Assembly (NCBI RefSeq): GCF_947500985.1
Contig: NZ_CANMTX010000002.1
Location: 434,001-498,000, forward strand
Direction of reading: 5' to 3'
Source of the DNA: an uncultured Maribacter sp.
GTDB lineage: Bacteria; Bacteroidota; Bacteroidia; Flavobacteriales; Flavobacteriaceae
Length of the DNA stretch: 64,000 nucleotides
The translations under genes were made by a program, and so were the position numbers. Below the pieces are notes generated by a model. The model made no database searches. It was given only the letters and a program-made list of their open reading frames with translations, and was not told where the DNA came from. Below are positions 1-64,000 of the stretch, in pieces (the stretch's first letter is position 1; every line of letters begins with the position of its first letter).

Positions 1-473
1 ACATTGCCGTAAGCTTCAACAACTTGTTTTCTAACATCTAATTCTGTTTTCTCTTTGTTGTTGTCGCTGTAACTTAAAAATGCTTTTGTTGCTTGTACAC
101 CTACAATATATGAGCCATCGAAAATTTGTTGGGTCAATGTTGCGGTAGCCGTTGCTGATTGTGGTTGAGAGAAAACTACAGGTATAAATTCACCTGCTGT
201 ACCACCTACCAATTCTGCTGGTAATAAAGTAACAGGTTGCTTTAATTGATTTGAGTACCCAACCGATCCGTTAATTTGAGGAAGTCCGCCTGCTATAGTT
301 TCCCATTTTTGCTTTTGGGCATCTATGATATCTCTATTTGCATTTATCGCCGAATAGTTATTTTCTAGCGCAAATTGAATCGCTTCTTTTAACGTAAATG
401 AATAGGTTTGCTCTTGTGAATATCCTAAACTAATACTTAGAATAGTGATTAAGATTAATAATTGATTTCGCAT
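1..473 (-). CDS. TolC-family outer membrane efflux protein (N-terminal part, runs off the window)
   Basis: Reading the minus strand from ATG at 473 gives about 157 residues with no stop before the window edge, so this is the N-terminal part only. It opens with a signal peptide (MRNQLLILITILSISLGYSQ) followed by a sequence typical of TolC/OEP proteins: a repeat beginning TLKEAIQFALENNYS, then a stretch with WETIAGGLPQINGSVGYSN. Such proteins form the outer-membrane channel of RND or ABC efflux pumps. The start codon directly abuts the TAA stop of the upstream TetR gene (TAAATG), so the two are surely cotranscribed. In Bacteroidota this order is normally followed by a membrane-fusion protein and an RND pump, which would lie beyond position 1; that part is inference. 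The ORF track omits the gene because it has no stop in the window. Confidence 0.9.
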   Translation of the reverse strand, partial: MRNQLLILITILSISLGYSQEQTYSFTLKEAIQFALENNYSAINANRDIIDAQKQKWETIAGGLPQINGSVGYSNQLKQPVTLLPAELVGGTAGEFIPVVFSQPQSATATATLTQQIFDGSYIVGVQATKAFLSYSDNNKEKTELDVRKQVVEAYGN

Positions 474-1079
474 TTATTCTTGATTTGAATTGATGATGTT
501 ATTTAATATGGTTTTTCCTTTTGGTGTTACAATACCCCTAATATGATATTCTAAAAATGAGTCCATTAGTTTCCCTATTGGAAATTGTTCTAATGGAAAC
601 ATGTTTTGGTCCTTTATACTATTTAAGCCAGTAAAATATATACGAGCAACAAATTCCGGATTTATATTATCTCTAAACAAGCCTTGTTCTAAACCTCGGT
701 CAACATTCAATAATATGCATTTATGCATTTTATCGAATTGCATTAACTTCAGGTTTTTATGAATTTTCGGATAGTATTTCATTAATTGGAACTGAGGAGA
801 GCTTTTTTCATCATTTAAATGAGACATTACATACTTTTTAATCTCATACAATTCTTCAATAGCGTTTTTCTCCATCGCTATAATTAGGTCAATACCATCG
901 CTTAAATGACAAAACTTGTTCATTACGCAATCTTCTACTAACGAAGTCTTATTACTGTACTCGCTGTAAATGGTTTTTTTAGACATACCGATTTCATTGG
1001 CGATATCGTCCATGGTAATACTCTTAAAACCATGTTCCAAGAAAAGCTGTGATGCTGTATCTCTAATTTTTTCTTTCAT
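474..1079 (-). CDS. TetR/AcrR-family transcriptional repressor
   Basis: This is a 201-aa protein with an N-terminal TetR helix-turn-helix at residues 1-47; the stretch ITMDDIANEIGMSKKTIYSEY is the recognition region. The rest is a helical ligand and dimer domain with no family-specific signature that I can name. TetR proteins repress nearby transporters and release DNA on binding a ligand. Its stop abuts the start of the TolC-family gene, so it very likely controls that efflux operon and itself. A 9+9 bp inverted repeat lies 22 nt upstream of its start, overlapping the region just upstream of a good -7 element, as expected for an autoregulatory operator. The inducer cannot be read from the sequence. 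Confidence 0.93.
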   Translation of the reverse strand: MKEKIRDTASQLFLEHGFKSITMDDIANEIGMSKKTIYSEYSNKTSLVEDCVMNKFCHLSDGIDLIIAMEKNAIEELYEIKKYVMSHLNDEKSSPQFQLMKYYPKIHKNLKLMQFDKMHKCILLNVDRGLEQGLFRDNINPEFVARIYFTGLNSIKDQNMFPLEQFPIGKLMDSFLEYHIRGIVTPKGKTILNNIINSNQE

Positions 1080-1087
1080 AACGGCTG

Positions 1088-1095
1088 CAAATATA
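1088..1095 (-). promoter_or_regulatory. -7 element of the tetR-tolC promoter
   Basis: The minus strand reads TATATTTG here, a perfect match to the Bacteroidota housekeeping -7 consensus TAnnTTTG, 8 nt before the TetR start codon. No clear -33 TTTG is visible at the expected spacing. The candidate operator begins 5 nt further upstream. Confidence 0.6.
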
Positions 1096-1100
1096 CATCA

Positions 1101-1128
1101 GGAAACTTTAAAAACTTAAAAAGTTTCC
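1101..1128. promoter_or_regulatory. Candidate TetR operator (inverted repeat)
   Basis: GGAAACTTT and AAAGTTTCC form a perfect 9-bp inverted repeat separated by 10 bases. It sits between the TetR start and the divergent polyprenyl synthase gene, immediately upstream of the -7 element used by tetR. The position is right for autorepression; binding itself is inferred. Confidence 0.6.
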
Positions 1129-1262
1129 AAAGTTTTACAATTTTTTAATGTTGCAAGATTATATGAATCGTTTTACACCGTTAGGAGATTATTTTGGTTC
1201 TAATGATTTTTTAAAAGAAACGTTTATAAAATACGACGTATTTTTGAAAAAAATTGCGAGGA

Positions 1263-2237
1263 ATGCATACTATTACTGAATATAGAGAAGAGTTTATTGC
1301 GTATTTGGACTCAATGAAAATTACAAAGGAACCTAGAAACCTTTATGAACCCATTACATATATTCTTGGTTTAGGCGGAAAACGCTTAAGACCAGTTCTG
1401 GTATTGATGACCGCTGAAATTTTTAAAGGTGATTTTAAGAAAGCTTTAGATGCTGCAGTAGCTATTGAGGTGTTTCATAATTTTTCTTTAGTGCATGATG
1501 ATATTATGGATGATGCACCTGTTCGTAGAGGGCAAACTACCGTTCATGAAAAATGGGATATAAATACTGGTATTCTATCTGGTGATGCGATGTTAATTAT
1601 GGCATATCAACTTTTTGAAAACTATGAGCCTAATATATTTAGAGATCTTGCCAAATTGTTTAGTAAAACAGCATTAGAAGTTTGCGAAGGGCAACAATAT
1701 GACGTCGATTTTGAAACAAGAGACGATGTAATGTTACCTGAATATTTAAAAATGATCGAGTACAAAACCGCTGTTCTTGTTGCTGCAGCCCTTAAAATGG
1801 GAGCTATTGTAGCGGGTGCTTCAGATACTGCGCAAGAGCAAATGTATAGTTTTGGACTAAATCTTGGTATTGCCTTTCAATTACAAGATGATTATTTAGA
1901 TGTATTTGGTGATCCAGAAACGTTCGGTAAACAAGTCGGTGGCGATATTATTGAGAATAAGAAAACGTATTTATATCTAAAAGCATTGAATTCTGGTTCT
2001 GAAATAATGAAACAAGAATTAGAGCATTTATACTCTATTCAGCCAAAAGAATCAGAATCTAAAGTAAGTGCAGTGCGCTCAATTTTTGAAAAAACAGAAG
2101 CAGATAAGGCTACTAAAGTTGCTATTTCAGACTACACCGCTAAAGCATTTGAAGTATTGGATGAAATGGAAATAGAGCTTGAAAACAAAGATTTGTTAAA
2201 ACAATTCGGCGAAAACCTTATGAATAGAACGGTTTAA
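1263..2237 (+). CDS. Polyprenyl synthetase (FPP/GGPP synthase type)
   Basis: This trans-isoprenyl diphosphate synthase condenses IPP with allylic diphosphates. The family motifs are all present: GGKRLRP at residues 38-44, the first aspartate-rich motif DDIMD at 79-83 followed by APVRRG, and the second, DDYLD, at 209-213. Phe-74, five residues before the first motif, is the position where an aromatic residue usually limits product length, which favours a short product such as GGPP or FPP (inference). The track begins at a TTG at 1254; I prefer ATG 1263, which starts MHTITEYREEF, has GAGGA just upstream and gives the usual length of 324 aa. Its stop overlaps the stop of the convergent lycopene cyclase gene in a shared TTAA. 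Confidence 0.93.
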   Translation: MHTITEYREEFIAYLDSMKITKEPRNLYEPITYILGLGGKRLRPVLVLMTAEIFKGDFKKALDAAVAIEVFHNFSLVHDDIMDDAPVRRGQTTVHEKWDINTGILSGDAMLIMAYQLFENYEPNIFRDLAKLFSKTALEVCEGQQYDVDFETRDDVMLPEYLKMIEYKTAVLVAAALKMGAIVAGASDTAQEQMYSFGLNLGIAFQLQDDYLDVFGDPETFGKQVGGDIIENKKTYLYLKALNSGSEIMKQELEHLYSIQPKESESKVSAVRSIFEKTEADKATKVAISDYTAKAFEVLDEMEIELENKDLLKQFGENLMNRTV

Positions 2238-3376
2238 AATAATCTTCTAAATAACGCTTTTATAAATGGAGTTTTAGGACAAGAATTTATGTAAATGATA
2301 TCTTCTTTTAAACTTGTTATTTCATCAAGAAATTTAAATACCATTTGCGGTTTTAAAGATTTAAAAATAGACTCGAAAATGGCATGTCCGTTACCATTAT
2401 TATGATGCAAAACATCTAAAAAGAGCATGTCATAAAACCAGAACTTATTTTTTAATTTCAGTTTTTGAAGCGGCTTCCCTTGTTTTATAAGTTCAATTAA
2501 TTTCGGAATCTTATTTGCAGTACTCATTAAGGTGTAGCCTGTGCTTGGTTTTGCCCATCCGCCTGCGGTACCTATATATCTAATTCTATTGGTATGGTGC
2601 TTTCTAAAGTCATAAGCTGTCATTGGTATGCTACCCGCTTCCTTTTCAATAATCTCATAAGTTTTACATTGAAAACGTTTTACTATATATTTTTTTATAG
2701 CAGCTTCATATTCGGCTTTAGGTAATAATTGTTCTGAAAACAATGTGTATTCAATTAACGCAGTGTCATTTGAATAGGGTAGTACATACATAAAACGGGT
2801 ATTTCCTTTTTGAGGGATGGAAAAATCCATGTAAGTAACTTCATTGGCATTGAAAATAGGCTTTTCAGTTTTAATCACCCATCCCACAAAATGCTGCTGC
2901 AATACCGGATATTTTTTTTGCCCAGTTGCCATTTTATAATCAAAAAGACTATTGAATATGTATTTACCAGAATACGTGTTATTCGTAGTTTTTACAGTAA
3001 CCTCAGTGGCGGACTCCTTTATGTCTACCATACCTTCTTGAACAAAAGTGATATTAGATGATTCTTTGATTCGACCTAAATAATGATCGTAGAAATCAAT
3101 ACTCCTGATCATTTTATAGGAATACGGATTGATATCTGTTCTTTTAAGAACGTCTTCACCTTGAAAGTGAATAGAATGCCATCTTTTATGAACGATAGTT
3201 TCAAACTGACCATCGCCTTCTTCCCAAAAACACCATGTTCTATCATTGCTGTTTTTGGGGTCTTTGTCAAGAAGTAATACCCTCTTATCATTAAAAAACG
3301 AATCATTAAGCATGGCATCAGCTAGTAGTAAGCCAGATGCGCCTGCGCCAATAATGATATAATCGTATTCGGTCAT
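2234..3376 (-). CDS. crtY: Lycopene beta-cyclase, CrtY type
   Basis: A 380-aa flavoprotein of the CrtY lycopene cyclase family, which cyclises the ends of lycopene to give beta-carotene at the membrane. An N-terminal dinucleotide-binding motif (DYIIIGAGASG, residues 5-15) is followed by the diagnostic DRTWCFWE at 45-52, and further on by RIRYIGTAGGWAKPSTGYT, the region lining the active site in this family. The length is normal for CrtY. It converges with the polyprenyl synthase gene, whose product could supply its precursor pathway. The other carotenoid genes (phytoene synthase, desaturase, hydroxylase) are not in the window. It lies downstream of the TonB receptor gene on the same strand, with a 73-nt gap. 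Confidence 0.92.
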   Translation of the reverse strand: MTEYDYIIIGAGASGLLLADAMLNDSFFNDKRVLLLDKDPKNSNDRTWCFWEEGDGQFETIVHKRWHSIHFQGEDVLKRTDINPYSYKMIRSIDFYDHYLGRIKESSNITFVQEGMVDIKESATEVTVKTTNNTYSGKYIFNSLFDYKMATGQKKYPVLQQHFVGWVIKTEKPIFNANEVTYMDFSIPQKGNTRFMYVLPYSNDTALIEYTLFSEQLLPKAEYEAAIKKYIVKRFQCKTYEIIEKEAGSIPMTAYDFRKHHTNRIRYIGTAGGWAKPSTGYTLMSTANKIPKLIELIKQGKPLQKLKLKNKFWFYDMLFLDVLHHNNGNGHAIFESIFKSLKPQMVFKFLDEITSLKEDIIYINSCPKTPFIKALFRRLF

Positions 3377-3449
3377 GTATTTTTTAACTTTGCTCAGGTA
3401 TTAAATACTGAGAATTTCAAAAATACGAAATAGCAGTTGGTTTTTGTGC

Positions 3450-5732
3450 TTAATTCAACGTGTAACGTAACCCAAAAAATGATCTTATACCTTGGTTAGG
3501 TCCGTAAACGTATGATGGGTCAAAAGTTAATGCATTTGGGTTGTTTGGTGTCGCAACTGCATTACCATTGGTATCAAAAGTAACTTCTTTATCAAATGGG
3601 TCATTTGCACGTGCTATTATAAACGGATTTCCTCTATTAGGGGTCCAATCTAATAAGTTTTTGACTCCGCCATAGAACTCGAAATTCTTTAATCCATCAT
3701 AGGTAAATTGAATGTTTTGAATACTCCACGCTGGTGAAAAATCGCTTCTAGGATCACTTTCGCCTAAAGTTGGTAAACGCATCGGTCCGTATAAATTTCC
3801 TGTATAATCAACTGACAAATTCCAAGTACGAATATCATAGCTAACACTCCAGTTTGCAGAATAGCTTTCCGTAAGAATTTGCCTTTCTTTTACTCCGTCT
3901 TCAGTATTGCTCACATTCTGTAAAGTACCACCTACCATGAATTTTAATCCGTTGTAGAAAGCCACGTCTAGATTGGCACTTATTCCTTTTGAAATTGAAG
4001 TTCCGTTTAAATTATCATATATGATCTGATTAGGATTGGTGTCATAATCAGGGATAATCACATTCTGAAAATTTGTATAAAATACAGAGGCATCTAAGCT
4101 TACAAAAGTGCCATTGTCAGCATAAATTTTCTTTAAGTAATTTAGGTTAACATTAAACGAACGCTCTGGTTTCAATTCTTCTGCGATAATAACATCTCGC
4201 GATCCCGTTAATGCAGCGTGATCTTCGGTAAATAGATTAACCACTCTAAAACCTGTACCAGCGTTTAGGCGAATTATATCATTATCGGTGAATTTAAAAC
4301 GATATGCACCTCTGGGTGTGAAAATGTTACCGTGTCGGTCATCATAATCGTAACGACCACCTAAAAGTAAAGAATGCTTTTTATCAAAGGCTATTTCATC
4401 TTGTACAAATAAACTCGGTATTACAACTTCGTCTGGCTGGTTGCCATTACCATCGACATTTAAGGTTGCCGGGGTGTTGTCATCGTAATAATTATAACGC
4501 AATGCAGTACCTGCTAAAAGGCTATGTTTACCTACGGTTTTGTCCCATGTTAATTGTGTAAAACCTATACGTTGATCTGCTAAATAGGGCACATCTCCAT
4601 AAACAGAATTTTGTTTGTGGTCATTGTATGAAAAAGAAAGCATCATGTTCTCTTCGGTAGGTAATTGATACTTACCTAAAACTTCCCATCTACGGGTGTA
4701 AATGCTTTCTCCGTAAATTTCATCTCCTCCTCTAAATTCTGGAGTCCATTGCATTTCGCCACCCCATCTATCTTCGTAAAAAAAGCGTCCGGCTAACGAA
4801 AGAATTCGAGAGTTTTTTCTAGTGAAATTCCACTTTTGAAAAACTGAAATTCGCTCTTGTAAGGTTAGGTCTGTAAAATTATCTCCGTTATTATCAATAG
4901 GGTTGTCATACTTGAAATAGTTGGCTCCTAAGAGCACATTAGTTTTTTTACCAACATTGAATTTTGTTCCAACATCTAAATTAAATTCTCCCCATGAGGT
5001 AACAAAACTATCCGCGAAAAAATCGGGTGCAGACAGGTTATTTTTTGTGATGATATTTATGAGTCCGCCAACGGCTTCACTACCATATAATGTAGAAGCG
5101 GGTCCTTTTACAACTTCAATTTGGTCAATTAGGGAGTTGGGTATACCAGATAAACCATAGACAGTTCCCAAACCACTAACAATGGGCATACCGTCAATAA
5201 GAACTAAGGTGTACGGACCTTCTAAACCATTAATATGAATATCACCTGTATTACATACATTACAATTAATTTGTGGTCTAACACCATTTACGTTTTGCAA
5301 AGCTTCAAAAATACTAGCCGTAGGGTTTTTCTTGAAAAAATTTGGTTTGTATACTTCTACGGGTACGGGACTTTCTAATCTGCTTACAGGTTTTAAGGTA
5401 CCGGTAACGACCATTTCATCTAAAGATTCGGTAGACGGTGATAAGCTGATATTATGTATTTGATCTTCGCCCTTAGCAATTGTAATAGTTTTGTAATATT
5501 TCTCGAAGCCAATTGTAGAAGCTATTAGCGTGTATTTTCCTGAAGGAATGTTTTTTAAGGTGTATTGACCGTCTTCATTTGATGCAGTGCCAATTTCGGT
5601 TCCTTTTAAGTAAATATTTACATATGCTTCTGATCCGTCTTTTGATGAAACTGTGCCAGATATGGTAGAATTTTGCGCACTTATAATACCGAAAGATAAA
5701 ATAGAGCAAGCGAAAAATATAATTTTAATCAT
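3450..5732 (-). CDS. TonB-dependent outer membrane receptor with carboxypeptidase-regulatory domain, probable metal or metal-chelate uptake
   Basis: A 760-aa outer-membrane receptor. A signal peptide ends at ISAQ (residue 20). A CarboxypepD_reg-like beta-sandwich covers about 22-100, a TonB-box-like LDEMVVTGT sits at 104-112, and the plug spans roughly 125-235, containing VLIDGMPIV and VVKGPASTLYGSEAVGG. The rest is a 22-strand barrel ending with an aromatic C-terminal strand. The plug carries a Cys-x-x-Cys pair (C157, C160) next to GDIHING. The gene is divergent from a DtxR/MntR-type regulator and a ZIP transporter and has a candidate operator just before its start. I therefore infer a metal-responsive transport role; the substrate is unknown. 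Confidence 0.92.
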   Translation of the reverse strand: MIKIIFFACSILSFGIISAQNSTISGTVSSKDGSEAYVNIYLKGTEIGTASNEDGQYTLKNIPSGKYTLIASTIGFEKYYKTITIAKGEDQIHNISLSPSTESLDEMVVTGTLKPVSRLESPVPVEVYKPNFFKKNPTASIFEALQNVNGVRPQINCNVCNTGDIHINGLEGPYTLVLIDGMPIVSGLGTVYGLSGIPNSLIDQIEVVKGPASTLYGSEAVGGLINIITKNNLSAPDFFADSFVTSWGEFNLDVGTKFNVGKKTNVLLGANYFKYDNPIDNNGDNFTDLTLQERISVFQKWNFTRKNSRILSLAGRFFYEDRWGGEMQWTPEFRGGDEIYGESIYTRRWEVLGKYQLPTEENMMLSFSYNDHKQNSVYGDVPYLADQRIGFTQLTWDKTVGKHSLLAGTALRYNYYDDNTPATLNVDGNGNQPDEVVIPSLFVQDEIAFDKKHSLLLGGRYDYDDRHGNIFTPRGAYRFKFTDNDIIRLNAGTGFRVVNLFTEDHAALTGSRDVIIAEELKPERSFNVNLNYLKKIYADNGTFVSLDASVFYTNFQNVIIPDYDTNPNQIIYDNLNGTSISKGISANLDVAFYNGLKFMVGGTLQNVSNTEDGVKERQILTESYSANWSVSYDIRTWNLSVDYTGNLYGPMRLPTLGESDPRSDFSPAWSIQNIQFTYDGLKNFEFYGGVKNLLDWTPNRGNPFIIARANDPFDKEVTFDTNGNAVATPNNPNALTFDPSYVYGPNQGIRSFFGLRYTLN

Positions 5733-5742
5733 CTAAATATAA

Positions 5743-5760
5743 TTTTAGACAAAGCTAAAA
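5743..5760. promoter_or_regulatory. Candidate DtxR/MntR-type operator
   Basis: TTTTAG-ACAAAG-CTAAAA is a 6-6-6 inverted repeat 11 nt upstream of the TonB receptor start, in the 77-nt gap shared with the divergent metalloregulator gene. TTTAG/CTAAA half sites resemble known MntR/DtxR boxes. Location and symmetry are seen; binding is inferred. Confidence 0.5.
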
Positions 5761-5762
5761 AA

Positions 5763-5791
5763 TTGTTTTTACGTATAAAAATGTATTTTTG
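5763..5791 (+). promoter_or_regulatory. Promoter of the DtxR/MntR-type regulator gene
   Basis: TTG at 5763-5765 and TATTTTTG at 5784-5791 match the Bacteroidota -33/-7 pattern with an 18-nt spacer. The start codon at 5810 follows after 18 nt, leaving a very short leader. It also supports the choice of ATG 5810 over the TTG used by the ORF track. Confidence 0.55.
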
Positions 5792-5809
5792 TGTTTATAT
5801 TGTTTTAAC

Positions 5810-6472
5810 ATGACATTATCTGAAGAAGATTACATTAAAGCTATTTATCATTTAAGCGAGTTCAATAGTAAGTCTGTTGCTACTAATGCAATAGCTGAGC
5901 AGATGAAAACGAAACCGTCGTCAGTTACCGACATGATTAAAAAGTTGGCAGAAAAGTCTTTGGTGAACTATAAAAAGTACCAAGGAGTGTCACTTTCTGA
6001 GAAAGGAAGGCTGGTAGCACTCTCTATAATTCGAAAACACCGTTTATGGGAAGTGTTTTTGGTAGACAAATTAAATTTTTCTTGGGATGAGGTACACGTA
6101 GTGGCCGAACAATTAGAACATATAAAGAGTGATGCTTTAATAGATAAATTAGATGCCCATCTAGGATTTCCAAAAGTAGATCCGCACGGAGACCCGATAC
6201 CAAATAAAGACGGAGTATTTACTAAATCTGTGAAGAAATTAATTAGCGAATTACCTGTGGGTAGTCAAGGGGTTTGTGTAGGAGTCAATGATTCTTCGGC
6301 AGCTTTTTTAAAGTTTTTAGATAAGAATAAAATTGCCCTGGGCGATACTTTTAAAATATTGGAAATCGAAGAGTTTGATGGTTCCGTAACTATTTCTACA
6401 CGGTCAGGGTCTATCAGAATATCCAAACAAATTGCAACGAATTTATTTTTAGAGATAGTAGATGAAGAGTAG
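5810..6472 (+). CDS. DtxR/MntR-family metal-dependent transcriptional regulator
   Basis: A 220-aa regulator with a winged helix (about 1-65), a dimerisation and metal-binding domain (66-140, including DAHLGFPKVDPHGDPIP) and a FeoA-like SH3 domain (about 150-220). Likely metal ligands can be placed by analogy to MntR: D7, H77 (IIRKHRLWE), E100, E103 and H104 (AEQLEH). The position equivalent to MntR E11 is Lys-10, so manganese selectivity cannot be assumed; iron or manganese are both possible. I start at ATG 5810 (MTLSEEDYIKAIYHL), since the track's TTG start at 5789 lies inside the promoter. The gene is followed after 26 nt by the ZIP transporter and is divergent from the TonB receptor, its probable target. 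Confidence 0.92.
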   Translation: MTLSEEDYIKAIYHLSEFNSKSVATNAIAEQMKTKPSSVTDMIKKLAEKSLVNYKKYQGVSLSEKGRLVALSIIRKHRLWEVFLVDKLNFSWDEVHVVAEQLEHIKSDALIDKLDAHLGFPKVDPHGDPIPNKDGVFTKSVKKLISELPVGSQGVCVGVNDSSAAFLKFLDKNKIALGDTFKILEIEEFDGSVTISTRSGSIRISKQIATNLFLEIVDEE

Positions 6473-6498
6473 TTTTTAACTGAATAATTTTTAAAATT

Positions 6499-7320
6499 AT
6501 GGATGAAATTATAGCGTATTTTGAATCGATAGACCCAGTTTTGGCTGCGTTTTATGCGACATTATTTACATGGGGACTAACTGCAGCCGGTGCCGCTTTG
6601 GTTTTTCTCTTTAAAACAATGAACCGTGCTGTCTTAGATGGAATGTTAGGTTTTACTGGTGGAGTTATGGTTGCGGCTAGTTTTTGGAGCTTATTGGCAC
6701 CGGGTATAGAAATGAGCCCTGGTGAAGGTTTTGTAAAAGTGATACCTGCGGCGATTGGTTTCTTTCTAGGAGCCATGTTCATTTTCGGATTGGATAAAAT
6801 TTTACCGCATTTACATATCAATTTTAAGGAAAGCGAAGCAGAAGGGGTGAAGACGCCTTGGCACAGAACCACTTTGTTAACATTAGCAATTACGCTACAT
6901 AACATACCAGAAGGTTTGGCGGTAGGTGTTCTTTTTGGCGGAGTAGCCGCTGGTTTTGACGGTGCATCTATTGGTGGTGCCGTTGCATTGGCACTAGGTA
7001 TAGGTTTACAGAATTTTCCAGAAGGTTTCGCTGTAGCTATGCCATTACGAAGACATGGTTTAAGTAGAACAAAGAGTTTTATGTTTGGTCAGGCATCTGC
7101 ACTTGTAGAACCTGTTGCTGCTGTTTTAGGTGCATGGGCAGTCATGACTTTTCAACCTATTTTACCTTATGCACTTTCATTTGCTGCTGGCGCAATGATT
7201 TTTGTTGTAGTAGAGGAGGTAATACCAGAAACACAGCAAGATAAATACACTGATATTGCCACTATGGGCTTCATTGGCGGCTTCATAATCATGATGACCT
7301 TAGACGTTGGTCTAGGTTAG
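6499..7320 (+). CDS. ZIP-family divalent metal transporter
   Basis: A 273-aa inner-membrane protein with about eight hydrophobic segments and the two ZIP signature helices: HNIPEGLAVGV at 134-144 and QNFPEGFAVAMPLRR at 171-185, which build the binuclear metal site. A further acidic motif, VVVEEVIPE, lies near residue 240. ZIP proteins import zinc, manganese or iron. It is closest in layout to the GufA/ZupT branch. The gene follows the DtxR/MntR-type regulator by 26 nt on the same strand, so the two probably form an operon. The link to that regulator suggests Fe or Mn rather than Zn, but the sequence alone does not settle this. Confidence 0.93.
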   Translation: MDEIIAYFESIDPVLAAFYATLFTWGLTAAGAALVFLFKTMNRAVLDGMLGFTGGVMVAASFWSLLAPGIEMSPGEGFVKVIPAAIGFFLGAMFIFGLDKILPHLHINFKESEAEGVKTPWHRTTLLTLAITLHNIPEGLAVGVLFGGVAAGFDGASIGGAVALALGIGLQNFPEGFAVAMPLRRHGLSRTKSFMFGQASALVEPVAAVLGAWAVMTFQPILPYALSFAAGAMIFVVVEEVIPETQQDKYTDIATMGFIGGFIIMMTLDVGLG

Positions 7321-7407
7321 GGTCAAAGTGTTTTTGCGATGTAATAATTTAATACCAATTTTAGCGTTTAAGGCAATAGTATTCTTAACTTGATACTTTA
7401 AATTTTT

Positions 7408-7848
7408 ATGCATTCTTCTAAGAAAAATTGGATCTGGACAATAACGTTAATATTAACGATTATAGGTTGTGCAGCCGTTTTAATACTTCATGTAAAGAAC
7501 TGGGTAACTAATGATGAAATAAGTCTTGGTCTACGCTCGGGTTTTTATAATATTGAAATTCCCCTAAATGAATTGGATAGTGTGGTATTTGTAGAAAGAA
7601 TTCCGCCAATGCAACGCTTACATGGTTTCTCTGCCTTAGAAAAAGAGAAAGGTGTCTTTAGAGAATTTAAAGATTCTTTGACGGATAAAAAGGTACATGT
7701 ATTTGTAGATAATATCAATCAGAATAAAGTAAAGTTGGTTTATAAAGATTCGAGTTATGTATACTTTAACCTAAAAGATTCCGTTGAAACTGTTCAATTA
7801 TTTCAGAAACTTAGCGCTAAAACAAGTGCTTTAAGTGAACCCAATTAG
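7408..7848 (+). CDS. Hypothetical membrane-anchored protein
   Basis: A 146-aa protein that I do not recognise. A short basic N-terminus (MHSSKKNW) is followed by one transmembrane helix at about 8-28 and then a soluble beta-rich domain. Segments such as SGFYNIEIPLNELDSVVFV and the alternating strands resemble small membrane-proximal beta domains (bacterial PH-like), but I can show no diagnostic motif. There is no lipobox. It lies between the ZIP transporter and a DUF2141 gene on the same strand, with 87-nt and 67-nt gaps, so cotranscription is possible but not clear. Confidence 0.7.
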   Translation: MHSSKKNWIWTITLILTIIGCAAVLILHVKNWVTNDEISLGLRSGFYNIEIPLNELDSVVFVERIPPMQRLHGFSALEKEKGVFREFKDSLTDKKVHVFVDNINQNKVKLVYKDSSYVYFNLKDSVETVQLFQKLSAKTSALSEPN

Positions 7849-7915
7849 AACAGCGTAATTAAAATTTATAACATCGTTGAAGTAATAAAACTTTTTTTGA
7901 TTTTAAATAGCACCC

Positions 7916-8338
7916 ATGATTAAAAAGAATCTATTCGTATTATTGATTATATCATTAATGTCTACCGGTCTTTTCGCACAACATAATCTTAGTTTAAATA
8001 TTGACGGAGTTGCCTCTGAAAAAGGAAATATCTGTTTTGCTGTTTATAATGATGAAGGTTCTTTTTTAAAATTCGATAAAGTCTACAAATCTGGATCGGA
8101 GAAAGCAGTGAAAGGCAAAACAGCTTTTGATATTACAGATTTACCTGAAGGTGATTATGCTATCGCTATTTTTCATGATGCCAATGGTAATAAGAACCTA
8201 GATACCAATATGCTAGGTATACCAAAAGAGCAAATTGCTTTTTCAAAAGGGAAAATGAAAATGTTCGGTCCTCCAAAATATACAGAATGCGTATTTACTG
8301 TAAATTCTAATATGGAGATGAATATTAGTTTAAATTAA
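7916..8338 (+). CDS. DUF2141-domain secreted protein
   Basis: A 140-aa protein with a clear signal peptide (MIKKNLFVLLIISLMSTGLFAQ) followed by a single DUF2141 domain. The family pattern is visible: ICFAVYNDEGSFL early on, then a LPEGDYAIAIFHDANGNKNLDTN segment that resembles a calcium-binding loop, and the closing GPPKYTECVF. The length is normal. The function of the family is unknown; members are exported by Bacteroidota and Proteobacteria. Nothing in the neighbourhood defines a role. Confidence 0.88.
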   Translation: MIKKNLFVLLIISLMSTGLFAQHNLSLNIDGVASEKGNICFAVYNDEGSFLKFDKVYKSGSEKAVKGKTAFDITDLPEGDYAIAIFHDANGNKNLDTNMLGIPKEQIAFSKGKMKMFGPPKYTECVFTVNSNMEMNISLN

Positions 8339-8344
8339 TCACAA

Positions 8345-8743
8345 TTAATAACTCGTTATCTTAATTACCCCATTAGAACCCTGGGTTCCGTACCCTGCAG
8401 CATCTGCGCCAGATAGTATAACTATTTTCTTCACATTATAACTATCTATCAGTTCGTTGACCGAATGAAATGAATTTCCAATTATTTGATTATTTAAAAC
8501 ATATAGTGGTTCTTGATTTCCGCCAGAATCGAATGAGTTTGTTGTTTTATTCAAAATGGGAACATTGTTCTGTAGCACCACCCCTGGCTTTTGCCTTATG
8601 CGTTGCAATAGCGAAACATTAGCTCTATTCTTTTCTCTTAATTCAGTATCTAAAGATGATTTGTCTTTCGTGGTACTTTTCGCAGAACCACAACTACACA
8701 ATAGAATTATTCCTATTAAGTGAAGAGATAGATACGTTTTCAT
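8345..8743 (-). CDS. Lipoprotein consisting of a stand-alone TonB-receptor plug-like domain
   Basis: A 132-aa lipoprotein with a signal peptide and lipobox ending at Cys-18 (IILLCSCGS). The C-terminal half reads like the end of a TonB receptor plug: EPLYVLNNQIIGN, then IDSYNVKKIVILSGADAAGYG, and the final GSNGVIKITSY, which matches the usual plug ending GxxGVIxITTK. There is no barrel and no TonB box. The middle portion is low-complexity and has no recognisable fold. It converges with the DUF2141 gene (6-nt gap). What a plug without a barrel does is unknown; it could bind a partner receptor or act independently in the periplasm. Confidence 0.8.
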   Translation of the reverse strand: MKTYLSLHLIGIILLCSCGSAKSTTKDKSSLDTELREKNRANVSLLQRIRQKPGVVLQNNVPILNKTTNSFDSGGNQEPLYVLNNQIIGNSFHSVNELIDSYNVKKIVILSGADAAGYGTQGSNGVIKITSY

Positions 8744-8793
8744 TTTTATTCAATAATGGTTTCTGAAATTTATGAATTAAAAGTAGATGACAG

Positions 8794-8801
8794 TATCTTT
8801 G
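8794..8801 (+). promoter_or_regulatory. -7 element upstream of the DUF423 gene
   Basis: TATCTTTG matches TAnnTTTG and ends 12 nt before the start codon at 8814, implying a very short leader. No convincing -33 TTTG is seen. Confidence 0.45.
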
Positions 8802-8813
8802 AAATAAAAAGTT

Positions 8814-9200
8814 ATGGTTTTAGTAGCGCAATTGGTAGGAGCTTTGTTGGGTTTGTTAGCTGTAGTATTTGGTGCTTTTGGTGCACATTTACTTAAGAAA
8901 ACATTTACAGCGGATCAATTGAATAGTTTTGAAACGGGAGTAAAATATCAAATGTATCACGCGCTATTAATTTTAATGCTGAGCTTTAATCTTAATCTAG
9001 AAACTGGTCTAGAGAAAGCTATTATCTATTGTCTAATTATTGGAGTCATCTTATTTTCTTTTAGTATCTACGGATTATGTATATCTGCATCCAAAGGAAA
9101 AAAAATAAAAATCTTAGGTCCTATAACCCCTCTTGGCGGACTCTTTTTAGTAGTAGGCTGGGGGTTATTATTCTATAGTTTTATTAAGAACTTGATTTAA
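8814..9200 (+). CDS. DUF423-family membrane protein
   Basis: A 128-aa integral membrane protein with four predicted helices. It contains the family's hallmarks: an N-terminal GALLGLLAVVFGAFGAHLL, then FETGVKYQMYHAL in the second helix, and a GPITPLGGLFLVVGW segment in the last. DUF423 (YgdD-like) proteins are small inner-membrane proteins of unknown function that are widespread in bacteria. Its stop lies two bases from the end of the convergent carboxypeptidase-regulatory gene, so the two transcripts overlap or share a terminator that I could not identify. Confidence 0.9.
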   Translation: MVLVAQLVGALLGLLAVVFGAFGAHLLKKTFTADQLNSFETGVKYQMYHALLILMLSFNLNLETGLEKAIIYCLIIGVILFSFSIYGLCISASKGKKIKILGPITPLGGLFLVVGWGLLFYSFIKNLI

Positions 9201-9201
9201 C

Positions 9202-10740
9202 TTACTCTGCAGAAGTAGCTGTAAATTCTTTAATCGCTGTATTCGGTTCCATAATGGCATACCCTTCCCAGAATGTTGGGTCATATTTAGGCATGTAGAT
9301 GGGTAGTATGGTATTATTTTCTGTAAATCCATCAAAAGTAGCTTGACTAATATTTTCTGATTCAAAAACGATTATTTCATTTTTCACAACATTTATAAAT
9401 ACGAAATCCATATCTCCAGATAATTCGTTCTGCTTATTTCTACCTTTTACAATTCTATTTTTTTCAAAAATCTTTAAAGGTCTTTTTATACCAAAACGTT
9501 CGCCTATCTCAGATTCGTAATAGTGTAAACTGTAATGACCATTGGCGCTTTTATTATATATTATTTTTCCTTTAGATAAGTATTTATTGGTCGAGATTCC
9601 TAATAAACTAAGCTTACTAACGGGTTTTACATTGCTGTAATCTATTTGTATTACAGCGAAATCGTCTGCATTGATATATAATGTACCTTCAAAATCTGCT
9701 GATCCATCTGGTTTAAAAGATATTACATACACAGCGTCATCGCCTAAATAGGTGAATTCATTAAGAGTATAGTTGTATTTTCTAGATTTGAGTATAAAAT
9801 TAAGATCGCTACCATCTTGAGTGGGTAATCCATTTAATATGGAACCTAAATTGTTCCTTTTCCAAGATGCAAAGTTTTTTTGCCGTTCTTCTTTATCTTT
9901 TTTCTTTTTCTCGAGTTCTGCATTTAATGCAGCTACATCTGTTGAGTCTATGTCTTCTTTAAAAAGTTCATTGACTTCATCAGCATCTATTTTAAAGGAT
10001 AATAATCCGGATTTAATTTTGAAATAAGATCCAGGCTTTACATTTTCCTTTAGTATGGAGTTAAATTTTTCTTCCATCTTTTCTTGATTAAGAGTGGTGT
10101 TTTTATCGTACAATTTAGACGCTTTTAACAAATCTAATTTTTGTGATTCTTCATCATAATTACCATATAAATCACCCACTAATTCTTGATAATAAGCATC
10201 ATTTTTAGGTATAGTCGAAATGATGCTATCAATAAACTGTTGGTTTAAGACATCTATAGAAGATTTTTTAACCTTAAAATTACTTTTGGTCCATCGGTCA
10301 AAATATGATGATCGATGAAATAACCTTTTTTTAGTGAGATTATTGGTATAGTTCTTTTCTAAATTATCTTCAACGAAATCCATTATCTCATCGGCCGTAT
10401 AATTTTTGTTTGATACAATAACCTCTCGTAATTCAATCGATTTAGGCGCTAGTACTATTTTTGTATTAGTAAATTCAGATATGGGTTTGGAAACTGCTTT
10501 ATAACCAATAGATGAAATAGTTAAGGAGTCAGACCCAGTAATAGTTTCGTTTAAAAGGAAGTTGAATTTACCTTCTTCATTGGTAATTACACCTTTATCT
10601 TTTAGTTGTATAGTGGCAAAAGGTATAGGTTGTTGGCTAACACTATCTATAACGGTTGCACTTAAGCTCTGTGCATTGGCGTTAAATAGGTTAAAAATTA
10701 GAAATGTAAAAAAAGCTAGAAAAGGTAATTTAGTGTTCAT
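9202..10740 (-). CDS. Secreted protein with N-terminal carboxypeptidase-regulatory-like domain
   Basis: A 512-aa exported protein. A signal peptide ends near NANAQ, followed by a CarboxypepD_reg-like beta-sandwich (about 25-105, with IDSVSQQPIPFATIQLKDKGVITNEEGKF read across its length) and then a long domain of unknown function that includes a Lys/Glu-rich helix (ELEKKKKDKEERQK). In Bacteroidota this architecture occurs in cell-surface and outer-membrane-associated proteins. The track starts at a TTG at 10776; ATG 10740 (MNTKLPFLAFF) is preferred because the signal peptide begins there. There is no barrel-like C-terminus, so it is not a TonB receptor. Confidence 0.85.
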   Translation of the reverse strand: MNTKLPFLAFFTFLIFNLFNANAQSLSATVIDSVSQQPIPFATIQLKDKGVITNEEGKFNFLLNETITGSDSLTISSIGYKAVSKPISEFTNTKIVLAPKSIELREVIVSNKNYTADEIMDFVEDNLEKNYTNNLTKKRLFHRSSYFDRWTKSNFKVKKSSIDVLNQQFIDSIISTIPKNDAYYQELVGDLYGNYDEESQKLDLLKASKLYDKNTTLNQEKMEEKFNSILKENVKPGSYFKIKSGLLSFKIDADEVNELFKEDIDSTDVAALNAELEKKKKDKEERQKNFASWKRNNLGSILNGLPTQDGSDLNFILKSRKYNYTLNEFTYLGDDAVYVISFKPDGSADFEGTLYINADDFAVIQIDYSNVKPVSKLSLLGISTNKYLSKGKIIYNKSANGHYSLHYYESEIGERFGIKRPLKIFEKNRIVKGRNKQNELSGDMDFVFINVVKNEIIVFESENISQATFDGFTENNTILPIYMPKYDPTFWEGYAIMEPNTAIKEFTATSAE

Positions 10741-10845
10741 AGGTTCGATTATTCTTACGCAATCTAGACGAACCAATGTAAGTAACGTTACAATTTTAGA
10801 AACTGTTGTGAACGTTTTAAATAAATTTTAACAAAAATCTAAAGC

Positions 10846-10989
10846 CTAATGACAGCCGCAACCATCTTGACCGCAAGCCTTTGAACTTTCTTTTTTGCTA
10901 GACCAAATAGATTTTGGAATAAAAAATTTAGTAACTATATAACCAACAGAAATAGCTAAAGTGATGTAAACTAAGATGTGTTGTATCAT
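10846..10989 (-). CDS. FeoB-associated Cys-rich membrane protein (47 aa)
   Basis: This gene is too short for the ORF track. The minus strand from ATG 10989 encodes 47 residues: one transmembrane helix (ILVYITLAISVGYIVTKFF) and a tail ending SSKACGQDGCGCH, with four Cys-type and His metal-binding candidates in the last ten residues. Size, topology and the CG..GCGC tail match the FeoB-associated Cys-rich protein family, which is nearly always found just downstream of feoB in Bacteroidota. Here it begins 7 nt after the feoB stop, so it is the third gene of a feoA-feoB operon. It probably helps ferrous iron uptake; its mechanism is not known. Confidence 0.88.
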   Translation of the reverse strand: MIQHILVYITLAISVGYIVTKFFIPKSIWSSKKESSKACGQDGCGCH

Positions 10990-10996
10990 GTGTTTT

Positions 10997-13183
10997 TTAT
11001 TTTAATAATTGATAAGCTATTAAAGCTACAATATAAGCAAATAGGCTCATAAATACTAGCTGACCCGCTGGCCATTTCCAAGAATTCGTTTCTCTTTTTA
11101 CTACAGCAAGTGTACTCATACATTGCATTGCAAATGCATAAAATAGAAGTAGCGAAACACCAGAAGCCAAATTAAATAGTGGTTTTTGAGTTCTAGGGTT
11201 TACTTCTGCAGCCATTCTGTTTTTTATGGTTTCTTCTTCATCATTACCTACGCTGTAAATAGTTGCCAATGTGCCAACAAAAACTTCTCTAGCTGCAAAG
11301 GAGGTGATGACGGCAATACCAATTTTCCAGTCATAACCTAAAGGTCTTACAATAGGTTCTATTGCTTTACCCATATGACCCATATAAGAATGCTCTAATT
11401 TATACCCTGCTATTTCTTGTGCTAAAGCACGTTCTTCAAGTTCTTTTTGTTGGTCTGAAGCGTTAGGGGCATTTATATCAAAACCATCTTGATGGGTTTC
11501 AAAATATATTTCACTACTAGTACTGAAACCTTCTTGTTCTACGCGGTTGGTTACAATGGTCTCTGCGTTTTTAAATTCGTCAGAAGATCCGTTAGAACCT
11601 AAAAACCAAAGTATAATTGAAATTGCCAAGATTATTTTACCTGCTCCGAAAACAAAACTTTTAGTCTTTTCAAGAACGGTATAGCCAACATTTTTAAGTA
11701 ATGGTAATTTGTAATTCGGCATTTCAACAACGAAGAAAGATTTGCTCTTAATCTTAAGAATTTTGTTTAATATTACTGCCGATAAAATAGCTGCCCCAAA
11801 GCCCATTAAGTACAATGACATTAATGTAAGGGCTTTATAGCTCAAACCTAGAAAGCTGCCTTCGGGTATAACCAATGCGATGATAATTAGGTATACCGGC
11901 AATCGTGCAGAACAGGTGGTAAACGGAGTTACCAATATGGTAATTAATCTTTCCTTCCAGTTTTCAATGGTTCTAGTGGCCATTACTGCAGGTATGGCGC
12001 AAGCGGTACCCGATATTAACGGAACAACACTTTTACCGCTTAAACCAAATGGACGCATTATCCTATCCATCAAAAACACAACTCTACTCATGTAGCCTGT
12101 TTCTTCTAACAAGGCTATAAATAGGAACAAGAATGCAATTTGCGGAATGAAAATAACAATACCACCAATACCAGCTAAAATACCTTCAGCAATTAGATTA
12201 GTAAAAACCCCTGGTGGTAAGGTGTCTTTTACCCATTCTGTCGCCGATGCAAAGAATCCGTCAATTAAATCCATTGGGTATTCGCTCCAACCATAAATCG
12301 CTTGAAATATGGTCAATAGTATTAGAAAGAAAATAAGGTAACCAAATACTTTATGGGTTAATACTTTGTCTAAAGTTGCTCTAAAACCTTTTGCGGCATT
12401 AACATCAACTTTATAAGTTTCTTTTAAAATACCATTAATAAACTGGTATCTTAAAATTGTTTCTTTTTGTTGAAGACGTTTTAATTCAGATTTAGATTTA
12501 GTGGCAAATGAAGAGGCGTCTTTAAATAGCGTCTTCTCAAGAGGCATAAAATTGACATCTTGTGTTATTACCAGCCATAATTTGTACACATCTTCTTTTG
12601 GGAATGCGGTAGCAAGTTTTTCAAAATATTCTGGCGCAATTACAGAAATATCTACATTTTGCGTTTTAGGTAAATTCTTGTAATCGGCAATTAACTCTCT
12701 AAGTTTGTCGATACCCGTTTCTTTACGGGTACTAACTAATGCAATTTTTGAGTTTAATTTCTTTTCTAATAATTCAATATCAATGGTAATACCCTTGCGA
12801 GACATACGGTCAGCCATGTTAATGACTAGTATGGCGGGTATTTTTAAGTCTTTTATTTGTGTAAAAAGTAGCAGGTTTCTTTTTAGGTTCTCTACATCAG
12901 AAACAACAATAGCGACATCTGGGTGATCCTTATCATTTTTATTAAGAAGCAATTCGACAGCAACACTTTCGTCTAATGAAGTTGTGTTTAAACTATACGT
13001 ACCTGGTAAATCTAATATATGGGCTTTTACACCTCGTGGAAGTTTACAGATTCCTTCTTTTTTCTCCACCGTTATACCTGGGTAGTTACCCACTTTCTGG
13101 TTTAACCCGGTAAGTTGATTAAAAACCGATGTTTTACCGGTGTTCGGGTTCCCGATAAGGGCTACATTAATTTGTTTGCTCAT
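10997..13183 (-). CDS. feoB: Ferrous iron transport protein B
   Basis: A 728-aa inner-membrane GTP-gated Fe(II) transporter. The G domain opens with the P-loop GNPNTGKTS (11-19) and contains NYPGITVEKKEG, the G3 motif DLPGTYSL and the G4 motif NMAD. It is followed by a helical GDI-type spacer and two Gate regions with the conserved Cys-containing segments SGTACAIPAVMATRTI and TPFTTCSARLPVY. The length and order are typical. It overlaps feoA by 4 bp (ATGA), which indicates translational coupling, and the small Cys-rich protein follows. Control of the operon probably lies at the feoA promoter. Confidence 0.97.
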   Translation of the reverse strand: MSKQINVALIGNPNTGKTSVFNQLTGLNQKVGNYPGITVEKKEGICKLPRGVKAHILDLPGTYSLNTTSLDESVAVELLLNKNDKDHPDVAIVVSDVENLKRNLLLFTQIKDLKIPAILVINMADRMSRKGITIDIELLEKKLNSKIALVSTRKETGIDKLRELIADYKNLPKTQNVDISVIAPEYFEKLATAFPKEDVYKLWLVITQDVNFMPLEKTLFKDASSFATKSKSELKRLQQKETILRYQFINGILKETYKVDVNAAKGFRATLDKVLTHKVFGYLIFFLILLTIFQAIYGWSEYPMDLIDGFFASATEWVKDTLPPGVFTNLIAEGILAGIGGIVIFIPQIAFLFLFIALLEETGYMSRVVFLMDRIMRPFGLSGKSVVPLISGTACAIPAVMATRTIENWKERLITILVTPFTTCSARLPVYLIIIALVIPEGSFLGLSYKALTLMSLYLMGFGAAILSAVILNKILKIKSKSFFVVEMPNYKLPLLKNVGYTVLEKTKSFVFGAGKIILAISIILWFLGSNGSSDEFKNAETIVTNRVEQEGFSTSSEIYFETHQDGFDINAPNASDQQKELEERALAQEIAGYKLEHSYMGHMGKAIEPIVRPLGYDWKIGIAVITSFAAREVFVGTLATIYSVGNDEEETIKNRMAAEVNPRTQKPLFNLASGVSLLLFYAFAMQCMSTLAVVKRETNSWKWPAGQLVFMSLFAYIVALIAYQLLK

Positions 13184-13425
13184 ATAACCGTATTATCTTC
13201 AATAATATCAAGTGCTATATGTAATGCCATTTCTCTTCTAATGGCAATATGTGATCCGTTAACATTGATATAGATAGGGTCGTTTAGTGGAGCTACTTGC
13301 ACTAATTCTACAACGTTACCCGGTAAACAACCTAGTTCTAGTAGTTTTATAGGTAGTAGGTTTTCAGTGAATTCTTTTATAATTCCCTTTTGACCTCTTT
13401 TTAAATGTGCGACTGTAGTTTCCAA
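13180..13425 (-). CDS. feoA: Ferrous iron transport protein A
   Basis: An 81-aa SH3-like cytoplasmic protein that supports FeoB. It carries the family pattern LKRGQKGIIKEF, LLELGCLPGNVVELV and a C-terminal IAIRREMALHI. The start is noteworthy: the only in-frame initiator upstream of the conserved region is TTG at 13425, because a TAA stop lies two codons further upstream and the first ATG is deep inside the domain. A TTG start is therefore well supported. It overlaps feoB by 4 bp. A TACTTTTG promoter element lies 28 nt upstream, adjacent to a palindrome. Confidence 0.94.
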   Translation of the reverse strand: METTVAHLKRGQKGIIKEFTENLLPIKLLELGCLPGNVVELVQVAPLNDPIYINVNGSHIAIRREMALHIALDIIEDNTVI

Positions 13426-13453
13426 TCTTTATTTAGATTCATTATAAGTAAGG

Positions 13454-13480
13454 CAAAAGTAATGGAAATAATATTATTCC
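13454..13480 (-). promoter_or_regulatory. feoAB promoter with adjacent palindrome (candidate iron-regulator site)
   Basis: On the minus strand, TACTTTTG (13454-13461) matches the -7 consensus. Directly upstream, GGAAATAATATTATTCC (13464-13480) is an almost perfect inverted repeat with one extra A. An AT-rich palindrome in the promoter of an iron uptake operon suits a Fur- or DtxR-type repressor; this is inference from position. Confidence 0.45.
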
Positions 13481-13635
13481 CTATACTTTTTAGAATAATT
13501 AACGGCTATTGTTAAGGCTAGTAAACGGTTTTACAAGTCAATGCCGTTGTAGATAAAAATCTTTGAAATATTATCTTAACTATACCGTTGAATATTTGTG
13601 TTTTATTAACATATTAATCAACGACTGCCTTTTTA

Positions 13636-14730
13636 ATGAGATATTCCATATTGTTTTTTTTACTTTTTGCAGGTTTATGTTCAGGACAAAACCCGAACAG
13701 TTATAATTTACAAATTCATCAATATAATTATCCCAGCAACCCATTACCAAATAGTTGTGAGGTTTATGGTGTATCTGCAGCAGTTGAAAATAAATCAATT
13801 ATCACCTACGACTACAGGGGGGATAGGTTGTCGCTTAAAGATTTAAAACTTCGTAATTTAAGCTATAACCCCAGTAATAGTCCTCTAATACCTAAACTAT
13901 ATGCTTTTAGTAAGTACCATAAATCTGAAATTCCTTACGAAAATGGATTTTTATTAAAGTTAGATATGGATGATGTAGTACTATTTCATGAGTATACTGG
14001 TAAAGAAGGTATCTATAATATTAATAGTGAGTATGAGATTCGTTTATCTGTATCGCATAAAGACAAGTTGATTGTAACAGATACTTTACGGTTTGGTAAA
14101 ACTGTAGGTTCTTTTACTTCAGAGTTACCGGCAGAAGATGTTCACATTATTGCCACAAATAAAGCTAATGAACTGGCTTCTAGTTTAACAGATAATATAA
14201 TGTCGAGTGCCATTGGTAACTTTCATCAGTTTTCGAAGAATCTGGTCGATTTAAGCTTTACCAAAGATTTTATTAGATTCTACGGAATTTCTAAGCAGAA
14301 AAAATTAATTACAGGAGAGGAAACGAAAGTGGTTGAAAAAAGAATAAAAAAGCTAGAACAACTTGATAAGAACATTTTAAAGCGTGATGCATTCAATAAT
14401 GAGGTAAAAGAATTGACCGCTATTTTTATGAACTTTAAGACAACGGAGGATTATAAAAACCATGAAGGATATCGATTTTATGTACAAGCCAATTTAGCAA
14501 GTCTATACACCTTGGGCGAGATATTCGATAAAGTACCTTATCATTATAATTTGGCTTTAACCCATACAGAAAAGTCTCGATTTAAAATATGGATCAATGA
14601 TGAGCTTAATAAAACGATGAGGAGAAAAGAAAACAAATCGTTGTTGTTCGATGGTAATATGAAATTCAACGATGGCTACAGTGCTAGCTACCTTGAAATC
14701 TACAATACAAGAAAAAGAGTAATCAACTAA
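13636..14730 (+). CDS. Secreted protein of unknown function (first of a pair)
   Basis: A 364-aa protein with a signal peptide (MRYSILFFLLFAGLCSGQ) and no recognised domain. The N-terminal half looks beta-rich; the C-terminal half (about 240-340) looks helical and contains LASLYTLGEIFDKVPYHYNLAL, which resembles a TPR-like helix pair. The following gene begins 23 nt downstream and has a similar plan: signal peptide, beta-rich N-terminal half, then helices with a comparable segment. I take the two to be distant relatives in one operon. There are no catalytic motifs, no lipobox and no sorting domain. Confidence 0.8.
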   Translation: MRYSILFFLLFAGLCSGQNPNSYNLQIHQYNYPSNPLPNSCEVYGVSAAVENKSIITYDYRGDRLSLKDLKLRNLSYNPSNSPLIPKLYAFSKYHKSEIPYENGFLLKLDMDDVVLFHEYTGKEGIYNINSEYEIRLSVSHKDKLIVTDTLRFGKTVGSFTSELPAEDVHIIATNKANELASSLTDNIMSSAIGNFHQFSKNLVDLSFTKDFIRFYGISKQKKLITGEETKVVEKRIKKLEQLDKNILKRDAFNNEVKELTAIFMNFKTTEDYKNHEGYRFYVQANLASLYTLGEIFDKVPYHYNLALTHTEKSRFKIWINDELNKTMRRKENKSLLFDGNMKFNDGYSASYLEIYNTRKRVIN

Positions 14731-14753
14731 ATTAAGTACATAAACAATCAATT

Positions 14754-16403
14754 ATGAAAAAACCATTACTAGTATTGTTTCTTTTTGGAACAGTGACCAT
14801 TTTTGCACAATCTACAAAAAGCAAGAATATTAAAGTGGCTATTCCTAGTTATGCAAAAAAACCAGTTCCCCAAAATGTAAATACATATATGGGTGCTTTT
14901 GCAAATACGACGAATGCAGTATTGCCCTTTACTGAAGATGAATTTAAAAATGCTTTACAGTTTCAAGACTTTACGCGCTTTTCATCAGATACAGGTACAC
15001 CAGACTTTCTTTTTGCCTTAAACGGGTTATCCGTAAGAGATCTAGATTTAACAATATCTAGGAGTAAAGCCAATGAAACCTATAGTGTGTCTATTGTTCC
15101 TAAGTCAGATGCAGCTATAAGTGTGCTGACCATGTTAAATGGAGAAAGTGTACACTACAATCGTATTCCGGTACTTCCAAAAGCAGATTCACAGGGTACA
15201 ATTATTCCTGTAGTCATTGATTTTAAGTTTGCTGAAGAAGAGAAATATTTGGTCACCAATGATAATGATCAGGCGAAAGCAACACCTTATTTGGTTCAAG
15301 AGTATTTAAAAGAAAACCTTGGCGATAATTTTTTGACCAAGAAATTGGCACCTATACTTTATGAAGATTATGATATAAGGTCAAATTCTGAATTTGAAAA
15401 GTTCTATTTTATAAAAGATAAAAAGACAGAAGGTTTAGAAGATGAGACTAAAGCTAAGGTTCTTGCTTTAGAAGAAACGGCAGCTGCTTTTACCAATTTG
15501 GAGCAATTAAGAGCAGGAAAAGAGCAATTACAATCTTACAGGACATACTGGGAAGAGAAATTAACTAATTATGACTTATCTAGTAAGTCAGGTAAAAAAG
15601 TTGGTTGGGGAATTGTAATGAACTTGTATAATGTAGCCTTGATGCAAGAAGATTTTGAAGCAGCATCGAAGTATATAAACATGGCTTTAGAGACTGAAGA
15701 AAAGAAATGGATAACGAAAGGGAAGAAAAATGCATTTGATAAACATTACGCAAGTTATGTTTTAAATTATGACAAAGATTCTGGAGAGCGTATTTATTCT
15801 GAAGGGTATACCGTTGATCCTATTTTGGCAAAAATTGCAAAGAAAGAGGCTATTCAAGGTAATAATATTGATAAAGTATCAGGTTATGTTATTACAGATG
15901 ATGGTGAAAAGATGGAAGGTAAAATTTCTATGCGTTTTTCTCCTCAAGAACAAGAAGGCGGTAATATTATGGATGTTAGTGGAGACACCACTGCAAAGAG
16001 GGTTACGGTTACTTATGTAAACGAAAAAGGTAAAACCAAAAACGCTTCATTGAAGTGTAAAGAGGTATCTGAAATCGTTATTGAAGATAGAATTTTTGAG
16101 CCTGTAAACCCTAAAAAAGGTGTTCTTAAGACATCTGACGCTGGCTTGTCTGGTTTTAATTTGAACAATACTATTTTTATGGAACGTGTACATAGTGGTA
16201 CGGGCATAAAACTATTTAAAGACCTTACTGGTGTTGATACGTATTACTTTGCTATAGATGGTGTTAAAAAGGCTGAAACAGCTAATGCAGAATTTTTTGC
16301 GAGTTGTGCAACACTTTCAAAACGTATAGAAGATGGTGAGTTTTCAATATCTGAAGAAGATCAGATAAAAATTGCAAAAGCTTATTCTAACGAGTGTAAA
16401 TAA
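14754..16403 (+). CDS. Secreted protein of unknown function (second of a pair)
   Basis: A 549-aa exported protein (signal peptide MKKPLLVLFLFGTVTIFAQ) that I do not recognise. A beta-rich N-terminal part (about 25-180) is followed by a helical middle containing NLYNVALMQEDFEAASKYIN, a TPR-like segment similar to that of the preceding gene. The last 200 residues appear to be another beta-rich domain (VSGYVITDDGEKMEGKISM) of the kind that often handles transition-to-membrane or cargo contacts; no function can be assigned. The pair is closed by a strong hairpin at 16424-16458. No cysteine-rich or catalytic pattern stands out. Confidence 0.8.
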   Translation: MKKPLLVLFLFGTVTIFAQSTKSKNIKVAIPSYAKKPVPQNVNTYMGAFANTTNAVLPFTEDEFKNALQFQDFTRFSSDTGTPDFLFALNGLSVRDLDLTISRSKANETYSVSIVPKSDAAISVLTMLNGESVHYNRIPVLPKADSQGTIIPVVIDFKFAEEEKYLVTNDNDQAKATPYLVQEYLKENLGDNFLTKKLAPILYEDYDIRSNSEFEKFYFIKDKKTEGLEDETKAKVLALEETAAAFTNLEQLRAGKEQLQSYRTYWEEKLTNYDLSSKSGKKVGWGIVMNLYNVALMQEDFEAASKYINMALETEEKKWITKGKKNAFDKHYASYVLNYDKDSGERIYSEGYTVDPILAKIAKKEAIQGNNIDKVSGYVITDDGEKMEGKISMRFSPQEQEGGNIMDVSGDTTAKRVTVTYVNEKGKTKNASLKCKEVSEIVIEDRIFEPVNPKKGVLKTSDAGLSGFNLNNTIFMERVHSGTGIKLFKDLTGVDTYYFAIDGVKKAETANAEFFASCATLSKRIEDGEFSISEEDQIKIAKAYSNECK

Positions 16404-16423
16404 GTTCGAAAGGCTATAATTAT

Positions 16424-16458
16424 AAAGTCCCCTGTACAAAATATGTATAGGGGACTTT
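16424..16458. terminator. Bidirectional terminator between convergent genes
   Basis: AAAGTCCCCT and AGGGGACTTT form a perfect 10-bp stem with a 15-nt loop. It closes the secreted-protein pair on the plus strand and lies at the stop codon of the SCO1/SenC gene on the minus strand. Confidence 0.75.
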
Positions 16459-17132
16459 TACTTTTCATGAGATTCTTGAAGTACTTTAATATCTTTCAAT
16501 AATTTCTCAATATCCTCCTTTTTTGTTCCGTCATAGAAACCTCGAATTCTTTTTCTCTCGTCCACTAAAATGAAATTTTCGGTATGGATCATATCAAATG
16601 GTCCGCCGTCACCATCTGTTTTTACGGCTAAATACGATTTACGGGCTAGGTCATAGATTTGTTTCTTATCACCCGTAACTAAATTCCAATTACTATCGTC
16701 AACTCCTTTTTCAAGGGCATATTTTTTTAACTGGGCAACAGAATCAATTTCTGGTGTTACCGAGTGCGATAATAACATGACATCAGAATCTTTACCAAGC
16801 GATTGTTGTAGATCTACCATGTTTTTGGTCATAATCGGGCAAATGGTAGGGCAAGTGGTAAAGAAGAAATCTGCTACGTAAATTTTACCTTCGTAATTAT
16901 CTTGGGTAATAGTTTCGCCATTTTGGTTCGTCAAAGAGAAATCTGCGATCGTATGGTATTTTCTAACATGCTGTATTTCTTCAGACACCAATTCTGAATT
17001 TACCATAGCAGGCGAATATACCGGTAACAGCTTTACAGGTTGTAGGGCGTTGTAAAAAAGATACATGATAACTGCAGAAATAGGTATCAGTACCAGACCG
17101 AATATTTTGAATTTAGCGAAAAAAGACCGCAT
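16458..17132 (-). CDS. SCO1/SenC-family copper chaperone/thioredoxin-like protein
   Basis: A 224-aa membrane-anchored protein (helix at about 8-28) with a thioredoxin-like SCO domain. The copper site is complete: TTCPTICP supplies C94 and C98, and H183 in DMIHTENFILVD is the third ligand. SCO proteins deliver copper to the CuA site of cytochrome c oxidase or act as periplasmic thiol reductants. The length is normal. No cytochrome oxidase genes are nearby, so its partner is not shown by context. It starts from an ordinary ATG, and its stop lies inside a shared hairpin terminator. Confidence 0.93.
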   Translation of the reverse strand: MRSFFAKFKIFGLVLIPISAVIMYLFYNALQPVKLLPVYSPAMVNSELVSEEIQHVRKYHTIADFSLTNQNGETITQDNYEGKIYVADFFFTTCPTICPIMTKNMVDLQQSLGKDSDVMLLSHSVTPEIDSVAQLKKYALEKGVDDSNWNLVTGDKKQIYDLARKSYLAVKTDGDGGPFDMIHTENFILVDERKRIRGFYDGTKKEDIEKLLKDIKVLQESHEK

Positions 17133-17259
17133 AAGAATTTTTTACAAAGGTACGCTAGGGCTATTTACTTTTCAAGTAAATTCACCCTGTTAGCTGATAA
17201 AATATTCATAAAATACCACTCACTCAGTGTGTTTCTTTTTTTTAGCGGTTGTAAAAATG

Positions 17260-17267
17260 TACTTTTG
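17260..17267 (+). promoter_or_regulatory. -7 element of the rseP promoter
   Basis: TACTTTTG matches TAnnTTTG and ends 27 nt before the preferred rseP start at 17295. Because the transcript would begin near 17274, the GTG start proposed by the ORF track at 17229 is excluded. Confidence 0.5.
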
Positions 17268-17294
17268 TGCGATTTTAATTTTCAGGAAAAAAGA

Positions 17295-18644
17295 ATGAGC
17301 CCTATTATAATAAAGACAATACAATTTTTTTTAAGCCTTTCTATACTTATAGTACTACACGAGTTAGGGCATTTTATACCAGCAAAATATTTTAAAACAA
17401 GGGTAGAGAAATTCTACTTATTCTTTGATGTTAAGTTTTCGCTTTTCAAAAAGAAAATAGGGGAAACTGAATATGGTATTGGTTGGTTGCCTTTGGGCGG
17501 ATATGTAAAAATATCTGGAATGATTGATGAGAGCATGGACAAAGAAGCCATGGCAGAAGAACCGAAGGAGTGGGAGTTTAGAAGCAAGCCGGCTTGGCAA
17601 CGTTTAATTATAATGTTGGGTGGTGTTACGGTTAATTTCGTTTTAGCAGTAATTATTTTTATTGGTCTGGCCTATGCTTACGGAGAACAATATATAGCGA
17701 ATGATAGTTTAAAAGACGGAGTTTGGATTACTGATACTACTTTAGGTAACGCATTAGGTATACAAACAGGAGATAAGGTAATTGCGGTGGATGGTAAAAA
17801 AATAGAATCTTTAAATACTATTTTGCCAGAAGTAGTTTATGGTGAGAATATCACAATTGAACGTGATGGTAATACTATTGAAAAGGAAATACCAGTTGAT
17901 TTTATTGAAACTATATCTAATAATAAGGAAAATGCTAGGTTTATTAAGCCAAGATTACCTTGGATAATTAGCCAAGTACCTGAAGATTCTCAGAATGCAA
18001 GTGTAGGGTTTGAAACTGGTGATGTATTAACAAAAATTGCAGGTACCCCTGTTAAATACCAAGATGAGGTTTTTCCTATTCTAGAAGCTAAAAAAGGAAC
18101 TACAGTTGATGTAATTATAAATCGTAATGGAAGCAATGTTCCTTTGAAAGCAAAAGTTTCGGAAGAAGCAAAGTTGGGATTGATGATTGGTTTGACAACG
18201 ATTGATGCAGAGGAACAAGGGTATTTGAAAATAAATACAACAGATTACACTTTCATAGAATCTATCCCGGCCGGATGGAACAAAGGCGTTAAGACACTTA
18301 CAGATTACATTAAAGGGATGAAGAAAATTTTCAATCCTGATACTGGTGCTTATAAAGAGGTTGGTGGTTTTGCCGCTATTGGTGGTATGTTCCCAGATAC
18401 TTGGAACTGGCCTCAATTTTGGGGCACAACTGCGTTTATATCCATTATTCTAGCGTTTATGAATATACTACCTATTCCAGCATTAGATGGCGGGCACGTT
18501 ATGTTTTTGCTTTATGAAATAATTACAGGAAGAAAGCCAAGCGATAAATTTTTAGAGTACGCTCAAGTAACAGGATTCTTTATTTTAATAGCACTTTTAC
18601 TGTTCGCGAACGGTAATGATATCTATAAATTGATATTTAAATAA
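17295..18644 (+). CDS. rseP: RseP-type site-2 intramembrane metalloprotease
   Basis: A 449-aa M50 protease of the inner membrane. The zinc motif HELGH lies at 22-26 in the first helix, and the second ligand motif, NILPIPALDGGH, is near residue 400. Two PDZ-like segments lie between, and the C-terminal helix ends in ANGNDIYKLIF. RseP proteins cut the membrane segment of anti-sigma factors and remnant signal peptides. I start at ATG 17295 (MSPIIIKTIQFFLSL), preceded by AGGAAAAAAGA, instead of the track's GTG at 17229. The anti-sigma-like protein at 36854-37591 would be a natural substrate, which is inference. It is followed by the tRNA-Asn gene. Confidence 0.95.
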   Translation: MSPIIIKTIQFFLSLSILIVLHELGHFIPAKYFKTRVEKFYLFFDVKFSLFKKKIGETEYGIGWLPLGGYVKISGMIDESMDKEAMAEEPKEWEFRSKPAWQRLIIMLGGVTVNFVLAVIIFIGLAYAYGEQYIANDSLKDGVWITDTTLGNALGIQTGDKVIAVDGKKIESLNTILPEVVYGENITIERDGNTIEKEIPVDFIETISNNKENARFIKPRLPWIISQVPEDSQNASVGFETGDVLTKIAGTPVKYQDEVFPILEAKKGTTVDVIINRNGSNVPLKAKVSEEAKLGLMIGLTTIDAEEQGYLKINTTDYTFIESIPAGWNKGVKTLTDYIKGMKKIFNPDTGAYKEVGGFAAIGGMFPDTWNWPQFWGTTAFISIILAFMNILPIPALDGGHVMFLLYEIITGRKPSDKFLEYAQVTGFFILIALLLFANGNDIYKLIFK

Positions 18645-18661
18645 AAAAACTTAATTCTTTG

Positions 18662-18692
18662 TTTGGAGACTTTCAAAAAACTACTATATTTG
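18662..18692 (+). promoter_or_regulatory. tRNA-Asn promoter
   Basis: TTTG (18662-18665), a 19-nt spacer and TATATTTG (18685-18692) match the Bacteroidota -33/-7 consensus exactly. It lies 33 nt before the mature tRNA. Confidence 0.75.
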
Positions 18693-18724
18693 CACCCGCT
18701 TTAGGAAACTAAAACGGGTTATTT

Positions 18725-18798
18725 TCCTCCTTAGCTCAGTTGGTTAGAGCATCTGACTGTTAATCAGAGGGTCCTTGGTTCGAGCCCAAGAGGGGGAG
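18725..18798 (+). tRNA. tRNA-Asn (anticodon GTT)
   Basis: A 74-nt cloverleaf can be folded by eye. The acceptor stem pairs TCCTCCT with AGGGGGA, the D arm contains AGCTCAGTTGGTTAGAGC, and the anticodon stem-loop CTGACTGTTAATCAG gives anticodon GTT. The T arm is CTTGG-TTCGAGC-CCAAG. The discriminator is G, and CCA is not encoded. It is a single tRNA with its own promoter and terminator. Confidence 0.97.
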
Positions 18799-18807
18799 CA
18801 AAAAGCG

Positions 18808-18842
18808 AAATCCAATCTATTTATTTAGGTTGGATTTTTTGT
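18808..18842 (+). terminator. tRNA-Asn terminator
   Basis: AAATCCAA and TTGGATTT form an 8-bp stem with a 14-nt loop, followed by a T run (TTTTTTGTTTTT). It lies 10 nt after the tRNA. Confidence 0.7.
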
Positions 18843-19079
18843 TTTTGGTCAATACTGGCAGGGCTTCGTGCTGTTTAGGCAGAAATACTATTTTCAAATA
18901 CAAGTATCTCTTTCAAAGTAATTATAAGAAATTCGATGTGCTATTCGGTATACTACTAAAATTTGCGAGTACCCTATTATTCAAATCAGAATTTAAAACA
19001 ATAGTTTCTCTTGATTATTAAAAAAAAGGTAATCATTTAGGTCTAAAGTTTTTAAATAGAAGAAATAACATACAATAAA
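18843..19079. other. Intergenic stretch with no supported gene
   Basis: Only a 63-codon ORF (18830-19021) crosses this region. It starts inside the tRNA terminator and has no recognisable motif. I see no promoter or repeat. It may be degraded sequence, but I cannot identify a parent gene. Confidence 0.5.
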
Positions 19080-19107
19080 GAAGGCTACTTAATTTTAAGT
19101 AGCCTTC
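19080..19107. terminator. Terminator downstream of the class V aminotransferase gene
   Basis: GAAGGCTACTTAA and TTAAGTAGCCTTC form a perfect 13-bp stem with a two-base loop. It lies 32 nt past the minus-strand stop, followed on that strand by TTTATTG. Confidence 0.75.
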
Positions 19108-19139
19108 TGTCTTATTCTATAAATAGTGTTTTAATTTAA

Positions 19140-20645
19140 TTACATGGTAAACCAATCTGTTACTTCTTCAATAATCTTCTGGTCACCGTTATTTTTAAAA
19201 TCAAATTCATTGCTTTTTGGGTTGTAGACGTAATCTTCGCCCCATTCTTTAAAATTTTGTGCAACTTGATTTACTGCGTCACAGATATATACTAGGTCTT
19301 TGTTAGAAGTAATTGGGTGTAGTGATAAGCGAACCCAACCTGGTTTATCTGTTAAATTACTATTCTCAATATCTTTGGTCATAGTAGTAGACGAGTTCGT
19401 ATCCATGCTAAATAAATAATGGCAATAGGTACTTGCGCATGACCAGCCTCCTCTAACTTGAACGCCAAATCTGTCATTTAATAAACGAACTACTAAGTTG
19501 TAATGCGCCCCTTTTATTCCAAAGGAAATAACACCTATACGTTTTGCGTCATTTTCTCCTAAGACAAACAATCCATCAATTTTATTAAAAGCTGTAAAGC
19601 ATTGCGCTAATAATTCTTCTTCGCGTTTTTCAATGTTGGTAGTTCCCATTTTTTCTTTAAGACGTATAACAAGCGCTGTACGCATTACTTGAAGAAAACC
19701 TGGAGTTCCACCATCTTCTTTAGTTTCTATGTCTGTATGGTAGCTGTATGCGCCCCATGGATCGGTCCATTTTACATTTCCACCACCGGGTACATCAGGG
19801 CAATCTGTATTGTAAAGATTTTTATTAAAAACTAAAACTCCACATGTACCAGGACCTCCTAAAAATTTATGTGGCGAAAATAGAACGGCATCTAAGTTTG
19901 CTTCTGGGTCTTTAGGGTGCATATCTATTTCTACGTATGGCGCAGAAGCAGCAAAGTCCATAATACAAATTCCTTTGTTTTGGTGCATTACTTTTGCGAG
20001 TTCATGGTATCTAGAAATAATTCCCGTAACATTAGAACAGGCTGTAAAAGCTCCTATTTTTTGAGGTCTATCTGCGAATTTTTCAACCTCAGCTCTTAAT
20101 TTTTCAGGACAAATAAGGTTATTTTCATCGCAAGGTACAATCACTACATCTGCAATAGTTTCCATCCAAGGGACTTGGTTAGAATGGTGTTCCATGTGAG
20201 AAATAAAAACAACAGGGCGTTCATGCTCTGGTAACTTTATGTTGTTTTTGATAGCGTCTGGCCACCTTAGTCCCATAATACGCTGAAGTCTAGAAAGTAC
20301 TCCCGTCATACCTGTACCAGCGGTCACCAATACATCGTTTTCATTTGCATTTACATGCTTTTTAATTATTTCTCTTGCATGTCTGTAAGCATAGGTAGAG
20401 GCTTTTCCTGTTTCGCTTGAGAATGAATGCGTATTGGCAATCATCGGACCAATTTTGTTTCTCATCGTATCTTCAATGGGACCATATAATCTACCACTAG
20501 CGATCCAGTCCGCATAAAGCAGATTTTGAGTGCCATAAACCGTCTCAAATACCGCATTTTCACCTACTACGTGAGATTTAAATTTAGCGAAATGATGTTC
20601 AAGAGAAGATTGCTTTGCGCCTTTTACAGAGTTGGCTGAAGTCAT
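19140..20645 (-). CDS. Class V aminotransferase (cysteine-desulfurase-like)
   Basis: A 501-aa PLP enzyme of fold type I, class V. Family landmarks are an N-terminal DWIASGRLY, VLVTAGTGMTGVLSRL, the substrate-loop HMEHHSNQVPW, the PLP-contacting DFAASAP and the Schiff-base lysine in SPHKFLGGPGTCGVL. The C-terminal domain contains RGGWSCASTYCHYL, where a cysteine falls near the position used by cysteine desulfurases, but the usual SufS loop is not clear. It is larger than typical SufS/IscS proteins (about 400 aa), and the substrate is not predictable. It is monocistronic, and a terminator follows. Confidence 0.88.
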   Translation of the reverse strand: MTSANSVKGAKQSSLEHHFAKFKSHVVGENAVFETVYGTQNLLYADWIASGRLYGPIEDTMRNKIGPMIANTHSFSSETGKASTYAYRHAREIIKKHVNANENDVLVTAGTGMTGVLSRLQRIMGLRWPDAIKNNIKLPEHERPVVFISHMEHHSNQVPWMETIADVVIVPCDENNLICPEKLRAEVEKFADRPQKIGAFTACSNVTGIISRYHELAKVMHQNKGICIMDFAASAPYVEIDMHPKDPEANLDAVLFSPHKFLGGPGTCGVLVFNKNLYNTDCPDVPGGGNVKWTDPWGAYSYHTDIETKEDGGTPGFLQVMRTALVIRLKEKMGTTNIEKREEELLAQCFTAFNKIDGLFVLGENDAKRIGVISFGIKGAHYNLVVRLLNDRFGVQVRGGWSCASTYCHYLFSMDTNSSTTMTKDIENSNLTDKPGWVRLSLHPITSNKDLVYICDAVNQVAQNFKEWGEDYVYNPKSNEFDFKNNGDQKIIEEVTDWFTM

Positions 20646-20831
20646 AATAAAAGTATTTAAATGAAAACTGAGGCGAAAGATACTAAGGGTAGTACAATTA
20701 CATTGGCTAAGTCAGCATTTTTTTGCCTTTCTTAAGAGTATAAATATGCTGGTTTCGAATTGTATAATTATATAAATCAATAAAGAGATAGACATTTTTA
20801 AAAGGTAAAAATCATCGCCAAACTTTTTCAA

Positions 20832-20839
20832 TATCTTTG
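20832..20839 (+). promoter_or_regulatory. -7 element upstream of the BCCP gene
   Basis: TATCTTTG matches TAnnTTTG and lies 33 nt before the BCCP start at 20873. No clear -33 element is seen. It would drive the propionyl-CoA carboxylase operon. Confidence 0.5.
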
Positions 20840-20872
20840 GTAAACACTATAAGTTGTTTTATAATATAAAAT

Positions 20873-21352
20873 ATGTCAAACTATTTAATTACCATAAACG
20901 CAGAAGAACTACACTTTAATAGTAGCGATGTCGATTCTTTAGATAGCATTAAAGTGAATGCAAAAAACCTTCATGTTTTAGATAATAATACTGCTTTTGA
21001 GGTGGAGATAGTGCATTCCGATTTTATGAACAAGACGATGACATTGTCCATCAACGGAAATATTTACGAAGTTAAACTAGAAGATGAATACGATCAACAG
21101 GTCAAAAAAATGGGATTGTTAGCAGTAACAACTCAAAAGTTAAACGAGGTGAAAGCTCCAATGCCCGGATTAATTGTTGATGTAATGGTTAAGGTAGGTC
21201 AAGAGATTGTAGAGGGTACTCCCTTAATAGTTTTGTCTGCAATGAAAATGGAAAATATTATTCTTGCCCAAGGAGAGGGAGTTATTAAATCTATTGAGAT
21301 TAAGAAAGACGACGCTGTAGAAAAAGGACAAGTGATTATTGAAATGGAATAG
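20873..21352 (+). CDS. Biotin carboxyl carrier protein subunit of an acyl-CoA (propionyl-CoA) carboxylase
   Basis: A 159-aa protein. Residues about 1-75 form an N-terminal extension of the type found in alpha-like propionyl-CoA carboxylase linkers, and residues 92-159 a biotinyl domain. The biotinylation motif AMKM places the modified lysine at K125; EVKAPMPGLIVDV and KGQVIIEME are the flanking half-motifs. The biotin carboxylase and carboxyltransferase genes follow in order on the same strand, so the carboxylase is split into three polypeptides. A GC-rich hairpin region separates it from the next gene, 184 nt downstream. Confidence 0.93.
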   Translation: MSNYLITINAEELHFNSSDVDSLDSIKVNAKNLHVLDNNTAFEVEIVHSDFMNKTMTLSINGNIYEVKLEDEYDQQVKKMGLLAVTTQKLNEVKAPMPGLIVDVMVKVGQEIVEGTPLIVLSAMKMENIILAQGEGVIKSIEIKKDDAVEKGQVIIEME

Positions 21353-21441
21353 TAAATAACAGGATAACTGTGATTGGAGAAAGAGTAAATTACTTAGGAT
21401 GAGACCTTTGATACACGCTTAAGAGAAAAATCTTATAATAT

Positions 21442-21500
21442 TGAGGTCCGCCCAATCCTGCGGGCGAGCATGCCTCAGAAAATTAAACCCTCAATGAGGG
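21442..21500. repeat. GC-rich hairpin pair between the BCCP and biotin carboxylase genes
   Basis: TGAGG..CGCCC (21442-21453) pairs with GGGCG..CCTCA (21462-21477) in an interrupted hairpin, followed by the perfect 13-nt palindrome CCCTCAATGAGGG (21488-21500). The first element is strikingly GC-rich for this AT-rich genome. It could be a REP-like element, an mRNA processing or stability structure, or a partial terminator. Confidence 0.5.
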
Positions 21501-21535
21501 ATTAAATCTCGATTATCGAATAAATTAAGTTTTTA

Positions 21536-23008
21536 ATGAAGAAAATACTTATAGCCAACCGCAGCGAAATAGCTTTAAGAATAATGAAAACTGCCCAGAA
21601 AATGGGTATAAAAACTGTTGCTGTTTATTCAGAAGCCGATCGTCATTCGCCACACGTTAAGTTTGCCGATGAAGCAGTTTTATTAGGACCTGCACCATCA
21701 TCAGAATCTTATCTGGTAATGGAAAAAGTTATAAATGCAGCAAAGGTTACCGGTGCAGAGGGTATTCACCCAGGTTACGGATTTTTAAGTGAAAATGCAG
21801 TGTTCGCCCAAATGGTGGAGGATAATGGTATTACTTTTATCGGCCCTAAGCCACACGCTATTAAAGTGATGGGAAATAAATTGGCAGCCAAAGAAGCGGT
21901 TCGTGATTATGATATTCCAATGGTGCCAGGTATTGAAGAGGCTATAACCGATGTCGAATTAGCTGAAAAGGTAGCTAAGCAAATAGGATTCCCGATTTTA
22001 ATAAAAGCTTCTGCAGGTGGTGGTGGTAAGGGAATGCGTGTTGTTGAAAACTTGCCAGATTTACCAGAGCAAATGCAACGAGCTATTAGTGAGGCACAAG
22101 CTGCTTTTGGCGATGGTTCTGTTTTTATAGAAAAGTATGTCGGTTCGCCTAGGCATATAGAAATTCAAATACTAGCTGATACGCATGGTAATATGGTTCA
22201 TTTATTTGAACGTGAATGTAGTGTTCAAAGAAGACATCAAAAAGTAGTTGAAGAAGCTCCGTCAGCAGTTCTTACTCCAGAAATTAGAAAAGCCATGGGT
22301 GAAGCTGCAATCAAAGTAGCGAAAGCATGTGACTATGTAGGGGCGGGTACGGTTGAGTTCTTACTTGATGAAAATAAGAATTTCTACTTCTTAGAAATGA
22401 ATACTAGACTACAAGTGGAACACCCGGTTTCAGAGTTGATATCAGGTATCGATTTAGTAGAACAACAAATAAAAGTAGCTCGTGGCGAAAAATTGGCTTT
22501 TACCCAAGAGGATTTGAAAATAACAGGTCATGCGCTTGAAGTACGTGTATATGCAGAAGATCCGTTGGTTAACTTTATGCCGAGTATCGGTACGTTATCT
22601 ACTTATAAAACTCCCGTTGGTGAGGGTATTCGTGTTGATGATGGTTTTGAGGAAGGTATGGAGGTTCCTATTTATTATGACCCCATGATTTCTAAGTTGA
22701 TCACCTATGGAAAAAATAGGGAAGAAGCCATACAGTTAATGATAAAGGCAATTGATGGTTATAAAGTTGAAGGTGTTGCAACAACCTTGTCTTTTGGTAA
22801 ATTTGTATGTGAGCATGAAGCTTTTACATCAGGAAATTTTGATACTCATTTTGTCAAAAACTACTATTCTCCAGAACATTTAGAAAAGCAGTATGCCGAA
22901 GATAGAAGAATAGCAGCTTTAGTAGCTTTAAAGTTGTATTTAGAAAATGATAAAATAGTAAAAATTCCGGTTAAGGTTTCTTCGAATTGGCAGAAGAGTA
23001 GAACTTAG
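21536..23008 (+). CDS. Biotin carboxylase subunit of an acyl-CoA (propionyl-CoA) carboxylase
   Basis: A 490-aa ATP-grasp enzyme that carboxylates the biotin of the carrier protein. The N-terminal domain begins MKKILIANRSEIALRIM. The ATP-grasp core includes the glycine-rich KASAGGGGKGMRVV, the ERECSVQRRHQK signature and the catalytic loop EMNTRLQVEHPVSE. The C-terminal domain is complete, and the length fits acetyl/propionyl-CoA carboxylase BC subunits. It is the middle gene of the BCCP-BC-CT set; the carboxyltransferase follows after 27 nt. With methylmalonyl-CoA mutase nearby, a propionyl-CoA role is more likely than acetyl-CoA, but substrate choice is set by the carboxyltransferase. Confidence 0.94.
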   Translation: MKKILIANRSEIALRIMKTAQKMGIKTVAVYSEADRHSPHVKFADEAVLLGPAPSSESYLVMEKVINAAKVTGAEGIHPGYGFLSENAVFAQMVEDNGITFIGPKPHAIKVMGNKLAAKEAVRDYDIPMVPGIEEAITDVELAEKVAKQIGFPILIKASAGGGGKGMRVVENLPDLPEQMQRAISEAQAAFGDGSVFIEKYVGSPRHIEIQILADTHGNMVHLFERECSVQRRHQKVVEEAPSAVLTPEIRKAMGEAAIKVAKACDYVGAGTVEFLLDENKNFYFLEMNTRLQVEHPVSELISGIDLVEQQIKVARGEKLAFTQEDLKITGHALEVRVYAEDPLVNFMPSIGTLSTYKTPVGEGIRVDDGFEEGMEVPIYYDPMISKLITYGKNREEAIQLMIKAIDGYKVEGVATTLSFGKFVCEHEAFTSGNFDTHFVKNYYSPEHLEKQYAEDRRIAALVALKLYLENDKIVKIPVKVSSNWQKSRT

Positions 23009-23035
23009 AATTCCAAATTGATTTGAAAAATTAGA

Positions 23036-24577
23036 ATGAAAGATAATAAACAAATACTAGCAGAGAAACTGGCATTGGCTAAATTAGGTGGTGGTCAAGA
23101 ACGTATTGATAAACAGCACGTCAAAGGAAAGTTAACTGCTCGTGAACGTGTTCATTTTTTGTTAGATGAGGGCTCATTTGAAGAAATGGGCGCTTTGGTA
23201 ACTCATCGTACTAAAGATTTTGGTATGGAAAAACAAGTTTTCTATGGGGACGGAGTGGTAACAGGTTACGGAACTATTAACGGAAGACAAGTTTGCGTTT
23301 TTGCACAAGATTTCACGGTTTTTGGTGGTGCGTTATCTGAAACCCATGCCGAAAAAATCTGTAAAATAATGGATATGGCTATGAAAATAGGCGTGCCTAT
23401 GATTGGTTTAAATGATAGTGGAGGAGCTCGAATTCAAGAAGGGGTTCGTTCATTAGGCGGCTACGCCGATATTTTTCATAAAAATGTAATGGCATCGGGA
23501 GTAATTCCTCAGATTTCTGCCATAATGGGACCATGTGCCGGTGGTGCGGTTTACTCACCTGCAATGACCGATTTCACTTTAATGGTAGAGAATTCTAGTT
23601 ACATGTTTGTTACAGGACCGAATGTGGTAAAAACGGTAACCAATGAAGAGGTAACCTCAGAAGAATTGGGTGGTGCGTTAACACATGCTACAAAATCTGG
23701 AGTAACACATTTGACGGCTGCGAATGATATTCAATGTATCAATCAGATTAAGCAGATGATTAGCTATATGCCTCAAAACTGTGAAGATAAGCCGATAGAC
23801 TTGCGATTTGAGCTTGGTAATGAGGTGCGTGATGTATTAGAGGATATCGTTCCTGAGAATACAAATCAACCTTACGATATGCGTCATGTAATCAACGGAA
23901 TTATCGATCAAGATACGTTCTTCGAAATACATGCGGCTTATGCAGATAACATCGTTGTAGGTTTTGCAAGATTAGGTGGTAAAAGCATTGGTATTGTTGC
24001 CAATCAGCCTATAAATCTTGCAGGTGTTTTAGATGTTGATAGTTCAAAAAAGGCAGCACGTTTTACTCGTTTTTGTGATTGTTTCAATATTCCCCTTTTA
24101 GTATTGGTAGATGTACCAGGGTTTTTACCGGGTACAGATCAAGAATGGAACGGGATTATAACTAACGGTGCAAAGTTATTATATGCTTTAAGTGAAGCAA
24201 CGGTACCTAAAGTAACGGTTATTACAAGAAAAGCATACGGTGGTGCGTATGATGTAATGAACTCTAAACATATTGGAGCTGATTTAAATTACGCGTGGCC
24301 AGGTGCAGAAATTGCAGTAATGGGAGCAAAGGGAGCAAGTGAAATTATTTTTAAGAAAGAAATTAGTGCAGCTGATGATCCTGTGGCGAAATTGGCTGAA
24401 AAAGAAGCAGAATATGCAGAATTATTTGCAAACCCATATAGCGCAGCACAAAGAGGGTTTATAGATGAGGTTATTCTACCAAAAGACACTAGACGAAAAT
24501 TAATAAAAGCGTACACTATGCTAGAGAATAAAGTGGCTACTTTACCAAAGAAGAAGCATGGTAATATTCCGTTGTAA
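23036..24577 (+). CDS. Carboxyltransferase (beta) subunit of propionyl-CoA carboxylase
   Basis: A 513-aa crotonase-fold carboxyltransferase of the PCC-beta/AccD5 type with both halves fused. Visible landmarks are the N-terminal [21 protein letters not shown], the oxyanion-hole segment [16 protein letters not shown] and the second-half [17 protein letters not shown], followed by [10 protein letters not shown]. These match propionyl-CoA carboxylase beta subunits well. The enzyme makes methylmalonyl-CoA, which the mutase encoded at 29221-32749 converts to succinyl-CoA. A methylmalonyl-CoA epimerase is not in the window. It is the last gene of the carboxylase operon. Confidence 0.94.
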
Positions 24578-24745
24578 GCACTCATAAAAAATAAATTTTA
24601 TTTATGAATTGCGAATTTTATACATCGTAGGTTTTTACTTAAAATCATTTTATAACGCTTAAAAAACAAGAGTTTGCAAACGTTACCCATAGGTATCGAT
24701 TTAATAAATGTTCAGAGTTAATATTGATAGAATAGATTTTCGTAT

Positions 24746-24949
24746 TTAATTCAAACCTGAGTTACTCACTTTAATTTCCTTAATCATATGTAATGGTTTA
24801 CCATAAGAGGTAAATCCGTTTAAAATAACCTCATAAGTTCCTTCTACATCTGAAGTGAAAAATTCAAAATTATAAGAGATGTCCTGATAATCTATATTAG
24901 GGTTCAGATATAAAATAAATTTATAAATTGTATGGGTTTTAGGTGTGTA
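24746..24949 (-). pseudogene. C-terminal remnant of a secreted or outer-membrane protein gene
   Basis: The minus strand contains an open frame of 67 codons without a start, bounded upstream by TAG at 24950-24952. It reads YTPKTHTIYKFILYLNPNID, continues with DISYNFEFFTSDVEGTYEV and ends KVSNSGLN. This looks like the last beta-sandwich strands of a large Bacteroidota surface protein (MG2 or carboxypeptidase-regulatory type). No upstream coding sequence on this strand can be joined to it, so most of the gene has been lost. It lies in a 520-bp gap whose other side holds a kinase gene that also appears to have lost its beginning. Parent family uncertain. Confidence 0.5.
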
Positions 24950-25100
24950 CTATTCCTGATTCATTACTTATCAGTATTTTATTACTATTTTTAACATAAA
25001 TACGTGTTAAAATTAATAAATTGAGTCAATACCCTAATAATACTAACTTCTGGAAAGGCATCACCAAATATTTATTGAACAAACTCCAACGGCAATTGCT

Positions 25101-27320
25101 ATGTTAGATACTAACATGGTGTATTTGGCAGTTTCAAAAAGATGGATAAAGGATTTCGTCTTTGAAGATGAGGATATTGTAGGAAGGTCACATTATGATA
25201 TTTTTCCAGAAATAGGGGACGACTGGAAAGAAAAAAATCAACTATGTTTAAAAGGGGCTATTGATATATGTGACGAGGCACCTTTTTATCGTAAAGATGG
25301 GTCCATTCAATGGATTTATTGGGATGTAAGACCTTGGTATAATGCTGAAGGAGAAATTGGCGGACTTTTAATGCATACTGGAGATATTACAGAGCAAAAG
25401 GAAAGGGAACTTGAGAAAAAACGTGCTGAATCTATTTTAAATGATACCAGCGAGATTGCACGTATATCAACCTGGGAGATAAACCTTTCTACTCAAGAAC
25501 TTTTATGGAATAAGATGGCTTATGAAATCTATGAAGTTGCAGATGATTTTAGACCAACAGTAGATGCTGCATTAGAATTTTTTAAATATGATGAAGATAG
25601 ACAAGCTGCTAAAGTTGCTATTCAAAATGCAATTGATTATGGTTCTGCTGTTGATATGGATGTAGAAATGCTTACTGCAAAGGGAAACAGTATTTGGGCG
25701 AAAATTACAGGTAAAGTAGAAAGTTTATCTGGAGTGCCAACAAGATTTTATGGAATTTTGCAAGATGTTAGTAATATTAGACTTACTGAGCAACGCCTTA
25801 ATAGAGCATATACAGAACTTGAGGCAATTTTTAATTCTAAATCTACCGCTATAATTACTACAGATAAAGACGGAATCATTAATCGCTTTAACAAAGGTGC
25901 CGAAAAATTGTTAGGGTACACCGCCGATGAAATTGTAGGTTTAGAAAAACCTGATATTTATCTTTTAAAAGAGGAGCGTGATAAATTTGAAAATGATATT
26001 ACCCTTTTATTCAGAGGAGATTCTTTTATAGCAGATGCTCAGTATAATTATCGTAATGAAAATATAAACGACACCAGACAATGGACGTTTCGCCGAAAAG
26101 ATGGTTCTATGTTTTCGACCCTCACTTCAATTACGGCAATTAATAGTAGTGAGGGTATAAATGACGGATTTATCTCAGTAGTGACCGACATATCAAAAAT
26201 AAAAGATGTCAAGAATGAATTGAGAAAGAAGAATGACTTATTGAATTTTGCTGAAAGACTTAGCCTAATAGGTCATTGGCAATGGAATACCGTTTTAGAT
26301 AGAGTGCAATGGTCAGAGAATCTTTATACGATTTTTGAGCTTGAAGAAAGTGTTACTGAATTACAATTTGATACGTATTTCAATTTTGTACATCCAGAAG
26401 ATAAAGATTTGGTAGCTGAATACTTTAAAAAGTCAGCTAATGACAAAAAATTCTACAGTTTTATCCATAAAATTATTACAGTTAATGGAGTTGTAAAAAC
26501 AATACATTTGGTTGGCAAGGCAATAGCGAATAAAAAAGGAGAAATTTTCGAAATGTTCGGTACTTGCCAAGATGTTACCGAATCGAAAGAAGAGGAACTA
26601 AAGCTTATAAGGGCTAAAGAAGAATTAGAAATTGTTGCCCAAAAGCTTGCGTATCAAAACAAGCAACTCGCTGATTTTACACATATTACTTCACATAATT
26701 TGAGAGCACCTGTTGCTAATTTAAACTCGTTAATGGAGATTTATAAGCTTTCAGATGATGATGAAGAACGCCTAGATATATTCAGTAAATTCGATACTGT
26801 AATTGATCGACTGACACTAACATTGAATACGTTGATAGAGGCATTAAAAACCAAAATCAGCGATGCTCAAGAAGAATTGGAAAGTGTAGATTTAAATGAA
26901 ATTTTTGAAGATACGATCCAAACACTAAGCGGTTCAATTCTAACTTCAGGTGCTGTTATAAAAGGAGATTTTAGAGAACTTTCAACTATTACCTATAATA
27001 GAATATATATGGATAGCATTTTTCTTAATTTAATTGGGAATGCCATAAAATATAAGGCAAAAGACAGGGCGCCTGAAATAATAGTAAAATCTAAGGTTAA
27101 GAATGGTAGAAATATCATTACATTTAAAGACAATGGCTTGGGTATTGACCTTGAAAGACACGGTCATAAATTATTTGGACTAAACAAGGTTTTTCACAGA
27201 CACCCAGATGCAAAAGGTGTTGGTTTGTTTTTGACAAAAACTCAAGTTGAAGCTATGGGTGGTACAATTACCGCAACAAGTGAAGTCAATGTTGGCACAA
27301 CTTTTACAATAATTTTTTAA
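25101..27320 (+). CDS. Multi-PAS sensor histidine kinase (possibly N-terminally truncated)
   Basis: A 739-aa kinase without transmembrane helices, hence probably cytoplasmic. It has about four PAS/PAC units (roughly 1-105, 110-225, 230-370 and 375-510), then a dimerisation helix with H-box SHNLRAP (H532) and an ATPase domain with N-box NLIGNAIKY, G1 DNGLGID and G2 GVGLFLTK. The SHNLRAP variant is typical of Bacteroidota light or redox PAS kinases. The first PAS domain looks cut: the in-frame codons before ATG 25101 encode RHHQIFIEQTPTAIA, the usual start of this PAS, but no ATG, GTG or TTG lies before the TAA at 25044. The response regulator gene follows by 11 nt. Confidence 0.9.
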   Translation: MLDTNMVYLAVSKRWIKDFVFEDEDIVGRSHYDIFPEIGDDWKEKNQLCLKGAIDICDEAPFYRKDGSIQWIYWDVRPWYNAEGEIGGLLMHTGDITEQKERELEKKRAESILNDTSEIARISTWEINLSTQELLWNKMAYEIYEVADDFRPTVDAALEFFKYDEDRQAAKVAIQNAIDYGSAVDMDVEMLTAKGNSIWAKITGKVESLSGVPTRFYGILQDVSNIRLTEQRLNRAYTELEAIFNSKSTAIITTDKDGIINRFNKGAEKLLGYTADEIVGLEKPDIYLLKEERDKFENDITLLFRGDSFIADAQYNYRNENINDTRQWTFRRKDGSMFSTLTSITAINSSEGINDGFISVVTDISKIKDVKNELRKKNDLLNFAERLSLIGHWQWNTVLDRVQWSENLYTIFELEESVTELQFDTYFNFVHPEDKDLVAEYFKKSANDKKFYSFIHKIITVNGVVKTIHLVGKAIANKKGEIFEMFGTCQDVTESKEEELKLIRAKEELEIVAQKLAYQNKQLADFTHITSHNLRAPVANLNSLMEIYKLSDDDEERLDIFSKFDTVIDRLTLTLNTLIEALKTKISDAQEELESVDLNEIFEDTIQTLSGSILTSGAVIKGDFRELSTITYNRIYMDSIFLNLIGNAIKYKAKDRAPEIIVKSKVKNGRNIITFKDNGLGIDLERHGHKLFGLNKVFHRHPDAKGVGLFLTKTQVEAMGGTITATSEVNVGTTFTIIF

Positions 27321-27331
27321 TTAAGCTTACT

Positions 27332-27748
27332 ATGAATAATGTTTTAAAAACATGTATTGTTGATGATGATTCCATTTACCGTTTTACAATGGTAAAAACA
27401 CTAGAATCAACGAAACTGCCTATGGAAATTATGGTGTTTCCAGATGGTGAAGAGGCTATTGATTTTATGCTTGATAATCTTGATCAAGATTCTGTTTTTC
27501 CAGATGTTATTTTCTTGGATATTGACATGCCAGTAATGGACGGATTTCAGTTCATGGAAGAATACGTAAAAATTAAACCTAGGGTAGGTAAAAAGATTAC
27601 TATATACATGGTGTCATCTTCTTTAGATCCTGTAGATATTGAAAGAGCAAAGAAAATAAGTGCTATTTCAGATTATATTGTAAAACCAATTGGATTAAAT
27701 AGATTAAAAACTATTATTGAAGACTTATTAGAAGAACGAAAAGATTAA
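27332..27748 (+). CDS. Single-domain response regulator
   Basis: A 138-aa CheY-like receiver domain with no output domain. The acidic pocket is D11-D13 (VDDD), the phosphoacceptor is D63 in FLDIDMPVMDGF, and the conserved Lys occurs in DYIVKPIG near residue 117. It lies 11 nt after the PAS kinase gene on the same strand, so the two should be a cognate pair in one operon. Without an output domain it probably acts by protein-protein contact or as a phosphate sink. A perfect hairpin terminator follows. Confidence 0.94.
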   Translation: MNNVLKTCIVDDDSIYRFTMVKTLESTKLPMEIMVFPDGEEAIDFMLDNLDQDSVFPDVIFLDIDMPVMDGFQFMEEYVKIKPRVGKKITIYMVSSSLDPVDIERAKKISAISDYIVKPIGLNRLKTIIEDLLEERKD

Positions 27749-27796
27749 ATTATAAAGAGGTGTGTTATTGTTTTTAGGTCATTATACTATTGAATG

Positions 27797-27828
27797 GAGT
27801 TAAGCTAAACGGCTTAACTCTAGTATTT
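27797..27828 (+). terminator. Terminator of the kinase-response regulator operon
   Basis: GAGTTAAGC and GCTTAACTC form a perfect 9-bp stem with a 6-nt loop, followed by TAGTATTTTTG. It separates the operon from the small YqaE gene. Confidence 0.7.
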
Positions 27829-27853
27829 TTGGGTGAACCTAAAAATTAAAAAT

Positions 27854-28009
27854 ATGTCATTACTCACTATAATTTTAAATATATTATTACCACCATTAGC
27901 TGTTTTTCTAAAGCATGGTATTGGCACAACATTGTTAATTAGTATACTATTAACGATGTTAGCATGGCTACCAGGTGTAATTCATGCTTTTGTTGTAAAT
28001 CAAGAATAG
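27854..28009 (+). CDS. YqaE/Pmp3-family small membrane protein (51 aa)
   Basis: This gene is too short for the ORF track. ATG 27854 to TAG 28009 encodes 51 residues with two transmembrane helices. The family pattern is clear: LLPPLAVFLKHG in the first helix and LAWLPGVIHAFVV in the second. These proteolipids (Pmp3 in yeast, YqaE in E. coli) affect membrane potential and salt or cold stress tolerance. It lies between two hairpin terminators, so it is a one-gene transcript; no clear promoter consensus is visible. The residues FLKHG, where the usual family form has a Gly-rich or acidic loop, are within normal variation. Confidence 0.88.
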   Translation: MSLLTIILNILLPPLAVFLKHGIGTTLLISILLTMLAWLPGVIHAFVVNQE

Positions 28010-28059
28010 CTATTATCACATATATAGTCTTGTCTTTTACTAATTTTAGTAAAACAAGT

Positions 28060-28109
28060 AAACCGCACTAATCATCAACATGTATTGATAGTTAGTGCGG
28101 TTTCTTTTT
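28060..28109 (+). terminator. Terminator after the YqaE/Pmp3 gene
   Basis: AAACCGCACTAA and TTAGTGCGGTTT form a perfect 12-bp stem with a 20-nt loop, followed by CTTTTTA. The region from here to the lipoprotein start at 28304 holds nothing else that I can support. Confidence 0.75.
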
Positions 28110-28303
28110 ATAACTAGTCTTCTTCTATGTTTGGAAATCAGCTCCTTATTAACATTAATTATGATAATCTACCTACTTAACCATTCTTTTATATAATAAC
28201 TTTGGTGCGTTAGGTATACATTTCATATTGGACTATTATTTTTTCAAATCAATAAGTGTTTAATAGATATTTATCATCCATTTTAAATTTTATCCTTTAT
28301 AAT

Positions 28304-29113
28304 ATGAATAAGTTTTTAAGAATTGTTTTCGGAATTATTTTTTTATCGGTTGTTGGTTGTAAAGATGTTGATAAACGTGGCAATAGCGAAGGGCAGAGTG
28401 AACAATCTACGCAAGAGTTAGATAAGGAAAGCGCAGAGGTAATAGTACAAAATGCTATCAAAGCACACGGTGGAAGCCTATATGACAGTGCTAATTATGA
28501 ATTTGTGTTTAGAGATAAAGTATACATGTTTAATAATGGTGATGAATCTGCTTATCGTGTTAATTTTAAGGATAGTCTAGGCAATAGAATTGAAGATAAT
28601 TTTAAAAACGGTTCATTTAGTAGAACTATTAATGACAAAATAGTCGACCTCTCTGAAAAGGATATTTCAATACATAGTAATGCTTTAAATTCGGTTATCT
28701 ATTTTGCTACATTACCACATAAACTAAACGATAAGGCAGTTCATAAAGAAAATGTTGGTGAAACTGTTATTAAGGGTGAAGATTATGATGTTATAAGGGT
28801 CACTTTTGGTAAAGAAGGTGGTGGTAAAGACCACGATGATATTTTTATGTATTGGGTAAATAAAAAATCAAACTACATTAATTATCTAGCATACAGCTAT
28901 AGCACTAATGATGGTGGTGTACGTTTTAGAAGTGCGTATAACCCAAGAACTATAGATGGTATTCGTTTTCAAGATTATATTAATTGGGCAGCTCCCGTAG
29001 GTACTCAGTTAAAAGAACTTCCGGCCCTTTTCGAAAAAGAAGAGTTGAAAGAGTTGTCTAGAATAGAAACAGAAGATGTTCGTAGCCTTAATACCAGTGC
29101 AGTATTAGAATAG
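28304..29113 (+). CDS. DUF6503-family lipoprotein
   Basis: A 269-aa lipoprotein: signal peptide with lipobox LSVVGC (Cys-19), a linker rich in Ser, Glu and Gln, and a globular domain of the DUF6503 type. Landmarks are AIKAHGGSLYDSANYEFVFRDK in pieces, FGKEGGGKDHDDIFMYWVN and NPRTIDGIRFQDYINW. It is found across Flavobacteriia, with unknown function. The track starts at a GTG at 28256; ATG 28304 (MNKFLRIVFGIIFL) is the proper start of the signal peptide. It precedes the mutase genes by 107 nt, but those have their own -7 element, so it may be independent. Confidence 0.85.
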   Translation: MNKFLRIVFGIIFLSVVGCKDVDKRGNSEGQSEQSTQELDKESAEVIVQNAIKAHGGSLYDSANYEFVFRDKVYMFNNGDESAYRVNFKDSLGNRIEDNFKNGSFSRTINDKIVDLSEKDISIHSNALNSVIYFATLPHKLNDKAVHKENVGETVIKGEDYDVIRVTFGKEGGGKDHDDIFMYWVNKKSNYINYLAYSYSTNDGGVRFRSAYNPRTIDGIRFQDYINWAAPVGTQLKELPALFEKEELKELSRIETEDVRSLNTSAVLE

Positions 29114-29142
29114 GAACTTTTTAGAACACAATTTACTTATCG

Positions 29143-29150
29143 TATCTTTG
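29143..29150 (+). promoter_or_regulatory. -7 element upstream of the methylmalonyl-CoA mutase genes
   Basis: TATCTTTG matches TAnnTTTG, 70 nt before the small-subunit start. No good -33 TTTG is seen. No cobalamin riboswitch-like structure was noticed in the leader. Confidence 0.45.
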
Positions 29151-29220
29151 AAAGACTGTGTTTGATACATTTTCAATGCACATTAAACGAACTTGTTTTT
29201 TTAATTAAACTCCGTCTTGT

Positions 29221-30594
29221 ATGAAGGGTAAGACCTTATTTGAAAATTTCGATCCCGTTTCTGAAAAAGAATGGAAACTGAAAATTCAATATGATTTAAA
29301 GGGGAAAGATTATAACGAAGAAGTGGTTTGGAATTCTCCTGAAGGTATTAAGGTAAAACCTTTTTACCATGCCGAAGATTTAGAGCATTTAACAGTTACT
29401 TCTTCTCTTATTACTTCTTGGAATATTGGTCAGGTTATCTACGCTGGTAATGCTATAATGGCTAATGAAAAGGCGCTAAAATATATAGACAAAGGAGCTG
29501 AAGCTATTCGGTTTGTTATTCCGACTGATGAAGTAGATGGTTCGGTTATTTTGAACAATATTGATTTAAATGCGGTCAATGTCTATTTTGATATGCAATT
29601 TTTGTCTCAGGATTATATAACTAAAATTCTTAGTAGGGTTACTGAATCTAATAAAATACATTTTCAAATTGATCCAATCGGTCACTTGGCAAAATCAGGG
29701 AACTGGTATGAATCTATGCCTTCGGATATTAATCTTGTTAATGATTTAGCAGCACTTAATATTGACAACTTATTGAGTGTAGATGTTTCTCTCTATCAAA
29801 ATGCTGGTGCAGATATGGTGCAACAATTGGCAAATGCCTTATCTCATGCCAATGAATATTTAAATATTTTACAAGAGAGCGGAAAACTTGCTAATCTTAA
29901 AAGTATTGATTTTAAGGTAGCAGTAGGTGGTAATTATTTCTTTGAAATTGCTAAGATAAAAGCGTTGCGTAATCTTTGGAGTGTTCTTGCCCAAGCATAT
30001 GATATTTCTATTCCATGTCACATTACCACGCAACCTTCTAGACGAAATAAAACCATTTACGATTATAATGTAAACTTGCTTAGAACTACTACTGAATGTA
30101 TGTCTGCCGTACTTGGTGGGTCAAATTCGGTTTTTAATTTAAATTATAATTCAGAATATAAAAAGGATAATGATTTTGCAGAACGTATAGCTTTTAATCA
30201 GCTTATTCTATTAAAAGAAGAAAGCTATTTTGATAAAGTAGAAAACCCAACAGATGGTAGTTACTATATTGAAACAATAAGCACACAATTAGCTGAGAAA
30301 GCGTTGATTTTGTTCAAGGCAATTGAAAAGGATGGCGGATTCTTAAAGCAACTAAAAAATCATACGATTCAGAATAGAATTGCTGATAGTGCTCAAAAGC
30401 AACAAGAGAAATTCAATGCAAAGAAAACAGTTTTGGTAGGTTCTAATGCATTTCAGAATGAGAAGGATAAAATGTCGCAAGAAATAGAACTATACCCGTT
30501 TGTAAAAAAGAATCCTCGAAAAACATTGATTACTCCGATTATCGAAAAACGATTGGCAGAAGAACTAGAGCAAAACCGTTTGTCACATGAGTAG
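29221..30594 (+). CDS. Methylmalonyl-CoA mutase small (beta) subunit
   Basis: A 457-aa subunit with a TIM-barrel of the mutase family but without the B12-binding C-terminal domain and catalytic residues. It begins [23 protein letters not shown] and contains the segments [20 protein letters not shown] and [20 protein letters not shown] found in such small subunits. It is shorter than the actinobacterial small subunit (about 610-640 aa), which is normal for Bacteroidota. It overlaps the large-subunit gene by 8 bp, so the two are translationally coupled. The heterodimer interconverts methylmalonyl-CoA and succinyl-CoA. Confidence 0.92.
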
Positions 30595-32749
30595 AAAAGA
30601 TTTGCAACATATTCAATTGAATGATTCGGTATTACCTGGTAATATTCATAAGAATAGTATTTCAGAAACAGAAGAATCAACATTTACTACGGCAGAAACA
30701 ATTTCATTAAAAAAGAAATATGCTAAAGAGGATGTAGATGATATAGAGCATTTAAATTTTGCTGCAGGTATACCACCATTTTTACGTGGACCATATTCAA
30801 CCATGTATGTATTACGCCCATGGACTATTAGGCAATATGCAGGATTTTCAACGGCTAAAGAAAGTAACGAGTTTTATAGAAAAAATTTAAAAGCAGGTCA
30901 AAAAGGATTATCGGTCGCCTTTGATTTACCTACCCACAGAGGTTATGATAGTGATCATGAAAGAGTAGTAGGCGATGTTGGTAAAGCAGGTGTTGCCATA
31001 GATAGTGTTGAAGATATGAAAGTACTCTTCGATGGTATTCCCCTAAACGAAATGTCAGTTTCTATGACCATGAACGGTGCGGTATTGCCAATAATGGCAT
31101 TTTATATTGTGGCTGCTGAAGAACAGGGTGTTTCATTAGATAAGTTAGCAGGTACCATACAGAACGACATTCTTAAGGAATTTATGGTTCGTAACACCTA
31201 TATCTATCCCCCAAAACCTTCTATGCAATTGGTGGCAGATATATTTGAGTATACCAGTAAACACATGCCTAAGTTTAATAGTATTAGTATTTCTGGGTAT
31301 CATATGCACGAAGCGGGTGCCCCGGCTCATTTAGAGTTGGCGTATACACTTTCTGACGGATTGGAATATATAAGAACAGGAATAAAAGCAGGGTTGAAGA
31401 TTGATGATTTTGCACCGCGACTTTCTTTTTTCTGGGGAATAGGGATGAATCACTTTATGGAGATTGCCAAAATGCGAGCAGCAAGAATGCTTTGGGCAAA
31501 AGTGGTGAAAGAATTCAATCCGAAGAACGAAAAATCATTGATGCTAAGAGCACATTGCCAAACTAGTGGATGGAGCCTAACCGAGCAAGATCCATTTAAC
31601 AATGTAGCAAGAACGACTATAGAAGCCTCTGCAGCCGTTTTTGGAGGTACGCAAAGCTTACACACCAATGCATTAGATGAGGCAATAGCGTTGCCTACAG
31701 ATTTCTCTGCACGTATTGCTAGAGAAACGCAAATATATCTACAACAAGAAACGAATATAACCAAGACCGTAGACCCATGGGCAGGTAGTTATTATGTAGA
31801 GAAACTTACGCATGAGTTGGTGCATAAGGCTTGGGAGCTAATGGAAGAGGTTGAGAGTCTTGGTGGTATGACCAAGGCAATTGAAACAGGTATTCCTAAA
31901 ACTAGAATTGAAGAAGCTGCCGCTAGAAAACAGGCACGAATAGATAGTCAGCAAGATGTAATTGTGGGCGTCAATAAATATCAATTGACCGAAGAAGATG
32001 AACTTCAAATTTTAGAAGTTGATAATAAAGAAGTTCGTAGACAGCAATTACAGCGATTAGATGAAATAAAGAAAAGTAGAAATACAGATGTAGTAAACGA
32101 AAAGCTGAAGGCATTGACCAAGGCGGCTAAAAGTAAGCTAGAGGATGGTGAGTCGCAAGAAAATTTATTAGCTATAGCAGTAGATGCCGCAAGAGAAAGA
32201 GCCACTTTAGGCGAAATCAGTAGTGCTCTTGAAGAGTCATTTGGCAGACATAAGGCAATTATAAATTCATTTACAGGCGTGTATTCAAGAGAAATAAAAG
32301 ATGATTCAAGTTTTAGAAAGGCTCAAGAGCTAGCAGATCAATTTGCAGAAAAAGATGGTCGTAGACCACGTATTATGGTCGCCAAAATGGGGCAAGATGG
32401 TCATGATCGTGGAGCAAAAGTGGTGGCTACAGGGTATGCCGATCTAGGATTTGATGTAGATATTGGTCCGCTTTTTCAAACTCCAAAGGAAACGGCTAAG
32501 CAGGCGGTAGAAAATGATGTGCATATATTAGGAATTTCATCATTAGCTGGAGGACATAAAACCTTGGTGCCAGAAGTAGTTAAAGAACTTAAAAGCTACG
32601 GTCGCGAAGATATTATGGTTATTGTTGGGGGAGTAATACCGAAACAAGATTATGATTTTCTAAAGGAAGCTGGTGCTACAGCAGTATTTGGTCCAGGTAC
32701 TAAAATTAGTGATGCAGCCATACAATTGTTAGGATTACTTTTAAAGTAA
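30587..32749 (+). CDS. Methylmalonyl-CoA mutase large (alpha) subunit
   Basis: A 720-aa adenosylcobalamin-dependent mutase. The barrel contains [22 protein letters not shown] in pieces, GFSTAKESN, and the substrate-contacting [18 protein letters not shown]. The C-terminal B12 domain has the base-off signature [11 protein letters not shown] (DxHDRG) and a downstream GGVIPKQDY. All the elements expected of an active subunit are present. It shares an operon with the small subunit (8-bp overlap) and completes the propionate route begun by the carboxylase at 20.9-24.6 kb. A strong bidirectional hairpin follows. Confidence 0.97.
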
Positions 32750-32772
32750 ACACTGATATTAAATCAAATAAA

Positions 32773-32807
32773 AAATGCCGAGCAATTCAATTGCTCGGCA
32801 TTTTTTT
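32773..32807. terminator. Bidirectional terminator between mutase and MFS genes
   Basis: AAATGCCGAGCAATT and AATTGCTCGGCATTT form a perfect 15-bp stem around a single C, flanked by A and T runs on both sides. The tip of so long a palindrome would open to make a small loop. It serves two convergent genes. Confidence 0.8.
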
Positions 32808-32823
32808 ATGTCAATTGTAGTGG

Positions 32824-34068
32824 TTACGCAGCGGCAACTTCTACATTACTTTCTTTATTCTTTAACCAGAAATATAAAATGGTAAATAGAACTATTAAGA
32901 TAGCCGGAAACAAAACCATAGTACCTAAGGTTTCTTGACCAGAAACTAATTCTAATTCATCACCTGTAAATCCTTGTGCTTCAGCCGTTGCTCTGTCAGC
33001 ATCGATCCAACCACCAATAATCGGTTGGAAGATAGAAGATGAGAACATACCTATTGCGCCAATGATAGACATACCTAAGGCACCCGTTTTTGGTGTTTTT
33101 GTTGCAGCTAAACCAATCATGTTAGGCCAGAAGTAAGCGACACCCAATGCAAATATTACAGCAGCAACATAAGCCATAGCTCCTGTTTGTGTGCTAAATA
33201 AATAGATTCCTAAAGTTGCTAAAACAGCAGAACCTAAAAGAACTCCGGTTTGGTTGAATTTTGCTACCATGCTGCCTCCAAAGAAACGTGCTACAGCCAT
33301 TAACCCTGCAGTCAATGCTAAAATTAAAGTTGGTTCAGCACCACTTTTAGAAAGAATAAGACCCACCCATTGGTTTGGTCCAAATTCAGAAATTGCAGTA
33401 AGTGCCATACATATTCCTATAAATAAGAATAGGGGAGTAAACATACCTTTTAAGTTTCCGCTAATTGTTGCAGCTTCTTCAATTTTAGCTTTAGGCCAAG
33501 TTTGGCCATAAAATAAAAACGCATAAATAATAGCCGGTATTAATAGCAACCATACTTGGCTCTGACCAATGATGCCCATATCTGTCATAAAACCAGATAA
33601 CAAGCTACCTACGGCAATACCGCCAGGAAACCACATGTGAAACCTGTTAAGCATCGTACTCATTCTATTGCCTTTGTAAGCATCTGCAATCATTGGGTTA
33701 CAAGCAGCTTCTGTACACCCATTACCAAGTCCTATTAGTAAGTTAGCTACTAAAAGTCCCATATAACTTCCAGAAAAAATCAAGAGTAAAATACCAACGG
33801 CATGCGCAAAAAATGCAAACTGCATAATTACTTTACCACCTACTTTATGATAAATCAAGCCACCTATTACCATGGCAATAGGGAAACCTAAAAACCACAT
33901 AGAGGTTATTAGTCCCGCTTGACTAGCGCTTAATTCTAATTCTGTTTTTAATTGGTCTAATATACCTGCCGCAATGGCAAAAGAGAATGCCGTGGTAATT
34001 AATGCGAAACAGCTGGCATAAAAGAGCCTATTCGCATTTACTTTAGAAGTTGAGTTAGAACTGTCCAT
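32824..34068 (-). CDS. Major facilitator superfamily transporter
   Basis: A 414-aa inner-membrane protein with 12 predicted helices and the MFS layout, including the GLITSMWFLGFPIAMVIGG helix-2 region, the loop-2/3-like YHKVGGKVIMQ segment and the ANLLIGLGNGCTEAACNP stretch. The resemblance is to sugar or nucleoside-type MFS carriers of Bacteroidota, but no substrate-defining residue is known to me. The N-terminal 12 residues are a short cytoplasmic Ser/Asn-rich tail. It is a single gene between a terminator and the RidA lipoprotein gene, which is divergent. Substrate unknown. Confidence 0.85.
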   Translation of the reverse strand: MDSSNSTSKVNANRLFYASCFALITTAFSFAIAAGILDQLKTELELSASQAGLITSMWFLGFPIAMVIGGLIYHKVGGKVIMQFAFFAHAVGILLLIFSGSYMGLLVANLLIGLGNGCTEAACNPMIADAYKGNRMSTMLNRFHMWFPGGIAVGSLLSGFMTDMGIIGQSQVWLLLIPAIIYAFLFYGQTWPKAKIEEAATISGNLKGMFTPLFLFIGICMALTAISEFGPNQWVGLILSKSGAEPTLILALTAGLMAVARFFGGSMVAKFNQTGVLLGSAVLATLGIYLFSTQTGAMAYVAAVIFALGVAYFWPNMIGLAATKTPKTGALGMSIIGAIGMFSSSIFQPIIGGWIDADRATAEAQGFTGDELELVSGQETLGTMVLFPAILIVLFTILYFWLKNKESNVEVAAA

Positions 34069-34306
34069 ATTTAAATTGATTTAGTTGTTGTTTTGCATAA
34101 TTTGCTAAACTAATAAAAATGAAATAATATCAATGCTTTTTTAGTAAAATGATACCTTAAGTACGGCAGAAAGCACAAAAAATAGTATTTATATAATTTT
34201 TAGTGTTTTTTATGCAATGTATAGTAGGTCAATTTTAGAGGTATTATGTTGATAATGAACTATTAGGTAACTTGTAGTCTTAATAACCACCTTTAATTTG
34301 AAAAAT

Positions 34307-34879
34307 ATGAAGTATTGTGTTTTAGTGCTTTTAACCGCTGTTATTCTGAGTTGTGGTGATGTAAACAAGCCAGCCAAAGAGAAAAATGAAACCACGAACG
34401 CTAAAGTAGACGCTAATTACAACCCAGAAGCTGTTTTAGATAGTTTAGGGATTGTGTTACGCGATCAAGGTATACCAGTTGCAAATTATGTACATGTGGC
34501 AAGAACAGGCAATCTTTTATTTTTAGCGGGTAAAGGACCAAAACAAGCTAATGGTGAAAATATTATTGGGAAACTAGGGGATAGCTTAACTATTGATCAA
34601 GGTTATCAAGCTGCTCGTGAGGTAGGTATTAATCAGTTGTCGGTTTTGAAAGCGGAACTTGGCAATCTTAATAAAGTAAAAAGGATTGTAAGCGTACATG
34701 GCATGGTCAATGCCTCACCAGATTTTAAGGATCACTCTAAAGTTATTAACGGATATTCAGATTTAATGGTTGCCGTTTTTGGCGAAAAAGGAAAACACGC
34801 ACGCGCTGCAGTAGGTATGGGCTCTTTGCCCGGTAATATGGCTGTTGAGGTAGAGATGGTTGTTGAGGTGTATGAGTAA
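34307..34879 (+). CDS. Exported RidA/YjgF-family lipoprotein
   Basis: A 190-aa protein that joins a lipoprotein signal (ILSCGDV, Cys-16) to a RidA-like domain from about residue 45. Within it, NYVHVARTGNLLFLAGKGP, QGYQAAREVGINQLSVLKAELGNL and the C-terminal RAAVGMGSLPGNMAVEVEMVVEV match the YjgF/Rid fold. RidA proteins are normally cytoplasmic enamine/imine deaminases. The Arg in HARAAVG could be the active-site residue, but I cannot confirm it. Membrane anchoring in the periplasm is unusual. The track begins at TTG 34298; ATG 34307 (MKYCVLVLLTAV) gives a clean signal peptide. A 17-bp hairpin follows. Confidence 0.83.
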   Translation: MKYCVLVLLTAVILSCGDVNKPAKEKNETTNAKVDANYNPEAVLDSLGIVLRDQGIPVANYVHVARTGNLLFLAGKGPKQANGENIIGKLGDSLTIDQGYQAAREVGINQLSVLKAELGNLNKVKRIVSVHGMVNASPDFKDHSKVINGYSDLMVAVFGEKGKHARAAVGMGSLPGNMAVEVEMVVEVYE

Positions 34880-34940
34880 AGTAGTTAGCTTGGTTTGTTT
34901 TCATTCTAATATAGTTTAACAGTAATGTTGTAACAGATTT

Positions 34941-34982
34941 AAACAGTAAAAACCGAGGATTAACACTCGGTTTTTACTGTTT
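34941..34982. terminator. Bidirectional terminator
   Basis: AAACAGTAAAAACCGAG and CTCGGTTTTTACTGTTT form a perfect 17-bp stem with an 8-nt loop between the convergent RidA gene and the secreted-protein gene ending at 35001. Confidence 0.8.
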
Positions 34983-35000
34983 AAATGAGAATGTATCGGG

Positions 35001-35549
35001 TTAGATTAGACGACCATTATGTGATATGGCAATAGTATAGTACACTGTTTTTGTATTATTAGATTGTGTTCCGGTTATAAAATATCCGAATCGTTCTTTT
35101 GTGATTTTTACATTAGAAAGTTCTACATTCTGACCCCAAGTATGAAAATACATTTTTACTTTCACATTGCTTCCGGAAGATGAAATTGATAAGCTTTCTA
35201 CGGTCTTTTTACTTTGAAAATTGTTTCGATCATTAAAAGCGGTTTTCACATTGTCAACTGTAACCACATCTCCTTTTTTCAAGTTTAAAGACCCTGAGCC
35301 AAAAGTTGTAAACGGTAATTCTACGTTGCCATTTTTTTTAACTGTTGATGAGCTTATATGTGCGTTAAAAATGAATCCCTCATTTATTTTTGAGACCAAA
35401 CGTTCAAAAACGGCATTGTCATACGTTAAATTTTCGCAAGTAACAGATGGTTTTCTTACTTCTGGATTATCTGCAGCCTTGGTAATGTTGAAAGAGCATA
35501 CTGTTAAGGCGAATACCCCTAATAAAATTGTTTTCTTGTAATGTTTCAT
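35001..35549 (-). CDS. Secreted protein of unknown function, second gene of a putative sigma-controlled operon
   Basis: A 182-aa protein with a signal peptide (ending CSFNITKAADN region) and a beta-rich mature part that I do not recognise. Strands such as SLNLKKGDVVTVDNVKTAF and NVKVKMYFHTWGQNVEL alternate with loops. A single Cys (C38) and no lipobox. It lies 29 nt after the preceding secreted-protein gene on the same strand, so both should be expressed from the TGTTAACC-type promoter at 36202-36230. No catalytic pattern is visible. Confidence 0.75.
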   Translation of the reverse strand: MKHYKKTILLGVFALTVCSFNITKAADNPEVRKPSVTCENLTYDNAVFERLVSKINEGFIFNAHISSSTVKKNGNVELPFTTFGSGSLNLKKGDVVTVDNVKTAFNDRNNFQSKKTVESLSISSSGSNVKVKMYFHTWGQNVELSNVKITKERFGYFITGTQSNNTKTVYYTIAISHNGRLI

Positions 35550-35578
35550 AATTTCTGTTTTTATAGTTTATTAAATAT

Positions 35579-36175
35579 TTATTCTAGCCAAATTTTTGAT
35601 ATTGCCATGTTACAACCGGTTTTACTTCTAGAGTCGAATTGTAACCTTATAAAATCAATATCAGAAAATGTAAAATCATTGCCAGTTGGTTTTATTTCTG
35701 AAAACGGAATGGTAAAGACGAACTTACCTTCACGAGCCGGTACATGTTTGCCGTATGCGGCATAAGTGGTATTTGTAAAAAGATTCAAGTTGATACCGTT
35801 AACCGTACTTTTAGCCTCAAATGCTACTTTTAAAGACTTGTATTTGCTGGCGTCTATATTTAGTGGCGCATTTCCATTTTTATTGACTCCGTAATTTATA
35901 TAAGTTGTTCCCCTAGTGTCATAACCATAGCTCATAACGAGTAGCCCTTTTTTTATACTTAATTGCATGTTGTGTTCAAAAGGGTTTTGATTGAGCTTTG
36001 CAAAAACTTGCCGGTGCTGACCTATGATTTTTTTGCCTGTTTGTGTTTTTCTGTTTTCATTCATATCGGTAAATGTCAAATTGCTGATTTCACCAGTAGT
36101 AAAATCATCAAGTACTAGTTGGGCATTTATGGTAATAGATGCTGTACATATAAATAGGAGGGTCGCTATTTTCAT
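35579..36175 (-). CDS. Secreted CIA30/carbohydrate-binding-like protein, first gene of a putative sigma-controlled operon
   Basis: A 198-aa exported protein (signal peptide MKIATLLFICTASITINAQ). The mature region starts LVLDDFTTGE and continues as a jelly-roll-like sequence, with YKSLKVAFEAKSTVNGI and a final IDFIRLQFDSRSKTGCNMAISKIWLE. This pattern resembles CBM11/CIA30-type beta-sandwich domains, which bind glycans or proteins, but the match is by eye. It is the first gene downstream of a TGTTAACC-N15-CATGAA element with a 26-nt leader, and it is divergent from the ECF sigma gene. It therefore looks like a direct target of that sigma factor. Confidence 0.75.
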   Translation of the reverse strand: MKIATLLFICTASITINAQLVLDDFTTGEISNLTFTDMNENRKTQTGKKIIGQHRQVFAKLNQNPFEHNMQLSIKKGLLVMSYGYDTRGTTYINYGVNKNGNAPLNIDASKYKSLKVAFEAKSTVNGINLNLFTNTTYAAYGKHVPAREGKFVFTIPFSEIKPTGNDFTFSDIDFIRLQFDSRSKTGCNMAISKIWLE

Positions 36176-36201
36176 TTTGTTTTGGTTTTTGGTTGCAACT
36201 A

Positions 36202-36230
36202 TTCATGCTAATGGAAAGAAAAGGTTAACA
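36202..36230 (-). promoter_or_regulatory. Putative ECF-sigma promoter, site 1
   Basis: The minus strand reads TGTTAACC, 15 nt, CATGAA. The -10 part ends 26 nt before the start at 36175. The same element with the same spacing occurs at 41226-41254 and 47307-47335. It does not resemble the housekeeping TTTG/TAnnTTTG promoter. Confidence 0.65.
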
Positions 36231-36255
36231 TTCACTTTAATTTTTTACTTTTAAG

Positions 36256-36284
36256 TGTTAACTATTTATCCGTAAATGCATTAA
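36256..36284 (+). promoter_or_regulatory. Plus-strand copy of the ECF-type element abutting the sigma start codon
   Basis: TGTTAACT, 15 nt, CATTAA lies directly before the ATG at 36285. The spacing and both boxes match the three other sites, but a transcript starting here would begin inside the ORF. It may be a non-productive or autoregulatory site. Placed head-to-head with site 1. Confidence 0.4.
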
Positions 36285-36857
36285 ATGGAAAATCATTCAG
36301 ATGAAACTTTATTTCAAGCGCTTAAAGAAGGTTCTGAATCTGCTTTTAAAAAGGTATATGAAGAGAATCGTGAGCTATTCTTGAATTTTGCAAGAAGGTA
36401 TTCCCTGGCAGATGAAGAGGTGTTAGATGCTTACCAAGATGCTTACGTTGCACTTTATGAAAATATTCAGAATGGAAAATTAACAACCTTAAAAAGCGCT
36501 TTAAGTACGTATCTAATTAGTATAGGTAAGTATAAGATTATGGAGCGATTACGAAAGAGAAATAAGCATACGAACAATGAATTATTATTGAACAATGTAG
36601 AGGAAATAGATGACGAGATCGAAGCGTTTGATATTGACAACGATGCTTTGTCAACTGAACAAAAATTATTGAAAAAGTACTTTGATACTTTAGGAGAAAA
36701 ATGCCAAAAAATATTAAAGCTATTCTATTACCAACAGTATAACATTAAGGAAATTATGGCAGAAGGAAACTATAACAGTGAAAATGTGGTAAAAAGTCAG
36801 AAATCCAGATGTTTGAAAACATTAAAGGAAGCCATTAAAAATTCCCCCCAATTATGA
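36285..36857 (+). CDS. ECF-type RNA polymerase sigma factor
   Basis: A 190-aa sigma-70 family protein of ECF size with only regions 2 and 4. Region 2 spans about 10-85 (FARRYSLADEEVLDAYQDAYVALYENI, then YLISIGKYKIMERLRKR) and region 4 about 125-185 (LGEKCQKILKLFYYQQYNIKEIMAE, with the recognition helix in NYNSENVVKSQKSRCLKTLKE). The stop overlaps the start of the membrane protein that follows by 4 bp (ATGA), which is typical of sigma/anti-sigma pairs. The start ATG directly follows a promoter-like element. I infer that this factor drives the TGTTAACC-type promoters seen at three sites around it. Confidence 0.92.
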   Translation: MENHSDETLFQALKEGSESAFKKVYEENRELFLNFARRYSLADEEVLDAYQDAYVALYENIQNGKLTTLKSALSTYLISIGKYKIMERLRKRNKHTNNELLLNNVEEIDDEIEAFDIDNDALSTEQKLLKKYFDTLGEKCQKILKLFYYQQYNIKEIMAEGNYNSENVVKSQKSRCLKTLKEAIKNSPQL

Positions 36858-37591
36858 TGGATAAAGAGCAATTATTATTAAAATATTTTGATGGTTCATT
36901 GACCCCAGATGAGAAGGTCAATTTTAACCAGTTTTTAGAAAGTGATGCAGAATTTAAAACGCAGTTTGAATTTGAAAAGGATGTAAAATCTGTTGTACGC
37001 AAAACTGAAAATAACAGTTTTAAGAAAATGTTACAAGGTTTTGAATCTGAATTAAGTGGTGCACCTAGTCAGGAGAAACAAAATTTCTGGAAACCATTAA
37101 GTATAGCTGCTAGTATTGCCGTATTAATAGGTGTAAGCTGGTTTGTATTTAATTCTGATGTGTTTAATGGAACAGAAGAATTGTATGCTTCCAATTATGA
37201 GAAATACCCTAATACGGTATATACAATTACACGTGGCGATGCAACTGATGAGTCATTGGAGCGTTTAGCTTTTGAAGCTTATGAAACTGATGATTTTGAA
37301 ACTGCTATTACCTACCTCTTTGAGTTAAAGGAAAAGACTAGACTAGATTATGTAGATTTTTATTTAGGTCAAGCTTATCTTGCCAATGGAGATTATTTAA
37401 AAGCGACAGATAAATTCCAAGAAATTATATCAATAAATAGCGAGTTTAAAGATGAGGGCTATTGGTATGCAGCTCTTGCAAACCTAAAATTAGAGCAGGA
37501 AGAAGAAGCTAAAAAATTATTGGAGAAACTTATAAAAATGGGAACATATAAGAAGAATGAAGCAACAGAATTACTTGAAAAGTTGAACTAG
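36854..37591 (+). CDS. Putative anti-sigma factor: membrane protein with periplasmic TPR domain
   Basis: A 245-aa single-pass protein. Residues 1-80 are cytoplasmic and begin MMDKEQLLLKYFDGSLTPDE, similar to the N-terminus of many Bacteroidota anti-sigma factors (a short helical zinc-free domain). One transmembrane helix occupies about 81-99 (PLSIAASIAVLIGVSWFVF). Residues about 130-245 form three TPR-like helix pairs, including FETAITYLFELKEK and YLKATDKFQEIISIN. Overlap with the sigma gene by 4 bp and this topology suggest that it holds the sigma factor at the membrane and senses something in the periplasm through the TPRs. Its 3' end overlaps the convergent TPR-CHAT gene by 21 bp. Confidence 0.82.
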   Translation: MMDKEQLLLKYFDGSLTPDEKVNFNQFLESDAEFKTQFEFEKDVKSVVRKTENNSFKKMLQGFESELSGAPSQEKQNFWKPLSIAASIAVLIGVSWFVFNSDVFNGTEELYASNYEKYPNTVYTITRGDATDESLERLAFEAYETDDFETAITYLFELKEKTRLDYVDFYLGQAYLANGDYLKATDKFQEIISINSEFKDEGYWYAALANLKLEQEEEAKKLLEKLIKMGTYKKNEATELLEKLN

Positions 37592-40321
37592 TCTTTTTCT
37601 GTTCAAGAAAATAAGAAGAACCGAGATTACAGCAAACACATACCATTGCCAATGCGAATAGGTAATTAAGGGCTCGGTGTTTCCTTGAATGATATAACCT
37701 GACCAATAGTATGGGTGTGCAAGTCCGTTTTCTTTGTTCTTTTGTAAGAAGGATAGTTTAGCTTCCCTTAAAGATGCATCTTTTGGTTTTCCATTAGCTA
37801 AATTCTCATAAAACTCGCCCATAAGCTCAGAAGATGAATTGTCGTTCACTTTCCATAACGTACTTGATATACTTGCTGCGCCACTGTAGAAAAATCCTCT
37901 AGCAAGGCTTAAAAATCCTTCCCCCCGTTTAAGTTCGCCAATGCCACTTTCGCATCCACTTAAGGTAACGAGACTGGCATTTAAGGTTAAGTTATATAGG
38001 TCTTTTACAAAAAGTAAATCATCAGATTTTGATTTTGGAGTAAAAGCTAAATAAGAATATTCTGGATTCTTATCATCAAAAACGGCATGTGTTGCCAAAT
38101 GTAAGACCGAATAATCAGATAATGTTGCAGTGAAATTTTGTAGCGTAGCTTGGTCATTAATAAAAGATTTACCGGTAAAAGATGTCAATATCTGCTGAAC
38201 TTCATTTCTGTTATGCGGTAAATTGCCTAATATTTGAGAACGCGTGCCGTCTGAAGGTACATTATTATCAAAACTAGGCGCAAATGCTAGCAGGTTAGCA
38301 CTGTTTTGTTCTATGCTATTTAATTGAGCCCATAATGTAGCTGAGTTCACATAACTGATGGTTCTATCTTCTATCAAGTAGCGATGCTCTGTCTCATTAG
38401 AAACCAGACTGCCAAAAGGGATATAGTTTAATAAACCATCTGGGGCAAGTATAATTTTTTCTTGTAGATGTAATTCTAAAATTGGACCTAATAGTTTTTG
38501 ATACAGTTTATGACTCAGCTTAGAAAGTGAATCTGGGTTCGATTTAGGGTTCGAGAGCATTGAGTGTAAGTCGCTTATATTTTCTTCAAGTTCATCGGTA
38601 ATTCTAATACTATAAAAGAACTTATCATTCTTAGAAATAGCGATTGTATAAATTTTCTGGTTACCGTAGAAATAGGAAATGAAGAGTTCGTTTTCTTTTA
38701 AGTTACCTTGTACTTCTGGTAATGTTAGTATTTTATTATTGTACTTTAAATTATAGTATGCTGGGTAGTTGGTTTCTATATCAACTACCAAATTACGAAG
38801 TTCTTGTTTTAGGCTAAATAGCTGATCTTCTAAACCTTCTTCTAAATTTTCTGAAACGGCAATTTGTTTTTCAACATGTGTAATCTCTGCTTTTAATTGA
38901 GTTTCTCGTGATAATGTTTCTTTTGGGATTTTAGCAAATTCTGTGGCTTTAGAAGATAATAAAGCTTCTAGCAATAAGACGGATTTACTATTTTCAGAGA
39001 ATTGAAAAGCTTCATCTATATAGATATCATTGTTAGTTGACTTATATAAGTGTTGAGATGATGCTATGCCAGATTCGAAAATTGGATAAGCATTTTCTAT
39101 TAGAAATAATTTATCGGTAGAATTTTTAAAACTTGGTTTTATTTGATTAAGAAAAATTGTGGTCTGTTTTACCACCGCAGTTGCCTTTAAGTAAGATTCA
39201 TTATCTCCGTTTAAATTTAAAGTCGTAGCCTTGTTTTTAAATAGTTTTAGCGCGTTTGGATCCTTATCCTTTTTGTCTAAGGATGTTTTAAGTGCTAAAT
39301 CGAAATTTATTAATGCCTTTTCGTGAAAACCCAGTAGGTTTTGAAGTAGCCCTTTTTCATTGTAAGCAATTTCTAAATCAGAATTTTTTTGTTTTTCAAA
39401 ATTGTGTTTGATACTATTTATAGCTGAATCTATTTCAATTATAGCAATTTCATATTCCCAATTAGATTTATGGATAATCGCTTTTTTTAAATGGTATTTT
39501 ACTTGAAATATAGGTTTGTTTTGAAATAATTTTTTAGAGTCATTTAAAAATAAAAGGGCACTATCTTTTTGTAATTGATAACCATAGTTTTCAGCAATAT
39601 GAAATGCATTGGAAATTGCAGAATTGGTGTTTTTTTCTTTTTTATTATAGGCATATGCCTTAAGTAAATATGTGTTCGCTTCTTTATATTGTTTTTCCTT
39701 TATTAATACTTCGGCAAGCAAATTATAATTACCGGTTAAGGCTTCTAAATCAACATTTTCTGATTTTTGGATATCTCTTATGTTTTTTCTGTATAACGAC
39801 TTGGCGTCGTCGTATTTACCCTCTATCATATAAAGTTTGCCAAGGAAACTATAAGCTGCAGAGGCTAAACTTGTAATGGTTTCACTTTTTGTAATTAACG
39901 CGTTATTATTTTGGATAATCTTCTCAAAAGCTTCTCGTGATTTGGAGTATTCTAATAATTTAAGATGATAGTCACCTTGGTAATACAGTAGAATATTTAA
40001 GTTGTCTGTATTTAAAATGGTAGTACCAGAAATTAAAGAATCTAGTTGGCTAAGATTGGCGCTCATTCTACTTAAGTCATAATGATAGCTAGAAACCCCC
40101 GTAGAATTAAATAGCGACTCTATAAGTATAGAATCGCTATTAATTGTTTTTGCAATTTCTTTGACCTGGTCAAAATAGAAGTAGGCAGAATCTTTTTCGT
40201 AATAATAGAACTGTTCTGCTTTTTCATTCAACGAATCTACTTTTGAAAGCGTTAATTGTTGTGACCACAAACAAATGGGACAAAAGCAAATTAGGTAAAT
40301 TATTTTTTTCAACACAGGCAT
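37571..40321 (-). CDS. Membrane-anchored periplasmic TPR-CHAT protease
   Basis: A 916-aa protein. It has a signal peptide (MPVLKKIIYLICFCPICLWS), a long TPR array (about 25-400), a coiled-coil-like linker (about 450-530) and a CHAT caspase-like peptidase domain (about 600-885), then a C-terminal transmembrane helix (about 893-909). The catalytic dyad is intact: H745 in LHLATHAVF and C790 in TLSGCESGIG, followed by RGEGFLSLARGFFYSGA. The signal peptide plus C-terminal helix imply a periplasmic enzyme anchored in the inner membrane. It is the last gene of the 40931 operon, which starts at ECF-type promoter site 2. Convergence with the anti-sigma gene makes that protein a candidate substrate (inference). 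Confidence 0.88.
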   Translation of the reverse strand: MPVLKKIIYLICFCPICLWSQQLTLSKVDSLNEKAEQFYYYEKDSAYFYFDQVKEIAKTINSDSILIESLFNSTGVSSYHYDLSRMSANLSQLDSLISGTTILNTDNLNILLYYQGDYHLKLLEYSKSREAFEKIIQNNNALITKSETITSLASAAYSFLGKLYMIEGKYDDAKSLYRKNIRDIQKSENVDLEALTGNYNLLAEVLIKEKQYKEANTYLLKAYAYNKKEKNTNSAISNAFHIAENYGYQLQKDSALLFLNDSKKLFQNKPIFQVKYHLKKAIIHKSNWEYEIAIIEIDSAINSIKHNFEKQKNSDLEIAYNEKGLLQNLLGFHEKALINFDLALKTSLDKKDKDPNALKLFKNKATTLNLNGDNESYLKATAVVKQTTIFLNQIKPSFKNSTDKLFLIENAYPIFESGIASSQHLYKSTNNDIYIDEAFQFSENSKSVLLLEALLSSKATEFAKIPKETLSRETQLKAEITHVEKQIAVSENLEEGLEDQLFSLKQELRNLVVDIETNYPAYYNLKYNNKILTLPEVQGNLKENELFISYFYGNQKIYTIAISKNDKFFYSIRITDELEENISDLHSMLSNPKSNPDSLSKLSHKLYQKLLGPILELHLQEKIILAPDGLLNYIPFGSLVSNETEHRYLIEDRTISYVNSATLWAQLNSIEQNSANLLAFAPSFDNNVPSDGTRSQILGNLPHNRNEVQQILTSFTGKSFINDQATLQNFTATLSDYSVLHLATHAVFDDKNPEYSYLAFTPKSKSDDLLFVKDLYNLTLNASLVTLSGCESGIGELKRGEGFLSLARGFFYSGAASISSTLWKVNDNSSSELMGEFYENLANGKPKDASLREAKLSFLQKNKENGLAHPYYWSGYIIQGNTEPLITYSHWQWYVFAVISVLLIFLNRKRLVQLFK

Positions 40322-40367
40322 AGGGCTTCTTGAATTTTGGAGCCATTACACTAAAATACTAAACCTG

Positions 40368-40931
40368 TTAAAAACCTAAGCTCTGATTGTAGATTAAAGT
40401 ATCTCCTAATTCATCAGTTTTTTCAATTTGAATATTAATTTGATTACCAAAACCCTTGGCATTGATTTCTAAATATTGTAGATCAGGTTCCCCCGGTAAT
40501 GGACTCAATTTGTCTATAGTTGTTAATAATTCTCCATTAATGTTACTTATAGTACATTTTATTAGAGAAAATTTACTGCTGAAAATAAAGTATTCGAACC
40601 TTACAGGAACGCATTTACCATTAGGCATGTCACAAGGTACGGGCCATCTTTTCATTACTTCATCAAAACTAGAAATTTGGGCATAACGTTGCTTTAATTC
40701 ATCTTTTACAATTAGCAATTCAGTAGCTTCTTCTTCCGTGGCATTCTTTAACTTAATGTCTATAAGTTGAATTTCATTATTTATATAATATTTTTCTAGG
40801 TCACCTTCATAAATATAATTTTCACTGGTAAGTTCAATTTTTTCTTTGTTTGTAATGGTTCCTGTAAAGTCTTTATCGCAGGCGCATAAAACAACACTGC
40901 ACATTACTATTAATAATAGTTTTAATTTCAT
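40368..40931 (-). CDS. Lipoprotein of unknown function upstream of the CHAT protease gene
   Basis: A 187-aa lipoprotein with lipobox VVLCAC (Cys-18). The mature part has a Glu/Lys-rich helical segment (about 50-80, with ATEEEATELLIVKDELKQRY) followed by a beta-rich domain with two cysteines in VPCDMPNGKCVPVRF, spaced to form a disulfide. I recognise no family. It lies 46 nt upstream of the CHAT gene on the same strand and downstream of ECF-type promoter site 2. It is therefore probably coexpressed with the protease and could be a partner or substrate. Confidence 0.78.
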   Translation of the reverse strand: MKLKLLLIVMCSVVLCACDKDFTGTITNKEKIELTSENYIYEGDLEKYYINNEIQLIDIKLKNATEEEATELLIVKDELKQRYAQISSFDEVMKRWPVPCDMPNGKCVPVRFEYFIFSSKFSLIKCTISNINGELLTTIDKLSPLPGEPDLQYLEINAKGFGNQINIQIEKTDELGDTLIYNQSLGF

Positions 40932-41025
40932 AATATAGAAATTTTAAATTTTAATAAATAGATTTAGTTATAGTTTAAAAATCAGTTGGTTACACTTAAA
41001 AATATGTGATTTACCAGTTAGAACC

Positions 41026-41077
41026 TATAAAACATGTAACAAGTGCCGTTTGTAGTGTAACACTGGTATGTTTTATA
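41026..41077. other. Long-range hairpin between the small ORF and the lipoprotein gene
   Basis: TATAAAACAT (41026-41035) and ATGTTTTATA (41068-41077) form a perfect 10-bp stem, with AGTG/CACT pairing inside. It would lie in the transcript from promoter site 2. It could attenuate or process the message; there is no T run. Confidence 0.4.
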
Positions 41078-41093
41078 GTATAATTGCTATTAT

Positions 41094-41198
41094 TTAAGTT
41101 TTTTCAGCTTTAAGAAAAAGTACTTTCAAACTTTTTTGATCTAGCTGTATCTGTAATAACATAATTGTAACCTGGAGTGTTCGTAAAATTGTTTTCAT
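41094..41198 (-). CDS. Possible 34-aa leader or remnant ORF downstream of ECF-type promoter site 2
   Basis: ATG 41198 to a TAA ending at 41094 encodes MKTILRTLQVTIMLLQIQLD followed by a basic tail. It is the first ORF after promoter site 2, with a 27-nt leader like those of the genes at 36175 and 47280, and GAAAG lies just before the ATG. The start resembles a signal peptide that then loses hydrophobicity. It may be a real small protein, a leader peptide or the stump of a decayed gene. No homolog is known to me. Confidence 0.35.
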   Translation of the reverse strand: MKTILRTLQVTIMLLQIQLDQKSLKVLFLKAEKT

Positions 41199-41225
41199 CT
41201 TTCGTGTTTTAATTATTATTTACAA

Positions 41226-41254
41226 TTAATGCAGATAGGTGAGAAAGGTTAACA
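41226..41254 (-). promoter_or_regulatory. Putative ECF-sigma promoter, site 2
   Basis: The minus strand reads TGTTAACC, 15 nt, CATTAA. The -10 part ends 27 nt before the small ORF at 41198. The lipoprotein and TPR-CHAT genes lie downstream on the same strand. Confidence 0.65.
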
Positions 41255-41288
41255 ATGTTTAGAAAAATAGTTCAGGAGTTTGTAGATC

Positions 41289-41993
41289 CTACAACGTTTT
41301 TTCAATGATAAGACTATTGTTGTCGTTTAGTTTGAATGCAGCTTGATTAAAAAATGTTTCAAACGCCTGTCTTAGATCTTTCCTAAAATATTTGGAGTAC
41401 TCTTTATGGATTGGTTTTTGGTCTTTTCTTGCAAATTTTCCACTTATGGTTATACCCTGTACCTTAAATTGAATGGTATCGGCAGTTTTTATTGGGTTTA
41501 GTAAGAAGCTGATATAGGTGTCCCCAGACCATTGAACTATATGTGGTGACGAATCTGAAGTTCTGTGAACACATGAGAAATCATTTAGTTGACTTCTAAT
41601 GTTTATAGTGTCATGCGGATTAAATTTTAAAGTCAAAAAAACATTACCGTATTTATTAGCTCTAAAATTGGCTTCAACACTTGTGGCAGGCTCAAAATTG
41701 TATTTGAAGTATATTGGACCAGCTTGTCTATTTTTCGTTTGTTGTATTGGTTTTTTTATTGTGGTAGAGTCAATTTCTGGTGAAATATCTAGCTTATTTT
41801 TTATATGAAGGGTAGTTATGAAATTATACCAATTTAATTGAGCTTTGTTTTGTGTAAAAGTTAGTTGAATGTTGTTTGCTGTTTTGTTATTTAAAATTTC
41901 AACAAGACTAGTAACTTCGTTTTGTGTCATTGTTTGACAGTAGCAACTAGTAGTTAGCAATATCAGAAGTATATGGTATATTATATGTTTCAT
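41289..41993 (-). CDS. Secreted protein of unknown function (last gene of the envelope operon)
   Basis: A 234-aa protein whose signal peptide (MKHIIYHILLILLTTSCYCQ) may be a lipoprotein signal, since LTTSC precedes Cys-17. The mature part starts with a helix (QNEVTSLVEILNNK) and continues beta-rich, with a basic C-terminal helix KDLRQAFETFFNQA. No family recognised. It lies 3 nt after the lipocalin-like gene in a tightly packed six-gene run. The ECF-type promoter for the next operon lies directly beyond its stop. Confidence 0.75.
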   Translation of the reverse strand: MKHIIYHILLILLTTSCYCQTMTQNEVTSLVEILNNKTANNIQLTFTQNKAQLNWYNFITTLHIKNKLDISPEIDSTTIKKPIQQTKNRQAGPIYFKYNFEPATSVEANFRANKYGNVFLTLKFNPHDTINIRSQLNDFSCVHRTSDSSPHIVQWSGDTYISFLLNPIKTADTIQFKVQGITISGKFARKDQKPIHKEYSKYFRKDLRQAFETFFNQAAFKLNDNNSLIIEKTL

Positions 41994-41996
41994 GAG

Positions 41997-42437
41997 TTAA
42001 TAACTTTCTTTTTTTAGTAATTGGTCAATTTTCTCTCTAGTATATATCCTTTGGTATACATGGGTAAATCCATCATGTATTTCATCACGTACATATAATT
42101 TTTTGTTGTTAACGGTAAATGAGCCCCAGAAAGGGAATTTATCTTCTATTTGAATATGGTATACACTATCTGTACTGCTATATATTGATTTGGATTTTAT
42201 TAAATAAAAATTTGCTGAAGATTTTAATGAACCTTTTAAATATGCTCTGAATTTACAATCAGATGAAAATATAATAGCATTGTGATTAGGATTTGAATGA
42301 GCATACCCTCCTATACCACCACTAATTTGTATAAGTTTCCAGCCTCCAAATAAACTGTCTGGTGAAGATTGTGAGTATACAGATTTTATACACATGAGGC
42401 TTATTATTAAGCCTATATAAAAAATTGGTTTTGACAT
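41997..42437 (-). CDS. Small secreted lipocalin-like protein
   Basis: A 146-aa protein with a signal peptide (ending SVYSQ) and a compact beta-rich domain. LFGGWKLIQISGG at the start is the kind of GxW motif seen in lipocalin-like proteins, and strands such as IQIEDKFPFWGSFTVNNKKLYVRDE follow. The resemblance to lipocalin-like families is by eye only. It is the fifth gene of the envelope operon that begins at 47280, with gaps of 17 nt before and 3 nt after. Confidence 0.72.
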   Translation of the reverse strand: MSKPIFYIGLIISLMCIKSVYSQSSPDSLFGGWKLIQISGGIGGYAHSNPNHNAIIFSSDCKFRAYLKGSLKSSANFYLIKSKSIYSSTDSVYHIQIEDKFPFWGSFTVNNKKLYVRDEIHDGFTHVYQRIYTREKIDQLLKKESY

Positions 42438-42454
42438 TTTATACTATTTAGATA

Positions 42455-44239
42455 TTAATTGGGTAGTATAAGCACATCAACTCTTCTGTTCTTGGCTCTG
42501 TTTTCTTCGGTGTCATTTTCAACTAAAGGTTGCGACTCTCCAAAGCCTTTTTCTTTCCAACGAAAACTACTACTTTGAATTAGTTTTTTTAATTCGGCAG
42601 AGACACTTTTGGCTCTGGATAATGATAGTTTTTGGTTGGTTTCTGCGCTTCCTATATCATCTGTATGACCTTCTACTATAACATTACCTTTTTTAAGTGC
42701 GGCTATATTTTCCGCAAGCTCTTGTAAAGCGACTATTCCTGCCGGTTTTAAATTAGATTTACCCGTTTCAAATAGAACTTTGCTGTCAAGATTTAATCGC
42801 ATGGCTGCACCAATTGCAGCTATGGCATCTACATCTGCACCTGGTAAGCCACTTTCCATTTTTAAATCTGTAAGGCGTACATAGTAAAATAGTTCGCCCT
42901 TTTCTACAAAGGGTGAAATATCTACTTCGGCAACACCTCCATCAATTTTACCAACATGAATCCATTCTTTGCCGTCCTTGGAAATTTCTAAATTAGTCGG
43001 CTCAATTTGTCCGATTTCAAAAATGTACAGATCAGGACCATTTACATCGGTCAATGCGTTATCTGTGAACTGTACAGTAATGGTACCACCTAAGCCAAGA
43101 CTATGAATTCCGGTGATGTCTTCTATATCGAAACCTTGTAGTACATCTGGTTCTCCTATGACATTATTTACTTGTTGGGTAAGTAATAATGGGTGGTCGG
43201 AAGCTACTACTGCATCAGCAAAAGATAGCTCTCCTAAGGGCAGATAAACTGCTTTTTTCATATGCCCAACATACGTTTCTCCGGCTTCATCACCAAAATA
43301 GAGATCAGGATTTAATTTCTGGAATTTATCCTTTGCTGCTTTAGCCTTTCTCTCGAAATCTCTTTGAAATACTTTGACTATTTTTTTACGATATTTTATG
43401 GTTTCTTGATATCTAGAACTTGCTTTTAACACGCCAGAGTTGATTTCGTTTTCACTTTTTTCAAGATCAGCTAAAACTTTATCGGCTTCTTTGACGCTAT
43501 GTAATTGTCCAGTTACTTTCTTCAGCACTTCAATTTTCTTGGTTTCTTCGACAGTAGGTGGTTCTTCATTTTTACGTTCAATATCACGAATAACATAGCC
43601 TGCTTCAGTCAAATCCAATTTTTCCATGACATTGGTGCCCGCTAAAGAATCAATAGTCTTTAGTTTTGCCATGGTAGCTTCAGGACCAGATTCTGCTTGG
43701 ACCATTAAAATTGCCTCTTCAAGTGAAACTCCCGTTGGTGTATTTTTAGAAGTCAACTGTTCTTTTGATAGTTTACCTTTTAATTCTGGTTCATTATAAA
43801 GTTCAAGCTTTCTACTCTCAATTGCTGCTTGAGCTAAAACTTTTAGACTGTCTGGGTTATTTATTAGTTTTTGTATTTCTTCCCTAGACACTCCGCTTGC
43901 TTCTATCAAATCAAGTATAGCATCTGATTTTAGCATATCACCAAAAGAACCTAGGTCTTCTGAGCCTTGGCTATCAGTCCCGCTCATTTCTAATAGCATC
44001 TTTAAAGCATTAGCTTCTGGGGAGTCATTATCAGAGTTCACATCACTATTGCTTATATCAAACAGGTCGCCTAATTGCTCCATAGATTTTTCTAGGTCAT
44101 CTGATGAAAGTTGTTTTTCATCACCATTTTCGTCAGATTCGATTTCTAAGGTTTCATTTGAAATTTTATCAATTTTAGAGTTTTCACCACATGAAGCAAT
44201 GAGTACAGCTGCGGTGATAAATAGAATTATTTTTTTCAT
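42455..44239 (-). CDS. OmpA-family lipoprotein with a long helical N-terminal region
   Basis: A 594-aa lipoprotein (lipobox LIASC, Cys-17). Residues about 20-130 are acidic and low-complexity; 130-330 are helical and Lys/Glu-rich. Then comes a beta-rich segment (about 340-480, with GLGGTITVQFTD and DLYIFEIGQIEPTNLE) of the kind that binds ligands, and a C-terminal OmpA peptidoglycan-binding domain with LDSKVLFETGKSNLKP, GHTDDIGSAETNQKLSLSRA and NRRVDVLIL. It should tether the outer membrane to peptidoglycan while displaying the middle domain. It is the fourth gene of the envelope operon; a 9-nt gap separates it from the previous gene. Confidence 0.88.
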   Translation of the reverse strand: MKKIILFITAAVLIASCGENSKIDKISNETLEIESDENGDEKQLSSDDLEKSMEQLGDLFDISNSDVNSDNDSPEANALKMLLEMSGTDSQGSEDLGSFGDMLKSDAILDLIEASGVSREEIQKLINNPDSLKVLAQAAIESRKLELYNEPELKGKLSKEQLTSKNTPTGVSLEEAILMVQAESGPEATMAKLKTIDSLAGTNVMEKLDLTEAGYVIRDIERKNEEPPTVEETKKIEVLKKVTGQLHSVKEADKVLADLEKSENEINSGVLKASSRYQETIKYRKKIVKVFQRDFERKAKAAKDKFQKLNPDLYFGDEAGETYVGHMKKAVYLPLGELSFADAVVASDHPLLLTQQVNNVIGEPDVLQGFDIEDITGIHSLGLGGTITVQFTDNALTDVNGPDLYIFEIGQIEPTNLEISKDGKEWIHVGKIDGGVAEVDISPFVEKGELFYYVRLTDLKMESGLPGADVDAIAAIGAAMRLNLDSKVLFETGKSNLKPAGIVALQELAENIAALKKGNVIVEGHTDDIGSAETNQKLSLSRAKSVSAELKKLIQSSSFRWKEKGFGESQPLVENDTEENRAKNRRVDVLILPN

Positions 44240-44248
44240 AGTATTTAA

Positions 44249-45823
44249 TTAAAATGTAATTCTTGATGTTCGCATATTGGCTAACATAATTGAAGCCTGA
44301 GTTTTAAATAAACTTGTAGTTTGTGAATGTGTTGCTAAACAATTCTCGATTGCATTAATATCTAGGCTCATATCACTTAAATATTGATTAAATTTTTTGT
44401 CGTATTCTAATTTTAAGGTTTCCATTGCTGGTCGTACTTTGTGTAACCGAATATTAGACCAGCCAAGACCAGCACCTGGCACAGAGGCTAGTGCATCAGC
44501 ACTTGCTATTCCTGCATTAAGATCTGATCGCTTTCGGTAATAGAAACGTTGTAATTGCATAAAATAGGTATGTCTTTTTCTAAATCTATTAAATGGCTTT
44601 ATTGCACAATTCTTGCAATCTTGTTTATCCTCACAGTATACAAGTATCGGGGTTTCCTCACCTTCCTCTTCATCTTCATCTTCTTGATGTTGATCTTGTT
44701 GTGATAATAGATCGACCTGTGCTTGTAATCTTCTAACTTGGTTTCTTAGTCTTGCCAGTTCTTCATAGATTAAATCATCAGGTAATATTCTCGCATCACT
44801 TTCTGTTGGTTCACCAGGCGAATCTGCTCCATAATCTTCGTTAAACTGCTCATCTGCCTCTCTAATTCTTCTTTCAACGGCGGCCGCAGCGTCACCTGAT
44901 AATTCTAAAGAACCTTGATTAGGTTCTAGTCTAATTACGTGAGTTGTTCCATCATCTCCTTCTAAATGTACTGTGCGATCTTCTGCAGGACGGTAATCTG
45001 GACTCTTAGAATTAATAAGCACTTGATTACTTACATTCTCTGACCTATACTCTATAAATACCGCTGGTTCTTTATCGGACATAGGAACCGGTCTTGGTTG
45101 ACTGGATTGAGCATAGGTGTTTGCAAAAGAACATATGCCAAAAATTATAATGGACAGTTTTTTTGTTTTTTGTTTTTTAAAAATGAACAAAACGAATAAA
45201 ATTATGATTACTATTAAAAGCCCAATAATGATGTACATTAGATTGTTTTCTTTTTCTTTTTTGTATGTCAATGAGGTTTCAGGAGTTTCCGAAGTTTTTT
45301 GAGTCTCTAAGGAAATGATGTCTCCAGACACCCCCAGTGTTTTCGCATATTGGTTATACTCTTCAATATTATCAGTAAAACGAATTAATGATTTGGTGGA
45401 GGGAAATTGTAAACCGGTCTTTACGGTTAATAAATAAGGTATTCCCGCTACTTCAGAATTAACGCCAATCCCGGCAGTATTCATAGTCCTAAAAATTTTA
45501 TCGACAAATTTCTCCCCACTTGTTGAAACTTTCGATTCCACTTTTTCCCAACTTTCTTTATGAAAACTTAAGTTAATATTATGGTCTGGAGCTTTTGAGA
45601 TTATCCGTACCATAACAGGTGTTTTAATATCTAAACCATTAATTATAAATTTTTGTAAAGAATCTCCTCCACCTGTAGTCCATTCCATGGCACCAGCGTA
45701 AGTACCGTCATCTAGCTTGTTAAGTTTAATTTCATGGACAATAATTTTGCCGAAGAAGTCTGTTAATTGAGCATTACTTAAGTTGGTAAATGCAAGAAAA
45801 ATTATAATTAGTATAGTTCTCAT
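44249..45823 (-). CDS. Membrane protein with two hydrophobic hairpin segments, possible fusion of two secreted proteins
   Basis: A 524-aa protein of unknown function. A signal peptide (ending NLSNAQ, residue 19) leads a beta-rich domain to about 190. A transmembrane helix follows (195-215), then a basic KKQKTKK loop and a second hydrophobic stretch (223-239) that ends TYAQS like a signal peptidase site. The remaining part is acidic: it has a coiled coil (about 345-385, YEELARLRNQVRRLQAQVDLL), an acidic run DEDEEEGEE and a Cys-containing YCEDKQDCKNC. The middle looks like the end of one secreted protein joined to the start of another. It is the third gene of the envelope operon, upstream of the OmpA lipoprotein. 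Confidence 0.78.
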   Translation of the reverse strand: MRTILIIIFLAFTNLSNAQLTDFFGKIIVHEIKLNKLDDGTYAGAMEWTTGGGDSLQKFIINGLDIKTPVMVRIISKAPDHNINLSFHKESWEKVESKVSTSGEKFVDKIFRTMNTAGIGVNSEVAGIPYLLTVKTGLQFPSTKSLIRFTDNIEEYNQYAKTLGVSGDIISLETQKTSETPETSLTYKKEKENNLMYIIIGLLIVIIILFVLFIFKKQKTKKLSIIIFGICSFANTYAQSSQPRPVPMSDKEPAVFIEYRSENVSNQVLINSKSPDYRPAEDRTVHLEGDDGTTHVIRLEPNQGSLELSGDAAAAVERRIREADEQFNEDYGADSPGEPTESDARILPDDLIYEELARLRNQVRRLQAQVDLLSQQDQHQEDEDEEEGEETPILVYCEDKQDCKNCAIKPFNRFRKRHTYFMQLQRFYYRKRSDLNAGIASADALASVPGAGLGWSNIRLHKVRPAMETLKLEYDKKFNQYLSDMSLDINAIENCLATHSQTTSLFKTQASIMLANMRTSRITF

Positions 45824-45830
45824 AACCTTA

Positions 45831-46451
45831 TTATTTTCTATGTTTTTGCAATAAATAGTTAGCCAAATCGGTCATTTTAAGACGTAGCTCTTCATGTTGC
45901 TCTTTGGTGCGATTGGTATTTGCACTTTTAATTCCGTAGTGTATTAAGAAGGCGTGGTCATAATTTTCATTGTAAATTATGATCCTACCATGAGCAGGTT
46001 GTTGGGCTATGTAACAATCGCCGGTTTCAGCTAACTCTATGTCCATCCCCATAATTTTTAGCCTAGCTTCTTTACGTTCCAAATAACTGGCAATTTCTTT
46101 TTTGTTCTGTTTTTTTGAGCTTGGGGTTGACCTCCATGAAATTCTTGAGTCACCATCTAAAGTATTTGTGCCAAATCCTTTCAAATCAAAAGAACATTTG
46201 TTTCCTCCAATTTTATCCAACTTATTTAGGTTTGATTCTGGTACTTTGAGCACTTCTGCCAATTCAGCAATACTCATATCACAATCGTTATTATTAAATA
46301 GAGAATTATAATTACCTGAGGAGTTTGAACTATTTTCTTCTTGTTTTGACGAAGCCGATACACTATCTGATTCGCTGGTACTCTGTTTTTTAGGGGTTTC
46401 GGTACATGCTATAAAAAGAAAGAGGAACAAGACTGCTATTGTGTGTCTCAT
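45831..46451 (-). CDS. Lipoprotein of unknown function
   Basis: A 206-aa lipoprotein (lipobox LFIAC, Cys-16 from ATG 46451). A Ser/Glu/Asn-rich linker of about 45 residues precedes a small mixed domain with CDMSIAELAEVLKVPE and KCSFDLKGFGT and a final helix with RLKMTDLANYLLQKH. Two cysteines may pair. I choose ATG 46451 (MRHTIAVLFLF); the track's start at 46478 would overlap the preceding gene by 17 nt and put extra residues before the signal peptide. It is the second gene of the envelope operon, with 7-10 nt gaps on both sides. Function unknown. Confidence 0.75.
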   Translation of the reverse strand: MRHTIAVLFLFLFIACTETPKKQSTSESDSVSASSKQEENSSNSSGNYNSLFNNNDCDMSIAELAEVLKVPESNLNKLDKIGGNKCSFDLKGFGTNTLDGDSRISWRSTPSSKKQNKKEIASYLERKEARLKIMGMDIELAETGDCYIAQQPAHGRIIIYNENYDHAFLIHYGIKSANTNRTKEQHEELRLKMTDLANYLLQKHRK

Positions 46452-46461
46452 ACTGAATGTT

Positions 46462-47280
46462 TTAAAATGGTTTTTCATAATCTAAAGTGTTAATGCTAAA
46501 GTCTTTCTCTATTAGTTGTGTACAGATCATATGAACTGGTTTCGCATTTTTTTGCGAATAATCGATCATATCCATTTCAAGTACCAAACCGTCTATAATA
46601 CTTAACCACGATGGGTCAATTCCCTTTTTTATGTTTTTAAATTTCTTTGTTCGTAAACTTGAATATGCGGTATGGAATGAAATATCTGCATCTTGGGTTA
46701 TCCAAACATTACCTGATAATTGCGGTCCGGTTACTTGGTACTCATCACATTCGTACCCTAAAATATCTTTTGTTTGACCTGTTTTCGAAATATTATAGTC
46801 GTCATTGTTCATAGCTAGTTCAGGTGCATCTTCTAAATCTAAGCGTACTGAGTTTGTTGTTCGCTGACCACCCATGTTCATAAAGGTGTGAATAGCCTCA
46901 TTGGGTAAATCCATTACGGTTACGAATTCTGAAGCATCTTTCATATTAAAAGAGCTTCCTATATATTCATCTTCATTGGTTAAATAGTAGGTGATGTCGG
47001 TCGTGCTTCCATCACTCTCTATTTCCATTACATACTCGTGGCTAAATGAATAAAGCTCTAGCTTTTCGGCTTTTTTGTTTTTAAACATTCTACCTTTATT
47101 GTTAAAGACAGTGTCGAAAGATTTTTCTGTTTCACGCTCTGTTTTTTCAGCTACTTTTCTCTCTATAGTTTGTGCTGCAGCTTCCTGTGCACGTTCTTTA
47201 AGTTTTTTTAAAAATTGTGCGTTAGCATTGGTAGTTATGCTGAATACAAACAAAATCGCTATTAGTTTACATGTTTTCAT
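46462..47280 (-). CDS. DUF4412-type secreted protein, first gene of the envelope operon
   Basis: A 272-aa exported protein with signal peptide MKTCKLIAILFVFSITTNANA, a basic/acidic coiled-coil region (LKKLKERAQEAAAQTIERKVAEK) and a C-terminal domain of DUF4412 character (YLTNEDEYIGSSFNM, then TKDILGYECDEYQVTG). I start at ATG 47280; the GTG at 47316 used by the track lies upstream of the proposed transcription start. It is the first of six closely spaced minus-strand genes (gaps of 3-17 nt) and sits 26 nt after ECF-type promoter site 3. Function of the family is unknown. Confidence 0.82.
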   Translation of the reverse strand: MKTCKLIAILFVFSITTNANAQFLKKLKERAQEAAAQTIERKVAEKTERETEKSFDTVFNNKGRMFKNKKAEKLELYSFSHEYVMEIESDGSTTDITYYLTNEDEYIGSSFNMKDASEFVTVMDLPNEAIHTFMNMGGQRTTNSVRLDLEDAPELAMNNDDYNISKTGQTKDILGYECDEYQVTGPQLSGNVWITQDADISFHTAYSSLRTKKFKNIKKGIDPSWLSIIDGLVLEMDMIDYSQKNAKPVHMICTQLIEKDFSINTLDYEKPF

Positions 47281-47306
47281 GATGTTCTTTTTTAGTCGTT
47301 TGTCTT

Positions 47307-47335
47307 TTAATGACACGATTTAAAAAAGGTTAACA
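47307..47335 (-). promoter_or_regulatory. Putative ECF-sigma promoter, site 3
   Basis: The minus strand reads TGTTAACC, 15 nt, CATTAA. The -10 part ends 26 nt before the start at 47280. It would drive the six-gene envelope operon ending at 41289. Confidence 0.65.
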
Positions 47336-47753
47336 TCAATCTTTTTTCTGAACAACATTTTTTAATGTTTTTCTTTGAAATCTTTAATTGAGCCTTTGTG
47401 ACTTTAGTAGTTTTTCATTAAAGTCAGTTTGACTTTGACCTTGGAAATACAGGAGATCGATTAATTACGAAATGAAGACGTGTACAAATAGTGAACAATT
47501 AGTTGTGTAACTATATGTTTAGTAATAGTTTATTATAGTATGGATTTGAACGAAGAAATTTGTTCTGAGGATGTACAATGACAAACTTCGTTATAACATT
47601 ATACCAAGAATATAAATGAAAATTTTGCTTTTGTATATAGTAACATCAATTTAATAACAAACGGTTGTTGTTTACATCACTTTTCAGCAGACTTAGAACT
47701 ATAATTTTGCAGTGCCCTTTAAAAAGGATACGTTCATAATTTGAGTTAGTTTA

Positions 47754-47782
47754 GTAAAGCCGATTTATACAATCGGCTTTAC
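47754..47782. terminator. Perfect hairpin in a long intergenic region
   Basis: GTAAAGCCGATT and AATCGGCTTTAC form a perfect 12-bp stem with a 5-nt loop, followed by TTTTG on the plus strand. No annotated plus-strand gene ends here, so it may end an unidentified short transcript or insulate the operon. The stretch 47336-47753 holds no ORF that I can support. Confidence 0.5.
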
Positions 47783-47834
47783 TTTTGCCATATAGTGAAG
47801 ACCAATGCCTTTATATATAGTTGATCTTGTTGAA

Positions 47835-47927
47835 CTAATTTTTGTTTTCGCTAAAAAGGAATACCACTAAAAAGGCAACTATTAAACAAATTGCGAAAAA
47901 TCCGAAAAGATTAATGTAATTAGACAT
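47835..47927 (-). CDS. Possible 30-aa single-helix membrane peptide
   Basis: ATG 47927 to TAG 47835 encodes 30 residues: MSNYINLFGF, a hydrophobic helix (FAICLIVAFLVVFLF) and the polar tail SENKN. This is the shape of small bacterial membrane peptides of about 30 aa. There is no homology that I can cite, and an AT-rich region can produce such ORFs by chance. Within the 806-nt gene-free gap it is the only ORF with protein-like composition. Confidence 0.35.
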   Translation of the reverse strand: MSNYINLFGFFAICLIVAFLVVFLFSENKN

Positions 47928-48086
47928 AAGTAGGAATTTTCAGCTAAACTATAAAAAGTATGGCAGGGCAACCTTCATCTAAAGTTATTTTCGATAAACG
48001 GTGTCCATTCTATAGTTTGATAATTATAAACCAGTAATCATTGGCTGAATTATTGGGTTATCCATCATTAAATAGTCCTGTTTTCT

Positions 48087-48836
48087 TTATGAACCAGTTA
48101 CTATTCTTTTGCTCCATATTTCATACATAGGCTCCCCTTTGCTGTTTTTACCTGTATGGTGCCAGTCATCACCTTCAAGTTTATAATTAAATTCTAATTG
48201 TGCGCCAACTCTAGTATTGTCTTTAGAGAAGAATTCTATTTGTTCTTTATATATCCCATTTACGGATGAGTAGGTACCGCCGCCAGTTCCTGAAAATCGA
48301 AAAGATTCGGTGTCATAGGCTATCCATTGAAATGTATTGTCCATTAAAAATTTTAATGTTTTTCTTGAACTTTGTTCATCTCTTCTTTCTTGCCCGGTAT
48401 CAGGTCCTCTAGTTGCAAAAAGCCAAGCGCCATCTAAATCTTGAGTTGTAGCGACAAGAGGTGTTAAAGTTAGTTTTTGATCCCAATTCATTATTAGATT
48501 TTTACCGTTTATTTCTACAGGAATAGATAATTGTCTTAAAGTATCATTCTTATAATTAGAATTGAATTCTAACAATGCAACCAATAAGGTATTCGATGCT
48601 GTTTTTTCAATTTGAAAAAATCCACCTACTGTTTTAATAAAATTTGCTGGTTCAATTTCATATTCATTGTAAACAAAATAGTCGTCGTTTATCTTTAGTT
48701 GATGCACTATTTTTTGACCATTATTTTGAACGGTGTCTGTATAGATTCCTGGCGAAATTTGACCGTAAATTGTCAAGTTGATTGCAAAAAATAGAAATGC
48801 AAACGCGTTAAACCTTTTTGTATGTACTTTTTTCAT
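48087..48836 (-). CDS. Secreted protein of unknown function
   Basis: A 249-aa protein with a basic N-terminus (MKKVHTKRF), a signal peptide ending near IYGQ and a mature part with two lipocalin-like halves. The second begins DLDGAWLFATRGPDTGQERR and contains RKTLKFLMDNTFQWIAYDTE, then FRFSGTGGGTYSSVNGIY. The pattern (expected effect of a size-and-colour-like domain) is common in Bacteroidota proteins with unknown function. A degenerate form of the ECF-type element lies 23 nt upstream, so it may belong weakly to the same regulon. It is separate from the six-gene operon by about 750 nt. Confidence 0.75.
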   Translation of the reverse strand: MKKVHTKRFNAFAFLFFAINLTIYGQISPGIYTDTVQNNGQKIVHQLKINDDYFVYNEYEIEPANFIKTVGGFFQIEKTASNTLLVALLEFNSNYKNDTLRQLSIPVEINGKNLIMNWDQKLTLTPLVATTQDLDGAWLFATRGPDTGQERRDEQSSRKTLKFLMDNTFQWIAYDTESFRFSGTGGGTYSSVNGIYKEQIEFFSKDNTRVGAQLEFNYKLEGDDWHHTGKNSKGEPMYEIWSKRIVTGS

Positions 48837-48859
48837 TTTTAAAATTTCGTTTTTGTTTT

Positions 48860-48888
48860 TTAATAGGCTAAAAATAAATAAGTTACGA
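48860..48888 (-). promoter_or_regulatory. Degenerate ECF-type element upstream of the secreted-protein gene
   Basis: The minus strand reads TCGTAACT, 15 nt, TATTAA, ending 23 nt before the start at 48836. The TAAC core, the 15-nt spacing and ATTAA are kept; the rest differs from the three clear sites. Confidence 0.3.
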
Positions 48889-49319
48889 GTTGTGGAAAAA
48901 TAAAATTCATATTAAAATCTTAAATTTAATCTTTTGTCGTAAAAAAAATAAAAAGCCTTGTTTTTTCAATTTTTTTGATTTCATTTGTCCTGTTCTAATT
49001 CACTATTTTGTGTGTTAGATATTTCAAGCTTTTAGCTGAACATTATGTATCGTTATTCTATGTTCGGGTTTGAGGGAAATTGGAAGTATTTTTCTCAAAT
49101 GGCTTATAAGATAGGTTGCCGATTAGTTAAGCAAACTTCCAAATCATTTTCTACTATCATGCAAAGTCAGCATGATTACTTCTTTATTCCTACAACTCAG
49201 AAGCAAATTCTGGTGTGATATCCTACTTAAAAATAGTTACGTTTTCTTAACTTTAAGTCTATAGGCTAGTTACTACATTTATCATAATCATATTTCATTA
49301 TTATTTAATATTCAATTTC
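48889..49319. other. Intergenic leader region of the polyamine operon, no supported gene
   Basis: AT-rich sequence with one 57-codon ORF (49045-49218, plus strand), which lacks recognisable motifs. I see no clean housekeeping promoter or riboswitch-like structure before arginine decarboxylase. Confidence 0.4.
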
Positions 49320-50732
49320 ATGAATACCAAATACATTGATCTTATTGATCAAACTTACTATTTCCCTCAAGAAGAGTTTAATTTAGATGGTGAGCACTTA
49401 CAATTTCACGGAATTCCGTTGAACGATTTGGTTCAACAATATGGCAGTCCGTTGAAATTTACATACCTCCCAAAAATATCAGAGAATATTTTGAGAGCCA
49501 AAAATTGGTTTGCAAATGCAATAGAAAAGAATAACTATAAGGGTAAATACCATTATTGTTATTGTACAAAAAGTTCTCATTTTCAACATGTAATGCATGA
49601 GGCTCTTAAGAATGAGATTCATATGGAAACCTCTTCTGCTTTCGATATTAATATTATCGAAAAACTAAAAGCAGATGGTAAGTTGACGGATCAAACATAT
49701 GTCATCTGTAACGGTTTCAAACGTGAGAAATACATTGACAATATTGCTAGATTAATTAATAACGGTCACCAAAACTGTGTGCCTATTATTGATAATTATG
49801 AGGAGATAGATTTACTTTCAGATGCAATTAACGACACCTTTAAAGTTGGTATTCGAATAGCATCGGAAGAGGAGCCAAAATTTGAGTTCTATACTTCTCG
49901 TTTAGGTATCGGTTACAAGAATATTGTTCCGTTTTATGAGAACCAAATAAAAGATAATGACAAGGTTGAACTTAAAATGCTTCACTTCTTCATTAATACT
50001 GGTATTCGTGATAATGCGTATTATTGGAACGAGCTTGTAAAATGCTTAAAAGTATATGTGCGTTTGAAGAAAATGTGCCCTTCATTAGATAGCTTAAATA
50101 TTGGTGGTGGCTTTCCAATTAAAAACTCATTGGCTTTCGAATACGATTACCAATATATGATCAATGAGATTTTAAATCAGATCAATATTACATGTTCAGA
50201 AGCAGATGTGCCTGTACCTCATATTTTTACTGAATTTGGTAGCTTTACTGTAGGGGAAAGTGGTGGTGCTATTTATGAGATTTTATACCAGAAGCAGCAG
50301 AACGATCGTGAAAAATGGAATATGATAGATTCGTCTTTTATTACTACGTTACCAGATACTTGGGCAATCAATAAAAGATTTATCATGTTACCAATTAACC
50401 GTTGGAACGATGAATATGAGCGTGTATTGTTAGGCGGATTGACATGTGATAGTGATGATTACTACAATAGTGAACAAAACATGAACGCAATCTATTTGCC
50501 TAAGTATAAAAGGGAGAAACCATTGTATATCGGCTTTTTCAATACAGGTGCCTATCAAGAATCAATAGGTGGGTATGGCGGTTTACAACACTGCTTAATT
50601 CCGCAGCCAAAACATATATTGATTGATAAAGATGAAAACGGTAACTTCACTTACAAACAATTTAGAGCTCAGCAAAAGGCAGAAGATTTGCTTGGTATTT
50701 TAGGGTACGATGTAACTGCTGACGATGAATAA
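49320..50732 (+). CDS. speA: Arginine decarboxylase (fold III, PLP-dependent)
   Basis: A 470-aa decarboxylase of the alanine-racemase-fold family (Orn/DAP/Arg group 2) that converts arginine to agmatine. The PLP lysine is K84 in YHYCYCTKSSHFQH. A later SLNIGGGFP contacts the PLP phosphate, HIFTEFGSFTVGESG is further on, and the active-site Cys is in GLTCDSDD. It is shorter than E. coli SpeA (about 658 aa), as is usual in Bacteroidota. Agmatinase follows 93 nt downstream, giving an arginine-agmatine-putrescine route. It starts the polyamine gene run; the ATG is the only sensible start. Confidence 0.93.
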   Translation: MNTKYIDLIDQTYYFPQEEFNLDGEHLQFHGIPLNDLVQQYGSPLKFTYLPKISENILRAKNWFANAIEKNNYKGKYHYCYCTKSSHFQHVMHEALKNEIHMETSSAFDINIIEKLKADGKLTDQTYVICNGFKREKYIDNIARLINNGHQNCVPIIDNYEEIDLLSDAINDTFKVGIRIASEEEPKFEFYTSRLGIGYKNIVPFYENQIKDNDKVELKMLHFFINTGIRDNAYYWNELVKCLKVYVRLKKMCPSLDSLNIGGGFPIKNSLAFEYDYQYMINEILNQINITCSEADVPVPHIFTEFGSFTVGESGGAIYEILYQKQQNDREKWNMIDSSFITTLPDTWAINKRFIMLPINRWNDEYERVLLGGLTCDSDDYYNSEQNMNAIYLPKYKREKPLYIGFFNTGAYQESIGGYGGLQHCLIPQPKHILIDKDENGNFTYKQFRAQQKAEDLLGILGYDVTADDE

Positions 50733-50825
50733 AAATAATTTGGCTGCAAAGACCGATACAGATAGAATTACGTATATAGAATTAAAAATAGTACTAAAAA
50801 ACCACTTAACAATAGCTAATATATC

Positions 50826-51764
50826 ATGAGTATATCTAAGAATTATGCCGGTATTTCCGATGAATTCGCACAACTAGAAAAATCGAAAATTATCTTGATA
50901 CCTGTTCCTTATGATGGAACTAGTACTTGGGGTAAAGGAGCGGACAAAGGTCCAGAAGCTTTTTTAGAAGCTTCTGAAAACATGGAATTGTATGACATTG
51001 AAACTGATTCTGAGGTTTACAAACAAGGTATTCATTTAACTGAGCCTATAACCGAAAAAAGTTCGCCAGAGGCAATGGTTAATGAAGTTCATGCTGTTAC
51101 TAAAGACTTTATTAAACGTAATAAATTTGTCACCCTTTTTGGAGGTGAACATTCTATTTCTATAGGATCTATTCGTGCTTTTAATGAATGTTTTGACAAC
51201 TTAACCGTATTGCAGATAGATGCGCATGCAGATTTAAGAGAATCATATGAAGGTACCAAATACAATCATGCTTGTGCAGTATATGAGGCAAGCCAAACTA
51301 CTAATTTGGTGCAGGTAGGTATTCGTTCTATGGATATTATTGAAAAAACGGTAATGGATGAAGAAAAAACATTCTTTGCACATGAAATGGTAGCCGATGA
51401 ATATTGGTCAGATAAGGTAATTGAAGCAATGACAGAAAATGTATTTATTACGTTTGATCTAGATGCTTTTGACCCTTCTATTATGCCTTCAACAGGAACT
51501 CCAGAACCAGGCGGATTACTTTGGTATGAAACTATGGAATTCTTAAAACAGGTTTTTGAAGATAAGAATGTAGTAGGTTTCGATATTGTAGAACTTTGTC
51601 CGAACAAAAATGATAGATCGTCAGATTTCTTGGCGGCTAAATTATATTACAAAATGCTTAGCTATAAATTTGCAGGGCAAGAAATCGATCAAGAGTATGA
51701 TAATACTTTTGACGTTGATTATAAAGCAAACACAAATTCAAGATTCGAAGATGACGAAGACTAA
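50826..51764 (+). CDS. speB: Agmatinase
   Basis: A 312-aa ureohydrolase that cleaves agmatine to putrescine and urea. The binuclear manganese ligands are visible in FGGEHSISIG, IDAHADLRESYEG and TFDLDAFDPS. The N-terminal PYDGTSTWGKGADKGPEAF is typical of the family. The C-terminal tail is acidic (FDVDYKANTNSRFEDDED). Its end overlaps the start of the deoxyhypusine-synthase-family gene by 14 bp, indicating translational coupling. The SpeA-SpeB pair produces putrescine, the precursor that the next enzyme may use. Confidence 0.95.
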   Translation: MSISKNYAGISDEFAQLEKSKIILIPVPYDGTSTWGKGADKGPEAFLEASENMELYDIETDSEVYKQGIHLTEPITEKSSPEAMVNEVHAVTKDFIKRNKFVTLFGGEHSISIGSIRAFNECFDNLTVLQIDAHADLRESYEGTKYNHACAVYEASQTTNLVQVGIRSMDIIEKTVMDEEKTFFAHEMVADEYWSDKVIEAMTENVFITFDLDAFDPSIMPSTGTPEPGGLLWYETMEFLKQVFEDKNVVGFDIVELCPNKNDRSSDFLAAKLYYKMLSYKFAGQEIDQEYDNTFDVDYKANTNSRFEDDED

Positions 51765-52728
51765 AGGTGCGATCACTAATTTTATAGAAAAATACTATTT
51801 ACACTTTAATGCTGCTGCATTGGTTGATGCTGCAAAAGGTTATGAAGAGCAATTAGAAAATGGAGCCAAAATGTTGGTTTCATTAGCAGGTGCTATGTCT
51901 ACTGCAGAAATAGGTAAAATCTTTGCAGAGATGATACGTAAAGATAAGGTACAGATCATTTCTTGTACAGGTGCTAACCTAGAGGAAGATATCATGAATT
52001 TGGTAGCCCATTCTCATTACAAACGTGTGCCTAACTATAGAGATTTGACTCCGCAAGACGAGTGGGATCTGTTAGAGAAAGGCTTGAACAGAGTAACGGA
52101 TACGTGTATTCCTGAAGAGGAAGCTTTTAGAAGATTACAAGAGCATATTTTCAAAATTTGGAAAGATGCCGATGATAAGGGAGAGCGTTTTCTACCTCAC
52201 GAGTTTATGTACAAAATGCTACTTTCTGGCGTGCTAGAGGAATATTATGAAATAGACCTAAAAGATTCGTGGATGTATGCTGCTGCAGAAAAGAACCTAC
52301 CTATCATTTGCCCAGGTTGGGAAGATAGTACTATGGGAAACATCTTTGCATCATATGTAATGAAAGGTGAGTTGAAAGCCAGTACTATGAAATCTGGTAT
52401 TGAATACATGACGTTCTTGGCAGACTGGTATACAGCTAATTCAGAAAACGGAATAGGATTCTTCCAAATTGGTGGAGGTATCGCGGGCGATTTCCCAATC
52501 TGTGTTGTGCCAATGCTTTATCAAGATATGGAGCGTACAGATACGCCTTTCTGGAGCTATTTCTGTCAAATTAGTGACAGTACTACCAGTTATGGTTCTT
52601 ACTCAGGTGCAGTACCTAACGAGAAAATAACATGGGGTAAATTAGATATTAATACACCCAAATATATAATTGAAAGTGATGCGACAATTGTTGCGCCTTT
52701 AATTTTTGCTTACCTATTAGACATGTAA
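51751..52728 (+). CDS. Deoxyhypusine-synthase-family protein
   Basis: A 325-aa NAD-dependent aminobutyl-transferase-family enzyme. The N-terminal MTKTKGAITNFIEKYYLHFN is followed by the Rossmann-like NGAKMLVSLAGAMST and ISCTGANLEED, then CPGWEDSTMGN. The lysine expected to carry the aminobutyl imine occurs in SGAVPNEKITWGK. In eukaryotes and archaea this enzyme modifies eIF5A, which bacteria lack. Bacterial relatives are thought to make homospermidine or another polyamine, fitting the SpeA-SpeB context. I start at ATG 51751, since the track's start at 51610 lies within agmatinase; overlap with speB is 14 bp. Confidence 0.9.
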   Translation: MTKTKGAITNFIEKYYLHFNAAALVDAAKGYEEQLENGAKMLVSLAGAMSTAEIGKIFAEMIRKDKVQIISCTGANLEEDIMNLVAHSHYKRVPNYRDLTPQDEWDLLEKGLNRVTDTCIPEEEAFRRLQEHIFKIWKDADDKGERFLPHEFMYKMLLSGVLEEYYEIDLKDSWMYAAAEKNLPIICPGWEDSTMGNIFASYVMKGELKASTMKSGIEYMTFLADWYTANSENGIGFFQIGGGIAGDFPICVVPMLYQDMERTDTPFWSYFCQISDSTTSYGSYSGAVPNEKITWGKLDINTPKYIIESDATIVAPLIFAYLLDM

Positions 52729-52730
52729 TT

Positions 52731-53054
52731 ATGGACAAAAATGCACATTTAAACAGAGTCATTGTTGACTTTAAGAAATTAACGCCAGAGGTTCTTAAAC
52801 TTTTGGTAGAAAGATATCCAGATGGGTATGATGATCGTAATATTATCTCTTTCAGAAATTCTCAAGGAGAACGAATAGAGGCTGTTGAGGTTTTAACTGA
52901 AGACACTAAATATTTAGTAAAAATCAGTGCCAAGCTTGAGTACACGATGGAGAATTATGATGTGGATGATTATGAAGATTTCGATGATGATGATCCAACT
53001 GCTGTAGTAGAGCCAGATCCTGAAGATATGGTTGATGGTGCAGACGAAGACTAA
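52731..53054 (+). CDS. Small acidic protein of unknown function
   Basis: A 107-aa soluble protein starting 2 nt after the previous stop. Residues 1-75 form a compact domain (NRVIVDFKKLTPEVLKLLVERYPDGYD in pieces, then YLVKISAKLEYTME), and the last 30 residues are almost all Asp/Glu (DDYEDFDDDDPTAV onward). No family is known to me. An acidic tail of this kind could bind polyamines or ribosomes, but this is speculation. Conserved tight placement between the deoxyhypusine-synthase-like gene and the GNAT-nitrilase gene suggests that it works with the pathway. Confidence 0.82.
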   Translation: MDKNAHLNRVIVDFKKLTPEVLKLLVERYPDGYDDRNIISFRNSQGERIEAVEVLTEDTKYLVKISAKLEYTMENYDVDDYEDFDDDDPTAVVEPDPEDMVDGADED

Positions 53055-53089
53055 GTTTTCTAGTCCATTATCAAGATTTTACTTAAAGA

Positions 53090-53116
53090 TTCCGGTTTGC
53101 TTTTAGTAAGCCGGAA
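53090..53116 (+). other. Intercistronic hairpin in the polyamine gene run
   Basis: TTCCGGTTTGC and GTAAGCCGGAA pair over 11 bp (two G-U) with a TTTTA loop. It lies in the 115-nt gap before the GNAT-nitrilase gene. There is no T tract, so it may be a processing or stability element rather than a terminator. Confidence 0.45.
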
Positions 53117-53169
53117 AATGAATCACACATAAAAATTAAACTAAATATCGTTGTGCTTACAACAGATAA

Positions 53170-54696
53170 ATGAAAATTGACGAAATTGAAAATATTGAAT
53201 TAAAGTTTTTAGACCTTGATGATTATCAGGAATTAAAAACAGCTATGATTTCTGCTTATGCCAACATGCCTGGGTCATATTGGAAAGAGGAACATATAAA
53301 ATCTTTGATCGATAAATTTCCTGAAGGTCAGGTTGTTATTAAGATTAATGGTCAATTGGCAGGTGTAGCATTGTCTATAGTTGTTGATTATGATTCATTT
53401 GATGACAGCCATACCTATGAACAAATTACCGGTAAGTTCAGTTTTGATACTCATGATGATGAGGGCGATGTACTTTATGGTATCGAAGTTTTTATAAAAC
53501 CAAGCTTTAGAGGTTTGCGCTTAGGTAGACGTTTATATGACTATAGAAAAGAGCTTTGCGAGAAGTTGAATTTAAAGAGTATTGTATTTGGTGGTCGTAT
53601 GCCTAATTATCATAATTATGCGGCAGAGTTATCACCCAAAGAATATATTGACAAAGTTCGTCGTAAAGAGATTCAAGATCCCGTTTTAAATTTTCAGATC
53701 AGCAATGATTTTCATCCTGCTAAGGTCATGAAAGGCTATTTAGATGGGGATAAGGCATCTCAAGACTTTGCTATTTTAATGGAGTGGGATAATATCTACT
53801 ATCAAAAACCTTCTAAGAAAGCTGCGACTAAGAAAACCATAATTCGTTTAGGGTTGATTCAGTGGCAAATGCGCCCTTATAAAGATTTAGATGAGCTATT
53901 AGAGCAGGCAGAATATTTTATTGATGCTGTTTCTGGTTATCGTTCAGATTTTGCATTGTTTCCTGAGTTTTTTAATGCACCCTTAATGGCGGTAAATAAT
54001 CATATGTCTACGCCAGATGCCATTAGAGAGCTAGCAAAACATACACAGGCAATTGCACAGAAATTTTCAGAATTTTCGATTTCCTATAATATCAATATCA
54101 TTACGGGTAGCATGCCTGAAATGATAGATGGTCGTTTGTACAATGTCGGTTACTTATGTAGACGAGATGGTAGTATGGAACGCTATGAAAAACTTCATGT
54201 TACGCCAGACGAGGCTAAAGTATGGGGTATGCAAGGTGGTAACCAATTAAAAGCCTTTGATACAGATTGTGGTAAAATAGGTGTATTGGTGTGCTATGAT
54301 TCTGAATTTCCAGAACTTAGTCGTTTATTGGCTGATGAGGGTATGGATATTTTGTTTGTACCTTTCTTGACAGATACACAAAATGGCTATTCTAGAGTGC
54401 GTAATTGTGCTCAGGCAAGAGCAATAGAAAACGAATGTTATGTGGCTATTGCTGGTAGTGTAGGTAACTTACCTAATGTTCAGAATATGGATATTCAGTT
54501 TGCACAATCTATGGTATTTACCCCGTGTGATTTCTCTTTTCCGACCAACGGAATTAAAGCAGAGGCTACACCAAATACCGAAATGATTTTAATTGCTGAT
54601 GTTGATATTAGTTTACTTCGAGAATTAAATCAGTTTGGGGCAGTACGTAACCTTCGCGATAGAAGAACAGATTTATTTGAGTTAAAAAAGAAATAA
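53170..54696 (+). CDS. Bifunctional GNAT acetyltransferase / carbon-nitrogen hydrolase
   Basis: A 508-aa fusion. Residues 1-215 are a GNAT domain with the acetyl-CoA loop [15 protein letters not shown] (113-127). Residues about 224-508 are a nitrilase-superfamily amidase with the complete triad E266 (FALFPEFFN), K341 (YEKLHVTP) and C375 ([12 protein letters not shown]). The same fusion is known in Bacillus YhcX-type proteins. The substrate is unknown, but related amidases hydrolyse N-carbamoylputrescine or acylated polyamines, and GNATs acetylate them, so a polyamine-derived substrate fits the neighbourhood. The downstream RimK-like gene follows after 37 nt. Confidence 0.9.
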
Positions 54697-54733
54697 GAAA
54701 GCTCCTATATTTAGGGGTCAAAAACAAACAAAA

Positions 54734-56104
54734 TTGGATAATTTAAAGATAGTAGGTAGTGAAGAGTGGTGTGTGTTTAATGATTTGGGTATCCCAGCGA
54801 TAAAAGCCAGGGTTGATTCTGGGGCAAAAACATCTTCCATACAAGCTACCAATTTAAAGATTGTTACGAGAAACGGACAAGAATGGGTAAAGTTTGAGGT
54901 AAGTCCGCTACAAGAAAACCGTAGTATAGCTATAGAATGTCAAGCAAGATTGGTTGCTCGCCGTATGGTAAAAAGTTCATCGGGTATATCTGAAGAGCGA
55001 TTGGTTATTAAAACACCGGTGACTATTGGTGAAGATACTTTTGAGATTGAACTTACCTTGGCGAATAGAGATACGATGGAGTTTCGTATGCTGTTGGGTA
55101 GAGAAGCTTTAAATGAACGTTTTGTTGTAAACCCTGCTGTTAACTATCAGTTACAAGAATTTAATGATAAGGAGATAAATACTTTGTACGCTCCTTACTA
55201 CAAAGAGAAAACAGGTTTGAAAATTGCACTTTTAGCCAGTAATCCTAATTTGTATAGTAACAAAAGAATCATGGAAGCTGCAGAGGCTAGAGGTCATGAG
55301 ATACATTTTTTGAATGTAGAACAGGCTTATATGAAGCTTGATGCTCATTCTCCTGAAATTAGATATCGTGGTGGTATTATTTTGAAGGATTATGATGCGG
55401 TTATTCCACGTATTAAACCTTCTGTAACTTTTTATGGTTGTGCCTTAATTCGTCAATTCAATAATTTAGGAGTCTATTGTCAAAACTCATCTGAAGCAAT
55501 TACTCAGTCTAGAGATAAGTTGTTCGCTTCTCAGTTATTTTCTAATCATGATATTCATATTCCTATTACGGGATTTGCAAAATCACCAATGGATACCAAA
55601 GACTTGATTAAAATGGTTAATGGTGCGCCTTTAATAATTAAGCTTCTAGAAAGTACGCAAGGTAAAGGTGTTGTTCTGGCAGAAACTAATAAGGCTGCAG
55701 AAAGTGTTATTAATGCCTTTAAGAGTGTTAATACCAACATTTTGGTACAAGAGTTCATTAAAGAAGCAAACGGACAGGATATTCGTTGTTTCGTAGTAAA
55801 TGGTAGAGTAGTGGCTAGTATGCAACGCCAGGCCCAAAAAGGAGAATTTAGAGCTAATATTCACCAAGGTGGTATTGCTTCTATTATTAAAATAACTGCA
55901 GACGAAAAGAAATTGGCTTTAAAAGCAGCCAAAGTATTAAACCTTGCAGTTGCCGGTGTAGATATTATTCGTTCCAATAAAGGACCGTTATTGTTAGAAG
56001 TAAACTCTTCACCAGGTTTAGAGGGTATAGAAAATGCTACAGGTAAAGACATCGCCAATGCCATGATTATGGCAATTGAAAAGCGTTTGAAATTTATCAA
56101 CTAA
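54734..56104 (+). CDS. RimK-type ATP-grasp ligase fused to an N-terminal retropepsin-like (ATP-dependent zinc protease) domain
   Basis: A 456-aa two-domain protein. Residues 1-150 match the RimB-like aspartic-protease fold called ATP-dependent zinc protease; the key [11 protein letters not shown] is visible at about 27-37, with LLGREAL further on. Residues 165-456 are a RimK ATP-grasp ligase ([42 protein letters not shown]). RimK adds glutamates to the C-terminus of ribosomal protein S6 or makes similar poly-amino-acid adducts. Translation starts at a TTG; no ATG or GTG lies upstream in frame. Placed at the end of the polyamine run, 37 nt after the GNAT-nitrilase gene. Confidence 0.88.
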
Positions 56105-56132
56105 GTTCTAATTTCAGAAGTGTAAAAACAAA

Positions 56133-56170
56133 AAAAGAGGTTACCTGAAAAGTTAACCTCTTTTAATTTT
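56133..56170. terminator. Bidirectional terminator after the RimK-type gene
   Basis: AAAAGAGGTTA and TAACCTCTTTT form a perfect 11-bp stem with a 10-nt loop, then AATTTTTA. It ends the plus-strand run and the convergent membrane-protein gene. Confidence 0.75.
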
Positions 56171-56212
56171 TATAGTTGAACCTTGATAGTGGTTCGGGCA
56201 TAATTTATAGGA

Positions 56213-56635
56213 TTATCCCATAAACATTAAACTTGATATAATAGCCCAAACACCAAGACCAATAGCTGCTATACCAAATTTGCCTTGTAATGGTGCAAGT
56301 TTAGCTTTTAGCTCTTCTCCTTTTTTCATCGCTTCTGCATTTTTAGATAAAAGCATTTCTTGAATCATGCCATAACCTAATAAGAAGCCTAATACTGCAG
56401 TAACAATACTAACAGCAATCCAGGTAATCCACCAAATTGGAAAACTACCAAGCATACCGAGGTTTAATACTGCGCTAATGATACCCCAGATACCCCAGAT
56501 ACAGAAAATTAGACCAATCCAACCTTGATATGGTGTTATTTTGTCTAATAGCTCTTTTGCATTTGGTTTTTTTGATAAAAGCAATGAAGGCACTGCTAAT
56601 ATTCCAAGAATAATTAATGTAAGTCCGTAAATCAT
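56213..56635 (-). CDS. Four-helix membrane protein with internal duplication
   Basis: A 140-aa inner-membrane protein with four helices that I do not recognise. Two related units are visible: [28 protein letters not shown] (about 30-57) and [28 protein letters not shown] (about 110-138), each a short amphipathic LxP-YQG-like start followed by a Trp-containing helix. In between lies another pair of helices. This suggests an ancient tandem duplication of a two-helix unit. Single gene, ending at the shared terminator. No transport motif. Confidence 0.78.
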
Positions 56636-56763
56636 AATTTTAAATTTTAGGTTGGTTTCCTGTGAATAACGGATTAATATACTATAAAGTATAAAATTGA
56701 AAAATAAGAATACCTAAAAATGAGTTACAGTTTTTTTTAAATGACATTAATTTTCGTTTGTGA

Positions 56764-57705
56764 CTACTCCTTCAAATTTTCTAACATTACTTTTGTAGTT
56801 TTTTGAAGGTCGAATTCCGCCTTCCAACCCCAATCGTTTTGTGCAGTCGTATCATCAATACTACTTGGCCATGAGTTAGCGATTTCTTGTCTAAAATCTG
56901 GCTCGTAGGCTATTTTAAATTCAGGAATTACAGCTTTAATACTTTCCTCCATTTCCTTTGGCGTAAAACTCATAGCAGCTAAATTGTAGGCAGAACGTTC
57001 TTTAATATTCTCTTCAGATGCTTCCATAATCTGCAAAGTGGCACGTATGGCATCGTCCATGAACATCATTGGTAATTTAGTGTCTTCTTCTAGAAAGCAA
57101 GTGTATGAACCTTCAGAAAGTGCTTTGTGGTAGATTTCTACTGCATAATCTGTAGTTCCGCCGCCTGGCATGGTTTTCCAACTAATAAGCCCTGGGTAAC
57201 GAATGCTTCTTACATCCACATTAAACTTATTAAAATAATACTCGCACCAGCGTTCTCCACTTTGTTTGCTTATACCGTATACGGTACTTGGCTCCATAAT
57301 GGTATTTTGTGGAGTATCTTCTTTTGGAGTGTTCGGACCAAAAACGGCAATACTCGATGGCCAGAAAATCTTTTCTATTTTTTTGTCTTTCGCTAAATTC
57401 AATACATTGAAAAGCGTATTCATATTCAGGTTCCAAGCACGCATGGGGAATTTCTCTGCAGTAGCACTTAACATTGCAGCCATTAGGTAGACCTCAGAAA
57501 TGTCGTAATAGGCGATTACCTCTTCTAAAGCATCATAATTGGTAGCATCTAAAATTTCAAACGGGCCTGATTCCATTAACTCATCGTTACCTTCTCTAAT
57601 ATCGCTAGCTATAACATGTTCGCCACCGTGTTTTTCTCTTAGGGTTAAGGTTAGTTCTGTACCTATTTGACCACAGGCCCCAATAATTAATATGTATTTT
57701 GGCAT
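56764..57705 (-). CDS. L-threonine 3-dehydrogenase, SDR (UDP-galactose-epimerase-like) type
   Basis: A 313-aa NAD-dependent short-chain dehydrogenase: GACGQIG (9-15) binds the dinucleotide, IFWPSSIAVFGPNTP carries the catalytic Ser, and Y143-K147 (VYGISKQSG) complete the site. The substrate-side SIRYPGLISWKTMPGGGTTDYAVEIYHKAL is diagnostic for threonine dehydrogenases of the Flavobacterium/Cytophaga type, which are unrelated to the zinc-dependent E. coli Tdh. It oxidises threonine to 2-amino-3-oxobutyrate. No kbl (CoA lyase) gene is adjacent. Divergent from a small lipoprotein gene with a 63-nt gap. Confidence 0.88.
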   Translation of the reverse strand: MPKYILIIGACGQIGTELTLTLREKHGGEHVIASDIREGNDELMESGPFEILDATNYDALEEVIAYYDISEVYLMAAMLSATAEKFPMRAWNLNMNTLFNVLNLAKDKKIEKIFWPSSIAVFGPNTPKEDTPQNTIMEPSTVYGISKQSGERWCEYYFNKFNVDVRSIRYPGLISWKTMPGGGTTDYAVEIYHKALSEGSYTCFLEEDTKLPMMFMDDAIRATLQIMEASEENIKERSAYNLAAMSFTPKEMEESIKAVIPEFKIAYEPDFRQEIANSWPSSIDDTTAQNDWGWKAEFDLQKTTKVMLENLKE

Positions 57706-57768
57706 TAAAATTTGCGTTAAATGAATTTGAGATAAAGATACCTTTTCTTAAAATTTGTACATTCGCTT

Positions 57769-58269
57769 ATGTCCAAAATTATCTCTTTTTTAATATTAAT
57801 TATATTGGTTTCTTCTTGTAAAGATGCTGTACAAGAAAATAATGCTATTCATGAAACTCGTTGGGAAGAAACAACAGATAGCCTACCAGCTAAAATTCGC
57901 GTTGATGCTAAAGCACAAAAAATCTTAAATGATTGGAAAGAATATAGTGCATTGGAAAAGAGTTTTGATAAAATCTACACTTCTGAACATATAGAAGATT
58001 TTCAGTTTTTGATTGATGAGTTGATAGAGAATCAGAAAAAAATGGAAGAGAGCGCGTATCCAGAAAAATTTAATATTCCACAGATAAAAGGGAGACAGAA
58101 ATTATTTAAAACCTATGTTTTAAAAACTAAGGGTGATTTGGAGTATATGCAAGATCCTAAGGAATCTATGAAACAAATGATTACTGCTTTTAATGATTTA
58201 AGAAACCAGTTTAACGTAGTGGTCAAAAATACTTTGCCAGATGAATTACTTAAAAATGAAGACAATTAG
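57769..58269 (+). CDS. Small lipoprotein of unknown function
   Basis: A 166-aa lipoprotein (lipobox LVSSC, Cys-17). After a Glu/Thr-rich linker the protein is entirely helical (EYSALEKSFDKIYTSEHIEDFQFLIDEL read in pieces; KQMITAFNDLRNQFNVVV near the end). No family known to me. The helical, Lys/Glu-rich mature part suggests a coiled-coil or adaptor protein at the outer membrane's inner face. Divergent from the threonine dehydrogenase gene; a strong hairpin follows after 111 nt. Confidence 0.78.
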   Translation: MSKIISFLILIILVSSCKDAVQENNAIHETRWEETTDSLPAKIRVDAKAQKILNDWKEYSALEKSFDKIYTSEHIEDFQFLIDELIENQKKMEESAYPEKFNIPQIKGRQKLFKTYVLKTKGDLEYMQDPKESMKQMITAFNDLRNQFNVVVKNTLPDELLKNEDN

Positions 58270-58380
58270 TCTAATCTCATAAATTTCTAGAATGTTGGTG
58301 GACAAAGGAAAGTGATAGCTTATGTATTGTCGAAAAGCGTACTAAATGATTTGCTCTTGAAAGCCCAAAAATTGAGTAAC

Positions 58381-58413
58381 AAAAAAGGCGAATCTGTAAG
58401 ATTCGCCTTTTTT
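58381..58413. terminator. Bidirectional terminator
   Basis: AAAAAAGGCGAATCT and AGATTCGCCTTTTTT form a perfect 15-bp stem with a GTA loop between the convergent lipoprotein and TPR genes. Confidence 0.8.
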
Positions 58414-58433
58414 GTTTCAATGACATTTCATAA

Positions 58434-59138
58434 TTATTTTTTCTCTTCTGGAGCTTCTTTTCTAGAAGTCAAAGCTTGTTTACTTAAACTAGCCAAGTTA
58501 AAATTAGGGTCAATTGCCAATGCTTCGTCTAAGGTAGCGATTGCTTGATCAATATTTCCTTTATCCATATTATACTGAATAAGTGCCTTCACGTGAATAA
58601 AAGCTGCTTTTAAGGGAACCTCGTAAGGTTGCTGACGCTCGTAAAAAGCATATTTCATATCATCTGTAGCATTGGTAATACCATATTCTACATGTTTCAT
58701 TGCACCAACGTTATCACCTGTTTGTACTTTAAGATCTGCCAATTCATAGGCAAGGTATGCATTTGGCTCTCTAGCATTTAATGCTTCAAATTGCTCTAAG
58801 GCTCTTTTTGGCTGATTTAATGCTTTCAATGAAACCGCTTTTACTTGAATAGCTAAATTAGAATCAGAATCTACTTTCTCGATTCCTATAATGTTTAAGG
58901 CTTGTAAATGTTGATTGTCATTTGCATAAATATAGGCAAGGGTATCATTACGTTGTTGAGAAGGGGATAAGATATTTAAGTGCGTCAAAGCATTAATTAC
59001 ACCATCGACATCTCCTTGTAAACGCATTTGGTCATAAAATGCTTCGTAATGCGTTAGTAATTCTGATTTGGTCTGTGAGTATCCATAACTACATGAGAAT
59101 AATACGGCAGCTACAACTATTAAAACTGATTTTTTCAT
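58434..59138 (-). CDS. Secreted TPR-repeat protein
   Basis: A 234-aa exported protein (signal peptide MKKSVLIVVAAVLFSCSYGYSQ; a lipobox reading is possible at Cys-16 but weak). The mature part consists of helix pairs characteristic of TPRs, for example PKRALEQFEALNAREPNAYLAYELADLKVQTGD and the last IDQAIATLDEALAIDPNFNLA, for roughly five repeats. Such proteins usually act as protein-binding scaffolds in the periplasm. It is a single gene between two hairpins, so its context gives no partner. Confidence 0.85.
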   Translation of the reverse strand: MKKSVLIVVAAVLFSCSYGYSQTKSELLTHYEAFYDQMRLQGDVDGVINALTHLNILSPSQQRNDTLAYIYANDNQHLQALNIIGIEKVDSDSNLAIQVKAVSLKALNQPKRALEQFEALNAREPNAYLAYELADLKVQTGDNVGAMKHVEYGITNATDDMKYAFYERQQPYEVPLKAAFIHVKALIQYNMDKGNIDQAIATLDEALAIDPNFNLASLSKQALTSRKEAPEEKK

Positions 59139-59221
59139 CTTTCTTGTTCTTTTTAAAGTGCGCTAAACTATTAAAATTATCTGTATGATCCTGTTAAGGA
59201 AAGGTTTAAATGTTAGAAATG

Positions 59222-59251
59222 AAAAAAGGTGCCCTACAGGGCACCTTTTTT
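59222..59251. terminator. Hairpin terminator upstream of the TPR gene
   Basis: AAAAAAGGTGCCC and GGGCACCTTTTTT form a perfect 13-bp stem with a TACA loop. It lies between the TPR gene start (59138) and the stop of the hypothetical gene at 59275, so it terminates the latter on the minus strand. Confidence 0.75.
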
Positions 59252-59274
59252 AAACTTCAATAGTTTGTAAATTC

Positions 59275-59649
59275 TTAAGCCAATTCTAATCTGTTATTAG
59301 ATTTTCTAAAAGAATTTAAAAGCTGTGTATAAAAGCCAATACTCTTATTGTCTTTCTCAACACATGAAATTAGAAACTTACACAAGTTGTTAAATAGTAA
59401 ATTCGTGTAAAATGTTGGTAAATAAGTGTTTACCGTTTTAGGGTCATATAGGCTATCGTCTTCTATAACCTCCATTTTAATTCTATGGCGATGATAGTCT
59501 ATAGTTACACTTGTTGCATTATAGTATTTTTTCAATAATGCAATATGTAATTCTTCGTACTTTTTAGAACCGTTCGGGTTCTTGCAACTTAGGGAGATGA
59601 GCTTCTCTAATTCAACTAAAACCCTCTCCCGTAATTTATCTTTCTTCAT
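59275..59649 (-). CDS. Hypothetical soluble protein
   Basis: A 124-aa basic, mostly helical protein with no signal peptide and no family known to me. Motifs such as KKYEELHIALLKKYYNATSVTIDYHRHRIKMEV are visible, with a cluster of His/Arg in the middle, and the last segment (SIGFYTQLLNSFRKSN) is helical. A candidate -7 element lies 26 nt upstream, and a strong terminator follows, so it is a monocistronic gene. Nothing else in the neighbourhood indicates a role. Confidence 0.65.
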   Translation of the reverse strand: MKKDKLRERVLVELEKLISLSCKNPNGSKKYEELHIALLKKYYNATSVTIDYHRHRIKMEVIEDDSLYDPKTVNTYLPTFYTNLLFNNLCKFLISCVEKDNKSIGFYTQLLNSFRKSNNRLELA

Positions 59650-59674
59650 AATATTATGGTTTTATATTGTTAAA

Positions 59675-59682
59675 CAAAGGTA
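59675..59682 (-). promoter_or_regulatory. -7 element of the hypothetical gene ending at 59275
   Basis: The minus strand reads TACCTTTG, matching TAnnTTTG, 25 nt before the start at 59649. No clear -33 TTTG is seen. Confidence 0.45.
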
Positions 59683-59774
59683 TGTCATACGTCGATAAGT
59701 AGTTGAAAACCAACAATATATTAACGCTGTTTTTAGGTATTTGTTGTGAAAGGGAAGCTAAGTGTTGTGAAGGG

Positions 59775-60581
59775 TTAGTTTATAGATGTAAGAAAGTTAT
59801 AGTTATTAATAAGAAAAATACTACAAATTGACACTAATTTTTGATTTTTGCCAGTAGCAGCGTATTTTGGCGCTGGTATGCCTCTTTTAGCTGCTTGTTT
59901 GGTATAATATTCTTTTTTCGTTGGATGGTCAGGATAAACGGCATTCAATACATCATTATAATAGTCGCATTCAATAACCCTTTTTATAATACCAATGCAA
60001 TCATCTAAATGAATTAGGTTAACAGGTGCGTCGCCACCACTAAGGTTTTCTCTTCCCGATAACATAGTTACAGGATGTCTGTTTGGACCGATCAATCCGC
60101 CAAAACGAATAATGGTTGTATTTAACTCTTTATCGTTTTTTAAAAGGTCTTCGCACTGTACTAATTGTATGCCAGATTCAGTAGTGGGTTGAGGTACCGT
60201 TTTCTCGGTGACTGTACCTTCTGTATCACCATAAACTGCCGTGCTACTTGCAAATATGATATTTTTTACTGCCGATTTTTTAATAGCCTCGTGTAGTAAT
60301 GTAATCTTTACGATGTAACTTTCTTTAGGGCCTTTTCCTCTTAATTTGGGAGGAATGTTTATAACAAGCACTGATACCGAATCAAGAAACGCATCGATAT
60401 CACCGTTAATTTCATTCTCGGATAAAGCTATTTTGAACGGTGTGATGCCTCTTTCTTTTAAGACCGATATTTTCTCATTAGATGTGGAAGTTCCATTAAC
60501 TGTATAACCGCTAGCTATTAAACTTTCAGCTAATGGTAAACCCATCCATCCACAACCAATTACGCCTATTTTCTTATTCAA
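59775..60581 (-). CDS. NAD(P)-binding SDR-family protein (YeeZ-like)
   Basis: A 268-aa Rossmann protein. The N-terminal GVIGCGWMGLPLAESL is a GxGxxG-type dinucleotide site, IIFASSTAVYGDTEG carries the SDR Ser/Tyr region, and IIRFGGLIGPNRHP follows. This resembles the E. coli YeeZ family of unknown function, which is often called NAD-dependent epimerase. Translation must start at a TTG (60581), because no ATG or GTG lies upstream in frame; the start overlaps the end of the M28 peptidase gene by 8 bp. It is the second gene of that operon. Confidence 0.82.
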   Translation of the reverse strand: MNKKIGVIGCGWMGLPLAESLIASGYTVNGTSTSNEKISVLKERGITPFKIALSENEINGDIDAFLDSVSVLVINIPPKLRGKGPKESYIVKITLLHEAIKKSAVKNIIFASSTAVYGDTEGTVTEKTVPQPTTESGIQLVQCEDLLKNDKELNTTIIRFGGLIGPNRHPVTMLSGRENLSGGDAPVNLIHLDDCIGIIKRVIECDYYNDVLNAVYPDHPTKKEYYTKQAAKRGIPAPKYAATGKNQKLVSICSIFLINNYNFLTSIN

Positions 60582-62856
60582 ATTTCACTTTTTGTATGGT
60601 TAATATGGCGTCGTTCAATACAAATGGCATTGGTATTTGATTTTCTTTTCGCTTTGGTATGGTGAATAATCCATTTGTAAGTAAATCATTAGAAGCTTCA
60701 TATATGGTAAGTTCCAATTCTTGTTCCACTGGTACTTCTAGCATAATGTCCGTGTAATTTTTATCACTGATATAATGTGTAATCAGTCTACCTCCATATC
60801 TATTTTTAAGAAAATACTCAGACAGTTCTATTCCGTTTACATCTGCCTTTAAAATATCAACATCATTGGTGAAAACTTCCAACCGGTTTATAGGTCTATT
60901 TGGAGTAATACATAAATGAACTGCACGAATATTATTTACTATAGTATCTAGTTGCACCTCAATAGTTGGTTTTGGTACATTCTTTAATGGAGCTTCATTT
61001 GTAAACGTAAAATTAGAGCCGTATTTGCTGCTTATTGTCTTTTTTGAAAGAAGAGTATCTGCAGCTTTTTTGGTGATGTATTGCGAAGTCCAGTCAGAAG
61101 GTCGATGCTCATAAGTTGCCCACTTCGCTTTATTCTCATCGGTATCTAAAACATATAGTAAGCTAGTTGGTTTCGGTCTATCGTTAGTAAAGCCAGAGCT
61201 CATATGCGCAGATGCCATAAAGCCTGCAAACAACAAGAAACTTAGAAATGCCAATGCACCTTTTTTTCTGTATTTTGTAACCAAGGGAAGTAATAAAAAG
61301 AAGATTAATGTCGTCAATAGGGTAGTAGCTACCAACATTTTAAGACCTAAGCCAACCGGAAACATTTTCACGAAGGGTGCGAATATAAATAATGCCGGAA
61401 TGCCAAGAAATACCAGTAAAAATGGATTCGGATTCTTTTGATTTATATGCACGTAAAAGGCAACCAAAAAGCTATATAAAGGTATAATGAAAAATGCGGC
61501 ACCTTGTAAATACACCGCTAATAGTCCGCAAATGATAATCCAAATTATGAACGGGGCAACCAATAAATTTGCAGTTTTAATCACTTTAAATTTATAGTAG
61601 GCATAAAAACAAGTACCTAATGAAAATAGGGTGAATGCAAAGATATAAGCATGGCCATTATAAGTGAAGCCGTGTAGAATATCTTTATAGCCTGGGTAGA
61701 GCCATTTTAAAAACTGCCAACTAAAGTACCCTACAACTCCGTTAACTATTAAAGTAAAAAGTACGGGAATAAGTCCCTTTAAAATATCTTTTCCATTCAG
61801 GACTTTTTTTCGAAATCCAGATATTAATAATAGTATAAAAAAGAGAATGGCAATTACTAGCATGGGCATAATCCAACTAAATGGATATGACACCATTTTA
61901 AAGAAAGGTACATTGAAATATACGTTATCGTCAAGACTTTTTAAGTTGCTGATGTCAGCATTACTGAAATAGGTTAATAATGGCATTAGATAGCTACCTT
62001 GGTGAGCCAGCGTGTTTCTGTCTAATCTTTCATAATTATCTATTTGTGTGTGGTAATCGAAGTGGTCATCAATAAAAGCAAAATTGTAACCTTCTATATC
62101 ACCATCTTCTCTAAATACGGTTAGATCCGTGTCATTGGGTAACATTTTATAGATGCTATAGGCAAGTGAATTTGCTACAGGAAACTCAGGATTTGCAGCT
62201 ATAAATTCAGAGATTAATTTGCTATTACCTCTATTGGTTTCCATCAGCATATAACTTGGTCCGCCACTACCACGAGCTTCAAAATTTAAAACTAGGCCAA
62301 CATCTTTCAGCCATTCATGTTTATCTACAAATAGATCTGCACCGTTAAGGCCTAATTCTTCAGCATCAGATATGAGAATGATAATATCGTTTTTAGGTGT
62401 GGTATTTGTTTTTAAAAAAGCCCTTACGCCCTCTAAAATTGTAGCAACACCACTACCTGCATCACTAGCACCTAACGAAGAATGCGGATTGCTATCATAA
62501 TGACTTAGCAGTAATAAGGCCTTACCAGATTCGCTTCCTTTAATTCTAGCCAATACATTTTCTGCTTTGCTTAAATTACCCCAATCACCAGCGGTATACC
62601 CTTCTTGTAAAGAAGTTTCCAAACCTAACTTTTGGAGTTCTGCAGTAATATAATTACGGACAGTCTTATGTGCAGGAAACCCGACACCATGTGGTTCTTT
62701 TGATATTTCTTTTACGTGTTGTAAGGCTCTATCTGTAGAAAATTCGGTGTCTACTACTGTTTCACCCTCATTATATTGTGGTAGAAGTACTCTAAAACTC
62801 CAATATGTGGCAAGAATGACTAGAAGTAAAGTTAATACGGTTGGCGTTTTTCTCAT
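60574..62856 (-). CDS. Membrane-bound M28-family zinc peptidase
   Basis: A 760-aa protein: an N-terminal helix, an extracytoplasmic M28 domain (about 40-310), then about eight transmembrane helices (roughly 325-545) and a C-terminal extracytoplasmic domain. The zinc ligands are visible: H119 (LLSHYDS), D132 (GASDAGSG), E166/E167 (SDAEELGLNG), E193 (NFEARG) and a late H in HFDYHTQID. The architecture is like that of the yeast vacuolar Pff1 protease, with the peptidase domain outside. It is the first gene of an operon with the YeeZ-like gene. Substrate unknown. Confidence 0.9.
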   Translation of the reverse strand: MRKTPTVLTLLLVILATYWSFRVLLPQYNEGETVVDTEFSTDRALQHVKEISKEPHGVGFPAHKTVRNYITAELQKLGLETSLQEGYTAGDWGNLSKAENVLARIKGSESGKALLLLSHYDSNPHSSLGASDAGSGVATILEGVRAFLKTNTTPKNDIIILISDAEELGLNGADLFVDKHEWLKDVGLVLNFEARGSGGPSYMLMETNRGNSKLISEFIAANPEFPVANSLAYSIYKMLPNDTDLTVFREDGDIEGYNFAFIDDHFDYHTQIDNYERLDRNTLAHQGSYLMPLLTYFSNADISNLKSLDDNVYFNVPFFKMVSYPFSWIMPMLVIAILFFILLLISGFRKKVLNGKDILKGLIPVLFTLIVNGVVGYFSWQFLKWLYPGYKDILHGFTYNGHAYIFAFTLFSLGTCFYAYYKFKVIKTANLLVAPFIIWIIICGLLAVYLQGAAFFIIPLYSFLVAFYVHINQKNPNPFLLVFLGIPALFIFAPFVKMFPVGLGLKMLVATTLLTTLIFFLLLPLVTKYRKKGALAFLSFLLFAGFMASAHMSSGFTNDRPKPTSLLYVLDTDENKAKWATYEHRPSDWTSQYITKKAADTLLSKKTISSKYGSNFTFTNEAPLKNVPKPTIEVQLDTIVNNIRAVHLCITPNRPINRLEVFTNDVDILKADVNGIELSEYFLKNRYGGRLITHYISDKNYTDIMLEVPVEQELELTIYEASNDLLTNGLFTIPKRKENQIPMPFVLNDAILTIQKVKFE

Positions 62857-62976
62857 GATTATGATATTCTTTAAAAAAGTCCTAAAATACTGAGTATATA
62901 CAGGTATTCATCGAAAAATATTAGTAAAATTCGTTTTATTTGTTATCTTTAGTAATCAACCTCTAAATAAACTATC

Positions 62977-63441
62977 ATGGGAATCAAAAGCTTTCAAGGC
63001 GTTAGAAAAGTATTTAAAAAGGAATTTGAAGCCCCAATATTGGTCGCTGATTACATGACCACTAAGTTAATCACTTTTTCGCCAGATGATTCAATTTTAA
63101 CCGTAATGGAAAAATTTGCAAAACATCATATTTCTGGTGGACCCGTTTTGGATAAAAATGGATTTCTTGTAGGTATCATTTCTGAAGCCGATTGTATGAA
63201 GCAGATTTCTGAAAGTAGGTACTTCAATCAACCTATTTTAGATAAGAGTGTAGAAAATTTTATGACCAAGTCAGTTGAAACCATTCCTCATGATATTTCA
63301 ATTTTTGATGCAGCAGGTATTTTTGCCCAACACAATAGAAGAAGATTACCCGTAATGAAAAATGATATTTTAGTTGGTCAAATTAGTAGAAAAGATATAG
63401 TCGTGGCTGCACTTAAATTAAGTGGGCATAATTGGAAATAG
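62977..63441 (+). CDS. CBS-domain pair protein
   Basis: A 154-aa cytoplasmic protein composed of two CBS domains, about 22-80 (VADYMTTKLITFSPDDSIL, GGPVLDKNGFLVGIISEADCM) and 85-150 (ENFMTKSVETIPHDISI, RRLPVMKNDILVGQISRKDIV). Such pairs bind adenosine nucleotides or S-adenosylmethionine and regulate partner proteins. The N-terminal 20 residues are a basic extension (FQGVRKVFKKEFEAP). It is a single gene, convergent with the zinc-finger-like gene; the ligand cannot be read from the sequence. Confidence 0.92.
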   Translation: MGIKSFQGVRKVFKKEFEAPILVADYMTTKLITFSPDDSILTVMEKFAKHHISGGPVLDKNGFLVGIISEADCMKQISESRYFNQPILDKSVENFMTKSVETIPHDISIFDAAGIFAQHNRRRLPVMKNDILVGQISRKDIVVAALKLSGHNWK

Positions 63442-63480
63442 ATTTTATTAAGTACAAAGTATTAAGTAAGAAGTTAACTT

Positions 63481-63514
63481 ATAAGAAAATCTCCTTTTAA
63501 GGAGACTTTCTTAT
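63481..63514. terminator. Bidirectional terminator
   Basis: ATAAGAAAATCTCC and GGAGACTTTCTTAT form a 14-bp stem with one A-C mismatch and a 6-nt loop (TTTTAA), between two convergent genes. Confidence 0.7.
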
Positions 63515-63538
63515 ATAATGTTCACAACCAACAACCAA

Positions 63539-63889
63539 CTATTCTCTCTTTACAATCATATAGAAATCATTGTCTAATGGTAGGTAGCCTAAATCATATA
63601 GAAAGTAATATGTTGTGCCTTTTTTTGTGGTGTATAAATTGGTAATAAAGTCAAAATCGAAACCTTTATCTATTAGCCGCATACGGGTGGTTTTCGTTTT
63701 GCCGTCTTTTAATTTATAACTGTCAAGAATACGGTAGTTTTTGCGAAGCTTATTATTGATATTTCTAATAAGGTTTTTGCTGTCTGGATTGACTTTATTG
63801 TTATATGTATTGCGACAGTAATCATTACAGAACTTTTTGTCGACTCTGCCCATGACCTCTTTTCCGCATTCTAAACATTCCTTTTTCAT
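63539..63889 (-). CDS. Small zinc-ribbon-like protein of unknown function
   Basis: A 116-aa soluble protein. The first 27 residues form a Cys4 zinc finger (C5, C8, C21, C25: ECLECGKEV and KKFCNDYCRN), like the ribbon used by the DUF2116 family. The rest is a basic and then beta-rich domain (TKTTRMRLIDKGFDFDFITNLYTT) that I do not recognise. It is common in Flavobacteriia. It could be a nucleic-acid binding protein. The start ATG directly follows the TAG stop of the preceding gene, so the two are in one operon. Function unknown. Confidence 0.78.
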   Translation of the reverse strand: MKKECLECGKEVMGRVDKKFCNDYCRNTYNNKVNPDSKNLIRNINNKLRKNYRILDSYKLKDGKTKTTRMRLIDKGFDFDFITNLYTTKKGTTYYFLYDLGYLPLDNDFYMIVKRE

Positions 63890-64000
63890 CTATTGCCTGT
63901 GGTAATTAAAGGTAACTTCGTTAGATGTTCCGTCTTCTTCACCAACCTCAACATACATGTTTATTTCTTTGTCAGAGATACGCTCAATAGTAAAGTCATC
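63890..64000 (-). CDS. C-terminal part of a hypothetical gene (starts beyond the window)
   Basis: The minus strand from the window edge to a TAG at 63890 gives 36 residues (DDFTIERISDKEINMYVEV, then a short Glu/Gly-rich segment ending NYHRQ). The piece is beta-rich and could be the last strands of a lipocalin-like or similar small domain. Its stop abuts the zinc-ribbon-like gene start, so the two are cotranscribed. It is too short to name; the ORF track omits it because it has no start. Confidence 0.7.
   Translation of the reverse strand, partial: DDFTIERISDKEINMYVEVGEEDGTSNEVTFNYHRQ

Follow-up and report, generated by a model that had tools for sequence, protein, structure and literature searches.

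Our analysis of a Maribacter locus points to a TPR-CHAT protein (CHAT) as the protease that switches on an ECF sigma factor (SIG): CHAT would cut the membrane-bound TPR anti-sigma factor ANT after R127, SIG would be freed, and the switch would amplify itself. Judged from sequences and structural models, we give this reading as a whole a probability of about 0.8. The observations on which it is built are the gene content of the locus, the linkage of its genes, an invariant catalytic dyad, a shared promoter motif, the covariation of R127 with positions of the putative S1 pocket of CHAT, and the decay of the site around R127. The window, i.e., the whole stretch of DNA analysed, covers 64,000 nucleotides of an uncultured Maribacter sp. 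(contig NZ_CANMTX010000002.1), and all positions in Table 1 refer to it. The closest named relative of the locus is Maribacter stanieri.

Gene content and predicted topology of the module

SIG was assigned to the ECF sigma factors by profile (TIGR02937, E=1.8e-18, 66.7 bits with a cut-off of 42.9), with Sigma70_r2 above its cut-off and a weak r4; among the sigma proteins of its group, C140 and C176 are conserved in 97-98%. The SIG and ANT genes overlap by 4 bp (ATGA), and ANT and CHAT are convergent, with 3′ ends overlapping by 21 bp. A first-pass annotation, made from the letters of the window, had placed SIG, ANT and the convergent CHAT gene in the same way, including the 4-bp overlap, and open reading frames and family profiles agree with it. 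Its span ended at 40931 and thus included the lipoprotein gene LIP, which its discussion left aside; LIP is kept directly upstream of CHAT in the convergent subfamily, and it belongs to the module. A search of the LIP sequence profile against the PDB found no fold; the protein could be a sensor, an inhibitor or a tether. The annotation had also called an RseP gene at 17295-18644. An M50 ORF with PDZ domains is indeed present there, but 17295 is an inner start of the longer frame given in Table 1. CHAT is the sole CHAT gene in the genome.

Table 1. Positions of genes, residues and promoter motifs of the module in the window
Feature	Position	Strand	Remarks
M50 ORF with PDZ domains, RseP-type site-2 protease	17229..18644	+	unlinked to the module
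SIG-type motif, divergent	36201..36232	-	20.6 bits; 25 nt before gene 35579-36175
Sigma-type motif of SIG	36254..36285	+	21.4 bits; abuts the ATG
SIG, ECF sigma factor gene	36285..36857	+	190 aa; ORF and family profiles
ANT, single-pass TPR anti-sigma gene	36854..37591	+	245 aa; TM 83-100, TPR from about 135
ANT membrane helix, residues 83-100	37100..37153	+	prediction
Predicted cleavage site R127/G128 in ANT	37232..37237	+	covariation
CHAT, TPR-CHAT gene	37571..40321	-	916 aa; signal peptide, TPRs, CHAT domain 602-881, C-terminal TM 891-915
Asp827, predicted S1-pocket residue	37841..37843	-	Cys+37; MALT1 Glu500 position
Catalytic Cys790 codon	37952..37954	-	conserved 74/74
Ser788, predicted S1-pocket residue	37958..37960	-	Cys-2; MALT1 Asp462 position
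Catalytic His745 codon	38087..38089	-	conserved 74/74
Glu707, predicted S1-pocket residue	38201..38203	-	alpha1; MALT1 Asp365 position
LIP, lipoprotein gene	40368..40931	-	187 aa; directly upstream of CHAT on the CHAT strand
SIG-type motif upstream of LIP-CHAT	41225..41256	-	25.5 bits; 293 nt before the LIP ATG
SIG-type motif upstream of a six-gene run	47306..47337	-	25.0 bits; 25 nt before the run 47280-41289

ANT matches TPR_2 above its cut-off and has one hydrophobic helix with a predicted N-in/C-out orientation. In 71 of 73 homologues a single TM is predicted, and in 68 the positive charges are predicted inside. ANT fits the pattern of membrane anti-sigma factors, being a single-pass protein, N-in by prediction, whose gene overlaps that of its sigma factor. 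Residues 4-68 contain helices in the AF2 model. The cytoplasmic anti-sigma domain had no match in any sequence profile, whether family models or PDB profiles; searching the ANT and LIP profiles against the PDB returned TPR and coiled-coil proteins as the only notable matches, with no anti-sigma domain, and TPR proteins were the sole matches of the ANT AF2 model in Foldseek.

The CHAT domain was identified by PF12770 (219 bits with a cut-off of 24), and TPR_12 was also found. H741, H745 and C790 are invariant in all 74 CHAT proteins. Based on the profile and the dyad, CHAT belongs to the TPR-CHAT peptidases of clan CD, with a predicted peptidase activity. With the threshold applied, 66 of the 74 have a C-terminal TM, and judging the borderline cases by eye leaves a single protein without one; in the relatives, basic residues usually follow the C-terminal helix, and most have a hydrophobic N-terminus. 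The signal peptide, the intact H745/C790 dyad and the C-terminal membrane helix are all as the first-pass annotation had described them. Because helix 891-915 ends in basic residues, the positive-inside rule predicts a periplasmic CHAT domain. Given this helix and the positive-inside pattern of the ANT helix, the TPR parts of both proteins are expected on the periplasmic side.

The AF2 model of CHAT (pLDDT 88.6, pTM 0.84) is confident except for short loops. One low-confidence loop, 793-797, lies just behind the catalytic Cys; as modelled, it resembles apo caspase-like enzymes and would fit a protease awaiting activation. The nearest solved folds in Foldseek were DdvA of Myxococcus, Csx29 and separase, and the CHAT-domain profile reaches DdvA and Csx29 by sequence. 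DdvA (8rot, 8rw5) is both the first Foldseek match and the first profile match.

Conservation and linkage across Bacteroidota

Using 201 Flavobacteriaceae genomes, we found an ANT homologue at most 15 kb from 106 of 136 CHAT matches, while about 2 were expected by chance; a chance adjacency of the two genes was rejected on this basis. At 62 of 80 named CHAT loci from a CHAT profile scan of 85,462 species genomes, SIG and ANT lie within 10 kb, and the order lipoprotein-CHAT / anti-sigma-sigma is that of most Flavobacteriaceae and of Mangrovivirga among these loci. Starting from ANT, we compared 60 loci from across the phylum, picked among the strongest ANT-profile matches; 47 of them have CHAT within about 8 kb. 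CHAT is absent over 8 kb at the remaining 13, of which some keep the arginine. Co-conservation of the three genes, whose absence the first-pass annotation had named as refuting its proposal, is strong both in Flavobacteriaceae and in the ANT-anchored set and, as far as gene content and linkage tell, the module is conserved across Bacteroidota.

The genes are arranged in at least four orders: convergent (39), same-strand operon (21), divergent with a short gap (18) and divergent with a long gap (19). In the operon type (sigma - anti-sigma - CHAT), SIG, ANT and CHAT overlap or nearly touch on one strand. CHAT stays constant, and the other neighbours vary with the gene order. We saw no large conserved effector gene adjoining CHAT among about 200 related loci. 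A known defence system was rejected as an explanation, a PADLOC search of SIG, ANT and CHAT having found no relevant component.

Some loci have neighbourhoods of their own. In L085, L087-L092, L097, L101, L110, L114, L125 and L131, a subtilase (S8) lipoprotein occupies the place of LIP beside CHAT. In the long divergent type (L115-L120, L130, L132-L134), a fixed set stands beside CHAT, consisting of a PKD/DUF7619/DUF7849 protein, a lipoprotein and a small retropepsin-like aspartyl protease. In two Tenacibaculum loci (L181, L182), SIG is gone from its place and LIP, CHAT and ANT remain; since ANT and LIP-CHAT still carry sigma-type promoter motifs there, a sigma factor encoded elsewhere may serve them.

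Covariation of the ANT linker with the predicted S1 pocket of CHAT

Between the membrane helix and the TPR domain of ANT lies a non-helical linker (115-134), predicted to be periplasmic, which holds the extended conserved stretch YPNTVYTIT-R127-G; R127 is located about 27 residues past the membrane helix. Among 205 loci, the residue pairs at ANT 127 and CHAT 827 were R-D in 166, M-E in 24, K-E in 8 and K-D in 3, with Q-E, M-H, M-D and K-N found once each. The exceptions are K with D in L122, L206 and L264 and M with D in L317. When the 312 CHAT columns were ranked by association with ANT 127, positions 827, 707 and 788 were the top three and, in the reverse ranking, ANT 127 was the first of 233 ANT columns for association with CHAT 827. 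The same three CHAT positions lead when the M clade is left out and R is contrasted with K/Q alone. Other ANT columns pair with other CHAT columns, at lower values. On the tree, we counted 5 and 6 changes, 3 of which fall on the same branches, a number reached in 0 of 3000 random placements. Two of these roughly 5 to 6 changes sit on the stems of whole clades, and an independent-pairs sign test was not significant, the pairs being too few. As independent changes are few, the argument from covariation draws mainly on which columns rank first.

We placed positions 707, 788 and 827 in the S1 pocket by their position along the fold, not by a complex structure, with MALT1 as the reference and Cys464 as its catalytic residue. 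The specificity of MALT1 for arginine at P1 has been credited to Asp365 (alpha1), Asp462 (L4) and Glu500 (L5) (PMC4357240). Since the three CHAT positions fall at the S1 residues of MALT1, they are predicted to be equivalent to the clan CD S1 pocket, and the covariation would be of the kind seen between a protease pocket and the P1 residue that it reads. An equivalence of D827 with D2151 of separase was considered as proof and dropped: the alignment implied by PMC9729208 puts D2151 at W+8, not W+4, and because of this mismatch the MALT1 positions were used instead.

Additionally, we identified five loci with an operon-type neighbourhood that have no CHAT, three of which are also devoid of SIG. 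The M-[SG] site is kept in 23 of 23 operon-type loci with CHAT and in 0 of the 5 without it; being related, these five count as one or two events. In these alignments, the putative ANT site is decayed where CHAT is missing. The central proposal of the first-pass annotation, that CHAT cuts ANT, is strongly supported by these comparisons, with both this decay and the covariation between linker and S1 positions suggesting cleavage.

Promoter motif and predicted regulon

From the upstream regions of 117 non-redundant sigma genes, we obtained the two-block motif TGTTAACCTT-N13-CATTAA. At 14 bits or more, it occurs upstream of 68 of 134 SIG genes and in 0 of 670 shuffled sequences, a rate that is biased because the matrix was built from the same SIG set; the rate for LIP (23 of 77 genes at the same threshold, none in shuffled sequences) is free of this bias. 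In about 60 loci, the motif ends on the SIG ATG itself, which may mean that the transcript has no leader or that the true start is located further in. SIG is predicted to be autoregulated through this conserved motif. The annotation had put CHAT downstream of a putative sigma promoter and had proposed a self-amplifying loop; the presence of the same motif before SIG and before the LIP-CHAT pair (Table 1) supports both.

The six-gene run preceded by the motif includes, among others, genes for a DUF4412 protein and an OmpA-domain lipoprotein. Outside the window, the sole further perfect matches in the genome are located upstream of two collagen-like lipoprotein genes, and collagen-like lipoprotein genes next to the sigma gene in relatives also carry the motif. 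The predicted regulon looks like one of surface lipoproteins and exported proteins, not of chaperones and proteases; for this reason, "envelope stress", the trigger proposed in the annotation, may be too specific a term.

The interval that separates the LIP-CHAT promoter from the LIP start (40932-41224, minus strand) holds a 34-codon frame; its first residues are MKT, as in the neighbouring lipoprotein genes, and it is perhaps a gene remnant or a leader peptide. A long gap is also found in the relatives L142 (296 nt) and L067 (210 nt).

Alternative explanations and proposed mechanism

CHAT could be an output of the system rather than its activator, SIG turning on LIP-CHAT, CHAT processing other exported proteins, and a different signal or a different site-1 protease inactivating ANT. 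The promoter motif that the CHAT operon shares with other target genes would agree with this, as would the frequent position of CHAT beside further secreted hydrolases (a subtilase or an aspartyl protease, for instance). Nevertheless, outputs turn over between gene orders and CHAT stays, the operon type keeps SIG, ANT and CHAT overlapping or nearly touching on one strand, and neither the S1 covariation nor the site decay is in line with a mere output; we consider this explanation unlikely. CHAT may, on the other hand, be output and activator at once.

It is also very unlikely, in our view, that covariation and linkage reflect joint inheritance of a gene block, with clades differing at many sites and no substrate relation between the proteins. 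Such an origin would suit the small number of independent changes and the two located on clade stems, but confounding by clade would not pick three S1 positions out of 312 columns, and do so in two separate contrasts; moreover, the gene order has been rearranged many times while the set has stayed together. Finally, CHAT might act on ANT without cutting it, as a TPR-CHAT co-sensor that binds ANT, comparable to the CHAT-like region of DdvA. The first rank of DdvA in both the Foldseek and the profile searches speaks for this idea, which we nonetheless hold to be highly improbable in view of a dyad invariant in every CHAT protein compared and of covariation located at S1 positions.

Cleavage of ANT by CHAT being the preferred reading, we infer the following order of events, including its topology and trigger. 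SIG would be held by the cytoplasmic part of ANT. An envelope signal, perhaps sensed by the TPRs of ANT and CHAT or by LIP, would activate the membrane-anchored, periplasmic CHAT. Its site-1 cut in ANT would follow R127, in the linker that joins the membrane helix to the TPR domain, and the TPR domain would thereby be shed. The remaining stub would become a substrate of RseP, which probably cuts next (site 2), and SIG would be released. SIG would then act on TGTTAACCTT-N13-CATTAA promoters to transcribe its own operon, LIP-CHAT and a set of genes for surface and exported proteins; with its own operon and LIP-CHAT among its targets, the switch would amplify itself.

Novelty and significance

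TPR-CHAT genes are common in bacteria, and known substrates are mostly wanting. The module is made of known families, and we found no account of them joined into a phylum-wide, periplasmic switch free of CRISPR, nor of any such system outside CRISPR, in openly available full-text journal articles. We regard a broader proposal as somewhat favoured by the data: that separase-like TPR-CHAT proteins are, throughout Bacteroidota, site-1 proteases dedicated to periplasmic TPR anti-sigma factors and co-evolving with them, that paralogous modules of one genome are insulated partly by Arg/Asp, Lys/Glu and Met/Glu pairs, and that Craspase is a specialised offshoot of this older protease/anti-sigma/sigma theme. 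The switch proposed here, if true, would give Bacteroidota a caspase/separase-type counterpart of DegS, hint at a possible source of the Craspase logic, and offer protease-site pairs of several specificities for building switches. Substrate, cut site, specificity pocket, promoter motif and regulon are predicted to the residue, so that point mutations can test each of them.

Comparison with known systems

In E. coli, RseA, DegS and RseP form a system of regulated intramembrane proteolysis in which DegS is a trypsin-type site-1 protease. The Maribacter module is similar in its single-pass anti-sigma factor, in a predicted periplasmic site-1 cut shortly past the helix and in the presence of an M50 protease. 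It differs in that the predicted site-1 protease is a cysteine protease of the caspase/separase type, the anti-sigma factor has a TPR domain, and the protease gene adjoins the anti-sigma gene. PMC10028731 also cites the E. coli system.

DdvS-DdvA of Myxococcus xanthus also pairs an ECF sigma factor with a membrane-spanning anti-sigma factor containing TPRs and a CHAT-like region; its trigger is not known (PMC4374960). DdvA carries its CHAT-like region on the anti-sigma polypeptide itself, whereas in Maribacter protease and anti-sigma factor are separate proteins. The His and Cys are kept in the alignment of the DdvA region (8rot/8rw5). In the literature, we found neither a report of DdvA as a protease nor a paper asking the question.

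Separase (family C50), a Foldseek match of CHAT, shares with it a helical arm and a caspase fold, as well as arginine at P1 (PMC4626109), which is predicted for CHAT; unlike CHAT, it is a eukaryotic cohesin protease, and sequence identity is low. CalpL (CRISPR-associated Lon), which acts with CalpT and a sigma factor, is a signal-activated protease (PMC11417357; PMC10028731) likewise presumed to release a sigma factor through cleavage of the partner, but it is of the Lon type, has a cyclic oligoadenylate signal, and is not combined with a membrane anti-sigma factor of the ANT kind.

In Craspase, of the type III-E CRISPR systems, the TPR-CHAT protease Csx29 cuts the sigma-factor inhibitor Csx30 and so controls an ECF sigma factor (PMC10028731, PMC9729208). 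The Csx29-Csx30-CASP-sigma system is thus akin to the Maribacter module, where a TPR-CHAT protease is predicted to cleave an ECF sigma inhibitor, and Csx29 is among the nearest structures to CHAT. In contrast to Craspase, no CRISPR effector was seen beside CHAT in about 200 loci, protease and inhibitor are predicted to be membrane-bound and periplasmic, and a 245-aa TPR membrane protein takes the place of the soluble Csx30-type inhibitor. Because the inhibitor is of another kind and no Cas effector was seen beside CHAT, we did not file the module under CASP. Csx29, which cuts Csx30 between residues 427 and 429 (PMC10028731), has Lys where separase reads the P1 Arg (PMC9729208), while the cut predicted for the Maribacter module follows an arginine.
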